From an uncultured Opitutaceae bacterium (GTDB lineage: Bacteria > Verrucomicrobiota > Verrucomicrobiia > Opitutales > Opitutaceae), in NCBI GenBank assembly GCA_903929355.1, contig CAIYUN010000027.1, positions 1 through 49,024 of the forward strand: DNA of 49,024 bases, read 5' to 3'. Shown here one piece after another: positions 1-49,024 of this stretch. The translations under genes and the position numbers were made by a program. The notes under the pieces were generated by a model. The model searched no databases. It was not told the origin of the DNA and saw only the letters and a program-made list of their open reading frames with translations. The stretch's first letter is position 1; the number at the start of each line of letters is the position of its first letter.

Positions 1-138
1 ACCACTTAAATAATTCAGAGTGACGGCAAGCATCGCCCCCGGTGAGTGACATCAAAACTTTCCCACCTTAAGATGTATTTCTCTGTGACCTCAGGTCTTG
101 CCTCTGTGGCCTCTGTGACCAACTGCTGAATCTAGGTT
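1..138 (-). repeat. CACAGAG-type dispersed repeat, copy a (cut by window edge)
   Basis: This segment is the reverse complement of 37627-37764. Positions 1-60 match 37705-37764 exactly, and the rest differs at only a few bases near 61-70. On the minus strand it reads as one arm built of CACAGAG words followed by the variable interior. The other arm would lie before the window start. The remaining spacer, 139-338, shows nothing I can name. Confidence 0.85.
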
Positions 139-338
139 CAATCGAAGACGTTCCGATCGAGACTGCGGTATTGAATGGCCTCCAGTAGATGCCGACGTGA
201 GCTGATGATCGAAATGCCCGTGGATGCCTAACGGAGTCAACTGGGACTCCATGAAGGCCGTTGATGCAAGGAGGGCAACCCAGTTCCGCCGGGTGACATG
301 GGGCCTGCACCGCACCTGAGCCTGCCGCGATGCCTGCG

Positions 339-1235
339 CTACTGCTGCGCCACCAACGCCACGCGAAAACCCAAGATATTGCCGACAAACCCCGGATCAT
401 AATCCCGGTAAGCCGAGCGGCAATACGTCTCCCCATAATACCAACTGCCTCCGCGCAGGACGTGCTTCTGGCCCGTCGCCGGGCCGCCCCAATCCTCCAC
501 GCTGCCGCCGGGATACTTCCCATACCAGTCGAGGCACCACTGGTAGACGTTGCCGGTCATGTCGTAGAGACCCCAGTCGTTGGGCTGCTTGGTCGCCACG
601 GGATGGGTCGTGCCGCCACTGTTTTTGTCATACCACGCCAGGTCCGCCGGCGGACCCGCGTAAGCCTCCGTGGTGCCCGCGCGGCAGGCATACTCCCATT
701 GCGCCTCCGTGGGCAACGTGAACTTGTAACCCGCCGGCAGGCGGCCGGCGGCACGCTCCCGCTCGGTCAGCTTCTGGCAGAAAGCCACCGCCTGGTTCCA
801 GGAGATCTGCTCCACGGGCGCATCCCTCCCCAGGCTTTTGAAATCGCTGGGGTTTTCTCCCATCACCGCCTCATACTGGCCCTGCGTCACGTCGGTGGCG
901 CCGAGAAAAAACCCCCGGGTCAGCGTCACCTGCGTTTGGGGTCCCTCGTCCTCGCCTCGGTCGGCCTCGTCGGCGGTGCTGCCCATCAGGAAGCTGCCCG
1001 CCGGGATCGGGACGAGTCGGAGGCCGGGATCGGCGGCGAGGTGCGCGAGCAGCCCGGCCAGTTCGGACGGTACCGGCGCATCGGGCGCGGCGACCGCCGC
1101 GCCGGCGGGATCGGCGACCGTCACAGGTCCGGAAAGCTGGCATCCCGGCATGACCGCGACCACCAGGATTCCCATGAGCGCAACCCCGCCGCGCGGGAGC
1201 ATTCGCAGGGAGGCGGGGCGGATGGCGGGAAGCAT
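339..1235 (-). CDS. SUMF1/FGE-sulfatase-like domain lipoprotein
   Basis: This 298-residue protein has a hydrophobic N-terminus ending in a lipobox-like VMPGC (Cys32), which suggests a lipoprotein exported and anchored in a membrane. Residues of about 75-298 form a formylglycine-generating-enzyme-like (C-type-lectin-like) domain: GSFLMGS near the start, ATDVTQGQYEAVMG, LPTEAQWEYACRAGT, DMTGNVYQWCLDWYG and the C-terminal RGGSW...CRSAYRD block. In true FGE the active site uses two nearby cysteines in this last block. Here only one is visible (YCRSAYRD) and the upstream position reads WYY, so sulfatase activation is doubtful and a binding or structural role is possible. Met12 and Met21 are alternative starts. 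No sulfatase gene is adjacent. Confidence 0.88.
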   Translation of the reverse strand: MLPAIRPASLRMLPRGGVALMGILVVAVMPGCQLSGPVTVADPAGAAVAAPDAPVPSELAGLLAHLAADPGLRLVPIPAGSFLMGSTADEADRGEDEGPQTQVTLTRGFFLGATDVTQGQYEAVMGENPSDFKSLGRDAPVEQISWNQAVAFCQKLTERERAAGRLPAGYKFTLPTEAQWEYACRAGTTEAYAGPPADLAWYDKNSGGTTHPVATKQPNDWGLYDMTGNVYQWCLDWYGKYPGGSVEDWGGPATGQKHVLRGGSWYYGETYCRSAYRDYDPGFVGNILGFRVALVAQQ

Positions 1236-1566
1236 GGGGCGGGGCGGTCCGGAAAGTTCCAGGGTCGCAGGTCAAAAGTCAAAGGTCCCGCGACCCTTGG
1301 CCGCGCCCGCGTCCCGCCTCCCTGCCTGGCTTGAGGCGGAGTGGGTTGAGGTAACCCATTTTTGGCCCTACCCGGCCGGAGGACCGAGTGAATCCTTGCC
1401 ATCCGCCGACAAAATCTCCGCAATCCTGCTTCCCCTCCCTCGACTCTTTCATCCGTGTTGGGTTACTCCACCCCGTCTCCGTTCCTGATTTCCTGATTTC
1501 CCCATTAATGCAGTTCTGCTCGACGCCTTTTTTCATCATTCATCCTTACCTTCCCGCCCTTTCCCC
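1236..1566. other. Intergenic spacer with small palindromes and repeat remnants
   Basis: No gene is supported here. At 1261-1297 an 8-bp stem (AGGGTCGC/GCGACCCT) encloses a loop of GTCAAAA/GTCAAAG words. At about 1470-1500 there is a partial copy of the TTCCTGATTTCCTGATTTCC segment that forms the tandem array at 17.2-17.7 kb. Confidence 0.6.
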
Positions 1567-1824
1567 ATGCTCACCTACATCTATGAAACCCTTCCTCGCC
1601 CCGGCAAAAAGGTGCGCCGGTTCGAGCTCCGCCAGTCCATCAAGGACGCCCCGCTGAAAAAGCATCCCGAGACCGGCGAAGCCATCCGTCGCTGCATTGC
1701 GGTCAACAAGGATCTCTTTGTCCGCGAGGCCACCGTCGAGCGCCCCGAGCCGCGGGCTCCGAAACCTTCCCGCCGCCAGCAACACCACGACCACGATCAC
1801 CACGATCACGACCACCATCATTGA
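1567..1824 (+). CDS. FmdB-like small protein with His-rich tail
   Basis: This 85-residue protein starts MLTYIYETLP and continues through RRFELRQSIKDAPLKKHPETG. That spacing matches the FmdB putative regulatory family (usually TYEYxC..CGHxFE..QSIxDxPLxxCPxCG). The family's zinc-ribbon CxxC pairs are absent: the only cysteine is in IRRCIAV. The C-terminus is HDHDHHDHDHHH, an obvious candidate for metal binding. Function is unknown, and the family itself is poorly characterised. No strong Shine-Dalgarno sequence is seen, but the start fits the family N-terminus. The gene stands alone between two repeat-bearing spacers. Confidence 0.75.
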   Translation: MLTYIYETLPRPGKKVRRFELRQSIKDAPLKKHPETGEAIRRCIAVNKDLFVREATVERPEPRAPKPSRRQQHHDHDHHDHDHHH

Positions 1825-1862
1825 TCCAAGTACCGACGGCCTCCTGGGCGCGAGGGTTGGGT

Positions 1863-2059
1863 TTGAACACGGAGGACACGGAAAGCACGGAGGTTTTTAA
1901 CCACTAATTTTCACTGATAAACACTGATAGTCGGACTTGGTGAAGGTGGCTGTTCACTGCCCCGCTCAAACTGTGTTCTTTCGAGAATTCCGTGGTATAA
2001 GTTCTGGACCCCCTGCTTTCAGCCCGACCTCCGTGCGCTCTGCGACCTCCGTGTTAAGA
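1863..2059. repeat. Long inverted repeat with ACGGAG-word arms
   Basis: The left arm at 1863-1896 contains AACACGGAGG, ACACGG and GCACGGAGGT. The right arm at about 2024-2059 contains ACCTCCGTGCGCTC and ACCTCCGTGTTAAG, which is its imperfect reverse complement. Between them lies a half-copy of the ACTAAT/ACTGAT word repeat (about 1897-1930). The architecture matches the CACAGAG elements elsewhere, with different words. Confidence 0.7.
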
Positions 2060-2087
2060 ATGCCATAATCCTTCACCCCCCAACCCC

Positions 2088-3185
2088 ATGTTCATGAAAT
2101 TCCCCTCCGCCCTTACCGCCACCATGCTCGGCCTGGCTGCGTTCATTCACCCGCTTTTCGGCGCCGACGCCACCCCGACCCTCCCGGTCGATCCCGCCGA
2201 TCTGGTCGCGCATTACCGCGGCGGGCCGGCCACACCCGCCGACGTAGCGGAAATGGCCAAGCTGCCCAAGCTCCCTTTGCTGACCCCCGGCGCCCCGGAC
2301 GGCGATTACACGGTGAAGCCGCCTTATGCGCCGGCTCCGGAACTGACGGTGCGACCGGGTGTGCCGAAGGGCAAGGTCGTGAAATTCACGCTCAACTCGG
2401 CCGAGAGCAAATTTTACCCCAACACGGGCCTGACGGGCTGGAAGCCCACACGCAGCGTGACCGTTTACATCCCCAGCCAGTATGTCCCGGGCACGCCGGC
2501 CCCGCTGCTGCTCACCCACGATGAGATGGGGTCCAAGGGCAACCAACTGGCCACGATCCTCGACAACATGATCGCCGACCACCGGCTGCCGGCGATGGTC
2601 GCCGTGATGGTCGCCCACGGCGGCGGCGACGCCCGCGGGAGTGAGCGCGGGGCCGAATACGACACCGTGTCCGGCAAGTATGCCGAGTTCATCGAGACGG
2701 AGGTGCTGCCGCGTGTGGCGAAGGACTACAACATCACCTTCACCAGGGATCCCGACGGCCGGGCCACGATGGGCGGCAGCTCGGGCGGCGCGGTCGCGTT
2801 CACCATCGCGTGGTTTCACCCGGAGCTTTACCGCCGCGTGCTGACCTACTCCGGGACCTACACGAACAACCAGACCCCCAAGGATCCCGCGCTGCCCAAC
2901 GGCGCCTGGGAATACCACCAGCATCTCATCCCCCAGAGCGACGCGAAGCCCCTGCGCATCTGGATGGAGGCGGGCGCGAATGACAACGGCTCGACCAACA
3001 CCGCCACCGACCTGCACAACTGGGTCATCGCCAACGAACGCATGGCGGTGGTCCTGAAGGCGAAGGGCTATCACTATCAGTTTGTCTATGCGCAGGCCGC
3101 GGGCCACGTGGACGGCAAGGTGGTCAACCAAACCCTGCCGCAGGCCCTGGAGTGGGTGTGGCAGGGCTACCCCCCGGCGAAGTGA
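2088..3185 (+). CDS. Secreted alpha/beta-hydrolase esterase (Fes/IroE-like putative esterase)
   Basis: This 365-residue protein has a signal peptide (hydrophobic core at about residues 8-24, likely cut after FGA). Residues of about 85-360 form the putative-esterase fold used by enterochelin, feruloyl and acetyl-xylan esterases. The nucleophile motif GGSSGG puts the catalytic Ser at 231. Asp299 (GANDNGS) and His340 (AAGHVDG) are good candidates for the rest of the triad. It would act outside the cytoplasm on an ester. Given the pectin genes downstream, a carbohydrate ester is plausible, but the substrate cannot be read from the sequence. Met3 (2094) is an alternative start. Confidence 0.85.
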   Translation: MFMKFPSALTATMLGLAAFIHPLFGADATPTLPVDPADLVAHYRGGPATPADVAEMAKLPKLPLLTPGAPDGDYTVKPPYAPAPELTVRPGVPKGKVVKFTLNSAESKFYPNTGLTGWKPTRSVTVYIPSQYVPGTPAPLLLTHDEMGSKGNQLATILDNMIADHRLPAMVAVMVAHGGGDARGSERGAEYDTVSGKYAEFIETEVLPRVAKDYNITFTRDPDGRATMGGSSGGAVAFTIAWFHPELYRRVLTYSGTYTNNQTPKDPALPNGAWEYHQHLIPQSDAKPLRIWMEAGANDNGSTNTATDLHNWVIANERMAVVLKAKGYHYQFVYAQAAGHVDGKVVNQTLPQALEWVWQGYPPAK

Positions 3186-3296
3186 CCTTGCCGGAGATTG
3201 GAACGGCAGCCCTCCACCCTCACTTGCGGGAAGCCCGCGTGCGGGTCCGGCGGTTTGCGCTTGGCATGGCTGGATCCCTCTGAGGAGATCAGGGCC

Positions 3297-3545
3297 ATGG
3301 ACTACCGGACTCAGGCGGAATTCTTCATCCAGGGCATCACCAAGGGCTTCGTCGAAGCCACCGAGGTGATCGCGTGGGCTGACGAGGTGATCGTCGCGGC
3401 CACCAAGACCGAGGATTGGATGATCGACATCTCCATCTGCGGCCCCGACGACCGCATGGTCATCCTCAGCCATCTCAATACGATCAAAGGCGAGGTCGAC
3501 GCAGCCAAACTCGCCGTCCTGCTCAAGGCCAGGGGCATCACCTGA
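3297..3545 (+). CDS. Small conserved-looking hypothetical protein, 82 aa
   Basis: The start is supported by GAGGAG 11 bases upstream of the ATG, which reads MDYRTQAEFF. It is a compact, mostly helical-looking soluble protein with no signal peptide. The N-terminal half (GITKGFVEATEVIAWADEVI) is amphipathic. The C-terminal half contains ISICGPDDRMVILSHLNTI and ends KARGIT. I do not recognise the family. It follows the esterase by 111 bases on the same strand, so co-transcription is possible. Confidence 0.6.
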   Translation: MDYRTQAEFFIQGITKGFVEATEVIAWADEVIVAATKTEDWMIDISICGPDDRMVILSHLNTIKGEVDAAKLAVLLKARGIT

Positions 3546-4096
3546 CCCTCGAGACGAGCAGAAGCTATCCTGGCGATCGCCCCTGCCTAGCCCGGACCGG
3601 GGTCAGCGACCCCGGCTGCAATTGATCCTGAAAACCGCAGTTGAAACCAACGTCTGTTGTGATTTGGACCTTGTGTTCGCTCCGGGGGTAGGGCGCGACC
3701 GCCTGGTCGCGCCGAAGGCTTGCTTGCCGCGCCAAAGCCATGCGACGGCGGGGCGAAGGCGGACGCTCCGGGTTGGAGCTGCGGCGACCTCGCCGCAGTT
3801 TACCTTGGCTATCATCTAAAACTTACGAGACGTTGGTATGAAACCACGGATTACACGACGGGCACGGATCATCACCCCGTGGTAAATCTCCGAGGTTTCA
3901 CCCGATGGGTGACTGAACTTGGTTTGGAACATATTCCGTATCATTCTGTATCCGGGTAGATCTGTGGTGAAATCCGACGGCCGAATTTGGGCTGATTCCG
4001 GCCGATGCGCCCCTGCAGTCCCACGCCCCGCCTATTCGCTTGCGGCGGGGCTTGATTCGGGAATATTGGTCGGCCTCCAACTCTCCTCCCCTTGTC
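3546..4096. other. Repeat-rich spacer upstream of the thioredoxin genes
   Basis: No gene is supported. Two perfect hairpins are present: GGCGCGACC-4 nt-GGTCGCGCC at 3692-3713, preceded by GGGTAGG as in other mini-elements, and CTGCGGCGA-2 nt-TCGCCGCAG at 3779-3798. The stretch at about 3840-3960 carries ACCACGGATTACAC words. Around 3895-3920 it holds, in reverse, the motif GTCACCCATCGGGTG, which is also found inside the CACAGAG element at 48.7 kb. Confidence 0.6.
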
Positions 4097-5002
4097 ATGA
4101 AAAAGCCCCTTCTGCCGCTTCTCCTCGCCGCCCTGCTCGGCGCCACCGCCTTGGTTTTTGCCGCCGCCCCGGCTCCAGCCTCTCCGTCGTCCGCGCCCGC
4201 CGGCGCCAAGGGCGCTGTCGTCCCGTCGGCCAACGCCGGGGCGGACTTGGACAAGCAGGTCGAGGATCTGTTTTCCAAAATCAAGGTGAAGCTGGCCCAG
4301 GGCGCCCGCACCGAGACCGCGCTGGCGGACGAGATCAAGCAATTCGACGTCCTGCTCGCCGCGCACAAAACGGAGAAGACCGATGAGGTCGCCCAAATCC
4401 TCCTGCTCAAGGCCGGGCTTTATATCGAGGTTCTGTCCGATCCGGCAAAGGGCCTCGCCCTCCTCCAACAGTTGAAGCGTGACTTTCCCGGCACCCAAAT
4501 CGCCGGGCAGGTGGACCATATGGTCGCGGAGATCACCCAGCAGCTGGAGGCCAACAAGGTTTCGGACGCACTCAAGCCCGGCCTCGCGCTGCCGGAGTTT
4601 GCGGCCAAGAATTTGAAGGACCTCAACGGCCAGCCGTTGTCGCTCGCCCGGTTCAAGGGCAGGGTGGTGCTGGTGGATTTCTGGGCCACCTGGTGCGGTC
4701 CCTGCATGGAGGAGATGCCCAACGTGATCGCCACCTACAAAAAATACCATGACCAGGGCTTTGAGATCGTGGGCGTGAGTCTCGACAAGGACAAGGACAC
4801 GCTCACCACGCTCCTCAAGGACAAGGGCATGACCTGGCCGCAATACTTCGACGGCCTGTTCTGGGACAACAAGCTGGCCGTCCAATACGGGGTCCACGCG
4901 ATTCCCGCCAACTATCTCCTCGACGGCACGGGCAAAATCCTTGGCAAGGAGCTGCGGGGGCCGGAACTGGACCAGGCCGTCGCCGCCGCGCTGAAGAAAT
5001 AA
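4097..5002 (+). CDS. TlpA-family thioredoxin-like protein, exported
   Basis: This 301-residue protein has a clear signal peptide (MKKPLLPLLLAALLGA...FAA), which is why I start it at 4097 rather than at the longer open frame. Residues of about 45-150 are helical with several Lys-rich stretches (LLQQLKRDFPG). Residues of about 160-301 form a thioredoxin/AhpC-TSA domain with DFWATWCGPC (redox cysteines 200 and 203) and a cis-Pro region (HAIPANYLLD). It probably acts as an extracytoplasmic thiol:disulfide oxidoreductase, reducing partner proteins. The next gene, 27 bases downstream, encodes a second copy of this domain. Confidence 0.9.
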   Translation: MKKPLLPLLLAALLGATALVFAAAPAPASPSSAPAGAKGAVVPSANAGADLDKQVEDLFSKIKVKLAQGARTETALADEIKQFDVLLAAHKTEKTDEVAQILLLKAGLYIEVLSDPAKGLALLQQLKRDFPGTQIAGQVDHMVAEITQQLEANKVSDALKPGLALPEFAAKNLKDLNGQPLSLARFKGRVVLVDFWATWCGPCMEEMPNVIATYKKYHDQGFEIVGVSLDKDKDTLTTLLKDKGMTWPQYFDGLFWDNKLAVQYGVHAIPANYLLDGTGKILGKELRGPELDQAVAAALKK

Positions 5003-5029
5003 GCGCGGCTCACGCCGGACTGAACCCTC

Positions 5030-5596
5030 ATGGCCGGATCCCATCATCTGGGTGTCGCCAACCGGTCCTCCCCTCCCGCCTGGCTGGGTTGGGTCATTCT
5101 GGCCATGGTGGTTTATGGCGTCCTCACCGGCCCGGTGCGCCGGATGATCCAGGCGGAACATGAGCTCCATGCCGGGAAGCCGATGCCGGAGTTCGCCGCC
5201 AATGATTTGAAGGATCTCGACGGCCAGCCGTTGTCGCTGGCCCGCTTCAAGGGCAGGGTGGTGCTGGTGGATTTCTGGGCCACCTGGTGCGGTCCCTGCA
5301 TGGGGGAGATGCCCAATGTGATCGCCACCTACAAGAAATACCACGGCCAGGGCTTTGAGATTCTCGGGGTGAGCCTTGATGTGGACAAAGCCCAACTGGC
5401 CTCCGTCCTCAAATCCCAAGGGATCACCTGGCCCCAGTTTTTTGACGGCCAGAATTGGAACAACCAACTGGCCCGGCAATACGGGATCAGTTTCATCCCC
5501 AACAACTACCTGTTGGACGCCAACGGCACGATCATCGGCGAGCAGCTCCGGGGCGATGCACTCGGCCAGGCCGTGGCGGCGGCGTTGAAGAAATGA
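5030..5596 (+). CDS. TlpA-family thioredoxin-like protein, membrane-anchored
   Basis: This 188-residue protein has an N-terminal membrane segment at about residues 19-40 (WLGWVILAMVVYGVLTG), followed by a thioredoxin-like domain with WCGPC (Cys87, Cys90) and FIPNNYLLD near the cis-Pro. It is a tandem paralogue of the preceding gene: the block around the active site is identical over 58 nucleotides, while the N-termini are unrelated. It is probably anchored with its redox domain outside the cytoplasm. The stop codon overlaps a possible ATG of the following small gene. Confidence 0.88.
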   Translation: MAGSHHLGVANRSSPPAWLGWVILAMVVYGVLTGPVRRMIQAEHELHAGKPMPEFAANDLKDLDGQPLSLARFKGRVVLVDFWATWCGPCMGEMPNVIATYKKYHGQGFEILGVSLDVDKAQLASVLKSQGITWPQFFDGQNWNNQLARQYGISFIPNNYLLDANGTIIGEQLRGDALGQAVAAALKK

Positions 5597-5865
5597 CCCC
5601 TCCTCCGTGGTCCATTATTTGCAATATGAGCAAGCTGCCTCACCGCCCCTCTTTTGGCCAAAGCACCGTATCTCGCGTGGTTTGGTCTATAGGTGGACTT
5701 TTGCTCTATGTGCTCAGCGTCGGGCCGGTGACTCGGCTGGCTGGGCCTGAGCCGAGCTCTCTCGGTCAGTTGGTCTATTTCCCATTGCTATGGCTTTCAC
5801 TTCGTTCCGATTCCGTGCTCCATTTTTTCAAATGGTACTGTCATCTGTGGGGAGGAATATTTTAG
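5593..5865 (+). CDS. Small hydrophobic membrane protein
   Basis: This protein has 90 residues from the ATG overlapping the preceding TGA (ATGA), or 79 from the ATG at 5626. The overlap would couple its translation to the thioredoxin gene. The segment VWSIGGLLLYVLSVGPVTRL is a predicted membrane helix. A second hydrophobic stretch follows (LGQLVYFPLLWLSL), and the protein ends FFKWYCHLWGGIF. It resembles short uncharacterised inner-membrane proteins known to me from Planctomycetes and Verrucomicrobia genomes (YVLSVGPV signature), but no function is known. Confidence 0.55.
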   Translation: MTPPPWSIICNMSKLPHRPSFGQSTVSRVVWSIGGLLLYVLSVGPVTRLAGPEPSSLGQLVYFPLLWLSLRSDSVLHFFKWYCHLWGGIF

Positions 5866-5933
5866 CTGCCCTAGAATCGAGTGAGATTGCCCTATTCCAA
5901 GTGCTGTGATAGCGCCTGCTCAAGCCCGGTGTA

Positions 5934-5952
5934 TTGGGTCAACACGCTCCAC
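5934..5952 (+). repeat. Inverted repeat flanking the GH28 gene, left copy
   Basis: TTGGGTCAACACGCTCCAC is the reverse complement of 7336-7354 with one mismatch in 19. The pair brackets the polygalacturonase gene. Confidence 0.6.
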
Positions 5953-5965
5953 TAAGTGGCATCGG

Positions 5966-7321
5966 CTACGGGGTTCCGGTCAGCTTGGCCGGCAGTGCCG
6001 TGCCGGGTGGCAGAATACTGACGTTGGTGAAAGTGATTTTCCCTGGATTGGCCGTGAGCTCGGCGGGATTGGGTCCGGCGAACACACTGTCCCGCACCTT
6101 GAAGTTCTCGATGACGGCGGTGGCGCCGGCCTGGAGAATGAGCAGCTTCGGGATGTTCGCGCCCCGCACATTGGCGATGTCGATGTTGCGCAGGATGGGG
6201 ATGTAGGCGCCGGTGGACGCGCTGTAGGTGTATTGGATCAGGATGCCGGCCGCGGAAGAGCCGGCGGCCACGCTGCCGACGTCCACTTTTCTCATGTAGG
6301 CGTTTTCAATGATCCCGCCGCGCATGGGGCTGTCCTTGAAACGGAAAAACGCATTGAGCCGCGGGCTGTCCATCCGGCAGTTTTCGACAAACACATTGCG
6401 GATGGCCGGCGTGCACTCGCTGCCCAGGGTGACACCGCCGTGGCCGTCCTTCATCACGCAGTTGCGCACGATGGTGAACTCGGACGGCCGGTTGACCCTG
6501 CGCCCGTCGTCGTCCTTGCCGCATTTGATCGCGATGCAGTCGTCGCCCGTGTCGAAGGTGCAGCCTTCGATCAGGACATAGCGGCTTGAGTCGGGGTCGC
6601 AGCCATCGTTGTTGGCGTCATGACTGGAGATGTTGAGCCCGCGGACGGTCACATTGGTGCAATAGACCGGGTTTATCTCCCACATGGGCGAGTTATGGAT
6701 GGTGAGGCCCTCGATGAGGACGTTTTTGCAGTGAAAAGGGACGACGAAATTTGGGCGCAGCGAGCCGCCGGACGAGCGCAGCGCCGCGACCCAGTTGGCC
6801 TCGCCGCCACCATCGATGGTGCCCTTGCCGGTGAGGCCGATGTTTTCCTGCTCAAAGGCGTAGATGGGTGGCGCGTGGTTTTCCCGCTCCACCCCCTCGT
6901 AACGGATGGTGACCTTGGGCAGGTATTTTTCCAGGTTCGGGACAAACTGAAGCGTCGCCTGGTCGGAGAGATGCAGATCGACATTGCTCAACAGGCGGAT
7001 GCCGCCGGTGCGCCACACGCCGTCGGGCACGACGACATGGCCGCCCCCGGCCGCGTGGCAGGCGGCGATGGCCTTGGCGATGGCTTCCGTGCAGTCGGCC
7101 GTCGCACCCGCAGTCGCCCCATAGTCGGTGATGGGAAAGTTTTTATCCGGAAAAACGGGGGCCTGGATGTGCATCAAAATCTGCGGCACCGCCTCCCAGC
7201 CCAGCTTGGCGACCTCCGCCGGGGAGAGGTCGGCCGCCGGCGCACCCGGCTCCGCCGCAGCACAAGCCAGTCGGGTGGTACCAAGTGCCAGGATCGAAAG
7301 CCACCGGAGCCGGGTTCTCAT
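5966..7321 (-). CDS. GH28 polygalacturonase
   Basis: This secreted glycoside hydrolase of 451 residues starts at 7321, where MRTRLRWLSILALG gives a signal peptide; the longer frame adds no useful N-terminus. Residues of about 60-115 are the usual N-terminal pectate-lyase-superfamily opening (ITDYGATAGATADCTEAI). The right-handed beta-helix follows, with all family 28 signatures: NNDGCDP (237-243), TGDDC (Asp260, Asp261), GHGG (293-296) and RFKD (327-330), which give the acid/base aspartates, the His and the substrate-binding Arg/Lys. It would hydrolyse alpha-1,4-galacturonosyl or rhamnogalacturonan linkages in pectin. The downstream genes on this strand belong to the same pathway. Confidence 0.95.
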   Translation of the reverse strand: MRTRLRWLSILALGTTRLACAAAEPGAPAADLSPAEVAKLGWEAVPQILMHIQAPVFPDKNFPITDYGATAGATADCTEAIAKAIAACHAAGGGHVVVPDGVWRTGGIRLLSNVDLHLSDQATLQFVPNLEKYLPKVTIRYEGVERENHAPPIYAFEQENIGLTGKGTIDGGGEANWVAALRSSGGSLRPNFVVPFHCKNVLIEGLTIHNSPMWEINPVYCTNVTVRGLNISSHDANNDGCDPDSSRYVLIEGCTFDTGDDCIAIKCGKDDDGRRVNRPSEFTIVRNCVMKDGHGGVTLGSECTPAIRNVFVENCRMDSPRLNAFFRFKDSPMRGGIIENAYMRKVDVGSVAAGSSAAGILIQYTYSASTGAYIPILRNIDIANVRGANIPKLLILQAGATAVIENFKVRDSVFAGPNPAELTANPGKITFTNVSILPPGTALPAKLTGTP

Positions 7322-7335
7322 GTTGTGATATTGAG

Positions 7336-7354
7336 GTGGAGCGCGTTGACCCAA
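7336..7354 (-). repeat. Inverted repeat flanking the GH28 gene, right copy
   Basis: This is the reverse complement of 5934-5952 (18 of 19 bases). It lies just upstream of the GH28 start and overlaps a perfect 8-bp hairpin, GCGCGTTG-ACC-CAACGCGC (7341-7359), so it could be a mobile hairpin repeat or a regulatory stem. Confidence 0.6.
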
Positions 7355-7376
7355 CGCGCTGGTTTGGGCCTGGAAT

Positions 7377-7553
7377 CAGCCGTTGGTCACGGAGACCACT
7401 GAGATTAAACCCGAGGTCACAGAGCAGAAATACATCAAACGGCGGGAAGGTTTGGGCGTCACCCACCAGCTGCGTTGGTTGCAGCCACCCGGGATCGTTT
7501 AGTGGTTTACTCGGTGAACGCTGTGTCTGTGCGCTGTGTTCTCGGTGTAACCC
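7377..7553 (+). repeat. CACAGAG-type dispersed inverted repeat, copy b
   Basis: The left arm (GTTGGTCACGGAGACCACTG, then GAGGTCACAGAG) and the right arm (GGTTTACTCGGTGAACGCTG, then GTGTTCTCGGTGTAACCC) are imperfect reverse complements of about 50 bases. The interior contains GCGTCACCCACC, as in other copies. The element occupies most of the spacer between the GH28 and DUF4861 genes. Confidence 0.75.
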
Positions 7554-7586
7554 GTCGGCGTCTTTTGGTTTGAGCAAAATCCCGCC

Positions 7587-8885
7587 TTAGGGTGCCGGAG
7601 CGAGGGTCACCTTGACCGGTGCGCGCAGCCGTTTAGCCCACGACGCGATGTAATCGGTCCAATCGGCGCTGCCGGCAAACTGGCCGCTTTGGTCCCAGCC
7701 GGCCCCGACGTAGAAATGCAGCGTCTCGCCCGGCCTGACCTTGACGAGCATCAGCACATCGGGCCGCAGCGGGCTGGAGTTCGGCACGTTCTTCTGGGAC
7801 CGGGCAAAGCCGGCGAACTTGGCGTCGGGTGCAAGCACGATTCCGGTGCCGAGCTGGCCGGCTTTGGGATAAACCTCCCAAAGGCTCTCCCAGCCCTCCT
7901 GGTCGCTGTGGCCGGGCGTGATCGCCGTCGTCTCGCCCCGATTGCTGTGTTCGGTGAGGCCGAGGCCGATCGTCAGCTCGGCGGCACCGCTGAAGGAAAA
8001 AGTGCTTTCGACCTGGTCGAGGTTGTGGCCGGCGTCCACGGTGTAGCGTTTCACCTCGGAAATCTTCGCGCCGTTGCCCGCGTCCCACGCCTCGTAGCCC
8101 AGTTCGAAGACCGCGCGGATGGGGCCGTTGGCCAGCACCCTGGCGGTGCGAAAATCACGGGAGACATGCAGCGCCGTGCCATCCCAGACCCCGGTGCCGC
8201 CGTCGCCGCGCGCCTGGCCGGTCTCATACATGTCGAGGCCTTCGCCGGTGTCGGTGTGCAGCGCGTTGTGGTCCTTGCCATACCAGCGGTCCACGACGAA
8301 GTAGGGGAAGCGTTTGCTCCACACATCAATCCCGCTGCCCCCGACCGGCATCTGGTCGGGACCGGCGCTCGGCAACTCGAGGGCCGCGCCATACGCGCGG
8401 TGCGCGACCCGGTCGTTTTCCCAGGCAAAATCATCCAGGCGGTCGGGTACGGGGCGGCAATAGACCTTGGAGGGATAGGGCGGCACCTGCGTCGCCACCG
8501 GCTCGATGGTGAAGGTGGCGGACTTTTCACCCGCGACAAAGTCATGCTGGAACACGAGGTCATTGTATTCGTAGTTGCGGCCGCCCTTGGTGTCGTAGTT
8601 GGTGACCTGGGCCGGGACGGCGTGACCGGCTGAATCGGTCACGAGCAGGTTGTCGAAACGCACCACGGGGATGTTGGCTCCCGCCTTGTTCCAATACTGG
8701 GCCGGGTCGGCGTGGGCGGGATCGAGCAGCCGTCGGATGTCGGCAAACGGCACCGTGATGGTCTCGGCGGGACGCGCGAGGCCGGAGTCGTTGGTGACGG
8801 TGACAACCGCCTTGTCGGCGGCGGCGAGCTGGCCGGCGAATCCAATCACGGCGGCGGCCAGCAGGAGAACGAGCGGGGTTTTCAT
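7587..8885 (-). CDS. DUF4861 family secreted protein
   Basis: This 432-residue protein starts at 8885, where MKTPLVLLLAAAVIGFAG gives a signal peptide ending near LAAADK. The body (residues of about 22-432) matches my recollection of the DUF4861 family: VTVTNDSGLARPAETI, GGRNYEYNDLVFQHDF, GSGIDVWSKRFPYF, GEGLDMYETGQARGDGG and a C-terminal HFYVGAGWDQSGQF. The family is uncharacterised and is frequently found with pectin or alginate degradation genes in Bacteroidetes and Verrucomicrobia. The setting between polygalacturonase and oligogalacturonate lyases supports a role in uronate-polymer breakdown. It may be an unassigned hydrolase or a lyase accessory. Confidence 0.82.
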   Translation of the reverse strand: MKTPLVLLLAAAVIGFAGQLAAADKAVVTVTNDSGLARPAETITVPFADIRRLLDPAHADPAQYWNKAGANIPVVRFDNLLVTDSAGHAVPAQVTNYDTKGGRNYEYNDLVFQHDFVAGEKSATFTIEPVATQVPPYPSKVYCRPVPDRLDDFAWENDRVAHRAYGAALELPSAGPDQMPVGGSGIDVWSKRFPYFVVDRWYGKDHNALHTDTGEGLDMYETGQARGDGGTGVWDGTALHVSRDFRTARVLANGPIRAVFELGYEAWDAGNGAKISEVKRYTVDAGHNLDQVESTFSFSGAAELTIGLGLTEHSNRGETTAITPGHSDQEGWESLWEVYPKAGQLGTGIVLAPDAKFAGFARSQKNVPNSSPLRPDVLMLVKVRPGETLHFYVGAGWDQSGQFAGSADWTDYIASWAKRLRAPVKVTLAPAP

Positions 8886-9071
8886 GGGGGATGTTCGTGC
8901 CATGATGAGGAGGAACTTGGGCACAATACAGCGAAAAAGAGCGCGAGGGACGATGGGGGGCTCCGCTTAAAATATATTCACAGGGGAATTGACCGGGGGG
9001 CAGATTCCGTCATACTGCCACTGGTTATATTTTGGAACCGACGCCGCCAAATACCCTGCGAAAATATTTTG

Positions 9072-9431
9072 ATGCCATCCGCCCACCACAACTCCCGGGG
9101 ATTCACGCTGGTCGAGATCATGATCGTGGTCGTGATCATCGGCCTGCTGGCCTCAATGGCGTTGCCCGCCTTTCAAAAGGTCCGCGCGAGCTCGCAGGAC
9201 CGGGCCGTCCTCAACAATCTGCGCCAGTTGGGGGCCGGGGCTGATCAATTCTTTTTGGAAAATGGCGTGAGTTCGGTGGCGTCAACCACCTTGATGGGCT
9301 CCAATTCGTCGCAATACGTGAAAATTTTTCCGACCGTCGCGCAGGAAAGCTACACGCCGGTGATCGTGTCCGGCACGGCCATCACGGCCACCGGTGTTTC
9401 CGGCGCCCGCACGGTGACCTTCGGGATGTGA
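9072..9431 (+). CDS. Type IV pilin-like / type II secretion pseudopilin (PulG-type)
   Basis: This 119-residue protein starts at 9072, giving a short leader MPSAHHNSRG followed by FTLVEIMIVVVIIGLLASMA. That is a textbook prepilin N-terminus, with cleavage after Gly10, Glu at mature position 5 and a helical membrane core. The remaining 85 residues are a small beta-rich head (VASTTLMGSNSSQYVKIFPT, then SGARTVTFGM) lacking the usual PulG cysteines. It is the only plus-strand gene in the pectin block and has no other pilus or secretion gene beside it. Orphan minor pilins of this kind are common in Verrucomicrobia. The role may be in a pseudopilus or an alternative fibre. Confidence 0.9.
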   Translation: MPSAHHNSRGFTLVEIMIVVVIIGLLASMALPAFQKVRASSQDRAVLNNLRQLGAGADQFFLENGVSSVASTTLMGSNSSQYVKIFPTVAQESYTPVIVSGTAITATGVSGARTVTFGM

Positions 9432-9450
9432 TCCGGTCGGGTGGATCCGG

Positions 9451-9632
9451 CCGTTGGTCACGGCACTCAGCGATACAACCCAGGCTCCTCCGGCTTCCCT
9501 GGGAGACATGCGGTTTTGAAGGAGGAAGCCATGAGGCCAGGAAAGGAGAAACACCGCATTCCTGATCGGTTCCTGGTTTCCTGGCTTCCCCCTTGATCCT
9601 CCGGGTCCGCTCTCTGTGCGCTCGGGGTCAAC
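9451..9632 (+). repeat. CACAGAG-type dispersed repeat, degraded copy c
   Basis: It begins CCGTTGGTCACGG like copies b and e and ends CTCTCTGTGCGCTCGGGGTC near the usual right-arm position. The interior is replaced by an unrelated segment with its own partial inverted symmetry (GCCAGGAAAGG near 9536, CCTGGTTTCCTGGCTTCC near 9570). Confidence 0.5.
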
Positions 9633-9648
9633 CTGCGGAGGTCTTTAG

Positions 9649-9763
9649 TGGTGACGCATTTTGCCGTCTTTGGGTAGGGACGCCACTCCGTGGCGTCCGC
9701 GGACGGCTCGGAGAGCCGTCCCTTGTTGCTACCATTGTGGTGGCATTTCAAAATGCGTCACCA
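9649..9763 (+). mobile_element. MITE-like mini-element, copy 1, with 15-bp terminal inverted repeats
   Basis: Perfect termini TGGTGACGCATTTTG and CAAAATGCGTCACCA enclose two perfect hairpins: GGACGCCAC-TCC-GTGGCGTCC and GGACGGCTC-GGA-GAGCCGTCC. The last base abuts the stop codon of the dehydrogenase gene (9764). It is similar to 15708-15816 and shares the core hairpin plan with 44496-44594. No clear target duplication is seen. It could also work as a transcription terminator. Confidence 0.75.
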
Positions 9764-10828
9764 TCAGGTTTTACGTTGACCGGCTCCGGGCAGCGCCACC
9801 CCCAGCTTCTCCGCCCAGAGGATCAGCGTGGCGAGGATTCCTGGGTAAAGCTCCACCCCTTGCGCGAGCTGGACGGCGCGGCGGGCGAGCGCGGCTTCAC
9901 CAGGCAGCCGCACCCGGTCAAAACCCGGTCGGGGCGGGGTGGCGCGGCAGGCCGCCGCCAGCCACGAGGTTTGCCGGATAAAATCCTCGCGACTCCCGAA
10001 CAACGCCGGCTCCATCACCTGCACAAACACATTCGCCGACCAGCCCTCCGCCGGGTCGGCGCGGCCGTGGCCGGCCAGTCCGCCCGTCAGTGCCTCGACC
10101 AGCAGGCCCAGCGCGAAGCCTTTGTGTCCGTGGTCGACGCCACCCATCGGCAGCAGCGCGCCCGGTGGATCCGCCAGCACCTTGTCGGGATCGTCGGTCG
10201 GCTCGCCGGCTGCATCCACCGCCCAGCGGCCCGGCAGCCGGCGCCCTTCGGTCCGCCGCCGGCGGGTCAGGCCGTTGGTCGTGATCGACATTGAAACATC
10301 CAGGATGACCGGCGCGCCCGTGGTCGGCCACGCGGCGGCGATGGGATTGGGGGTGTAGAGCGCGCGGCGCCCGCCATGCGGTGCCACGCCTCCGGCCGCC
10401 GGGTCGGACGAGGAGAGCAGCACCATCAACCCCTGCTCCGCCACCTGCCGGAGGTAGGCGGCCAGACAGGCCACATGGTGGCTGCGGCGGATGACGACCG
10501 TGCCGGTGCCATGCACCCGGGCGCGGGCGCTCGCGAGCGCGATCGCCCGGGTGACCAGCCACGGCCCTGGCAGCCGGCGTCCGTCCCAGGTGACGACGGC
10601 GGGAAAATCCGCGAGCACCGCCGGTTCACCGGTCTTGGCCATCGCGCCCTTTTCCAATTCGCCGAGGTAGGATGCGAGCAGTTGCAGGCCGTGGGTGGTG
10701 TGCCCGAGCAGGTCGCCCTCGGTGAGAATTTCCGCGACGACCTGCGCCTTGTCCGCGTCCAGCCCCGTGCGGGTGAGGAGGTTGGTGGCAAAAGCGACAA
10801 GGTCGGCGGCGGAAGGGCGTGCGGTCAT
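9764..10828 (-). CDS. Malate/L-lactate/ureidoglycolate dehydrogenase family oxidoreductase (Ldh2 type)
   Basis: This protein has 354 residues from the ATG at 10828 (MTARPSAADLVAFATNLL); an in-frame ATG at 10852 adds eight residues. It is a cytoplasmic NAD(P)-dependent 2-oxoacid reductase of the Ldh2/YlbC/YiaK superfamily. Visible signatures are ILTEGDLLGHTTHGLQLL, VIRRSHHVACLAAYLRQVAE (catalytic-His region), ALYTPNPIAAAWPTTGAPVI, ILDVSMS and the MGGVDHGHKGFALGLLVEAL C-terminal block. The gene starts 33 bases after the stop of the PL22-like lyase, so the two are probably one operon. A role in reducing a keto sugar acid from pectin is inferred; 2,3-diketogulonate or lactate are alternative substrates. 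Confidence 0.9.
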   Translation of the reverse strand: MTARPSAADLVAFATNLLTRTGLDADKAQVVAEILTEGDLLGHTTHGLQLLASYLGELEKGAMAKTGEPAVLADFPAVVTWDGRRLPGPWLVTRAIALASARARVHGTGTVVIRRSHHVACLAAYLRQVAEQGLMVLLSSSDPAAGGVAPHGGRRALYTPNPIAAAWPTTGAPVILDVSMSITTNGLTRRRRTEGRRLPGRWAVDAAGEPTDDPDKVLADPPGALLPMGGVDHGHKGFALGLLVEALTGGLAGHGRADPAEGWSANVFVQVMEPALFGSREDFIRQTSWLAAACRATPPRPGFDRVRLPGEAALARRAVQLAQGVELYPGILATLILWAEKLGVALPGAGQRKT

Positions 10829-10861
10829 GGGGCAGGGGGTCGGGCCGGTCACCGATCCCCC

Positions 10862-12262
10862 TCACTTGGCCTTGGCCACCTCGACCGCATAGACCTGCTT
10901 TGCGCCTTCAAAATTTCCGGTGAAGACCACCCATTTGCCGTCGGGGGTGAACGTCACGTTGGGTTCCACGCCGCCGCGGCCCGTGACGTAATTGTGCATC
11001 GCCAGGTTGACCAGCTTCTCGCGCGTCATGGTCCCGTCGGCCTGCGGACGCAGGAGGTTGATCCACTGCCCGTCCTGGGCGAACGCCACCTGCGTCGGAT
11101 CGCCGCCGTCGCTGGCGAAGAGTTTTCCGTCGCGCGAGATGTTGAAGTGCACGCCCCACCAGTCGCGCTCGAGGTGGTAGCGGGTCTCCTTGCCGGTGGT
11201 CACATTCACCCCGCCCAGCCAGAAATCCTTGCTGCGTGGGAGTTGCAGGTCGAACCACACGGTCGAGCCGTCATGGCTCCAGAACTCGTGGCCGGCGATC
11301 TCCATGTCCATCGTGCGGGCGTGCAGGAGGCGCTGGCCGGTGCCGTCCGTGCGGATGACCCAGACCCGGTCCACCTCGTGCCAGGTGCCCTCATGGCAGT
11401 AGAGCAGCAGGTTGGGGTCGGTGGGCGAGAACTGGAGGTGGTTGAGCCAGGCGTATTGGTAGCCGGTGGTCAGGGGCGCGCCGGTCTTCAGGTTGGTGAA
11501 GGTGAACGCCATCGAGGCCTGGTTTGGGATGCGGGCGGAGAGTCCGTCCTCCTTGGTCGCGGCGTATTCCTCGTCCGGGGTCAGCGGGATGCCCGCCTTG
11601 ATCTTGTCGCCAAACATCCGTTCGCGCTGTGGCACCATCACGCGGGGCGCCGGCTGCTGGACCCTGCCCGTCGGGTCGGTGGCGTTGCCGGTCGTCACGC
11701 TGAAGGTTTCGTCGCAGTTGAGCTCGGTGCCGCGCACATTGGCGATCGGACGGACCGCGTGGGTGTCGAGATTGGCGGCAAAGAAGCCCGCCGCGGCGGC
11801 GGGCGTAACTGGCGCCGGGGTCGCGGCGGCGCCGGGCGCCGGCGGCGTTGCGGCATCGGACGCGCCTCCGCGCCGTCCCGCCCCGCCCCGGCGACCACCG
11901 GCGCCCCGGGTGAAGTAAACGTCGCGGGTTTGCCACGCCATCTCCGTGGCGGTCGCTCCAGGGACGACGAGGTCGAGCTTGGGCTCGCCCGTGCCCAGCG
12001 TGGTGAGATCAACCGCCATGATGCCGGCGGGCGCATTGAAGATCAGCTTGTCACCCTCGGGGGTGTAGCTGTTCTGGTGGAAATAGAGCGCATTGCTGCC
12101 GGCGGCGTCAGACAGCCGGATCACACGGTGGCCGGTGGCGGGATCCACCCACTCGCGCGGCAGGGTGGCGGGTGGGGGTGCCGACGGTGCGGGCGGATTG
12201 TCGGCGGCGAAGGCAGATGCGGCCACCATCAGGCAGACTGGGGATAGGGCGGATAATTTCAT
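10862..12262 (-). CDS. Oligogalacturonate lyase-like protein (PL22), paralogue 1
   Basis: This exported protein of 466 residues has the signal peptide MKLSALSPVCLMVAASAFAAD. It then shows the seven-bladed-propeller hallmarks of family 22 oligogalacturonide lyases: WVDPATGHRVIRLSD, YFHQNSYTPEGDKLIF, YCHEGTWHEVDRVWVIRTDG, RTMDMEIAGHEFWSHDG and a final VEPNVTFTPDGKWVVFTGNF. It would cleave oligogalacturonides to 5-keto-4-deoxyuronate by beta-elimination. Residues 119-158 are an Ala/Pro/Gly/Arg-rich insertion (GGRRGGAGRRGGASD, then a PAPGAAATPAP linker) between propeller strands. A diverged second copy lies 2 kb upstream on the same strand (14277-15620). Confidence 0.88.
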   Translation of the reverse strand: MKLSALSPVCLMVAASAFAADNPPAPSAPPPATLPREWVDPATGHRVIRLSDAAGSNALYFHQNSYTPEGDKLIFNAPAGIMAVDLTTLGTGEPKLDLVVPGATATEMAWQTRDVYFTRGAGGRRGGAGRRGGASDAATPPAPGAAATPAPVTPAAAAGFFAANLDTHAVRPIANVRGTELNCDETFSVTTGNATDPTGRVQQPAPRVMVPQRERMFGDKIKAGIPLTPDEEYAATKEDGLSARIPNQASMAFTFTNLKTGAPLTTGYQYAWLNHLQFSPTDPNLLLYCHEGTWHEVDRVWVIRTDGTGQRLLHARTMDMEIAGHEFWSHDGSTVWFDLQLPRSKDFWLGGVNVTTGKETRYHLERDWWGVHFNISRDGKLFASDGGDPTQVAFAQDGQWINLLRPQADGTMTREKLVNLAMHNYVTGRGGVEPNVTFTPDGKWVVFTGNFEGAKQVYAVEVAKAK

Positions 12263-12411
12263 GGGATAAAAGGGGCGGTGGACGATTTGCAGTGCTCAAC
12301 CCTCAAAGGCGGCAAAAACTAGGGATGGACCTGGGTTTTCAATTCCGGCGGCGACGGTTGATTGTCGTTTCGAGGGCGAAATCATAGGTTCGGACTTTCA
12401 AGTGATCTTTT

Positions 12412-12446
12412 GGATCCGTGTTCATCCGTGTTCATCCGTGGTTAAA
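12412..12446 (+). repeat. Solo ATCCGTG-word arm
   Basis: Three tandem ATCCGTG words (GGATCCGTGTTCATCCGTG and on to GTGGTTAAA) sit 3' of the acetylesterase gene. No complementary partner arm is evident within the spacer. Confidence 0.6.
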
Positions 12447-12464
12447 TCTTTCCGGCGCTGGTGC

Positions 12465-14036
12465 TCAATGCTCCACGATCCCTGCGATCGGATAATCCCA
12501 TGTGTCCGTCCGGAAGGGGCCGGCCGGCAGGTCGGCGGCGTTGCGGAGGTTGCAGCCGAGGCCCTCGGGATAGTTGTCCCAGCCGTAGCGCACCGCCACC
12601 GGGGCGGCCACCGTGGGGCTGCTCACGACGACGTTGTCACCGTCGATTTTGGCCGTGGCCTCGACAAACTTCTGGTCGGCCCCGGCGATGAAAAATCCCT
12701 TCAGGTCCCCGCCCTGGGCGACGAGGCCGCCGCCCAGGTGCGTGAATGAGACCCGCGCCGCGCCGCCGTCGAATTTCGCCCCGGCGAAGACCGGGCCGGA
12801 GAACTCGACCTTTTTGCCATAGGTGTTGGCGAGTGCGATGAGGGTGAGCCGTTCGCCGACCGGCTCCTTGTTGTGCGGGTGCACATTTTTGGCCTCGCCG
12901 GTGTCGATCGTCACGGCCATGCCGGTGTGGGGCAGGGCGAGCACCGCCGCCTGCTCCTCGCGGATCCGCGGGTTGTTGCTGATGTTCTGCTGGCCCGGGA
13001 GCTGCACGAGATAAAAGGGGAAGTCCCCTTCGCCCCAGCGCGCGCGCCAGTCCGCGATGAGCTTCTTTTGCACCGCCCCGTACAGATTGAGGCCGGGGGT
13101 GCCCCAGCAGATCGACTCGCCCTGGTACCACAGCGCGCCGCGCATCGCATAGGGGATGAGGGGATTGATCATGGCATTGAATAGCACGGTGGCGGCATGC
13201 TGGTCGCGGCCGGGGTCGCCGGCCGCGCCCCGGCCGCCGGCGGCGCGGGGTTTGTTGATCGGCGTCGGCCGGAGGGGCGCGACGGCGGGACGGTCGGCCG
13301 GCGCGGCCCGAAAATATTTTTCGGTCTCATCGATCGAATCGAGCATGAACTTGAGGGCGGGGTCGCCTGCGAGCGCCTCGCGCGAGATCCACGCCTCGGC
13401 GCAGCTCGCGCCGGAGGCCGAGGTGATGATGCCCACCGGCACGTTGAGCTCCTTTTGCAGGTCGCGGGCGAAGAGGTAGCCCACCGCCGAGAATCCCCCC
13501 ACTGTCGCGGGGCTGCACACCTGCCAGGTGCCCGGGACCGTGGTCTGCAGGTCGTAGCTCTTGGTGTCCTTGGCCGTGAACATGCGGATCTTGGGATAAT
13601 TGGCGGCGGCGATCTCCGCCTCCTCGTTGAGCAGACCGTAGGGGGTTCCGCCCGGCGTGGATTTTGAGACGTAGAAGACCATGTTGGACTGGCCCGAGCC
13701 GAGCCACACCTCGCCCACCAGCACGTCGTCGAGCGCGAGCGGCGCGGCGGACTTTGAGCCGGTGATGGCGAACACGCGCCCCTCGGCCGAAGCGGTTAAC
13801 GCGTCCAGATCCACGCGCCATTTGCCGTCGGCGGCGGCGGTGGCCGTCTTGGTCTGCCCGGCAAATTCCACCGTGACACTTTCGCCGGCGGCGGCCGTGC
13901 CCCAGACGGGCACTTTCATGTCGCGCTGGAGCACCATGTGGCTGGTGAACGGGCTGGCGAGCTTGACCTCGGCACGCAGTATGGCAGTCGTCGCGAGGAA
14001 ACCGGTGAGCAGGAGTTTGAGCAGGGGTGTGTTCAT
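12465..14036 (-). CDS. Sialate O-acetylesterase family protein (SASA)
   Basis: This secreted esterase of 523 residues starts at 14036 (MNTPLLKLLLTGFLATT signal peptide, cut near LRAE). Early in the protein is the conserved SPFTSHMVLQRDMKVPVWG and a beta-domain, then the SGNH-type nucleophile block VWLGSGQSNM with Ser117. It carries the C-terminal catalytic block NVHPHNKEPVGERL (Asp/His region, though Asp is replaced by Asn-Val here). The family removes O-acetyl groups from sialate or, in plant-polymer degraders, from xylan, rhamnogalacturonan and other glycans. Its place between two oligogalacturonate lyases favours deacetylation of pectin. A short Gly/Arg-rich insertion (AAGGRGAAGDPGRDQ) sits at about residues 265-279. 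Confidence 0.9.
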   Translation of the reverse strand: MNTPLLKLLLTGFLATTAILRAEVKLASPFTSHMVLQRDMKVPVWGTAAAGESVTVEFAGQTKTATAAADGKWRVDLDALTASAEGRVFAITGSKSAAPLALDDVLVGEVWLGSGQSNMVFYVSKSTPGGTPYGLLNEEAEIAAANYPKIRMFTAKDTKSYDLQTTVPGTWQVCSPATVGGFSAVGYLFARDLQKELNVPVGIITSASGASCAEAWISREALAGDPALKFMLDSIDETEKYFRAAPADRPAVAPLRPTPINKPRAAGGRGAAGDPGRDQHAATVLFNAMINPLIPYAMRGALWYQGESICWGTPGLNLYGAVQKKLIADWRARWGEGDFPFYLVQLPGQQNISNNPRIREEQAAVLALPHTGMAVTIDTGEAKNVHPHNKEPVGERLTLIALANTYGKKVEFSGPVFAGAKFDGGAARVSFTHLGGGLVAQGGDLKGFFIAGADQKFVEATAKIDGDNVVVSSPTVAAPVAVRYGWDNYPEGLGCNLRNAADLPAGPFRTDTWDYPIAGIVEH

Positions 14037-14064
14037 GGGTAAAAATCGCATGGATACGGCATCG

Positions 14065-14244
14065 GGTCACAGAGACCACGGAGATAAACCGAGTTCACAG
14101 CGAAAAGCATCGGATGGACAGGAGATTTTGTTGTCGCGCCTCCCATGGAGGGTCAGGTCCGTAAGCCGAAGGTTTACGTGATTCACTCTCCGTGAACGCC
14201 TGGTTTGCCATCCGTGTTTATCCGAGTTCATCCGTGGTTAAAAA
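14065..14244 (+). repeat. CACAGAG-type dispersed repeat, hybrid copy d
   Basis: The left arm is GGGTCACAGAGACCACGGAG, then GAGTTCACAG. The right side is mixed: CACTCTCCGTGAACGCC, followed by ATCCGTG words (ATCCGTGTTTATCCGAG, then GTGGTTAAAAA). The two word families meet in one spacer, which suggests repeated insertion or recombination between elements. Confidence 0.6.
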
Positions 14245-14276
14245 CTGCCTGGGGATCCGGCGGATTAATCAGTGGG

Positions 14277-15620
14277 TCACTTCGCTTTGGCAATCTCGAC
14301 CGCGTAGACTTGGGTCGCGCCCTCCATGTTGGAACGGAAGGTGATCCACTTGTCGTCTGGCGTGAAGGTGAGGTTGGGTTCCAGCGTGTAGTTCTGCTTG
14401 GAGAGGTCCACGAGCTTCTCCACGTCGAATTTGCCCACCTTCACCTCCTCCCCTCCCACCTTCATGGTCGTGATGGCTTCGGGCTTGGGCGTGAACAGGT
14501 ACATCCATTGGCCGTTCTGCGGCGGGTCGAGGGGCCGGTTTTCGGGGAAGGGGCTGTGGTTGGCCACGCTGTTCGGTCCGCCGCCGTCGCCGGCGAATAG
14601 TTTGCCGCTCCAGGACACGTTGTAGTGCACCGACCACTGCGAGCGTTCCAGCGGGTAGCGGATGCGCTCCCCCGTGTAGGCATTCACCCCGGCGAGCCAG
14701 AACACCGCGGAGCGCGGCGTCTGGAGGTCATACCACACCATCTGGCCGTCGTGGCCGAAGAACTCATGGCCGGCGATTTCATACTGCATGGTGCGCGGGT
14801 GCATGAGCTTCGCGCCGGTGCCGTCGGTGTGGATGGTCCAGATGCGGTCCACCGTGTTCCAGTCGCCCTCATGGCAAAAGAGCACGAGGTTCGGGTCGGT
14901 CGGCGAGCACTGGTCGTGGTTCAAGTTGTCGGTGCTGGGAAAAAACGTCTTCACCGCGCCGGATTTGATGTCGACGGTGAAAAACTGTTGCATCTGGCCG
15001 GCGCCGCCGCCGCCCCGCCGTCCGCGGACCGGCCCGGCGCCGTCGGCGACGGCCGCTGCGGCGGAGGCGGGGGTGGCGATCGCGGGCGGTGCGTTGGCCG
15101 GCACCGGACACTTGCCGAAGATCAGGCTCTCGTCTGCGCTCACCCCGCCAAATTGCCCGGTGGATCCGAGCCTGGCAATCTGGCGCGTGGCCTTGGAGTC
15201 CACATCCGTGGCGTAGATGACGGTCTGCCCGCCCTCGTTGCGCTGGTAATAGACCGTACGGGTTTTGCGCCCGACCTCGATCGTCGCGCTGGTGCCCATG
15301 CTGTATTTGATCCCGGGCACGACGAGTTCGATTTCGCGGGTCTTGAGATTGACGGTGGAGAGACCGCCCGGGGTGGAGATGATCATCTTGTCGCCCTGCG
15401 GGGTGTAGGCGTTCTGGTGAAAATACAGGCTCGCGCTGCCGGGTTCCTTGGAGAGCCGCACGATGCGGTGTCCGGTGGCGGGATCGATCCACTCGGAGGG
15501 TGACGTGGCGGTTGCGGCGGGAGCGGTGGCGGCCGGCGCCGGCGGTGCAACGGGAGCGTCCGCGGCGCGGGCAAGCAGCACGCTGGTGACGAGGGCCGAG
15601 GCTAAGCACAGGGCTTTCAC
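14277..15620 (-). CDS. Oligogalacturonate lyase-like protein (PL22), paralogue 2
   Basis: This 447-residue protein starts at a GTG (15620) that gives the signal peptide MKALCLASALVTSVLLARAAD. It has the same family 22 blocks as its paralogue: WIDPATGHRIVRLSKEPG, YFHQNAYTPQGDKMI, FCHEGDWNTVDRIWTIHTDG, RTMQYEIAGHEFFGHDG and LEPNLTFTPDDKWITFRSN. It should act on oligogalacturonides outside the cytoplasm. The low-complexity insertion is at a different point from paralogue 1, residues 174-210 (TPASAAAAVADGAG, then RGRRGGGGAG). It also has an extra loop NHSPFPENRPLDPPQNGQW absent from paralogue 1, so substrate preference may differ. Confidence 0.87.
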   Translation of the reverse strand: MKALCLASALVTSVLLARAADAPVAPPAPAATAPAATATSPSEWIDPATGHRIVRLSKEPGSASLYFHQNAYTPQGDKMIISTPGGLSTVNLKTREIELVVPGIKYSMGTSATIEVGRKTRTVYYQRNEGGQTVIYATDVDSKATRQIARLGSTGQFGGVSADESLIFGKCPVPANAPPAIATPASAAAAVADGAGPVRGRRGGGGAGQMQQFFTVDIKSGAVKTFFPSTDNLNHDQCSPTDPNLVLFCHEGDWNTVDRIWTIHTDGTGAKLMHPRTMQYEIAGHEFFGHDGQMVWYDLQTPRSAVFWLAGVNAYTGERIRYPLERSQWSVHYNVSWSGKLFAGDGGGPNSVANHSPFPENRPLDPPQNGQWMYLFTPKPEAITTMKVGGEEVKVGKFDVEKLVDLSKQNYTLEPNLTFTPDDKWITFRSNMEGATQVYAVEIAKAK

Positions 15621-15707
15621 GGGTGGGGGGGAGGGGCAGGGGGTGCGAAAACGACGCCGGCATCCATGCCAACCTCGTCGGTTGCGTCAAGAACTTGATC
15701 CGCATGG

Positions 15708-15816
15708 TGGTGACGCATTTTGTCGTCTTTGGGTAGGGACGCCACTCCGTGGCGTCCGCGATGGCTCGGAGCGCCGCCCCTGCCGTTGAGGTGGCATTTC
15801 AAAATGCATCATCACC
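15708..15816 (+). mobile_element. MITE-like mini-element, copy 2
   Basis: The left end TGGTGACGCATTTTG is identical to copy 1. The right end CAAAATGCATCATCACCA is a slightly lengthened complement. The core GTCTTTGGGTAGGGACGCC and its hairpin partner GTGGCGTCC are kept, and the second hairpin is decayed. It lies between the lyase start and the stop of the next gene upstream on the same strand. Confidence 0.7.
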
Positions 15817-15844
15817 ATCGGCACGGCCCCCTTCCACTGCCGCT

Positions 15845-17140
15845 TCAGGGCGATCCCTGTGCCGATGGCTCCTGCGGTGGTCGGTCCGTTCTCCAGCGGG
15901 CAAAGGCGTTGTTCAAGATGTCCTCCACCCGGCTGGCATAGGCTTCGTCGCTGGACTTCACCACGGTCACCAAATCGTAGTCCACTCCCTTGGCGCGCAG
16001 CGGTCGGGCGGGTGCCGGCAGGTGGGTTGATTCGCCTATTTGACCAAGATACACATACACATAGGCGTAGGGCTTTTGAGGATCAATGGGTGTGGGCGTG
16101 GGGGTTCCGGGACGCCATTCGGCATTGTCTTCCCGGTCAATCGCCCACCCGCGACCATCTGGGCCGCCTCCCTGGCCGCCGCTCACCCGGCCACGCGGAT
16201 CGGCATCAACCTTGAGCATCGCCGTGAACAGCGCCTGTTCGACCGTCGGCTCGCCCCGGGTCCCATCCGGATGGGACCGGAGAAATGCCTGGGTGGCGGC
16301 GAGTTGCTTTTGAAATTCGGACTCCTCGACAAAATCCCAATTGCCGCTCGTGTCCATCACCGCCCGGCCGAGGAAAGGGAATTTGTTGTCGATCGCCGCC
16401 CAGTGGGAGGGATGGTCGTAATACAGGAGAACTCGTTGACCGTCGTCGAAGCGCAATCCATCGACATAGCGATAGCTCATCGCCTCGCTGGAAAGCGCAT
16501 GATGTTTCGCCCAATTGAGCCACAAATCGCCCAGCTGTGCGTGGCTGGTGAATATGTTCAGATGCATGACCGCTTCGGCCGAAGTCCCGAGGCCTTGGGC
16601 CAGTGAATCGAGCGGATCGCTCCCTCCGCGGGGATACCAACCGTCATGTTTGCCCGCAAAGTCTTGGAAAAAAGAGAAAACAAAGCTGCGGCAGTTGAGG
16701 CATTGGGCATAGCTGTTGCTCATGAAACCAGGCCGCGAATCGGGATGCCGCCACATGAAGCCGCCATAGGTGAGCGTCGCGGCTGACAAGCCCGCCATGG
16801 CGAGGTTGGCCCGAACGAGCCGCGCCTGACCTGCGAACCATATTTTCATCACCACGAATGCGGCCAGGCAGGCGAATGGGGTGAGCAACGCGGTCGTCAG
16901 CACCACCCCCATGAGCCGGTCTTGGCGGAGAGACTGCTCCAGTTGGTCGTATCGCATCCGGTCGAAAAAATACCAAAACTCCAAACCGTTGTGGTAATAA
17001 GACCAGCGGATGAGCCACACCCCGACGGGCACCAAGGGCATCCAGACCCAAGTCAGCCCGACCGCCTTGGGCCACCACGGGTCATCTGATCCGTCTGCAT
17101 CGGGTCGGTTCGGCACGGGCGGTTCTGACGGCGCGGTCAT
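15845..17140 (-). CDS. Uncharacterised membrane protein
   Basis: This 431-residue protein starts at 17140 (MTAPSEPPVP); a TTG two codons earlier is the alternative. Three membrane helices are visible at about residues 27-47, 77-101 and 110-130, followed by a roughly 300-residue soluble domain. That domain begins SNSYAQCLNCRSFVFSFFQD and contains HDGWYPRGGSDPLDSLAQGL, GLRFDDGQRVLLYYD, VMDTSGNWDFVEESEFQKQL and PYAYVYVYLGQ. The 'C...fa.khDGwYP' stretch is reminiscent of the exposed region of Verrucomicrobia/Planctomycetes pilin-like proteins, but there is no prepilin leader. I do not recognise a family. It has no obvious operon partner. Confidence 0.7.
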   Translation of the reverse strand: MTAPSEPPVPNRPDADGSDDPWWPKAVGLTWVWMPLVPVGVWLIRWSYYHNGLEFWYFFDRMRYDQLEQSLRQDRLMGVVLTTALLTPFACLAAFVVMKIWFAGQARLVRANLAMAGLSAATLTYGGFMWRHPDSRPGFMSNSYAQCLNCRSFVFSFFQDFAGKHDGWYPRGGSDPLDSLAQGLGTSAEAVMHLNIFTSHAQLGDLWLNWAKHHALSSEAMSYRYVDGLRFDDGQRVLLYYDHPSHWAAIDNKFPFLGRAVMDTSGNWDFVEESEFQKQLAATQAFLRSHPDGTRGEPTVEQALFTAMLKVDADPRGRVSGGQGGGPDGRGWAIDREDNAEWRPGTPTPTPIDPQKPYAYVYVYLGQIGESTHLPAPARPLRAKGVDYDLVTVVKSSDEAYASRVEDILNNAFARWRTDRPPQEPSAQGSP

Positions 17141-17226
17141 GGGCAACAGTTAGCATGCTACCCCTGCGCTGTTTGGCCATTGCATTCGCACGGTTCCCAT
17201 CGGGCAAGTGCCTTCCGTAATCATTC

Positions 17227-17745
17227 TGAATCCGTGTTCATTCGTGTCCATCCGTGGTTAAAAAACTCCGTCCATTCCGTTCCTGATTCCCTGATTTCCA
17301 AATAAAATTCAAATCTGGTGCTTTCCAAATCTCCGTGTCCTCGGCTCGACTCTCTGTGCGCTCTGTGTCCCAATTCCGATTCCGTCCCGACCTGTCCTCC
17401 GAAGCCTCGGCGAAGGAGGATCCGTGGTTAAATACTCCGTCCATTCCGTTCCTGATTTCCTGATTTCCAAATAAAATTCCAATCTGGTGCTTTCTAAATT
17501 CCGTGTGGCCAATTTCTGGATCCGTATCCGTGTTCATCCGTGTCCATCCGTGGTTAAAAAACTCCGTCCCCTCCGTTCCTGATTTCCTGATTTCCAAATA
17601 AAATTCAAACTGGTGCTTTCCAAATTCTTTGAGGCCAATTTCTGGATCCGTATCCGTGTTTATCCGTGTTCATCCGTGTCCATCCGTGGTTAAAATACTC
17701 CGTCCCCTCCGTTCCTGATTTCCTGATTTCCAAATAAAATCCAAT
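17227..17745 (-). repeat. Four-copy tandem array of a 127-170 bp unit
   Basis: Each unit holds one to five ATCCGTG words, GTGGTTAAA, CTCCGTCC and TTCCTGATTTCCTGATTTCC, then CAAATAAAAT and CTGGTGCTTTCCAAAT. The GTGGTTAA landmarks begin at about 17250, 17420, 17547 and 17682. The first interval is lengthened by an insertion with CTCTGTGCGCTCTGTG words. The array fills the 643-base spacer 3' of mnmA. No gene is supported inside it. Confidence 0.85.
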
Positions 17746-17789
17746 CTGGATCTTGCCGAATTCTAGATTGTTTCCCCTGGGGAAGAGCA

Positions 17790-18938
17790 TCAAAAATAGA
17801 TCCCGCCACCCAGCAACCGCTCCCCTTCATGCAGCGCCAGCACCTGGCCGCTGGCGAGCGCGCGTTGCGGCACTTGGAATCTCACGACCGCCGTCCCGTC
17901 GGCCTCGGGCACAAACTCCAGCGCCACGCGCGGGTCGCGGTAGCGCACCCGGCCCTCCATCACGCGCGGAGCGGTGACCGGCGGGCCGTTCCAATGCAGC
18001 GAGTGGACCCGCACCTCGGTCTGAAACAACCCGGGCGCGTCGGGCGCGTCGAAGGCGACCAGCAGCGCGCGGTCGGGGGCCCGCTTGCCGACCACCACAT
18101 AGGCCTGGTGGTCGGTGTTGGAGGGGATGCCGATGCCCTTGCGCTGGCCAAGGGTGAAATAGTGCAGGCCCCGGTGTTCCCCGAGCCGCCGGCCGTCGCC
18201 TGCGTGCACGATGGGGCCCGGAGCGTCCGGCACGTATTGCCGGAGAAAATCGCGCATCTTCACCTCGCCGATGAAGCAGATGCCCTGGCTGTCCTTTTTG
18301 TCGGCGTTGGCCAGCCCGGCCGCGCGCGCCCGCTCCCGTACTTCCGGCTTGGTGAGGTCACCCAGCGGAAAGCGCGCGTCTGCGAGCTGATCCTGCGCCA
18401 GCAGCGCGAGAAAATATGACTGGTCCTTGTTTTTGTCGGCGCCCTCGAGCAAAGCGAATTGAGGCAGGGCGGGACCGCCAGGCCCGCCGCATGCATTTCC
18501 GTCATTCCGCACTCCGCACTCCGCACTCCGCATTTCTCCCTCCTTCCGTCTGGCATAATGCCCGGTCGCCACCGCCGCGAAGCCGTGGTCCTTGGCCCAC
18601 GCCCGAAACACCCCGAACTTGATTTCGCGGTTGCAGCGCACATCCGGGTTGGGCGTGAGGCCGTGCGCATAACCATCGAGGAGGTGGGCCACGACCCGCT
18701 CACGGTAATCCTGCATCAGGTTGACCACGCGAAACTCGATCCCAAGCCGCTCGCACGCCGCCCGCGCGTCCGTGATGTCCTGCTCCCACGGGCAGTGGCC
18801 GACGACCTCATCCTCGTTGATCCAGTTCTTCATGTACGCGCCCACGAGCTCATGCCCCTGCTCCTTGAGCAGCAGGGCCGCGACGGAGCTGTCCACTCCT
18901 CCGGACATTGCGACCAGGATTTTTTCACGCACGGCCAT
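17790..18938 (-). CDS. mnmA: tRNA 2-thiouridylase MnmA
   Basis: This 382-residue enzyme is tRNA-specific 2-thiouridylase, which makes the 2-thio group of U34 in Lys, Glu and Gln tRNAs using ATP and a persulfide. The PP-loop motif is [11 protein letters not shown] (residues 8-18). The two catalytic cysteines are Cys102 ([12 protein letters not shown]) and Cys221 ([10 protein letters not shown]). [24 protein letters not shown] and GQRKG are all in place, and the C-terminal beta-barrel is complete. Residues 132-158, between ATGHYAR and [13 protein letters not shown], are roughly 20 residues longer than usual. They encode [10 protein letters not shown] from a period-7 DNA repeat, followed by a Gly/Pro linker. 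Since the frame is intact, the enzyme is probably active. Confidence 0.96.
18465..18545 (-). repeat. In-frame repeat insertion inside mnmA
   Basis: The plus strand reads CCGCACTCCGCACTCCGCAC in the middle of a run of about four CTCCGCA units. It lies where MnmA normally has a short variable loop. Three units of seven bases equal seven codons, so expansion by threes keeps the frame. Confidence 0.75.
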
Positions 18939-19010
18939 CCTCGCAACGACGCCATCCGGCGTCCGTTTGTCAACCTCTCCTCCCCTCCACTCGTTCTCGT
19001 TCTCCCTCCC

Positions 19011-19132
19011 CTCAACCCCTCAACCCCTCAACCCCTCAACCCCTCAACCCCTCAACGCTTCAACGCTTCAACCCTTCAACCCTTCAACGCTTCAACCCCT
19101 CAACCCTTCAACCCTTCAACCCCTCAACCCCC
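19011..19132. repeat. Period-9 tandem repeat (CTCAACCCC/TTCAACGC)
   Basis: There are about thirteen consecutive 9-bp units, switching between CTCAACCCC, TTCAACGCT and TTCAACCCT. The run ends one base before the stop codon of the phosphoesterase gene and fills most of the gap to the mnmA start. A shorter run of the same unit lies at 20633-20661, on the other side of the phosphoesterase gene. Confidence 0.9.
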
Positions 19133-19133
19133 C

Positions 19134-20510
19134 TCATTTCGCCGGCGCCTCCCCCGGCTTCTGCTCAAAATCAAATGCGCTCATCATGTCGCTGGCCTTG
19201 GCGTCGCGCTCGGTGAGCGGGGCCAGGCCGAAGCGCTTTTCGATGAACGCCAGGATGGATGTCGTGTCCATCGGGGTGTGATCCACCAAGCCCCGTCGCG
19301 CGTAGGGCGAGATGACCAGGGTCGGGACGCGCGCACCCGGTCCCCATCGGTCCACGACCGGCGGGGCCACGTGGTCCCAATAGCCGCCGTTGTCGTCATA
19401 GGTGATGAAAATGGCGCAGTCTGGCCAAGCCGCGCTGGCCTGGATTTGTGCGACGAGGTCCGCCGCGTGGGCTTCGCCGGTGTTGAGGTCGCTGTAGCCG
19501 GGGTGTTCGTCCTCGGGACCGAGCGGCTTGTAAAAGGAGACCGCCGGGAGCGTGCCCGCTTTCAACCCGGCGACGAAGTCCTTGGCGTCCTTGAGGTGCT
19601 CCTTGGCCCGGTCCGTGCCGGCGGCATACAGTTTGTAATAGGCGAAAGGCTGATGATTCGGCTGGAACAGTCGGGCCGGATGGCCCGCGACGGCATCATC
19701 CCAACCTGCGGCATACCACGCCCAGGTGAGGTTTTTTTCACTGAGCCGCTCCCCGATCGTGGGCAGGGTCAGGGCGGGCAGCAGATGCGCGTTGTCCAAC
19801 CGGCTCGGATGAGGGCCCACCGAGCTGTAGGCGGTGCCGATCACGTAGCCGTCGGGGCTGACGACATTGTCCCGGAGCAATCCGGTTGTGGGGTCTGGCT
19901 TGGCGACGTAATCCGCCGGCGGATTGGGCCATTGGGGTGTCGCCGCGCTGATCAGCCAGATATGATTGAGAAAGGACGCGCCAAAGGCCGCGTGGAAGAA
20001 ATTGTCCGCCAGGGTGAATTGCCGGGCATACTTGTAGAGGCCGAGCTTGGTCGTGTCGTAGTAGCCCATCGCGAGCCCGGCGGCGTCGCTCCACGCGGCA
20101 AATTTGTCCATCCTGCCGCCGTCAATCTGCAGTTGCTGCCGGTAAAAGGCGTGGATGATGTCGCTCGTTTTTTGGTCCGCCGGGACATATTTTTCGATTG
20201 GGAAGGGCGCGACGGGCAGGTCGGACGGGAAGCGGGGATCCGGCCGGCGGTTGCCGGTGTTGATGGGCTGGGGGAGGGTCGTATACGCCGTGCCGTCCTT
20301 GGCCACCTGGGGTGTGGCCGATTTGGCGGCGGCCAGACCGTTGGCCCCCGGAAACGTTCCGTAGAGATTGTCGAAAGTGTGGTTCTCCAGGTAAATCACA
20401 ATAATATGATTGATCGGGACCGACGCCGGAGTCTGGGCTTGGGCTGCCATCGGCAGCCCACCCAGGGCGGCGATCAGGGACGCCCACAGAAAAAATGGCG
20501 CGTGGTTCAT
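19134..20510 (-). CDS. Secreted phosphoesterase (phospholipase C / acid phosphatase AcpA family)
   Basis: This 458-residue protein starts at 20510, where [18 protein letters not shown]...AQA gives a signal peptide. The phosphoesterase-family opening follows at once: [19 protein letters not shown] (ENHTFDN at 42-48; Thr45 is the expected nucleophile and Glu/Asn metal ligands). Further on come [38 protein letters not shown] and [16 protein letters not shown], the second metal-binding block, and a final [20 protein letters not shown]. It would hydrolyse phosphomonoesters or phospholipid head groups outside the cytoplasm; the substrate is not determined. It is divergent from the GH13 gene and bracketed by period-9 tandem repeats. 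Confidence 0.9.
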
Positions 20511-20602
20511 GGGGTGCACACGAATCATGGAAGTTTTAGGGAAGTTGCAACCGACAATGCTGGGCTGCGGCGTCCATGGCTCCACCGCTGGTTTTCTGGT
20601 GC

Positions 20603-20632
20603 GGGGCGGTGGACAGATCTGTCCACCGCCCC
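20603..20632. repeat. 30-bp perfect palindrome in a divergent promoter region
   Basis: The arms are GGGGCGGTGGACAGA and TCTGTCCACCGCCCC, with no loop. It lies between the divergent starts at 20510 and 20738. It could be an operator, but its junction with a tandem repeat suggests repeat-derived DNA instead. Confidence 0.75.
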
Positions 20633-20661
20633 CAACCCCTCAACCCCTCAACCCTTCAACT
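20633..20661. repeat. Short run of the period-9 CTCAACCCC repeat
   Basis: About three units of CTCAACCCC/TTCAAC follow directly after the 30-bp palindrome and match the longer array at 19011-19132. Confidence 0.8.
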
Positions 20662-20737
20662 TCCCCTTCCCCCCTTCCCCCTCCTCCCCCTTTCTGCTTG
20701 TGCGCGGACGGCCCGGCAGATGCTTTGTAATCCCCTC

Positions 20738-23188
20738 ATGTCCACCCGGCCGAAAAAGATCACCCGCGCCTGGCTCGAATCCCCGGTCCGGGGCGTCATC
20801 GAGCTGGCCCGCGACTGGCGCGCGCGGCATCCCCCGCCGCTGGCGTTGGGCGGCGGGGCCCGGTTTGCCTCCCTGCGGCATGTGCCGGACTATGTGTTCG
20901 GCTGCGCGAGCGGCTTCTTCATCAACCGCAAGAGCGAGATCTATTTTTTTGTGCGAGTGGATCCCGCCACTGCCGCCACCCCGTCGGAAACGCTTTATCT
21001 GGCGGGCGACTTCAACGGGTGGGCTGACGCCATCGGTCGCGACGAGTGGGCGCTGCGCCCCGCCTCGCTTGATGGCGACCCGGTGCTGTTGTGGTCCGGC
21101 CATGCCGACCGTTTTCTCTCCCATCCGCCGGCGCGCTTCAAGTTCGTGTCGGCGGCCGGCGTCTGGCGGCCCGTGCCCTGGGATGCCCCCAACTTCGTGC
21201 GCGACGACAAGGGCAACGTGAACCTTGCCATCGGGCCGGAGCGCACCGGGCAGCACCTGTTTGAGTTCACCGTCGCGTCGCCCCTTGATCTGTCGACGGC
21301 CCTCACGGTGACCTGGACCGACGGCGATGACGGGCAGGAGGTCCCGCTCATGCCGGGCGCGTTTTTTCACCAGCTGGGCACCGATCTCCCGTTGGGCGCG
21401 CTCGTGCGCGGCGCGGAGACGGTCTTCCGGCTGTTCGCCCCGCGCGCCAGAAGCGTCGCCCTCTGCGTCTGCGACGATCTCGCCGCGCAGGACCGGCCGC
21501 ACCGCTACGCGCTCGCGCGCCGCGCCGACGCCCACGGCGCGGCCGGCGTGTGGGAGCTCGTGCTCGCGCAAAACCTCCATGGCTGGTTTTACTGGTATCA
21601 CGTGGACGGTCCCGCCGATGTCTTCGGGATGTTTCGGCCGGACCAGCGCGTGCTCGACCCCTGGGCGCTGGCGACGGTGGACCATGCCGGGCCCGGCGTG
21701 GTGCTGGACCGGGCGCGGATCGCCCCCGGCGACCGCAGCCTGAAGACGCCGGCCTGGCAGGATCTGGTCATCGCCGAGGTCCATGTGCGCGACCTCACCG
21801 CGCACGCCCCGGTCGCACTCACCGCGGTGGAGCGCCGGGGTTTCGCCGGGCTGCGCGCCTGGGTGGAAAGCCCCCAGTTTTATCTGCACCACCTGGGCGT
21901 GAACTGCGTTGAGCTGCAGCCCGTGCAGGAAATGGACAACCGCACCGCGGAGGAATACCACTGGGGCTACATGACGGCGAATTACTTTGCCCCGGCGAGC
22001 GCCTATTCAACCGATCCGACCCGCGCCACCGGGGTGGCGGAATTCCAAGCCCTCGTGGCCTCGCTCCACCGGCGCGGTCTGGCGGTGATCCTCGATGTGG
22101 TCTACAACCATGTCGGCGAGCCCGCGCACCTCATGCTGGTGGACAAGCTCTACTACTTTGAGCAGGACGCCGCCGGTAACCTGTCGAACTGGAGCGGCTG
22201 CGGGAACGACCTGCGCGCCGGCGCCGCCATGGCCCAACGGCTGATCATCGACAGTTGCACCCACCTCATCGAGACCTACGGCGTGGATGGTTTCCGCTTC
22301 GACCTCGCCGAGCTGATCGGGGCCGACGTGCTGCGCGAGGTGGAGACCGCCCTCAAGCAGGTGAAGCCCGATGTGATCCTCATCGCCGAGCCCTGGAGCT
22401 TCCGGGGCCATATCGCCGGCGCGCTGCGCGACACCGGCTGGGCCTCCTGGAACGACGGCTACCGCGACTTCATCCGTGAATACGTGCGTGGCGGCGGCAC
22501 CCGGGAGGGCTTCGAGTATTACCTGAAGGGCTCGCCGTGGTATTACGCCAAATGGCCGGCCCAGACGGTCAACTACTCCGAGTCGCATGACGACCGTGCC
22601 TGGCTGGATGTGATCACCGAGAACCCCGGCAACAATGGTGACCGCCCCACGTGGAACGACCGCCGCCGCACGCACCTCATGGCGGCCGTCCTGTTCATGT
22701 CCGTCGGCATCCCGATGCTGGCCGCCGGCCAGGATTTCCTGCGCTCGAAGCAGGGCGTCAACAACACCTACCAGCGCGGCGACCTCAACGCGCTCGATTA
22801 CCGCCGCCTCTGGCGTTACCCCGCGACCCACGCCTGGTTTGCCGGCTGGATTGCGTTCCGCCGCTCCGAACTAGGGCGGCTGGTGCGCCACTATGCCCGG
22901 GCCAGCGAGGGCTTTTTCCAGTTTTTCTGGGCCCCAGGGTCCAACGCGTCCGCCGTCCTCTACAATGCTGATCGGAGCCAGGGCCCGGCGCGGCTCCTCT
23001 TTGCGGTCAATCCCACGCTGGATGATGTCAGCGTTCCGCTCGGGGGCGCGCTCCCGGCGGCCCCATGGCGGCAACTGGCCGACCACGAGCATTTTTTCCC
23101 CGCCGGCGGGGACGACACCGGCCAGCCGGTCGAGCCCGACCTCTTCGTCCCCGCCCTCGGCTGCGGCCTCTGGCTCAGCGAGGGTTGA
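20738..23188 (+). CDS. GH13 pullulanase / glycogen-debranching-type enzyme
   Basis: This 816-residue protein starts at 20738 (MSTRPKKITRAW), because upstream codons read through repeats. There is no signal peptide, so it is probably cytoplasmic. Residues of about 60-160 resemble a carbohydrate-binding N-domain (YLAGDFNGWADAIG). A CBM48-like domain follows (VFRLFAPRARSVAL, about 225-330), then a GH13 barrel with all four regions: DVVYNH (453-458), DGFRFD with nucleophile Asp522, IAEPW with acid Glu551, and SHDD with His617/Asp618. The family cleaves alpha-1,6 branches of pullulan, starch or glycogen. The organism also carries GlgA in this window, so a role in storage-glucan breakdown is likely. 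Confidence 0.9.
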   Translation: MSTRPKKITRAWLESPVRGVIELARDWRARHPPPLALGGGARFASLRHVPDYVFGCASGFFINRKSEIYFFVRVDPATAATPSETLYLAGDFNGWADAIGRDEWALRPASLDGDPVLLWSGHADRFLSHPPARFKFVSAAGVWRPVPWDAPNFVRDDKGNVNLAIGPERTGQHLFEFTVASPLDLSTALTVTWTDGDDGQEVPLMPGAFFHQLGTDLPLGALVRGAETVFRLFAPRARSVALCVCDDLAAQDRPHRYALARRADAHGAAGVWELVLAQNLHGWFYWYHVDGPADVFGMFRPDQRVLDPWALATVDHAGPGVVLDRARIAPGDRSLKTPAWQDLVIAEVHVRDLTAHAPVALTAVERRGFAGLRAWVESPQFYLHHLGVNCVELQPVQEMDNRTAEEYHWGYMTANYFAPASAYSTDPTRATGVAEFQALVASLHRRGLAVILDVVYNHVGEPAHLMLVDKLYYFEQDAAGNLSNWSGCGNDLRAGAAMAQRLIIDSCTHLIETYGVDGFRFDLAELIGADVLREVETALKQVKPDVILIAEPWSFRGHIAGALRDTGWASWNDGYRDFIREYVRGGGTREGFEYYLKGSPWYYAKWPAQTVNYSESHDDRAWLDVITENPGNNGDRPTWNDRRRTHLMAAVLFMSVGIPMLAAGQDFLRSKQGVNNTYQRGDLNALDYRRLWRYPATHAWFAGWIAFRRSELGRLVRHYARASEGFFQFFWAPGSNASAVLYNADRSQGPARLLFAVNPTLDDVSVPLGGALPAAPWRQLADHEHFFPAGGDDTGQPVEPDLFVPALGCGLWLSEG

Positions 23189-23411
23189 TCCCGGAAATCG
23201 TGCTCGTTCCTTGTCGCGCCGTAGCTTCAGCCCAGGCGGATCTTTCTCCCCCAACCCGGCGAAAGATGAGTGGAAAGTGGCGCGCCCCCCGTGTCTAAAC
23301 CCTCTGGCTGGTCTTTCACCCTGACCTCGGCCGGAGCAGAGTTGGACAACATCCGGGCGGTCGGCGCGATGGAAGCCCCAAGCTGGCTTACCGATTTTGA
23401 GGTCTGATTCT

Positions 23412-25310
23412 TCAATTTGCTACGGGATCATTTCCGATCCCGGCCGGAGCGGAAGCGCGAAATATCCGGGCGATTTTGAATCGTTCAAAGGGCACTTCGA
23501 TTAGAAAATAGGAAACCGCAGCCGCCACTAGGATGGTCGGCAGGCATACCAGCAATGCCGCAAAACTCTGGTGTTCAGACAGCGTGGTCGGAAACCAATG
23601 ACGCATGCCGAGGATTATCGGTTCGTGCCAGACGTAGATGCTGTAGGAGAACAAGCCCACCCGGCAACCCAGGGCGGTCGCATTCCGCAACCGGCGGCTT
23701 TCCCTGCCAGCCACCGTCATCGCCTCTGCGATAAAAATCAATGCACCGGTGATGGCGGCGGTGATGGTCGGCGCAAATCCGACCATCGCAAAAAAATCCG
23801 AGGGGCGGGGGTTGACCATGGCGGGGAGGGTGAATCTTACCATCAGGGAATATCCGGCGATGGTCACAATTACAAAGAGCAGAAACTTTGTTAGGCCTTG
23901 GGTTGAAATCCGACTGCGGAAACAGTCACAAACCGGATTGAGCAACAAGCCGAATGCAAACAGATCGAGATTGGACAAAACCGGGGTGTAAATCATCGAA
24001 TTCCATGCTGGTGCCCCCAGCCAATTCAGCGCCCCCCGCCGCGCGATCAAACCAAGACAGGCGATGGCAGCAAGCAATAGCGTCACCATGATAGGCTTGC
24101 GTAATGGCGGGGCAAAAAGCAGGAAGACCAAGATCGGCACCATGAGGTAAAACTGCACCTCCGTGCTCACCGCCCAGAGCGCGCCAATCGGACAGATTGG
24201 GTCGCCATTGGAACCAAACGAAAGAATATCGGCCAGATTCCAAATCCGGTTGGGTTCAAAAAGCTCCCTCGTCTTGAATGCCGCCACGAGCAAAACGGCG
24301 GCAAAATACAGCGGAACAATGCGAAGTGCGCGGTTGCGATAAAACGCCGCAATCCGGGCGGAATCGAGGTGGTAACGGCCGGAATAAAACCCCTTGCCCA
24401 TCAGATAGCCCGAGAGAGTGAAAAACATCCAAACTCCCACCCACGGGCAAGGGGCCAGAATGCGATAAAGGAGCCCCATGTCCGCTGAGAGCGTGCGGGG
24501 CGGAAAAACCACCAGCAGGATATGTCCGAACAAGACCAGCCCACAGGCCAGTGCGCGAACGAGCAGGAGATAGTCGATGGGCCCCTTTGCTGGGAGCGCA
24601 GTCGGGCAAGGAGACGCTGGCGAAGCCCGATACATTTTCACGATGATTACCACCATTAGACCGGCCAGCAAAAGCCGCCCCAGAATAAAATCAGACAAGG
24701 CCGTTTCCCGCGGTCCAATGATGTCAAGGTGGGGCGCGGTGATTTGCCCGTCAAAGCCACGGAGGCCAGCCAGGTCGGAACCGAGGTGCAGCCGGTTGGC
24801 GGTGAATTCCGGCCGCTGGAAGGGCCCGGTGTAGACGAGTTTGCCGTCGAGCGTGATTTTGACGATTGAGCCAAACTCACCGTTGAGCGCCAGATCGTGC
24901 CACTCGGCGGGCGCAAGGGGTCCGCCGAATGTCCCACCGGTGGGATCACCATGATCATTGGGCAAGGTGACCGAGAGCGACTGGCCGGAATACTTAAGCG
25001 TGAGCCCGGTGGCGGATGTGGCCGTCTGCAGGAGGACTCCGGGACGAGCAGAAGGTGGGACTTGAAAGCGGAGACCGAGGCGAAGCCCAAAGGTGGCGTC
25101 AGGCTGGGGTAGATCGTAATCGACCTGCGCTCCCTGGAGGTGCGGACTTCGTGCGTCAACTTGGGCGGGTACGTTTCGAAGGCTCCGCACGATTCGAGCC
25201 CTAAACAAGTTGAGGCCGGCGCCAAACAGCGCGAGTATCGCCACCACGATCCACCAGATGCGTCTTGAATAAGACCGGGTGGGAGTGGGAGCGATCAGGT
25301 TGCTTTTCAT
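23412..25310 (-). CDS. Acyltransferase 3 family membrane protein with N-terminal LamG-like domain
   Basis: This 632-residue protein starts at 25310 (MKSNLIAPTP). A membrane helix at about 18-36 precedes a roughly 135-residue concanavalin/LamG-like beta domain (65-200: WHDLALNGEFGSIVKITLDG, then HLGSDLAGLRGFDGQI). A second helix follows (205-227), then a multi-helix acyltransferase 3 domain (245-620) with LVRALACGLVLFGHILLVVF, FFTLSGYLMGKGFYSGRY and YSIYVWHEPIILG. The catalytic part would transfer acetyl or another acyl group to a surface glycan. The extracytoplasmic lectin-like part could bind that glycan. It is divergent from the polysaccharide-export operon, which supports glycan modification. 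Confidence 0.88.
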   Translation of the reverse strand: MKSNLIAPTPTRSYSRRIWWIVVAILALFGAGLNLFRARIVRSLRNVPAQVDARSPHLQGAQVDYDLPQPDATFGLRLGLRFQVPPSARPGVLLQTATSATGLTLKYSGQSLSVTLPNDHGDPTGGTFGGPLAPAEWHDLALNGEFGSIVKITLDGKLVYTGPFQRPEFTANRLHLGSDLAGLRGFDGQITAPHLDIIGPRETALSDFILGRLLLAGLMVVIIVKMYRASPASPCPTALPAKGPIDYLLLVRALACGLVLFGHILLVVFPPRTLSADMGLLYRILAPCPWVGVWMFFTLSGYLMGKGFYSGRYHLDSARIAAFYRNRALRIVPLYFAAVLLVAAFKTRELFEPNRIWNLADILSFGSNGDPICPIGALWAVSTEVQFYLMVPILVFLLFAPPLRKPIMVTLLLAAIACLGLIARRGALNWLGAPAWNSMIYTPVLSNLDLFAFGLLLNPVCDCFRSRISTQGLTKFLLFVIVTIAGYSLMVRFTLPAMVNPRPSDFFAMVGFAPTITAAITGALIFIAEAMTVAGRESRRLRNATALGCRVGLFSYSIYVWHEPIILGMRHWFPTTLSEHQSFAALLVCLPTILVAAAVSYFLIEVPFERFKIARIFRASAPAGIGNDPVAN

Positions 25311-25619
25311 GCGCCAGTGCAAGTAGATGCAGAACGCTTTTACGCAGACAAGGCGCAAATGAATTGGGGAGGAAATGCGGATCAAGTCCGGTGGCAGTCC
25401 CGGCCACGCCGGCCGCCGCCGCCGCCCAGTCAGGCGCATTTTCCCACCCCGCTGGTCAAGCCGGGCGTTGCGCTCACACCCTCACCTGATGATGGCGCTG
25501 CACTTTGGCTTGTCTCCCCGCCGACTCCGAGGTCAGGCTGCGATCTTTCCGAATCTCCCGCCTCCTCCATCAACCTTTGCAACCCAAATCAGGCTCCTCC
25601 GGCCCCCGTTTTCATTTTC
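25311..25619. other. Divergent spacer, no gene supported
   Basis: This separates the acyltransferase gene (minus) from the ABC permease gene (plus) and should hold both promoters. The plus-strand frame is open but has Pro/Arg-rich composition and no family resemblance, so I do not call it coding. No repeat family seen elsewhere in the window was recognised here. Confidence 0.5.
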
Positions 25620-26402
25620 ATGGCAGACCGAATCGGCAAGATCAACCGCTACAAGGATATCATTTTCTACCGCACCGTGGCGGGGATCAAGTCGGAGGCG
25701 CGGCAAAATTACCTCGGCTACCTGTGGTTCATGCTCGAGCCGCTGCTGAGCACGGCGGTGTTTTACTTTGCCCTCACCCAGGTCACCGGTCGGGGTGGCC
25801 CGGATTACGTCGCCTTCCTCCTGCTGGGCACCCTCTCCTGGCAATGGTTTGAGGGTTCCGTCACGGCGGCGGCCTCGTCGATCCGGGAGAAATACGCCAC
25901 CCTCATCCAGTTTGACCTGCCCAAGTTCATTTTCCCCATGGTCACGGTGCTGGTGAACTCATGGAAGTTCTTCGTCACCTACGCGGTCCTGCTCGCCCTC
26001 ATGCCGCTGCTTGGTCTCGCCCCCAACTGGCGCTACCTCGAGCTGGTGCCGGTCCTGCTCATCCAGCTGGGCTTCATCCTGGGGCTGGCCTTTCCCCTGG
26101 CGTTGTGGGTCACGCTTTCCAATGACCTCAAGGTCATCATGTCCTCCTCGTTCCGCCTGATGTTTTTTCTCTCCGGGATCATCTTCAATTCCGAAAAAGT
26201 GCCCGAGTCCCTGCGGACGGCGTTTTACGCGAATCCCATGGCCGTTTTGGTCGAAAGCTGCCGGGACATCGTCCTGCGGAACCAGACCCCCAATCTGCAT
26301 CGGCTCGCCTACGCGGCCGGCGTCGCCTTGCTGCTGCTGGTGGTCGGCCTGCTGCAGCTCCGCCTCATGGACAAACGCCTCCTCAAAATGATTCATGTCT
26401 GA
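25620..26402 (+). CDS. ABC-2 type permease for polysaccharide export
   Basis: This 260-residue integral membrane protein begins MADRIGKINRYKDIIFYRTV, the amphipathic N-terminus of the Wzm/KpsM/TagG family. About six helices follow, with WFMLEPLLSTAVFYFALTQV, YVAFLLLGTLSWQWFEGSV, FFVTYAVLLALMPLLG and a final LLLLVVGLLQLRLMDKRL. With the ATPase encoded next, it would form an exporter for a lipid-linked surface glycan (O-antigen, capsule or teichoic-acid-like polymer). I start it at 25620 because the longer frame has no membrane-protein character. The gene overlaps the next by 8 bases, which indicates coupled translation. Confidence 0.93.
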   Translation: MADRIGKINRYKDIIFYRTVAGIKSEARQNYLGYLWFMLEPLLSTAVFYFALTQVTGRGGPDYVAFLLLGTLSWQWFEGSVTAAASSIREKYATLIQFDLPKFIFPMVTVLVNSWKFFVTYAVLLALMPLLGLAPNWRYLELVPVLLIQLGFILGLAFPLALWVTLSNDLKVIMSSSFRLMFFLSGIIFNSEKVPESLRTAFYANPMAVLVESCRDIVLRNQTPNLHRLAYAAGVALLLLVVGLLQLRLMDKRLLKMIHV

Positions 26403-27117
26403 CCCGGTCCCCCTCATTTCCCTGCACGATCTCGGCTTGTGCTACCATCCCCGCCGAACGCTGTTCTCCAAGATTGACAAGACCTTCTGGGCTCTGCGTG
26501 GCCTGAACCTGACCATCTACGAGGGCGAGAAACTCGGGATCATCGGCCGCAACGGCTGCGGCAAGAGCACGCTCATGCGCGTCCTGGCGGGCATCTACGC
26601 CCCGGACGAGGGTCGGATTGTTTTTCATCGGCCCGACTGCCATGTGGAGCTGCTTTCCATCGGGGTTGGTTTCGAGGGCAACCTGAGCGGGGCCGAAAAC
26701 GCCGTCCTCAACGGCATGCTCATGGGCAAATCCCGCCGCCACATGCGCGCGCGCCTGGCCACGATCAAGGACTTTTCCGGGCTGGGTGACTTCTTCGACT
26801 GGCCGGTGTCCACTTATTCCTCCGGCATGATGACCCGGCTGGGTTTTTCCACCGCCATGGAGGTGGACCCGGATGTGCTGCTGATCGACGAGGTGCTGGG
26901 GGTCGGCGACGCCGAGTTTCTCGCCAAGTCCGAGGCCGCCGTCCAGGCCAAGTTTCAGTCCGATCGGACCGTGGTGCTGATTTCCCACGATCCGGGAATT
27001 ATCACCGCGATCTGCAACCGCGCCGTCTGGCTCGACCGGGGCAAAATTCTCGCCACCGGCACCGCCCAGGAGGTCAGTGAATATTATCGCTCCAAGCAGA
27101 ATCTTGGCGTTGCCTGA
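26395..27117 (+). CDS. ABC transporter ATP-binding protein for polysaccharide export
   Basis: This 240-residue nucleotide-binding protein has Walker A GRNGCGKST (51-59), signature STYSSGMM (139-146), Walker B VLLIDE (161-166) and the switch region LISHDPG. The spacing and LRGLNLTIYEGEKLGIIG opening fit the Wzt/KpsT/TagH subfamily. It stops at about residue 240 and so lacks the C-terminal glycan-binding domain of long Wzt proteins. That suggests a KpsT- or RfbE-like system in which chain length is not set by the ATPase. It overlaps the permease gene by 8 bases and is followed by three glycosyltransferase genes. Confidence 0.95.
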   Translation: MSDPVPLISLHDLGLCYHPRRTLFSKIDKTFWALRGLNLTIYEGEKLGIIGRNGCGKSTLMRVLAGIYAPDEGRIVFHRPDCHVELLSIGVGFEGNLSGAENAVLNGMLMGKSRRHMRARLATIKDFSGLGDFFDWPVSTYSSGMMTRLGFSTAMEVDPDVLLIDEVLGVGDAEFLAKSEAAVQAKFQSDRTVVLISHDPGIITAICNRAVWLDRGKILATGTAQEVSEYYRSKQNLGVA

Positions 27118-27176
27118 CCTCCGGGTCCGGGGTGCGGTCCACTCCGCTTGATCCGCCCGGTCCTGCATCCTTTCCC

Positions 27177-29300
27177 ATGGCGAAGCGCAAATCACTCGCG
27201 GCCGAAATCCACAACCAGGACGATGTCCTCCAGCCCGGGAGCGACGAGGGCCGGGCGCGGGAGATCCTGGGGGGCGAAGACCTGTCCCTGGAGGAAAAAC
27301 TGCGCCAGCTGGGGGAAATCTGGGCCGCGGGGATTCCGGCGGCCGGCCCCGGGCCGGTGGTGGATCCTTTGGTTCGTCCGCTGCTCTCCGTTTGCATCCC
27401 GACCTATGAGCGGGCCGAATATCTTTTTGCCTTGCTGCTGACCCTGGCCGGGGAGTTTGCCCGCACCCCGGGGTTGGGCGCCCGGGTGGAGGTGGTGGTC
27501 GTGGACAATGCCTCCACCGATCTCACGGCCAGCGTCGTCGAACTCGCCCGGGGCTCCCTGCCGCAGCTGCACTATCACTGCCACGAGCTGAACATCGGCC
27601 CGGACCCGAATTTTTTCCGGGCCCTCGCGCTCGCGCGCGGCGAGTACCAATGGTTGCTCGGCGACGACGAGCTGGTTTTGCCCGGTGGCCTCGCCCGGAT
27701 CGTGGCGGAACTGGACGCCCACGCCCCCGACCATCTCTACCTGAACTTCCAGATGGTCACGATCCGGCGCGAGCTCCTGAACGCCGACTATCTGCACGGC
27801 TTGAACCGTCAGCCGCATTCCCTGCTCGGCCTGTTGAAGAAAATCGGTTATGTTCGCGGCTTCGCGTTGATCTCCGCGCATGTTTTCCGCACCACCCCGT
27901 TTCGGGCCCATTGCGAACCTGACCTCGTCGAGGCCCTGTCCTTTTATCCGCTCCTGCCGGTCCTGCTGAAGGCCTTTGCGGCCACCGGCAACTGCCGCCA
28001 GCTCTTCGAGCCCAGCATCGCCCACCGGGTCAACAACCGGTTTCCCGACCCGCTCGCGGTGAATCACACCCGGGTGCTGGGTTTGGTGCGGGTGCTGAAC
28101 CTGCTGATGACCAAATACGGGGTGCTGACCCCGGGTGATGTGCGGGAAATCTTTGAGTATGCTTCGGAGAACCACACCGGTTGGTACTTCGTCGACGAGC
28201 TGGCCCGGGGATGTGAACAGCTGTTGGCGGGCAAATACAACCTGCCGATTGAGGACTGTGACAGCATCCAGACGTTCTTCGGGCTGGTGGGCGGGCCATC
28301 GGCTGCGCGGCTGCTGCAGGACCTCGTCGCGATCCGCTTCAACCGCGACAAGCCGATCATGGCGCGCGCGGCCATCACCACCAAGTCCGCCCGTTTTTCC
28401 GCCCTGTTCCTCGTCGAGGGCGGCGCCGACCTGCGGGCTTTGCCGGCGCGGCTGCCACGGGATGAGCGGTTCCGTTTTTCGGTCGAGCTGATCTGTGTCA
28501 TGGTCAACTGGCCGCTCAGCCGCGAGGTGGTCGAATGCTTTGACCAGGTGATCGCGATGCCGCAGCATCTGGTCGGAAGCAGGGTGGATCTGTTCAACCT
28601 GCTCGGGATTCAGGCCCGGGCGGAGGAGCTGTTGTTTTTGCCGGTGTGTGACGAGGCCTCGGGCCAGCGTGCGGTCACTCTGCTCCTGGAGACTTACGCG
28701 GCGGCGGGCACTCTGCAGCCGGGGGCGGGGAGCGGCCGTGCTGCCCCGCTGCCGGCCCGGCTGGACCTCGCCCTGGGCATGACCGGGCGGCCGTCGGCGG
28801 GCAGCCTCACGTGGCAGGCCATCGCCGGCGCCGTCCAGCGGGGCCGGCCTATTCCGGAGTTGCAGGGTCTGGGTATCAGCCGGCGGCTTTTTTTCCGGTT
28901 TCGCGGTTGTGATCTCGTGTTGTACAAGGACCGGCCTTCGCTTGGTCTGCTTGATCTTGCTTTCCGGGCCCGGCGGGAAGTGGCGTGGGAGATCACGGGC
29001 AATGCGGCCGACGCCCCCCCGCCTCCGGCCGGTTTGCTGGCGGCCGCAGCCGCCAGCTATATCTATTTTTTCCGCAGCCTTCGGACCTTGCCGATTTGGG
29101 AGTCGGAGCTGGTGCGCCCGGTTCGGTTGCGGCTGGGCCGGGTCCGCCGTCTCCGTCCCCGTTCCCGCCTTTCCTGGCTGGGAGCGAGAATCGGGTACCT
29201 TCTCGTTGAAACTTTCGGGTTCGCCGTGCCTTGGGGTCGTGAACTGCGCTCTGCCTGGCGCACGGTTAAAAAACGGTTCGTCAAGGGCCCCAAGCGGTGA
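27177..29300 (+). CDS. Glycosyltransferase family 2 protein with large C-terminal extension
   Basis: This 707-residue protein starts at 27177 (MAKRKSLAAEI). After about 65 linker residues comes a GT-A domain: SVCIPTYERAEYLF, VVVVDNASTD (nucleotide-sugar site) and the metal-binding-type LLGDDELVLPGG (GDD at 162-164). The family-2 part ends at about residue 320. The remaining 380 residues (including FSALFLVEGGADLRALPARL, VECFDQVIAMPQHLVGS and SLGLLDLAFRARREV) I cannot assign. They might be a second, degenerate transferase domain. It is soluble or membrane-associated, acting on the cytoplasmic face to build the exported glycan. Confidence 0.88.
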   Translation: MAKRKSLAAEIHNQDDVLQPGSDEGRAREILGGEDLSLEEKLRQLGEIWAAGIPAAGPGPVVDPLVRPLLSVCIPTYERAEYLFALLLTLAGEFARTPGLGARVEVVVVDNASTDLTASVVELARGSLPQLHYHCHELNIGPDPNFFRALALARGEYQWLLGDDELVLPGGLARIVAELDAHAPDHLYLNFQMVTIRRELLNADYLHGLNRQPHSLLGLLKKIGYVRGFALISAHVFRTTPFRAHCEPDLVEALSFYPLLPVLLKAFAATGNCRQLFEPSIAHRVNNRFPDPLAVNHTRVLGLVRVLNLLMTKYGVLTPGDVREIFEYASENHTGWYFVDELARGCEQLLAGKYNLPIEDCDSIQTFFGLVGGPSAARLLQDLVAIRFNRDKPIMARAAITTKSARFSALFLVEGGADLRALPARLPRDERFRFSVELICVMVNWPLSREVVECFDQVIAMPQHLVGSRVDLFNLLGIQARAEELLFLPVCDEASGQRAVTLLLETYAAAGTLQPGAGSGRAAPLPARLDLALGMTGRPSAGSLTWQAIAGAVQRGRPIPELQGLGISRRLFFRFRGCDLVLYKDRPSLGLLDLAFRARREVAWEITGNAADAPPPPAGLLAAAAASYIYFFRSLRTLPIWESELVRPVRLRLGRVRRLRPRSRLSWLGARIGYLLVETFGFAVPWGRELRSAWRTVKKRFVKGPKR

Positions 29301-29342
29301 CTGGTCCTCGTTTGTCTTTCCACCCGACCCCGCCCGCCTCCC

Positions 29343-30356
29343 TTGAGTTCATCCTCCGACCAGCCTCTGTTGTTGTCCGTCTGCCTGCCCACCTACCGGC
29401 GGCCGGAATTGCTGGCCCTCGCGCTGGACTGCTGGATCCCGGAGCTGGCGGCGCACGCGGTGGCGGTCGAGCTGGTCGTGGGGGACAACGGCGCGTGCGA
29501 GCGCACCCGCGCGCTGGTCGAGGGGGCGGCGGCCCGCGCGCCCGTCCGTTACGTCCGGCATGAGGCTAACTTGATCTACAATGGCAATGTCCGCCGCCTG
29601 CTCGAGCGCCATGTCCGGGGCGAATACGTCTGGATCTGCGGGGACGACGATTTTGTTCACCCGGGCGCCCTCGCCACCATCCTGGCCATCCTGCGGACGG
29701 GTTCCGACCTGGACTACTTTTACCTCAATACGCGCTACCTGCCGTTCGGGGCCGGGGTGCCCGGGGATGCCCGGGAGGTGGAGTCATCGCCGCACGCCGT
29801 GCTGGCCAACCCTGACACCCGCTCGCGCCGCCTGGCGCGAACCGCTGAGATCGTGCCCCTGGATCCCGCCTGTTTTACCGGCGTCTATGCCTCGGTCTGG
29901 CGGCGGCGGGACGCGCTGGCGGCCTACACTCGCGACGCGCCGCTCGTCGCCTTCGAGACGCTGCGCGGCACGTTTCCCCACGCCTGCCATGTGGCGGAGA
30001 ATTTTCTCGGTCAACCTTGTCATTATTTTGGCGCGCCGTTGATGACCGTGTCCCATCAGGTCAGTTGGCGCGACTATGGGCCGCTGTTTTCGCTGCACTG
30101 GCTGCCCCGCCTCTACGACCTGCTCGCCGCGCAGGGGGTGCCGTCCGCCGCCCTGGCCCCCCACCGCCGCGCCCAGTTGCGCGGGGCGTGGAAAAAGCTC
30201 GCCTATCTGCGGCGCAATCGGGACACCCCCATGGGCCGTCCCTTTTCCTTCCGCCAGTTCGTTGCCTCCAACTGGCGGTTTCCCGAATTCTGGCGGATCG
30301 GCGCCGACGCCATGCTTAAAAACCAATTCACGCGCCGGCTGGCCGGACGGCCATGA
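29343..30356 (+). CDS. Glycosyltransferase family 2 protein
   Basis: This 337-residue protein uses a TTG start at 29343 (MSSSSDQPLLLSVCLPTYRR), with no good ATG near the domain. The GT-A fold is shown by LSVCLPTYRRPELL, VVGDNGACERT, ANLIYNGNVRRLLE and CGDDDFVHPGAL (GDDD at 100-103). It resembles the N-terminal part of the preceding gene and lacks the long C-terminal extension, so the two may share ancestry. It ends in an ATGA overlap with the next gene, which indicates tight translational coupling within the glycan operon. The sugar donor cannot be read from the sequence. Confidence 0.9.
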   Translation: MSSSSDQPLLLSVCLPTYRRPELLALALDCWIPELAAHAVAVELVVGDNGACERTRALVEGAAARAPVRYVRHEANLIYNGNVRRLLERHVRGEYVWICGDDDFVHPGALATILAILRTGSDLDYFYLNTRYLPFGAGVPGDAREVESSPHAVLANPDTRSRRLARTAEIVPLDPACFTGVYASVWRRRDALAAYTRDAPLVAFETLRGTFPHACHVAENFLGQPCHYFGAPLMTVSHQVSWRDYGPLFSLHWLPRLYDLLAAQGVPSAALAPHRRAQLRGAWKKLAYLRRNRDTPMGRPFSFRQFVASNWRFPEFWRIGADAMLKNQFTRRLAGRP

Positions 30357-31561
30357 GCCCGTCGCTGCTGCTCGATCTCACCGGCACCGCGCACACGACC
30401 GCGCGCACCGGCATCCAGCGCGTGTGCCGGGCGCTTCCGGACGCGTTGCGGGCCGCGGGCGAGAATCCCCTGGCCGTCACCCACGATCCCTCCGCCGGGG
30501 GTTGGCGTCCGCTCGCCGGCTGGGAGCGGGCCAATCTGGCCGCCACGGCGCCTGCCCGCCGGCGCAAGGTCCGGTGGCCCTGGCCCGCGCGGGTGGCCGG
30601 TTGCGCCCGCCGCTGGTTCGGTGGCGGGATCGAACCTCTTCCGCGCGCCGCCGCCCTGCTTGTGCCGGAGATTTTTTTGCCGGTGACGGCCCGGGCTTAT
30701 CCGGCGCTGTTCATGCGGATCAGCGGCCCGCGCGTGGCTTTGTTTCATGATGCGATTGCGCTCCGGCTCCCCGAGCTGACGCCGGTCGGGACGGTGGCCC
30801 GTTTCCCCGGCTATCTTCACGAGTTGTGCGAGTTTGATGGCGTTGCCGCCGTGTCGGAGGACTCGCGCCTTTCGCTCCTGGACTACTGGCGTTGGGCGGG
30901 GTTTGTCCGCTGTCCTCCCGTGGTGGCGATTCCGCTGGGGGTGGATCCTCCCCCGGCCGCGGCCGGGGAAGGGGCGGACCCTGCCCCGGCGCCTGGCCCG
31001 GTGGTGCTGAGCGTTGGCACTTTGGAGGGACGCAAAAATCATGGCGCGCTCCTCGATGCCTGCGAGGCGCTCTGGGCGCGGGGCCTTCGCTTTCAGCTCC
31101 GTCTGATCGGGCTGGCTCATCCGCAGACGGGTCGGACCGCGCTCGCCCGGGTGCGGCAGTTGCAGGCTGCCGGCCGACCGTTGCTTTACGACGGTCCCGT
31201 CGGTGAGGAAGCCTTGCTCGCCGCTTACCGCGAATGTGCGTTCACCGTTTACCCTTCGTTGCTGGAGGGTTTCGGTCTGCCGGTGCTGGAAAGTCTGTAC
31301 CACGGCAAGCCCTGTGTTTGCTCCGCGCATGGCGCGCTTGGCGAGTCGGCCCGCGGCGGAGGCTGTCTCATGCTCGAATCCGTGGATGCCGCCAGCCTGG
31401 CGGCCGCCCTGGCGCGGCTGCTGACACAGTCCGCGGATTACGCCGCACTGGTCGCTGCGGCCCGGGCGCGGGTTTTAAAAACCTGGCCCGCTTACGCGGC
31501 CGAACTGCTGGGATGGATGCGCACCTTGTCCCCCGCTCCGGCCCGGTCCGGGCCGGTCTGA
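30353..31561 (+). CDS. Glycosyltransferase family 4 (GT-B) protein
   Basis: This 402-residue protein overlaps the previous stop by 4 bases. The opening LLDLTGTAHTTARTGIQRVC is typical of the GT4 branch with a 'D.(S/T)..........GI.RV' start. The C-terminal donor domain has VVLSVGTLEGRKNHGALLDA, FTVYPSLLEGFGLPVLESLY and SAHGALGESA. The EX7E pair is Glu305 and Glu313. It probably adds mannose, rhamnose or a similar residue to the lipid-linked glycan. It is the last gene of the export operon, followed by a 667-base repeat-filled spacer. Confidence 0.92.
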   Translation: MSPSLLLDLTGTAHTTARTGIQRVCRALPDALRAAGENPLAVTHDPSAGGWRPLAGWERANLAATAPARRRKVRWPWPARVAGCARRWFGGGIEPLPRAAALLVPEIFLPVTARAYPALFMRISGPRVALFHDAIALRLPELTPVGTVARFPGYLHELCEFDGVAAVSEDSRLSLLDYWRWAGFVRCPPVVAIPLGVDPPPAAAGEGADPAPAPGPVVLSVGTLEGRKNHGALLDACEALWARGLRFQLRLIGLAHPQTGRTALARVRQLQAAGRPLLYDGPVGEEALLAAYRECAFTVYPSLLEGFGLPVLESLYHGKPCVCSAHGALGESARGGGCLMLESVDAASLAAALARLLTQSADYAALVAAARARVLKTWPAYAAELLGWMRTLSPAPARSGPV

Positions 31562-31589
31562 GGCTGATACCAGCCTCCCGTAGAATGGC

Positions 31590-31836
31590 ATTAAACCGCT
31601 AATCTGCGCTAATCTTCGCTGATCTCATACGGAGGAATTAACGCAAAGCCGCTGAGACGCACAGGCCACAAACCCAATCTTCCCTCTGCGCCTTCGCGCC
31701 TTTCCGCCTTTGCGTTGATGGATTGCTTCTGACTGGTCGCCCGGATGGCGCTATCTTTTCAAACCAGCCCGGTGCATTGATGCTGTTGTCAGTCCATGTC
31801 TGTATCCGCGTGCATCGGCGTTATCCGCGGTGAAGT
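31590..31836. repeat. Nested inverted repeats
   Basis: The outer arms (31590-31623 with CCGCTAATCTGCGCTAATC, and 31800-31836 with TATCCGCGTGCATCGGCG, then TTATCCGCGGTGAA) are imperfect complements. Inside them lies a second pair (31637-31666 AACGCAAAGCC, then GAGACGCACAGG; 31683-31722 CTCTGCGCCTTCGCGCC, then GCCTTTGCGTT). Two word-type elements therefore sit one within the other. Confidence 0.65.
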
Positions 31837-31879
31837 CCGACCGCTGAATTCAGGAAGATTCCGATCGGGTCCGGTGAAT

Positions 31880-31985
31880 TTTTCGCCGACGCCGATCAGG
31901 CCGAGGCTGGATCGACTCCATTAGCGAAGATTAGTGGTTAAAAAACTCCGTGGTTTGCTCCGTGACCTCGGTGTCCGCCTTGGAG
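31880..31985 (+). repeat. 106-bp direct repeat, copy 1
   Basis: It is identical to 32024-32129 except for one base (GATCAGG against GATTAGG). It includes ATTAGTGGTTAAAAAACTCC and the CACAGAG-family right-arm motif GGTTTGCTCCGTGACCTC. Confidence 0.9.
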
Positions 31986-32023
31986 TTCTGGGTAAACCTT
32001 CTGCGGTTTTAACTTTAGCTGCC

Positions 32024-32129
32024 TTTTCGCCGACGCCGATTAGGCCGAGGCTGGATCGACTCCATTAGCGAAGATTAGTGGTTAAAAAACTCCGTGGTTT
32101 GCTCCGTGACCTCGGTGTCCGCCTTGGAG
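32024..32129 (+). repeat. 106-bp direct repeat, copy 2
   Basis: This is the second copy of 31880-31985, 144 bases downstream. It is followed by GCTGCGGCAGCC...ACCTCGCCGCAGG hairpin-type sequence like that at 3779-3798. Nothing resembling a gene occurs between 31562 and 32228. Confidence 0.9.
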
Positions 32130-32228
32130 CTGCGGCAGCCTGCCCGCCGTAGCCTCGTGCGAAGGCTGGGACCTCGCCGCAGGTTCGATCGCCCCTCGCA
32201 TCCGTCTGGAAGCTAAGGGCGTTTGGTC

Positions 32229-34157
32229 TCACACGCCTGCCTCGACGGAGGCGGCTCGGAGGCTGCGCCAGCGGTCGCGGACCCGCCGGTAAAGGTCGTC
32301 GGGGGCGAGGCCGTGCTCGGCCCGCAGGCCCGCGACGCTGGTGCCGTGCCCGATGAACTTGTCGGGCCAGCCGAGGCGTTCGACCGCCGCCGGGCAGTCC
32401 GCGTCCTGCAGCGCCTCCAGCACCGCGCTGCCGAACCCACCGGCCAGTACATGGTCCTCCAGGGTGACCAGCAGCGGCACGCAGGCCGCATGGCTGAGCA
32501 GGAGCGCGCGGTCGAGCGGCTTGGCGAAGCGGGCGTTCACCACTCCGACGGAAAGGTTTTCCTCGGCTTCGAGGCGGGCGGCGAGCCGGAGCGCGTCGGC
32601 CACCATGCTGCCCAGGGCCCAGAGCATCACATTCGAGCCTTGCCGCAGCACCTCGGCCTGCCCGATCGGCAGGGCCGCCGGGTGCTCCTTGATTTTCACC
32701 CCGGTCCCGGGGCCGCGCGGGTAGCGGATGAAGCCCGGTCCCGGCAGGCGCAGGCTGGTGTGCAGCATGTCCACGAGCTCATCCTCGTCCTTCGGCTGCA
32801 TGATGACCGCGTTGGGCACGCAGCGGAGGTAGGCGAGGTCAAAGAGGCCGTGGTGGGTGGGGCCGTCGTTCGGCGAGAGGCCGGCCCGGTCGAGGCAGAA
32901 GGTCACCGGCAGGTTTTGGAGCGCGACGTCGTGGACGATCGGGTCAAAGGCGCGTTGGAGAAAGGTGGAGTAGATCGCCACGACTGGCCGGAGCCCCTTG
33001 GCCGCCATCCCGGCCGCAAAGATGGTCGCATGTTCCTCGGCGATGCCCACGTCGAAAAACTGCCGCGGACACGCCTGGGCGAGGTGGTTGAGCCCGGTCC
33101 CCGGCGGCATGCCCGCGGTGATGCCGACAATCGCGGGCTCCGCCCGGGCGAACCGGGCCAGCGCCTGGCCGAAAACCTCCTGGTAGGTGGGCGGCGTGCC
33201 GGGGGCGGTCTGCTTGCTCTCGCCGGTGACCGGATCGAACGCGCCCAGGCCGTGAAATTTCTCGGGGTGGGCGAGGGCGGCGTCGAATCCCCGGCCCTTT
33301 TTGGTGAGCACGTGCAGGAGCACGGGCACATCGCATTGCCGCGCGAACTCCAGGTTTTTGACCAGGGCGTCGAGATTGTGGCCGTCCACGGGTCCGAGGT
33401 AGCGCAGGCCGAATTTCTCAAAGAGGGAGGACTCGACGAAGAAGTCCTTGGTCTCCCGCTTCCACTTGTGGTAGACGCGGTTCATCCCGACGCCGACGGG
33501 AAAGCTTTTGAAAAACGCCTCCACGTCATGGTGCAATTTATTGTAGGTGGGGCTGGTGCTCAGGCGGTTCAGGTACACCGAGATGGCCCCGACATTCTTC
33601 GCGATGGACCACTCGTTGTCGTTCAGGATGACGATGAGTCGCTTGGTCGACGAGACCACGTTGTTCAACGCCTCCATCGTGATCCCGCAGGTGAACGCCG
33701 CGTCGCCACACACCGCGACCACATGTTCGTCCGTGCCGCGCAGGTCGCGCGCCACCGCCAGACCGAGCGCGGCCGAGAGCGCGGTGCCGGCGTGGCCCGC
33801 GCCGTAGGCGTCGTGCGGGCTCTCGTCCCGGGTCAGGAACCCGCTCGCGCCCCCGCTCTGGCGCAGTTGGCGGAAAAACTCGCCCCCACGGCCGGTGACG
33901 AGCTTGTGGACATAGCCCTGGTGGGCCACATCAAAGACGAACTGGTCCCCGGGGGTCGTGAACACCCGGTGCAGCGCGAGGGTCAGCTCCACCACGCCGA
34001 GATTGGGGCCGACATGCCCGCCATTGCGCGCCGTCACCGCGATGATCTCGTCGCGGAGCTCCTGTGCGAGTTGCGGCAGTTGCGCGGCGGACAACGCTTT
34101 GACGTCGGCGGGCGAGCCGATCGAGTCGAGCAGTCGCGCGTGTGGGACGGTGGGCAT
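32229..34157 (-). CDS. dxs: 1-deoxy-D-xylulose-5-phosphate synthase
   Basis: This 642-residue enzyme starts at the ATG 34157 (MPTVPHARLLDSI). It joins pyruvate and glyceraldehyde 3-phosphate with thiamine diphosphate, the first step of the MEP isoprenoid route and also a thiamine/pyridoxal precursor. The TPP motif runs from CGDAAFTCG (150-158) to LNDNEWSIAKNVG (178-190). GHVGPNLGVVELTLALH, the DVGIAEEHA catalytic glutamate block (Glu374/375), DGPTHHG and YPRGPGTGV are present. Several usually fixed spots differ (GHAGTALS for GHSSTSIS, DVAHQGYVHK for DVGHQAYxHK). xseB is encoded 31 bases upstream on the same strand, a frequent dxs partner. Confidence 0.95.
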   Translation of the reverse strand: MPTVPHARLLDSIGSPADVKALSAAQLPQLAQELRDEIIAVTARNGGHVGPNLGVVELTLALHRVFTTPGDQFVFDVAHQGYVHKLVTGRGGEFFRQLRQSGGASGFLTRDESPHDAYGAGHAGTALSAALGLAVARDLRGTDEHVVAVCGDAAFTCGITMEALNNVVSSTKRLIVILNDNEWSIAKNVGAISVYLNRLSTSPTYNKLHHDVEAFFKSFPVGVGMNRVYHKWKRETKDFFVESSLFEKFGLRYLGPVDGHNLDALVKNLEFARQCDVPVLLHVLTKKGRGFDAALAHPEKFHGLGAFDPVTGESKQTAPGTPPTYQEVFGQALARFARAEPAIVGITAGMPPGTGLNHLAQACPRQFFDVGIAEEHATIFAAGMAAKGLRPVVAIYSTFLQRAFDPIVHDVALQNLPVTFCLDRAGLSPNDGPTHHGLFDLAYLRCVPNAVIMQPKDEDELVDMLHTSLRLPGPGFIRYPRGPGTGVKIKEHPAALPIGQAEVLRQGSNVMLWALGSMVADALRLAARLEAEENLSVGVVNARFAKPLDRALLLSHAACVPLLVTLEDHVLAGGFGSAVLEALQDADCPAAVERLGWPDKFIGHGTSVAGLRAEHGLAPDDLYRRVRDRWRSLRAASVEAGV

Positions 34158-34188
34158 CAAGGAAAGGAGTGGAGCGAGGGCTGGCGGC

Positions 34189-34476
34189 TCAGGTGTCCCG
34201 ACCGACGGCCAGGGGGGCGAAGCTGGCGGTGCCGTCCTTTTGCTGCTTGAGCTGCTCGATCTTCAATTCGGCCTCCTTGAGGCGGGCCTCGCAGATTTTC
34301 AACAGGGCGGAGCCCTCCTCAAACTTGGCCAGGAGCGTGGCGAGCGGCACGTCGCCCGATTCCATGGCCGCGACGACGGCCTCGAGTTTGGCGAGGGCGT
34401 CCTCGAACGAGGCCGGTTGTTTGGTTTTGGCTTCCACGGCGGCAAGGATGCGGGCTGCCGGCAGGTTTTCAACCAA
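34189..34476 (-). CDS. xseB: Exodeoxyribonuclease VII small subunit
   Basis: The 95-residue frame opens with TTG at 34476. A GTG at 34437 would give 82 residues, closer to the usual size of about 80, so the start is uncertain. The core PASFEDALAKLEAVVAAMES, then GDVPLATLLAKFEEGSALLK and CEARLKEAELKIEQL, is the two-helix coiled hairpin typical of XseB, which binds the XseA C-terminus. With XseA (not in this window) it degrades single-stranded DNA to oligonucleotides. The pairing with dxs is a common bacterial arrangement. Confidence 0.92.
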   Translation of the reverse strand: MVENLPAARILAAVEAKTKQPASFEDALAKLEAVVAAMESGDVPLATLLAKFEEGSALLKICEARLKEAELKIEQLKQQKDGTASFAPLAVGRDT

Positions 34477-34523
34477 ACTTTCAAACCGGAGATTTCCTGC
34501 CCTCAGCCGATTGAGTCAGGGAA

Positions 34524-34576
34524 GGGTGCAGGCGCATCCGCCTGCACCCCTAACAACAGCAGGCCGGGATGCCTGC
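34524..34576. terminator. Double hairpin 3' of the molybdenum hydroxylase gene
   Basis: A perfect 11-bp stem (GGGTGCAGGCG-CATC-CGCCTGCACCC, 34524-34549) is followed by GCAGGC-6 nt-GCCTGC (34559-34576). It lies just beyond the stop at 34596 on the minus strand, as a terminator would, but has no U-tract. It resembles dispersed hairpins elsewhere in the window (the GATGCCTGCGCTAC segment recurs at about 329-342). Confidence 0.45.
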
Positions 34577-34595
34577 GCTACCTCCCCCAACCTGC

Positions 34596-36908
34596 TCACG
34601 ACCACTTCAGGCTGGTGCGGGAGAGGGGGAGCTCGCGGACGCGGATGCCGGTGGCGGCAAAGATCGCGTTGCATACCGCCGGCGCGAGCGCGGAGAACGC
34701 CGGCTCGCCCAACCCGGTCGGACCGTTGTTCGTCTTGAGGAAGTGAACCTCGATCTTCGCCGGCGCGTCGGGCATCCGCAGCAGCTCGTATTCGTCGAAG
34801 TTGCTCTGGACAATGCGGCCTTTCTCGATGTTGAGCGCCGGAAACATCAGCGTGCTGAGCGCGTCCACCACCGAGCCTTCGACCTGGTTTTCCGCGCCGC
34901 TCAGGTTGACGATGACCGAGCCGACATCCACCGCCGAGACGACCCGGTCCACCTTGAGCTTGCCGGCCGGTGAGACGGTGACTTCGACCGCGTGGGCGAC
35001 ATAGCCCTGGTGGCTGAAGGAAAACGCGATGCCCTGGCCCCGGCCCTTCGGCAGTTTCGCGCCCCAGCCCAGCTTTTCGGCGGCGAGTTTGACCACCGGT
35101 ATCACGCGGTCGCGGTAGGCCCCGGCGGGACCGGCGCCCAGGTGCTCCAGCTTGAACTCAAGCGGATCGCGGCCGGCGGCGTGCGCCAGCTCGTCGAGAA
35201 AACTCTGGCTGACCCACATGGCCGTGCAGTCGCCCGGCGCGCGCCAGGCGGTCGTGGGCACGTTGCTGGCCACCTGGGCCCCGCGGGTGGAGAAATTCTG
35301 CACGAAGCCGCCGGGGAACCCCCCGCCGCCCCGGGCCCCACCCCCGCGGGCTCCGCCGCCCCGGGCACCGCCCCGCGCGGGGGCCGCTCCGGCCGCCCCG
35401 GGCGCGGCCGCCTGGGCAAAGACCGCTCCGGCCCCGGGCGGCAGCAGCATCGCCCCGCCACCCCGTCCGCCGCGTCCCCCGCCGCCCCCGCCGCCGAAGG
35501 TGACCGCCAGATCGCGCCAGGCACTGATCTTGCCCGCCGCGTCCACCGCCCCGCGGAGAAAATTAAAGCCGGCCGGCCGGTAAAGGTCATGGCGCAGGTC
35601 GTCCTCGCGCGACCAGGTGAGCTTCACCGGCATTCCGGCCTTTTGCGAGATGGCCGCCGCTTCAGCGGCGTATTCGGTCTGGAGCCGCCGGCCGAAGCCG
35701 CCGCCGCTGCGCGTGACATGCACCTTGATCTGCGCGGCCGTCAGGCCGGTGGCCCCGGCCACGGAGTTCACCGCGGAGGGCGGGTTCTGCGTCGGCACCC
35801 AGATTTCGGCGCTGTCCGCCGTCACATGTGCGGTGCAGTTTTGCGGCTCGAGGTTGGCGTGCGAGATGTAGGGGAAGCTGTAGGTGGCCTCGATGACCTT
35901 GGCCGCCCCGACGAAGACATCGCCGTCGCCATCGGCGGCCTGGGCGCCCGCGGCCTGCGCCTGCCGGGTCATCTCGGTCCAGCTCTGGTTGGCGCCACCG
36001 CCCTCGTTCCAGGTCACCTTGAGCTGCTGGCGGGCGCTGAAGGCCGCCCATGTCGAGTTCGCCACGATGGCGACGCCGGAGGCGACACCCCGCACGCCAG
36101 TGAGGATGAACGCATCCTTCACGCCCGGCAGCTTTTTCACCTCGTCGAGATTGGCGCTGACCGCCGTGCCGCCAAAGACGGGGCACTTCTCCAGGATCGC
36201 ATAGGCCATCCCGGGAACTTTCACATCAATGCCGAACAGCGGCTGGCCGGTCACGAGGGCGGGGTTGTCCACGCCGGAGACCCGCGTGCCGATGATCTTG
36301 AAATCCTTGGGGTCTTTCAGGGTCACGCCGGTGGGCGGGGGCAGGGTGGCGGCCTTGGCCACGAGCGAACCATAGGCCAGCTTTTTACCGCTCGCCACGT
36401 GCCGCACCTCACCGTGGGCGGTGGAGCACTCGGCGGCGGGCACACCCCAGGTTTGAGCGGCGGCCTCGACGAGCACGGCGCGCGCGCCGGCCCCGAGCTG
36501 GCGCATCTGGTTGAAGGATTGCGGCGTGGAGGTGCTCCCGCCCGCGGACTGCGGATTGGGGTTGCCGGAGGTTTGGTCGAGCACGGCCGACATGACCTTC
36601 ACCGACGCCCAGTCCACATCGAGCTCCTCGGCCACCAGCATCGGGAGCGAGGTCTTGATCCCCTGGCCGATCTCAGGGCGCGTGGAAAAAATCGTCACGG
36701 TGCCGTCCGGGGCGATGCGGAGGTAATTATTCGGGACAAACTCGCCCGGACTGGCGGCACCGACCTCCTCGGCCAGCGCGGTGCCGGCCGACTTGAGGTA
36801 GAAACCGAGCATGAACCCGCCTCCCGCGAGGGCGGAGAGGCGGAGAAAGGAACGGCGGTCGAGGGCGCCCTCGGACGGGGGCAGGGTGGGAGCGATGGCG
36901 GAATTCAT
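34596..36908 (-). CDS. Molybdopterin-binding subunit of aldehyde/xanthine-type hydroxylase (IorB-like)
   Basis: This 770-residue protein starts at 36908; an AAGGAG Shine-Dalgarno overlapping the previous gene's stop decides it. Residues 17-40 (LDRRSFLRLSALAGGGFMLG) look like a Tat-type signal, so export is likely. The body follows the isoquinoline 1-oxidoreductase beta-subunit plan: EIGQGIKTSLPMLVAEELDV, HANLEPQNCTAHV, TRSGGGFGRRLQTEYAAEA, WRAPGDCTAMWVSQSFLDEL and a C-terminal GLGEPAFSALAPAVCNAI with the catalytic Glu. Residues 472-534 are an added stretch of Gly/Arg/Ala repeats (GGGGGGGRGGRGGG, then ARGGARGGGARGGG). With the Fe-S subunit encoded 13 bases upstream it should oxidise an aldehyde or N-heterocycle. 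Confidence 0.92.
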   Translation of the reverse strand: MNSAIAPTLPPSEGALDRRSFLRLSALAGGGFMLGFYLKSAGTALAEEVGAASPGEFVPNNYLRIAPDGTVTIFSTRPEIGQGIKTSLPMLVAEELDVDWASVKVMSAVLDQTSGNPNPQSAGGSTSTPQSFNQMRQLGAGARAVLVEAAAQTWGVPAAECSTAHGEVRHVASGKKLAYGSLVAKAATLPPPTGVTLKDPKDFKIIGTRVSGVDNPALVTGQPLFGIDVKVPGMAYAILEKCPVFGGTAVSANLDEVKKLPGVKDAFILTGVRGVASGVAIVANSTWAAFSARQQLKVTWNEGGGANQSWTEMTRQAQAAGAQAADGDGDVFVGAAKVIEATYSFPYISHANLEPQNCTAHVTADSAEIWVPTQNPPSAVNSVAGATGLTAAQIKVHVTRSGGGFGRRLQTEYAAEAAAISQKAGMPVKLTWSREDDLRHDLYRPAGFNFLRGAVDAAGKISAWRDLAVTFGGGGGGGRGGRGGGAMLLPPGAGAVFAQAAAPGAAGAAPARGGARGGGARGGGARGGGGFPGGFVQNFSTRGAQVASNVPTTAWRAPGDCTAMWVSQSFLDELAHAAGRDPLEFKLEHLGAGPAGAYRDRVIPVVKLAAEKLGWGAKLPKGRGQGIAFSFSHQGYVAHAVEVTVSPAGKLKVDRVVSAVDVGSVIVNLSGAENQVEGSVVDALSTLMFPALNIEKGRIVQSNFDEYELLRMPDAPAKIEVHFLKTNNGPTGLGEPAFSALAPAVCNAIFAATGIRVRELPLSRTSLKWS

Positions 36909-36921
36909 GGGGCGGTTCTCC

Positions 36922-37383
36922 TTAGGTGGCGCTCTGGCCGGCGGCCTGGTGGATGGCGGCGCGGATGCGGGTGTAGGTGGCGCAGCGGCAGAGGTTGCCG
37001 GCCATGGCGGTGTCAATGTCGGCATCGGTCGGGTGGGGATGCTTCGCCAGCAGCTCCGCCGCGTTCATGATCTGCCCCGCCTGGCAATAGCCGCACTGGG
37101 CGACATCGAGCTCGCACCATGCCCGTTGCAAGGGATGGGTGCCGTGTTCGGACAGACCCTCGATGGTGACGATTTTCTTGCCGGACATCTCGGCCGCGGT
37201 GAACTGGCACGAGCGGATGGCGACACCATCGGCGTGGACGGTGCAGGCGCCGCAGAAGCCGCCGCCACAGCCGTATTTGGCGCCGACGAGGTCGAGGTGA
37301 TCGCGGAGGATCCACAGCATCGGGGTGTCGGGCGCCACGTCCACCGAGCGGCTCTTTCCGTTGACATTAAGGGTATAGTTCAT
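36922..37383 (-). CDS. (2Fe-2S) subunit of aldehyde/xanthine-type hydroxylase (IorA-like)
   Basis: This 153-residue protein has two iron-sulfur clusters. The plant-ferredoxin-like N-domain has [17 protein letters not shown] with the upstream Cys set. The C-terminal four-helix domain carries [17 protein letters not shown] and [16 protein letters not shown]. It passes electrons from the molybdenum site of the next gene's product to an external acceptor. There is no FAD subunit here, as expected for isoquinoline-oxidoreductase-type enzymes, which use cytochromes. It is the first gene of a two-gene operon with 13 bases between stop and start. Confidence 0.94.
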
Positions 37384-37541
37384 GGGAGGGTAAAATCTGA
37401 TGAAAGCGTGGCACCTCCGGCTCAGGGGTCAACCGGATTTCCTGTGCGTCCACCGGCGGACGCTGCTGATTCACCAGCAAGGAAGTTCGAGGCCACCACA
37501 AGTGTTTGGAGCTCGTCTATAATTCCATCAAACAAAAACCT

Positions 37542-37607
37542 GTAACCACTAATGCACAATAATCTGCACTAATCCTATCCTGAGAATCCGTGTTCATCCG
37601 TGGTTCC
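37542..37607. repeat. Word-repeat hairpin H1 (ACTAAT / ATCCGTG arms)
   Basis: The left arm TAACCACTAATGCACAATAA (continuing TCTGCACTAATCC) faces the right arm GAATCCGTGTTCATCCGTGG, continuing TTCC, across a TATCCTGA turn. The arms pair imperfectly. It sits in the 450-base spacer 5' of the Fe-S subunit gene and is followed by a CACAGAG element (37635-37813). No gene is supported in this spacer. Confidence 0.65.
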
Positions 37608-37634
37608 AACTTCGTTTTCTAGGATTAACCTAGA

Positions 37635-37813
37635 TTCAGCAGTTGGTCACAGAGGCCACAGAGGCAAGACCTGAGGTCACAGAGAAATACATCGGAAGGT
37701 GAGGAAGTTTTGATGTCACTCACCGGGGGCGATGCTTGCCGTCACTCTGAATTATTTAAGTGGTTTGCTCCGTGAACTCTATGGCTGGGCTCTGTGTTCT
37801 CTGTGCAACCCTT
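37635..37813 (+). repeat. CACAGAG-type dispersed inverted repeat, best-preserved copy e
   Basis: The left arm at 37635-37690 (GTTGGTCACAGAGGCCACAG, then GAGGTCACAGAG) and the right arm at 37761-37813 (GGTTTGCTCCGTGAACTC, then CTCTGTGTTCTCTGTGCAAC) are reverse complements over about 50 positions with mismatches. The roughly 70-base interior is GTCACTCACCGGGGGCGATG-like. The left arm and interior recur inverted at 1-138. Confidence 0.85.
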
Positions 37814-37833
37814 ATGCGCTTTTTAGGATTAAG

Positions 37834-38373
37834 TCAATTGCCGGTGCCGGCGAGGATGGACCTTGCGACGACCCACTGGACCACGGCCTCGTCGTCGTGG
37901 AGGTGACGCCAGACCAGGCTCAGGAATTCCGAGGGGAGGATGTCGTGCGCCTTGAAGAATTTGCGGTCGCCGCCACAGCAATACATCAGCGAGGCCGGCA
38001 ATTCGCCGCGCAGCTTGGCCCGCGCCTTCGGGAGGAGGCGGGGGAGCCAGGTGATGCCGCGCACGTCGGCGTTTTTCGGCGGCAGCGCGGCCTCGTCGAG
38101 CACGGCGGACGACGCCTCGCTGTTTTGGACATTGAGAAAATAATCCCGGCGCACCAGCTCGATGCCGAGCGCCCGGTCGTAACCGGGTTCGCCGCCGCCG
38201 ACGTGGTCCTCGGCGTAGTCGTAGAGGTGCTGCGGCGTGAGACCGTTGGCGGTCAGCCAGGCGGTGTCGGCGGGGTTGAAGAAGGTGCCGGCCCCGTGCG
38301 GTCCTTTGGCGTAGAGGTCGACCGCCTGATCGTAGAGCCGGTGAAAGTTTTGGGCAAAATCGTAGTGTTTCAT
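37834..38373 (-). CDS. DUF5069 domain protein
   Basis: This 179-residue protein starts at 38373 (MKHYDFAQNFHRLYDQAVDL), which fits a soluble cytoplasmic protein. Two parts are visible: an N-terminal helical region with ADTAWLTANGLTPQHLYDYA, then the DUF5069-type block RGITWLPRLLPKARAKLRGE, YCCGGDRKFFKAHDI and WRHLHDDEAVVQWV. The family is small and uncharacterised, known to me mainly from Verrucomicrobia and related phyla; function is unknown. It is flanked on both sides by repeat-filled spacers and has no same-strand partner closer than 240 bases. Confidence 0.82.
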   Translation of the reverse strand: MKHYDFAQNFHRLYDQAVDLYAKGPHGAGTFFNPADTAWLTANGLTPQHLYDYAEDHVGGGEPGYDRALGIELVRRDYFLNVQNSEASSAVLDEAALPPKNADVRGITWLPRLLPKARAKLRGELPASLMYCCGGDRKFFKAHDILPSEFLSLVWRHLHDDEAVVQWVVARSILAGTGN

Positions 38374-38470
38374 GGGGCGGAAGCCTGTACGCAAACCGCG
38401 CGGAACGCAAAAATTATGCGCCGGGCCGGAGAATGCGCTGCTGATTCACGAAGGAATGAATTTCGAGACC

Positions 38471-38549
38471 TTTAACCACTTATGCACACTCATCTACACT
38501 GATCCGATCCTCAGAATCAGTGTTCATCAGTGAACATCAGTGGTTCAAA
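38471..38549. repeat. Word-repeat hairpin H2 (ATCAGTG arms)
   Basis: The left arm TTTAACCACTTATGCACACT (then CATCTACACTGAT) and the right arm GAATCAGTGTTCATCAGTG (then AACATCAGTGGTTCAAA) are near complements around CCGATCCTCA. The words here are ATCAGTG, where H3 has ATTAGTG and H1 has ATCCGTG. The element lies between the DUF5069 start and the HupE stop. Confidence 0.8.
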
Positions 38550-38615
38550 TCTGACCGGTCGAAAAATCTTCAACCTGGTTTTTAAAGAATGGTTTTATCA
38601 TACATCATCCTTGGT

Positions 38616-39824
38616 TTATGACATTGCATGAATCAGCGCTGGGAGAATGCGCTGCACCGTCCAGAACAGGGCGATGAGCGCGATCAGCGAGGAGGCCGGG
38701 ATCACGATCCCGCGCCGGTACCAGGGCCGGTGACGAAACCAGCCGACCGCCAGAAAGGCCCCGGCAATCACCGCCAGCTGACCGCCTTCGACCCCCAGGT
38801 TGAAGCCGATCAGGCCCGTGAGGAAGTTCTGCCGGGCCAGGCCGACCGAGGCAAACGCGCTGGCAAAACCGAGCCCGTGCACCAGCCCAAAGCCAAACAC
38901 CACCGCATACCGCCATGGCTTCAGCTCCGTGGTGAAGATGTTCTCCACCGCCACAAACACGATCGACGCGGCGATCAGCGGTTCCGTGATGGCGGCGGGC
39001 AACCGCACCACGCCATACATCGCCAGCCCGAGCGTGAGGGAGTGGGCGACGGTGAAGGCCGAAACCTGCCAGAGCAGCGGCCCGAACCGCGCGCTGAAGA
39101 GAAACAGCCCCAGCACAAACAGGATGTGGTCTGTGCCCTCCGGAATGATGTGATGGAAGCCCACCGTGATATATTTGGCGACCTCAGCCAGCCGGTCCCA
39201 CCGGCCGGGAGCCTGGAGCGCGATGGACACCTTGCTGGAATAGTCGCCGGCGGCGACCGGTTCGTCGTGGCTGTTGCCGTCGGGCAGCTCCAGCACGTGC
39301 ACGGTGTCTCCGAGCACGAAGGGGAGCCTGATCGCCAGGGTGTGCGCCCCGGCGGGCAGCGTGCCGGCGAAGGTGATCTCTCCGGGCATCAGGATGCGCG
39401 GCTGGAGGTTGCGGGCCAGCACGGCCTCCGCGTCGGCCAGGCCCGGCAGGTTCCAGGTGGTGAGGGTGGCATTCCCGGCGTCGGTGCGCACCACGACCTC
39501 GTGCCGGAAGTGGTCCCCGGCGTTGGCGAGCTGTTCCGCCAGGGCCGGCCGGGGACCGGCCAGCAACGCCTCCAAATCCTCGTTGCTGGATTGGAGCGAG
39601 GTCTGGCCGAGGGCGAAGGACAGGATGTCGATGTTGAGATTGGCCTCGAAATGCCCGTCGGCGCCGACCTTGACCTGGAGGGTCGTGAACTGGGCCGGAT
39701 GCGCCGCCGCCAGCCCAGGCAGGAGGAGAGCGACCGCCCAGCCGCACCCCACCCGCCACCAGCCTAAACCTAAATGCGGCCAAAGGAAGTTAACCGCGTA
39801 CCGAGCGAAGCGACAGTTTGACAT
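38616..39824 (-). CDS. HupE/UreJ family membrane protein
   Basis: This 402-residue protein has a signal-like segment at about residues 20-40 (GWAVALLLPGLAAAHPAQF), then about 170 residues of extracytoplasmic beta-rich domain. The C-terminal HupE/UreJ-type membrane domain (from about 215) has HHIIPEGTDHILFVLGLFLF, VSAFTVAHSLTLGLAMYGV, FVAVENIF and GFGLVHGLGFASAFASVGL. The His and Glu/Asp pattern in these helices fits nickel or cobalt handling in the family. No hydrogenase or urease gene is present here, so the transported metal is unproven. The next genes on either side are unrelated and separated by repeat hairpins. Confidence 0.9.
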   Translation of the reverse strand: MSNCRFARYAVNFLWPHLGLGWWRVGCGWAVALLLPGLAAAHPAQFTTLQVKVGADGHFEANLNIDILSFALGQTSLQSSNEDLEALLAGPRPALAEQLANAGDHFRHEVVVRTDAGNATLTTWNLPGLADAEAVLARNLQPRILMPGEITFAGTLPAGAHTLAIRLPFVLGDTVHVLELPDGNSHDEPVAAGDYSSKVSIALQAPGRWDRLAEVAKYITVGFHHIIPEGTDHILFVLGLFLFSARFGPLLWQVSAFTVAHSLTLGLAMYGVVRLPAAITEPLIAASIVFVAVENIFTTELKPWRYAVVFGFGLVHGLGFASAFASVGLARQNFLTGLIGFNLGVEGGQLAVIAGAFLAVGWFRHRPWYRRGIVIPASSLIALIALFWTVQRILPALIHAMS

Positions 39825-39861
39825 GCACGCGAATGGATGAATGAAGCGGAAGCAGAAGGAG

Positions 39862-39938
39862 TTTAACCACTAATGCACACTAATCTGCACTAATCCGAGC
39901 CTCAGAATTAGTGTCCATTAGTGTCCATTAGTGGTTTC
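39862..39938. repeat. Word-repeat hairpin H3 (ATTAGTG arms)
   Basis: The left arm TTTAACCACTAATGCACACT (then AATCTGCACTAATCC) pairs with the right arm GAATTAGTGTCCATTAGTG (then TCCATTAGTGGTTTCAA) around CGAGCCTCA. It is the cleanest of the three, located between the HupE start and the GH38 stop. Confidence 0.85.
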
Positions 39939-39984
39939 AATCCGGTGGTTGGTCTGAGGATTCCACCAGACTCCGCCCGGCGCC

Positions 39985-42900
39985 TCACGGCGTCGGCTTC
40001 GTCTTGGCAAAGAGTTGCTTCACGCCCGAGGCCGTGAGCGCGCCCCGCTGGATGGTGAACGCCTGCACCGCGCCTTGGAAGCGCTGCTGGTGGTTCCAGG
40101 GATCAGGCTGGCCAATGTTGACGGAGGCGTCCGGGTCATCGCTCAGGACGATGTCCTTGTTCCCAATGGGATCACCATCCTTGTAGAGACTCAGGGTCCG
40201 GCCATCGTAGGTGGCGGTGAGCATCTGCCAGCGGCCCACCTCCAACGGCGAATTCGTCGCAACATCGCGGTTGGCCGACCAGAAGCGGATGTCGTCGTTG
40301 AACACGGCGAAATAACGGCTGGTGCCCCCATCGGGGTTGTCCTTGTCCAGGCCAAAACCCGCAATCACCGTTTGACCTGTCGGGGCCCGGCTGGGGTTGA
40401 CCAGCACATTCATGGTCCAGGCGTCGCTCTTTTGGAGCGGCAGGCCGGCGACGGGGGCCTTGACCGGCTGGGCCGGCAACCGGGCCGCCTTGAGGGTGTA
40501 AACGATGTTCTCGGCGTTGAAGGGGAGCTGGGTCGGTCCCATCGCGTTGCCAGAGGCGGTGGTGTCCTTGATTCCATGCACGCTCAACGCATAGACGGTC
40601 CCGGCGGGAATCGGTGCGGCAAACTCCACGGTGACATTGCGACCGTCGGGTGCCCGGGTGATTTTGCTGATCTCCAGCGCGGGTTGGACCCCATAATTTT
40701 TGGGATCAACCGCCGTCGCCGGATCAACCGGCTTGGAGAAGGTCAGTTCGATGGCATCCAGGCTCTGCTTCGCCAGCACGGTCAGGAGCTGGGCCGGGCT
40801 GTGGTCATGGATTTCCACGACCCCGCGGGCGATGGGCCCGATTTTGCCGGTGGCGTCAATTTGCGCGACGGCGAGTTTGACGGTGTCGGCGGCGAGGAAG
40901 GGCTGGTCGTACACCGCCGAGCTGGCGGTGGGGTCGCTGCCATCCAGCGTGTAGCGGAGATCGCCCGGCTGGTGGTAAAGCGGCGGGAGCAGCGTCACGG
41001 GGGTCACGGCATTGAAAGCCTGCCCCGCCTGAGGGATGAGCGGCGGACCTTCGGGCTGGTGATCGGCCAGCGTGTCATAGAGTGGTGCGGCGGGAGGAGT
41101 GGCCCCGGGTTCGTCGGCCACGCTGACCGCGAACACGCGGACCTTGGCATTGTCCGGCAGCGTCAGACTCGTCGTCCCGGCCGGCAGGTCGTAGGTGAGC
41201 TCGAAGAGGTAGGAAAAGTCGTAGTAGGCGTCCCCCTGCGGGGTGTTGTGGTGGGTGGTGAACCAGGCCACCGGGGCACGCTTGATGAAACCGGGAACGA
41301 GACCGGTCGGGGGCTGTTTTGATTCCAAGTCAATCTTGTGGGTCGGATTGTTCCACACCCGGTTGTCCCATTGGCCGATGAAGCCGGTCCAGTTGGGGAC
41401 GTTGAAGGGAAGCGAAGCGGCGCCGATTTTGATCTGGCCGGTGGTGTCACCGTCGGCCGCGACCAGCAGGTGGACGCGGTTGAACTTTCCGGCCGGCAGG
41501 TCCAGGCTCTGGCCATGCGCGGTGACGGCGTTCTTTTCCCCGTCGGCGGTGGAGCCCAGTTTGAATTGCACCCCCTCGCGGACGACTTGCTTCGGGAACA
41601 TCTCGGCCGGATACGCCCCGCCGTCGGCGGTCATGCTGCCATCGTTGCGCTTGGCGCGGCTGCTGATCACGTCCGTGTCATAGGCCAGGGCCACGGACTG
41701 GCTGGTCACGGGCATGGCGGTCTTGGGCGGCGGCGCCAGCTTGAGGGCAAAGGCCCGCAGGCCGAAAGCCTTCATGGTGAAAGCCAGCTCGCCGTTCTTG
41801 AGCGTGGCGTTACCGACCGGGCGTTCCTGGCCGTCCACTTCGCGGGCGGCCGCAATCGCCACCGGGAAGTGCAGCGCGAGGTTGTCGGCTGGCTTGCCCG
41901 TCAACTCCTGCAGACGGACGATGATTTCATCGCTGTCCTCCGCCTTTTTCACCGCCTCCACCTGCACCTGATCACTGTTGAGCGCCAGCAGCGAAAAGGT
42001 GCGTCCGGAACCGGGATGGGCCGCAGGGAGGAAGGCCCGCAGGGGCTGGTTGAGCCGTGCCGCCTGCCAGGCATCGCGGCCTTCGTTCCAATCGCCCTTG
42101 TGACCGGCAATGGCGTAGAGAATCTGCTGGCGGCCCTGATCCTGTGTGCCCTGGTCGGGATAACCCCCGCGCGTGCCGGGTGTGTACAACAGGGTGAGCC
42201 GCAGGGTGTGGTCGTCGGGCTTGTCCGACCCGTATTTGGAGTCGCTCATCACCTCCACCCCGTAGCCGCCGCCGGCGTCGGTGAGGTCCATCCATTGCTG
42301 GAGGGGCAGCTCAAACCGGGTGGGCTTGTCATTGTCGCGGATGGAAACGCCGACCTTGTCGGCAAACGCCGCGTTCGCGTTGGCGGCGGTGAAGTTGAAG
42401 TCCGCCTTCAGGCTGGCCCCCGCGGAACGCCAGGCAATGTTGTCGAGCATTTCCACGCGGTCGCTCCCGGCGGCCAGCCGGATTTGCTGGGTGAAGGTGC
42501 TGTCTTCCGTCGTGCGCGTGACTTCCAGGCTCACGCGGGCCGGGCCCGATTCCACGATCCGGATCTGCGCCGGACCGCCCACGTAGCCGCGCGCGGGTTT
42601 CTGCCGGTCCTCCCAATCCATGTTCCAGGCCGGCCATTGGGCGGGATTCTCGGAGTGGAATGAAAGCCGCGCCGGGGCGGCCAGCAGCTCGCGATTGAGC
42701 GACTTGTCGAAGATCGAGGCGGGGTCGCCATTGGCATCCAGGGTGATGCGGTAACGAGCGTTTTCGAGCGAGTTGGGAGTGACCGCGAGTTTGGACGCCG
42801 CTGCGGGTTTCGCCTCCGGGCGCACATCGTAGACGGCGTAGCCGACAGAGGGGACCTTGGCGATGAACAACACCCGCAGCGCCCCGACTTCGCGGCTGAG

Positions 42901-44286
42901 GATCTGGGTGGGCACCGGCTGGCCCTGCGGATCGTAGGCGGTCACGGCGCCCGGGAGGGCTCCGGCAAACGGGACCGTCGCCTCGACGGCATCCTCGCGC
43001 TCGATGGCGAGCGGGTTATAGACCGCCACGGCCACCCCTTGGGCCGTAGTATCGAGAGTGGACAACACCGCCGCCGAGGAGCGCTCCGCGACATCGGCAA
43101 ATTGGTTGAGCGCCAGCACTTCGTCGTTCCAGGCGTATTCATAGGCCTTCGGCAGGCTGGTGCCGGGCATGATGTCATGCATCTGGGAGCCGAGCACGAG
43201 ATCCCAGCCGGCATAGAGGGTGTTCTGCGGGTAGGGGGCGGTGCCGAGCCAGTGGGCGATGGTGGCCGCGCTTTCCGCCGCGTTGGCCAGTTGTTCATTC
43301 TGCCGGTTCCACCGTTTCATGTAAGCTTCGGAGCTGAGTGATCCTGCCGAATGGTTGACCAGCAGCAGGTCCCCTTGGTAGGAGGGCAGCTTGGCCGCCT
43401 GCTCCGGGCTGATGTCATTGTAGATCTGGTCGGAGCGGGCGGAGATGACCCGCACCGGACCGGCACCGGCCATGGCGCGCTCGATCCAAGCCACCGAGGC
43501 ATCGGTGGGGGAGCCGCCGCGGTCTCCCGTGCCATAGTATTTGTAATCGGCAAACACCCCCGACTTGGCCCCGGTGTCGTCAATGCGCTTGAGCCACATT
43601 TGACTGTTGCTCAAGTCTTCCGTCACGTTTGAGCCGTAGCCCCCCGGATTCAGGGCGGCAATCACGGACGAACCGTCCGGGCCGACCCAGGTGCCGAGGT
43701 TGAAGGGAATGCCGATGGCGGAACCCCAGGTGAGTTTCTGGGTGGAGAACCCCTTGAGCCCCTCGTGGACGAAGATCGTCGGCAGCGAGGCGGGGAAACC
43801 AAAACAGTCCGGCAGCAGGTAATCGTCGGAGGTCACGCCGAACTCCCGCTGGAAATAATGGTTGCCGTAGAGCGTCTGGCGGATGAACGACTCCAGTGAG
43901 GGGATGTTGGCATCGTTCTCGTCCACGGAGGATCCGCCCGGATACCAGCGCCCGGCTTTCACATAGGCTCTGACTCGCTCAAATTCCGCCGGGTAGTATT
44001 CCTGCATGAACTCATAGCGCCGCGAACCGGTGAAGTTGAAGATGTAGTCGGGGTATTTTTCGAGGAGCGGAAAGTTCTGCTCCATGGTGTTGCGGATGAA
44101 GTCCTGGGTCGTGGTATGATAGGACCAGCGCCACTCGGTGTCCAGGTGGGCATAGCCGACGACATACAGGTTCTTGTCGTGCACGAGATCCAACGGTTTG
44201 GCGGGCGGGGTGGGCGGGGCGGCGGCCCCGAACAGCAGGGTGGTGATCCACGCCGTCAACCAGATATAGGGTAGGGGTTTCTTCAT
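39985..44286 (-). CDS. GH38 alpha-mannosidase with C-terminal accessory domains
   Basis: This protein of 1433 residues starts at 44286 (MKKPLPYIWLTAWITTLLFG signal peptide). Family 38 motifs are VVGYAHLDTEWRWSYHTTT (metal ligands His47, Asp49), LLPDCFGFPASLP with nucleophile Asp160, and LGSQMHDIMPGTSLPKAYEY. The beta-rich mannosidase C-domains follow to about 870. After these come a roughly 200-residue beta domain, a chitobiase C-terminal-like domain (about 1090-1164, LRYTLDGSDPTASSAVYD), an Ig-like domain (1165-1286, LTFSKPVDPATAVDPKNYG) and a terminal LamG domain (1287-1433, WQMLTATYDGRTLSLYKDG). It is much longer than typical GH38 enzymes and would act outside the cytoplasm on mannose-containing glycans. 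Confidence 0.93.
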   Translation of the reverse strand: MKKPLPYIWLTAWITTLLFGAAAPPTPPAKPLDLVHDKNLYVVGYAHLDTEWRWSYHTTTQDFIRNTMEQNFPLLEKYPDYIFNFTGSRRYEFMQEYYPAEFERVRAYVKAGRWYPGGSSVDENDANIPSLESFIRQTLYGNHYFQREFGVTSDDYLLPDCFGFPASLPTIFVHEGLKGFSTQKLTWGSAIGIPFNLGTWVGPDGSSVIAALNPGGYGSNVTEDLSNSQMWLKRIDDTGAKSGVFADYKYYGTGDRGGSPTDASVAWIERAMAGAGPVRVISARSDQIYNDISPEQAAKLPSYQGDLLLVNHSAGSLSSEAYMKRWNRQNEQLANAAESAATIAHWLGTAPYPQNTLYAGWDLVLGSQMHDIMPGTSLPKAYEYAWNDEVLALNQFADVAERSSAAVLSTLDTTAQGVAVAVYNPLAIEREDAVEATVPFAGALPGAVTAYDPQGQPVPTQILSREVGALRVLFIAKVPSVGYAVYDVRPEAKPAAASKLAVTPNSLENARYRITLDANGDPASIFDKSLNRELLAAPARLSFHSENPAQWPAWNMDWEDRQKPARGYVGGPAQIRIVESGPARVSLEVTRTTEDSTFTQQIRLAAGSDRVEMLDNIAWRSAGASLKADFNFTAANANAAFADKVGVSIRDNDKPTRFELPLQQWMDLTDAGGGYGVEVMSDSKYGSDKPDDHTLRLTLLYTPGTRGGYPDQGTQDQGRQQILYAIAGHKGDWNEGRDAWQAARLNQPLRAFLPAAHPGSGRTFSLLALNSDQVQVEAVKKAEDSDEIIVRLQELTGKPADNLALHFPVAIAAAREVDGQERPVGNATLKNGELAFTMKAFGLRAFALKLAPPPKTAMPVTSQSVALAYDTDVISSRAKRNDGSMTADGGAYPAEMFPKQVVREGVQFKLGSTADGEKNAVTAHGQSLDLPAGKFNRVHLLVAADGDTTGQIKIGAASLPFNVPNWTGFIGQWDNRVWNNPTHKIDLESKQPPTGLVPGFIKRAPVAWFTTHHNTPQGDAYYDFSYLFELTYDLPAGTTSLTLPDNAKVRVFAVSVADEPGATPPAAPLYDTLADHQPEGPPLIPQAGQAFNAVTPVTLLPPLYHQPGDLRYTLDGSDPTASSAVYDQPFLAADTVKLAVAQIDATGKIGPIARGVVEIHDHSPAQLLTVLAKQSLDAIELTFSKPVDPATAVDPKNYGVQPALEISKITRAPDGRNVTVEFAAPIPAGTVYALSVHGIKDTTASGNAMGPTQLPFNAENIVYTLKAARLPAQPVKAPVAGLPLQKSDAWTMNVLVNPSRAPTGQTVIAGFGLDKDNPDGGTSRYFAVFNDDIRFWSANRDVATNSPLEVGRWQMLTATYDGRTLSLYKDGDPIGNKDIVLSDDPDASVNIGQPDPWNHQQRFQGAVQAFTIQRGALTASGVKQLFAKTKPTP

Positions 44287-44367
44287 AGTGGGAGGAAGGT
44301 GTCGGATCAACCCCCAAGGCACAAGCGATCTTTCCGACCGGTAGTGGCTCAGTTTGGCTTTGCCGGG

Positions 44368-44417
44368 GTAGGTGGCGCGCTTGTCGCGCCACGTCGCGAG
44401 GCAAGCTCGCAACCTAC
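44368..44417. repeat. Three-way-junction hairpin element
   Basis: The outer stem GTAGGT/ACCTAC encloses two hairpins, TGGCGCG-5 nt-CGCGCCA (44373-44391) and GCGAG-5 nt-CTCGC (44396-44410). It lies upstream of the GH38 start, in the 334-base spacer. No gene is supported here. Confidence 0.6.
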
Positions 44418-44495
44418 AATATAGGCAAACAGAGCCATTGCTTTCCGACCGTGAAAGAACCGGATGCATCTTTTCGGGCATTTCCTGCCGGAAGG

Positions 44496-44594
44496 TGGTG
44501 GGTCAGTTTCATTTTGGCCTCTGCGGGTAGGGGCGCCTCTCCGAGGCGTCCGCGGAGGGCCCGGAGATCCATCCCCACCAAACTGATCCTCCCC
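44496..44594 (+). mobile_element. MITE-like mini-element, copy 3 (diverged)
   Basis: The ends GGTGGGTCAGTTT and AAACTGATCCTCC are near inverted repeats of each other but differ from those of copies 1 and 2. The core GGGTAGGGGCGCCTC-TCC-GAGGCGTCC keeps the hairpin plan with paired base changes. It lies close to the 3' end of the RNase R gene. Confidence 0.6.
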
Positions 44595-44620
44595 CTGCGG
44601 GAGAAACCTCCGACACGGGC

Positions 44621-47053
44621 TCACTCGACGGGCTTGAAATCAATCAGGCGTTTCACGCGGTCCACCTTGAAGACCTCGACGTCGAGCCGGTCGCCGAGGG
44701 CGAAATGGCGCTTCGTTTTGCGGCCGATCAGGGTCCCGTGGCCTTGCTCGCTGAACAGGGTCGCCTCGCCCAGGGCCGAGCCGGGCACCAGGCCGAAGGC
44801 CATGGACTCGACCAGCTCGACGAAGAACCCGTGCGGGCGCACGTCCGTGATCACGGCGGCAAAACGGGTCCGGTGCGGCTTCTCCAACTCGCGCTCAAAG
44901 AACTCCAGCAGCTTGATTTTCTGCGACTCGCGCTCGGCGTCGGTGCTGTTGATCTCGGTGAGGCTCAGATGCTCGCCGAGCGAGCCGATGCGCGCGACAT
45001 CATAGCCGGGCGTCCGCCCGGCCTCCTTGGACAGTTGGTGGTCGAGCACGCGGTGTACCACGAGGTCGGCGTAGCGGCGGATGGGCGAGGTGAAGTGGCT
45101 GTAGTCGCGTTTGTGCAGGCCGAAATGACCGTCGGGGGTGCCGCGGTAGCAGGCCTTTTTCAGGCTGCGCAGGAGCTGCGTGCGCAGGGTGTGGCCCTGC
45201 GGATGCGTCTTGAGGGTCGCGAGCAGCTTCACGATCGCCTCGCGGCGACCGAGGTCACCGGTCTGGAGGCCGAAGGTCGCGAGTGTTTGCCGCAGCTCAC
45301 CGAGCTTCTCCGGGTCGGGCTCGTCGTGGACCCGGTAGAGCGAGGGCAGGCGCGAGGTGCGGGTCAGGCGGGCCACGGCTTCGTTCGCGCCCAGCATAAA
45401 CTCTTCAATGAGTTGGTGGCTCTCGTCGTTCTCGATCTTTTCCAGGCGGTCGGCGTAGCCGGCGGCGTCCACAAAGATCTTGGTCTCCGGCATGTCGAGA
45501 TCGAGACTGCCGTGCGCCATGCGGTCGCGGCGCAGCTTGCTGGCGATGGTCCACAGCTTCCGGACCCAGCCCTGCAAATCCACCAGCTCCAGGTCGGTCA
45601 GCGAGCTGAGCGCGCGGCCGGTCGAGCCGGTCTGGTGCTTGCCCGGCAGGGGCAGGGCGCGGATTTTGGCCAGGTCGCTCTCGAACAGCAGCGCGTAGGC
45701 CTGCTTGTACGTGAGCCGCTTGCGGCTGCGGATGATCGTGTTGGCGTACGCGGTGTGTTTGAGCCGGCCGGTGAGGTCGAAGGTGAGGAACACCGCCTTG
45801 GTCAGCCGGTCCTGAGCCTCAACCAGCGAGCAGAGGCCGTTGGAGAGCTTCTCCGGCAGCATGGGGACGACAGTCCCGACCAGATAGGTGGAGTTGCCGC
45901 GCCGCTGCGCCTCCCGGTCGAGCGCCGTGCCGGGCCGGACATAGGCGGACACGTCGGCGATGTGAACCCCCACGCGCACGTCGCCGCCCTCGAGCGTCTC
46001 CAGGGAGAGGGCGTCGTCGAAATCCTTGGCGTCATCGGGATCAATCGTGAACACCGGCAGCTCCCGGTAGTCCAGCCGGTCGGCGGCCTCGCGCGGCCGC
46101 ACGTGGTCGGGCAGGGCCGCGGCCTCGCGCTCGACGTCGGCGGGGAAGCGCGGGTCCAGGCCGAACTTGCGATACACGCCCAGCAGCTCCGCGCGCGGCT
46201 CCCAACTGCGGCCCAGGCGCTCGGTCAGCTCGCCCTCGACCGGCTGGTTGCGCCGGGTCCATTCGCGCAGGAGGGCCACCACCTTGTCGCCTGCAATGGG
46301 CGGGGGCTTGATTCCGCCCGCGGCCGGGTCGCCGACGGCGATCTCGTGGGCAAAACGCGGATCATCGGCCACCACCCGCCAGCCATGGCGGTCATGGTGC
46401 AGCGTGCCCACGATCTCCGCCCGTCCTCGCTCGATCACGGCGACGACGCGGCCGGTTTGCTCGTGGCCGCGCTTGTCGCGGCGGCGGGTCAGGCCGGGGT
46501 TGACCCGGATTTGCACCCGGTCACCCGGCAGTGCGATATCGGTGTCCTCGGGCGGGATCTGGATCGCGTCGGCCCGGGGCTCGCCGACTGCGGTGTCGGC
46601 CACAACGAAGGCCCACCCACCGGCGCGAAACTGGATTTTCCCCGTCACCAGCCCGCGCTCGCTGTCTCCCCCGCTCCGTCCGCCGTCCGCCTGCTTCGTG
46701 CGGCCGGCTTGACGATGGCGCGGGGCCGTCGCCATTGCCGGTCTGGGGGCCGGACGCGAAGGTCGTGGGGAGGCCGCTGCTGTGCTTCCGCCGCCTATTG
46801 GCGGCAAGGCCCTGCGCACCTGAAAGATCGGCCGTCCGCCCCGGGCTGGGACGGGTTGAGCCACCCCCGGAAGCGCGATGCGATCGCCATGCACCAATGC
46901 CAGATCGCCGCTGGAAACAAGCAAACGCAACTCATGTGCGAATTGGGCGCGATCCTTCTTGTTGAGATTGAGCTCGCGCGCGAGAGTGGAGTCTTTGGCC
47001 GGCCGATATTCGGGCTGGCGCACGCGGGCGAGGATGCGTTCTCGAAATTTCAT
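44621..47053 (-). CDS. rnr: Ribonuclease R (RNase II/RNB family exoribonuclease)
   Basis: This 810-residue processive 3'-5' exoribonuclease degrades structured RNA and mRNA fragments in the cytoplasm. The N-terminal winged-helix (MKFRERILARVRQPEYRPAK) is followed by an Ala/Pro-rich basic linker (about 95-140: PRPSRPAPRPAMATAPRHRQ). Cold-shock domains follow, then the RNB domain with TIDPDDAKDFDDALSLE (Asp338, 344, 346, 347). HFTSPIRRYADLVVHRVLDH and a C-terminal S1 domain (AAVITDVRPHGFFVELVESM) complete the set. The usual Lys-rich tail is absent: the protein ends RLIDFKPVE. It is divergent from glgA with 127 bases between starts. Confidence 0.95.
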   Translation of the reverse strand: MKFRERILARVRQPEYRPAKDSTLARELNLNKKDRAQFAHELRLLVSSGDLALVHGDRIALPGVAQPVPARGGRPIFQVRRALPPIGGGSTAAASPRPSRPAPRPAMATAPRHRQAGRTKQADGGRSGGDSERGLVTGKIQFRAGGWAFVVADTAVGEPRADAIQIPPEDTDIALPGDRVQIRVNPGLTRRRDKRGHEQTGRVVAVIERGRAEIVGTLHHDRHGWRVVADDPRFAHEIAVGDPAAGGIKPPPIAGDKVVALLREWTRRNQPVEGELTERLGRSWEPRAELLGVYRKFGLDPRFPADVEREAAALPDHVRPREAADRLDYRELPVFTIDPDDAKDFDDALSLETLEGGDVRVGVHIADVSAYVRPGTALDREAQRRGNSTYLVGTVVPMLPEKLSNGLCSLVEAQDRLTKAVFLTFDLTGRLKHTAYANTIIRSRKRLTYKQAYALLFESDLAKIRALPLPGKHQTGSTGRALSSLTDLELVDLQGWVRKLWTIASKLRRDRMAHGSLDLDMPETKIFVDAAGYADRLEKIENDESHQLIEEFMLGANEAVARLTRTSRLPSLYRVHDEPDPEKLGELRQTLATFGLQTGDLGRREAIVKLLATLKTHPQGHTLRTQLLRSLKKACYRGTPDGHFGLHKRDYSHFTSPIRRYADLVVHRVLDHQLSKEAGRTPGYDVARIGSLGEHLSLTEINSTDAERESQKIKLLEFFERELEKPHRTRFAAVITDVRPHGFFVELVESMAFGLVPGSALGEATLFSEQGHGTLIGRKTKRHFALGDRLDVEVFKVDRVKRLIDFKPVE

Positions 47054-47180
47054 GAATTATTGGAAGAAAGGCGGTTGGGAGGCACAATGAGGCGCCTTTG
47101 CCATCGGGGCAAGCCTCCGCGCCGGCGGGGCCGCGTTTTTGCGGCTGGTAAAATGCAACCGGGGGGTTTCACTCCGGGCG

Positions 47181-48623
47181 ATGAAAATCGTCCATGTGGC
47201 CAGCGAAATGTTTCCCTACATCAAAACGGGTGGGCTGGCAGATGCGGTGGGTTCCCTGGCCCTGACGCTGGCGGACCACGGACACGAAGTTGCGGTTTTC
47301 CTGCCCGGCCACCGGGCTGCGGTGGAGCACCCATTGGCGGCCGGGGCCGTCCACCGCCTGCATCTGCGGATCGAGATGGGCGACCTGTTCATGAGCGGGG
47401 ACGTGCGGTCCTTTTCCCCGCGCCCCAACCTCACGGTCTTTTTCATCTGCCGGGAGGAGTTTTTCGACCGCCGCCGGCCCTATGGCACGCCCGACCGCGA
47501 CTACGAGGACAACCACCATCGGTTCATCTTTTTCTGCAAAGGGGTGGTTGAGACGCTGCGGCTGCTGGAACTGGGCGCCGACATTGTCCACGCGCACGAC
47601 TGGCAGTGCGCGCTGCTGCCACTCCTGCTGCGCCGGGCCGAGCAGCGGCATGGCGCCACCCTGGCGATGAAAACCGTGTTCACCGTCCACAACATCGCGT
47701 TTCAGGGCATCTTCCCGATGCGATCGTTCTACCGGACCAACCTGCCCGACGAGCTGATGGGCATCGATGGCCTGGAATTTTACGGCCAGATGAACATGAT
47801 GAAAGGGGGGCTGCTCTTTGCCGACCGGGTGACGACCGTCAGCCCGCGCTATGCCCGCGAAATCCAGACCCCGGAGTTTGGCTGCGGGCTCGACGGGGTG
47901 GTGCTCACGCGGGCGGGCGACATCGTCGGCCTGCTCAATGGCATCGACTCCGCCGTTTGGAATCCGGCCCGCGATCCCCATCTGCCGGCGACCTACTCGG
48001 CCGGTGATCTCGCGGGCAAGGCCGTGTGCCGGGCGCAGTTGCTGCGCTCCCATGGGTTCGACCCGCAGTTCCGCGGGCCGGTGTTCGGAATGGTCTGCCG
48101 GCTCACCGAGCAAAAGGGGGTGGACTTGGTGCTGGCCAACGCGGACTTTTTTCAAACGGCCGACGTGCGCGTGATCCTGCTCGGCCAGGGTGACCACCAG
48201 ATGGAGAACGGGGTGCACGACCTGGCCCAGACCGCGCCCGGCCGCGTGGCCGTCAGCACCCGCCAGGACGAGGCCATGTGCCACCTCATCGAGGCGGGCG
48301 CCGACTTTTTCCTGATGCCGTCGCGTTTTGAGCCCTGCGGCCTCAACCAGATGTATTCGCAGACCTATGGCACGGTGCCGCTGGTGAGCCGGGTCGGCGG
48401 CCTGACCGACACCGTGACCGACCTCGACGACGCCCCAGCTGAAGGCACCGGTCTGATGTTTCCCCCGACGGCCGGTGGCCTGCGCGACGGGCTGGAGCGG
48501 GCGCTGAGGTTGTATGCCGCCCCGACCCGGCTGGCGGCAGCCCAAACCCGGGGCATGCGACGCGATTTCAGCTGGGCCCAGGCAGCCCGCGCCTATGAAC
48601 AGCTCTACGAGGAGGCGCTGTAG
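47181..48623 (+). CDS. glgA: Glycogen synthase (ADP-glucose type)
   Basis: This 480-residue GT5 enzyme extends alpha-1,4-glucan from ADP-glucose. The start at 47181 (MKIVHVASEMFPYIKTGGLAD) puts the conserved KTGGL at residues 15-19; upstream in-frame codons add a leader without family match. Other landmarks are VHAHDWQCALLPLLLRR, TVHNIAFQGIFPMRSF, GLLNGIDSAVWNPARDP and the C-terminal MPSRFEPCGLNQMYSQTYGT with GGLTDTV. It complements the GH13 debranching enzyme elsewhere in this window. No glgC or glgB is adjacent. Confidence 0.96.
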   Translation: MKIVHVASEMFPYIKTGGLADAVGSLALTLADHGHEVAVFLPGHRAAVEHPLAAGAVHRLHLRIEMGDLFMSGDVRSFSPRPNLTVFFICREEFFDRRRPYGTPDRDYEDNHHRFIFFCKGVVETLRLLELGADIVHAHDWQCALLPLLLRRAEQRHGATLAMKTVFTVHNIAFQGIFPMRSFYRTNLPDELMGIDGLEFYGQMNMMKGGLLFADRVTTVSPRYAREIQTPEFGCGLDGVVLTRAGDIVGLLNGIDSAVWNPARDPHLPATYSAGDLAGKAVCRAQLLRSHGFDPQFRGPVFGMVCRLTEQKGVDLVLANADFFQTADVRVILLGQGDHQMENGVHDLAQTAPGRVAVSTRQDEAMCHLIEAGADFFLMPSRFEPCGLNQMYSQTYGTVPLVSRVGGLTDTVTDLDDAPAEGTGLMFPPTAGGLRDGLERALRLYAAPTRLAAAQTRGMRRDFSWAQAARAYEQLYEEAL

Positions 48624-48654
48624 AATAAAGGGCTGAAGGGCTGAACCTAATTTC

Positions 48655-48833
48655 GGCAATTGTTCACAAGGCCACAGAGATAAAAGCCGAGTTCACCGAG
48701 CAGCATTGGACCGACGGCAGATTCTTAGTCACCCACCGGGTGGGATGGCCTTGCCTCGGGTTCGAATGCCCAAGTGGTTTGCTCCGTGACCTCAATGTCC
48801 GCTCTCTGTGCGCTTGTATGTTCAACCCGATGG
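48655..48833 (+). repeat. CACAGAG-type dispersed inverted repeat, copy f
   Basis: The left arm ATTGTTCACAAGGCCACAG (then GAGTTCACCGAGCAG) and the right arm GTGGTTTGCTCCGTGACC (then GCTCTCTGTGCGCTTG) are imperfect complements. The interior has AGTCACCCACCGGGTGGG. It lies 3' of glgA, and no gene is supported from 48624 to the window end. Confidence 0.75.
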
Positions 48834-48854
48834 TAAACACGGATGAGGGCAGAG

Positions 48855-48910
48855 CCAAAGGCGGCTTCCGAGACTGGGCCATCAGGCTCGTCGGAGGAAG
48901 CCGCCTTTGG
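48855..48910. terminator. 15-bp perfect stem-loop 3' of glgA
   Basis: CCAAAGGCGGCTTCC and GGAAGCCGCCTTTGG form a perfect 15-bp stem around a 26-base loop that itself has partial symmetry (CGAG...CTCG). It is 230 bases past the glgA stop, with no U-tract. It could be a transcription barrier or another dispersed hairpin. Confidence 0.4.
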
Positions 48911-49024
48911 CGGACTTGCACGTCAGGCTCGGAAGGGCTTGGCTGCAACGACCGGGACGCCGCCCCGACTGGCCGTCGGGGTGGCGCTGGGACCGGCAGG
49001 CCGATTTGTGCCCCGAGGCTTGAC

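What the first reader, a model, noticed from the sequence alone, without database searches (positions are those of the whole stretch)
37635..37813. Family of ~180-bp intergenic elements with CACAGAG/CTCTGTG word-built complementary arms
At least six copies or remnants lie in this window (1-138, 7377-7553, 9451-9632, 14065-14244, 37635-37813, 48655-48833). Each has about 50-base arms made of loosely repeated 7-mer words, and the right arm is the reverse complement of the left. The roughly 70-base interior is more variable but keeps a GTCACCCACCGGG-like core. Copies differ in arm sequence, yet each element's own arms still match. That suggests selection on the paired structure, or a copying mechanism that rewrites both arms together. 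I see no transposase, so this could be a REP-like element mobilised in trans or a structured RNA.
Basis: partly seen in the sequence, partly recalled or inferred. Interest (0 to 1): 0.7.

Follow-up and report, generated by a model that had tools for sequence, protein, structure and literature searches.

The report
Jumping DNA hairpin with borrowed ends
The repeats are short non-autonomous mobile elements whose outer ends match a known transposon family and whose inner hairpin resembles repeat arms that, in related bacteria, flank a little-studied nuclease-like gene and share one short "word" on both sides.

Summary
In detail: six copies in the window (five strong, one weak) and 113 matching places in the 3.8-Mb genome (a relative of Opitutaceae MAGs), 45 full length. 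The element is about 199 bp, with terminal inverted repeats (CCTAGATTCAGCAG / CCTAAAAAGCGCAG) and 5-bp NTNAN target duplications, like IS1380-family insertion sequences of relatives. It is an IS1380-type MITE; no IS1380 transposase is in this assembly. Within the family a copy's own arms match hardly better than swapped arms.

The inner arms point further. The CACRGAG word grammar also forms hairpins without IS1380 ends in relatives. Word-built inverted arms flank GxxExxY genes (PD-(D/E)XK superfamily; 53 of 69 loci, shifted controls 1.2%) and 23S_rRNA_IVP genes (20 of 28, controls 2 of 168). Words differ between GxxExxY elements, yet both arms share the word (46 of 54, 7.5 expected), and its last base follows the protein tree (2 changes, 14.3 shuffled). 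The gatA-gatB gap is empty, hairpin-bearing or gene-bearing in different genomes. Most likely the MITE captured such a hairpin. How word-armed elements move, and whether GxxExxY acts on the words, is untested.

The parts
37629..37827 (+). Complete MITE copy: left TIR CCTAGATTCAGCAGTTG, word arms, right TIR (reverse complement CCTAAAAAGCGCAT in this copy, CCTAAAAAGCGCAG in most of the 30 aligned)
   Evidence: Alignment of 30 genome copies with flanks, profile 182.7 bits
37624..37628 (.). Left copy of the 5-bp target-site duplication ATTAA
37828..37832 (.). Right copy of the 5-bp target-site duplication ATTAA
37648..37684 (+). Left word arm: CACAGAG words, layout W-NN-W-(degenerate word)-NN-W
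37768..37805 (+). Right word arm (CTCYGTG-type words), complementary to the left arm
1..136 (-). MITE copy cut by the contig end (the window is the whole contig C27)
7369..7567 (+). Full-length but diverged MITE copy; no clear target duplication
9443..9647 (+). Very degraded remnant, weak profile match (16.5 bits, E 1.7e-4); a CCAGGAA-type stretch lies inside it (seen by eye)
   Evidence: not listed by the genome-wide search at E <= 0.01
14051..14219 (+). MITE remnant; its right end runs into an ATCCGTG-word repeat (seen by eye)
48646..48828 (+). MITE copy with left TIR (CCTAATTTCGGCAATTG) and degraded right end
31946..32011 (+). Right-end fragment beside and partly within a doubled stretch

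Best explanation
[quoted passage not shown] An IS1380-family DDE transposase acting in trans cuts at the CCTARA...GCAG ends and inserts the element at NTNAN sites, leaving a 5-bp duplication. Its inside does not look like IS1380 sequence. It is a hairpin of CACRGAG words of the kind that flanks GxxExxY (PD-(D/E)XK) genes in the same bacteria; the closest arms found are those of GxxExxY elements between gatA and gatB. Shown by sequence: the ends, duplications, copy number, the shared word grammar and the IS1380 elements of relatives. Inferred: that an IS1380 transposase moved it (no enzyme is in the assembly), and that the hairpin was captured from a GxxExxY-type element. That arms match within a copy follows mainly from a fixed set of words, not from compensatory change.
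For: Ends and duplications: 9 of 27 copies with both flanks have an exact 5-bp duplication at a fixed boundary, against 0-1 at boundaries shifted by 1-3 and a permuted mean of 1.0 (maximum 7 in 10,000); NTNAN composition. L009 and L019 are also exact once a 1-nt length difference at the right end is allowed (read). Partners: IS1380 (NF033539) matches in 64 of 189 relatives at E <= 0.001, in 19 over the curated cut-off. Seven of 27 IS1380 loci examined gave a complete element with CC-starting inverted ends and an exact 5-bp duplication: CTAAG, CTGAG, TTGAT, TAATA, ATTAG, ATTAA, TTCAG, six of seven NTNAN. In 21 loci of the closest transposases, 35 of the 39 ends examined agree with a MITE end in 13 or more of 18 bases; of the 14 with both such ends, 6 have an exact duplication (L090, which is the same element as L044, L093, L095, L096, L099, L104) and three are cut by a contig end; the L108 end equals the MITE right end over 14 of 14 bases. 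L044 even keeps the two unlike ends (CCTAGATTCCGCAG and CCTAAAATGCGCAG). Fragments of a relative of that transposase, with stop codons, lie in two genomes of the same genus. ISEcp1, recalled here as an IS1380-family member, has IRL CCTAGATTCTACGT (PMC7864471, passages); IS1247, IS1380 family, has a 5-bp repeat (PMC3281130, passages). Inner layer: four-word CACRGAG arms in 29 of 120 genomes of the family, with 0 hits of the reversed control pattern; of 75 GxxExxY elements the MITE left arm scores best against L268 of its own genome (24, next 22), and the four best summed scores are all gatA-gatB elements.
Against: No IS1380 transposase, whole or broken, was found in this 96%-complete, 91-contig assembly, nor in G028, which has related copies. 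The two MITE ends match each other only partly. The capture of the hairpin is inferred from arm similarity; a 7-mer word grammar could be reached convergently, the second-best left arm (L380, 22) is of a more distant genome and its neighbourhood was not checked, and no intermediate (a hairpin with one IS1380 end) was identified or systematically sought.
Confidence: 0.86

Rival explanations
1. The element is an IS1380 MITE whose inner words are the IS's own subterminal transposase-binding sites, so there is only one layer.
For: Many transposases bind subterminal repeats (general knowledge). The words lie just inside the TIRs.
Against: IS1380 elements of the matching clade show no CACRGAG words in the 30 bases printed at each end (deeper subterminal sequence was not scanned). 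Similar word arms occur as hairpins without CCTA ends and around GxxExxY genes.
Confidence: 0.08
2. REP-like palindrome mobilised by a RAYT (Y1) transposase.
For: Four Y1_Tnp genes are in the genome.
Against: The element has TIRs and a 5-bp target duplication, which single-strand Y1 transposition does not leave (general knowledge). No copy and no run of words lies in the flanks held of the four Y1 genes; one isolated word at one of them.
Confidence: 0.03
3. A conserved structured RNA (regulatory hairpin) kept by selection on pairing.
For: 96.5% of cells form standard pairs and the covariation score exceeds all 500 shuffles; slightly more own than swapped pairs.
Against: Covariation term -0.54 kcal/mol, 5 of 42 pairs with a double change, no own-arm advantage in energy, no Rfam match in the window. 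Copies behave as insertions with target duplications.
Confidence: 0.04
4. For the wider set of word-armed elements: left and right words agree because quasi-palindrome correction or template switching copies one arm onto the other.
For: 46 of 54 elements share the consensus word in both arms.
Against: Spacers between words agree across arms less than permuted pairs (0.17 against 0.35; 0.02% of 5000 permutations lay below; 25 hairpins, some of them orthologous). Arm copying would make spacers agree. Word type follows the nuclease tree, which arm copying does not predict.
Confidence: 0.1

Closest known systems
IS1380-family insertion sequences (ISEcp1, IS1247 and relatives in this order such as L044)
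   Same: CCTA-type terminal repeats, 5-bp duplication, mostly NTNAN target in the relatives examined
   Different: The MITE has no transposase gene, is 199 bp, and carries a word hairpin not seen at the ends of those elements
Prokaryotic MITEs (for example MITEPye1, IS1182-type, PMC11578231, passages)
   Same: Small, no gene, TIRs and direct repeats, intergenic, able to fold
   Different: IS1380-type ends. In the passages of the four papers that I opened of the 16 that hold both IS1380 and MITE no IS1380-derived MITE is described; a MITE review (PMC10969869) does not name IS1380 in its main text. The other 12 were not opened
BrickBuilt MITE of Porphyromonas gingivalis (PMC4596501, abstract)
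   Same: A MITE whose inside is built of short repeated units
   Different: 23-nt head-to-tail units; the abstract describes no complementary word arms
23S rRNA intervening sequences with an S23/IVP gene (Coxiella IVS, PMC4990558, abstract start and passages)
   Same: Small gene between complementary arms, called selfish, mobility only hypothesised
   Different: That one interrupts rRNA and has one nearly continuous 28-bp stem; here sites between protein genes and repeated words, and the MITE has no gene
GxxExxY protein (TIGR04256; Pfam PDDEXK_3, PF13366)
   Same: Its genes carry word arms of the same kind as the MITE interior
   Different: The MITE contains no GxxExxY gene; that the protein acts on the words is not shown

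Membership tests
MITE | Short (here about 199 bp), no transposase gene, many copies | tested here: met
   113 places, 45 full length
MITE | Terminal inverted repeats | tested here: met
   CCTAGATTCAGCAG / CCTAAAAAGCGCAG, imperfect
MITE | Target-site duplication of constant length | tested here: met
   5 bp, 9 of 27 exact against 0-1 at shifted boundaries
IS1380-derived element | Ends like those of IS1380 elements of related hosts | tested here: met
IS1380-derived element | Cognate transposase in the same genome | tested here: not met
   None in G000; fragments in two same-genus genomes. Not strictly defining: a trans-mobilised element can outlive its source, and the assembly is incomplete
IS1380-derived element | Transposition in trans by an IS1380 transposase | not testable with these tools
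   Needs a bench assay
REP/RAYT | REP copies flanking the Y1 transposase gene | tested here: not met
   Four Y1 genes, no copies of this element and no word runs in the flanks held
Word-armed GxxExxY element (inner layer) | Inverted arms of repeated CRCNRAK words with the same word in both arms | tested here: met
Word-armed GxxExxY element (inner layer) | GxxExxY gene between the arms | tested here: not met
   No gene of that size fits in the 199-bp element; it would be a gene-less derivative, so it is not filed as a full member
Structured RNA family | Compensatory changes beyond background | tested here: inconclusive
   few double changes and no energy advantage, small excess in other scores
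Structured RNA family | Match to an Rfam family | tested here: not met
   0 matches in the window at gathering scores

The most novel reading that the evidence does not exclude
Word-built hairpins are the arms of a cross-phylum superfamily of small selfish elements. Full members carry a GxxExxY (PD-(D/E)XK) or S23/IVP gene between inverted arrays of a short word; each element uses one word, the word is coupled to the nuclease lineage, and gene-less hairpins are its non-autonomous offspring. The nuclease reads the words and drives spread. The window's MITE is a double parasite: such a hairpin that gained IS1380 ends and then multiplied by IS1380 transposition.
Probability: 0.55. Interest if true: 0.88.

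Novelty: new variant of a known kind. Interest (0 to 1): 0.72.

Why it matters
Repeats of the CACAGAG and ATCCGTG type lie between genes in this window and in a good part of its relatives, and no source was found for them in the papers searched. Here the 199-bp family gets a concrete mover (IS1380-type ends), and its inside is tied to arms that surround GxxExxY genes, a nuclease-superfamily protein found in 40 of 57 related genomes and named in only 2 papers of the library searched. If words and nuclease truly act together, it would be a new kind of small mobile element with a readable word-to-protein correspondence, testable with purified protein and synthetic arms. The gatA-gatB gap gives a natural experiment with empty, hairpin and gene-bearing forms.

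Tried and rejected
Rejected or weakened: (1) RAYT/REP: Y1 genes exist but have no copies or word runs beside them. (2) Strong RNA covariation within the family. (3) Arm-copying to explain matching arms: spacers disagree more than chance. (4) A search of 84,980 species genomes for the exact left end with words gave 0 hits; the window's own genome may be left out there and the pattern was strict (G028 copies differ by a base or more), so this says only that the exact form is not common. (5) Literature: word strings (3 papers, listing only, none opened; two are eukaryotic, one is on Bacteroides fragilis), GxxExxY (2 papers, both opened at the passage, neither about flanking repeats), PDDEXK_3 (none), S23/IVP terms (opened PMC4990558 and PMC11270868 at passages; PMC3936711 and PMC8700078 not opened), IS1380 with MITE (16 papers, 4 opened at passages), ISEcp1/MITE terms (opened PMC10969869 passages and PMC4596501 abstract), Verrucomicrobia repeats (listing only). 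The library is open-access PMC only, so a statement that something is unpublished cannot be made. (6) Structure prediction of GxxExxY was not attempted, since its rules name loci of other tools than those that gave these proteins; no solved relative was found by sequence (best E 0.75).

Rows dropped and weak points: one search leaves out 3 of 30 truncated copies (L008, L011, L014). A1 uses 23 of 30 loci; the same three and L017, L024, L026, L030 were left out, the latter as diverged at the ends; 8 rows of A1 start one or two bases early and 10 end short by one to four bases, partly because of coordinates that I set by hand. One search counts 70 loci, L261 and L276 being the same place, so 53 of 69 distinct. 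Windows of 220 bp were used and the boundary was not fitted; some matches of 18 or more are not word arrays (for example L395). L386 was dropped, L413 and L435. In one search two genomes (G036, G037) gave no gatA end, leaving 65 of 67. The 25 hairpins come from 7 genomes and from a capped list; two of them (L213, L220) have a GxxExxY-type frame in the loop. One search uses 75 of 95 loci (score 18 or more and a readable protein), searches use 58 and 54 of those, with clear words only; arms were picked as the best inverted match, which favours agreement; the permutation uses arms picked the same way, and the tree test does not rest on arm matching, but clustering on a tree is also made by near-copies. 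Results against the wider reading: 4 of 8 plasmid GxxExxY loci from other phyla scored 12 or less (Sphingomonas, Persicobacter, Treponema, Fusobacteria), Prevotella scored 17, and the high score of Gemmatirosa comes from hairpins and not clearly from arms around the gene; 0 matches in 50,697 phage records; no target duplication was established for word-armed elements; 9 of the 24 gatA-gatB gaps of 68-227 bp scored under 13, and no control was run for that lower cut; the window hairpin at 37543-37602 has CACTAAT words on the left and ATCCGTG (CACGGAT) words on the right, so arms do not always share a word.

Full report
Observation. The window is the whole contig C27 of a 3.80-Mb, 91-contig assembly. 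G059, of the same family, has a contig of the same length as an Opitutaceae MAG contig whose locus L090 encodes the same transposase as L044, so the family is taken to be Opitutaceae. A profile from 23 copies (A1; R1) recovers all six reported places, five strongly and 9443-9647 weakly. Genome-wide there are 132 rows, 113 distinct places, 45 full length; 28 keep only the left part and 7 only the right part.

Anatomy. Aligning 30 copies with flanks shows abrupt boundaries. The element begins CCTAGATTCAGCAGTTGGTCACAGAG and ends CTCTGTGTAACCCTTCTGCGCTTTTTAGG. The outer 14 bases form an imperfect inverted repeat, CCTAGATTCAGCAG and CCTAAAAAGCGCAG. Five bases on both sides are duplicated: 9 of 27 exact, permuted mean 1.0 with maximum 7, and 0-1 at shifted boundaries; L009 and L019 are exact after a 1-nt length difference. 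Position 2 is T in 22 of 27 and position 4 is A in 22-23 of 27, so the target is NTNAN. The finding's copy has ATTAA on both sides.

Who moves it. These ends are like ISEcp1, whose IRL is CCTAGATTCTACGT (PMC7864471, passages; that ISEcp1 is IS1380-family is recalled). IS1380 transposase genes (NF033539) match in 64 of 189 relatives, 19 of them over the curated cut-off. Among 27 such loci, 7 gave complete elements with CC-starting inverted ends and an exact 5-bp duplication, six of the seven NTNAN. In 21 loci of the closest transposases, 35 of 39 ends examined agree with a MITE end in 13 or more of 18 bases (ends that are no match score 7-9); of 14 with both such ends 6 have exact duplications, one of them (L090) the same element as L044, and 3 are cut by contig ends. 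The L108 end equals the MITE right end over 14 bases. The own genome has no such gene; fragments with stop codons are in two genomes of the genus. Related copies (74-81% identity, 8 matches) are in G028, a different genus, while the five same-genus genomes searched give one short match in all. I conclude: IS1380-type MITE, moved in trans, source lost or not assembled.

Do arms co-vary in the family? Not appreciably. Own arms against swapped arms: 95.4% against 94.1% standard pairs (p 5e-5), 88.6% against 87.8% Watson-Crick (p 0.03), duplex energy -39.29 against -39.34 (p 0.52). RNAalifold gives -0.54 kcal/mol for covariation, with 5 of 42 pairs doubly changed. On the 30 arm pairs 3 are doubly changed, while the covariation score and the percentage paired exceed all shuffles, which ancestry alone can do. 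Any left arm pairs with nearly any right arm because both are made of the same words.

The inner layer. Some relatives have similar arms without IS1380 ends. The pattern CACRGAGNNCACRGAGN{3,9}CACRGAGNNCACRGAG is in 29 of 120 genomes of the family, with no hit of the backward control pattern. In 25 hairpins from seven genomes with both arms exact, the loop runs from 15 to 382 nt. The variable R positions and mid spacers agree between arms no better than permuted (0.67 against 0.69; 0.75 against 0.76), and the 2-nt spacers agree less (0.17 against 0.35 +/- 0.05). The two largest loops (L213, L220) hold a GxxExxY-type frame, and so does a third place with such arms, G035:C99.

GxxExxY genes and words. 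GxxExxY (TIGR04256) is in 40 of 57 relatives, 8 genes in this genome. Flanks of 220 bp on either side have an inverted match of 18 or more in 54 of 70 loci (53 of 69 distinct), against 1.2% of 419 shifted windows and 4.8% of 2000 cross-locus pairs. Phylum-wide, 21 of 24 further loci against 0 of 124 controls. On plasmids of other phyla, Bacteroides finegoldii and Bernardetia have clear arms; Sphingomonas, Persicobacter, Treponema and Fusobacteria do not, Prevotella is borderline and Gemmatirosa unclear. Words mostly fit CRCNRAK: CACAGAG, CACGGAG, CGCAAAG, CACTAAT, CGCGAAT, CACGGAT and others. The consensus word is the same in both arms in 46 of 54 elements; permuted mean 7.5, maximum 16 in 10,000. 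The last base of the word (G or T) agrees between arms in 54 of 54 and needs 2 changes on the protein tree of 58 rows, shuffled mean 14.3, 0 of 500 as low. Protein identity and arm similarity correlate (rho 0.31; 0.25 for pairs under 60% identity; 0.12, p 0.016, under 50%). Coupling by descent as one unit and coupling by recognition cannot be told apart by this.

A second gene. 23S_rRNA_IVP genes (PF05635) are likewise flanked: 20 of 28 at 18 or more, controls 2 of 168, with words of another style such as GAGTCAG. Coxiella's IVS with an S23 gene is described as selfish, with complementary ends, its mobility only hypothesised (PMC4990558, abstract start and passages).

One site, many states. 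In 65 genomes with both gene ends found, the gatA-gatB gap is 2-51 bp in 23, holds a GxxExxY gene in 16 (arms of the CACRGAG type), an IVP gene in 2, and is 68-227 bp in 24, of which 15 have an inverted match of 13 or more with differing words (no control for that cut). One of the 24 (G053) seems to keep only the two ends of the GxxExxY frame. Within the window's genus, G000 and G002 have the gene and G001 has 7 bp. This shows gain or loss at one site; it does not show how the elements move. In 48 loci whose two neighbours share a strand, the GxxExxY gene points the same way in 36 (neighbours taken crudely as the longest open frame).

Link back to the MITE. Of 75 GxxExxY elements, the MITE left arm is most like that of L268, the gatA-gatB element of the same genome (24; next 22), sharing the degenerate third word (ACCnGAG); the four best summed scores (39-52) are all gatA-gatB elements, median 17. 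This favours a hairpin derived from such an element and later given IS1380 ends; the step itself was not seen.

Verdict. The finding is a real, recently mobile MITE of a known kind with a new make-up. The stronger surprise is the set of word-armed elements to which its arms belong. I rate the MITE reading as near certain, the origin of its inside as likely, and an active role of the GxxExxY protein as an open and testable idea.

Noticed in passing
window 38473-38545 and 39864-39937: Short hairpins built of CACTGAT-type and CACTAAT words (for example AACCACTAATGCACACTAAT ... ATTAGTGTCCATTAGTGGTT). The GxxExxY element L269 of the same genome uses CACTAAT words.
   Followed up: partly
window 37543-37602: A similar hairpin with unlike arms: CACTAAT-type words on the left and ATCCGTG (CACGGAT) words on the right, beside the MITE of the finding.
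   Followed up: no
window 17229-17764 and 14205-14240: ATCCGTGTTCATCCGTG arrays, several direct copies; CACGGAT is the word of some GxxExxY elements in relatives, for example L303 in the same genus.
   Followed up: partly
window 9657-9722, 15716-15781, 44510-44575: A third repeat (CATTTTG...GGGTAGGGACGCC...), two copies with GGTGACGCATTTTG / CAAAATGCGTCACC-like ends, perhaps another MITE.
   Followed up: no
window 31880-32129: A 106-bp stretch doubled at 99% identity, 144 bp start to start, overlapping a right-end MITE fragment.
   Followed up: no
window 18984-19152 and 20620-20692: Tandem 8-bp CCCCTCAA/CCCTTCAA repeats.
   Followed up: no
L210 (G033:C141:8830-9757): A CACGGATG-word hairpin nested in the loop of a CACRGAG hairpin, as if one had inserted in the other.
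   Followed up: no
CACRGAG hairpins L203-L227: Spacers between words disagree across the two arms more than chance (0.17 against 0.35), as if long perfect palindromes were avoided.
   Followed up: partly
contig starts of C6, C26, C27, C33, C55, C57, C60: Seven contigs of the assembly begin inside a copy of the element, so the repeat breaks the assembly.
   Followed up: no
L226 and L227: A CACRGAG hairpin in what looks like the same site in two genera, each ending a few bases before the same ATGTCTTCCTCTGC, so some hairpins may be old.
   Followed up: no
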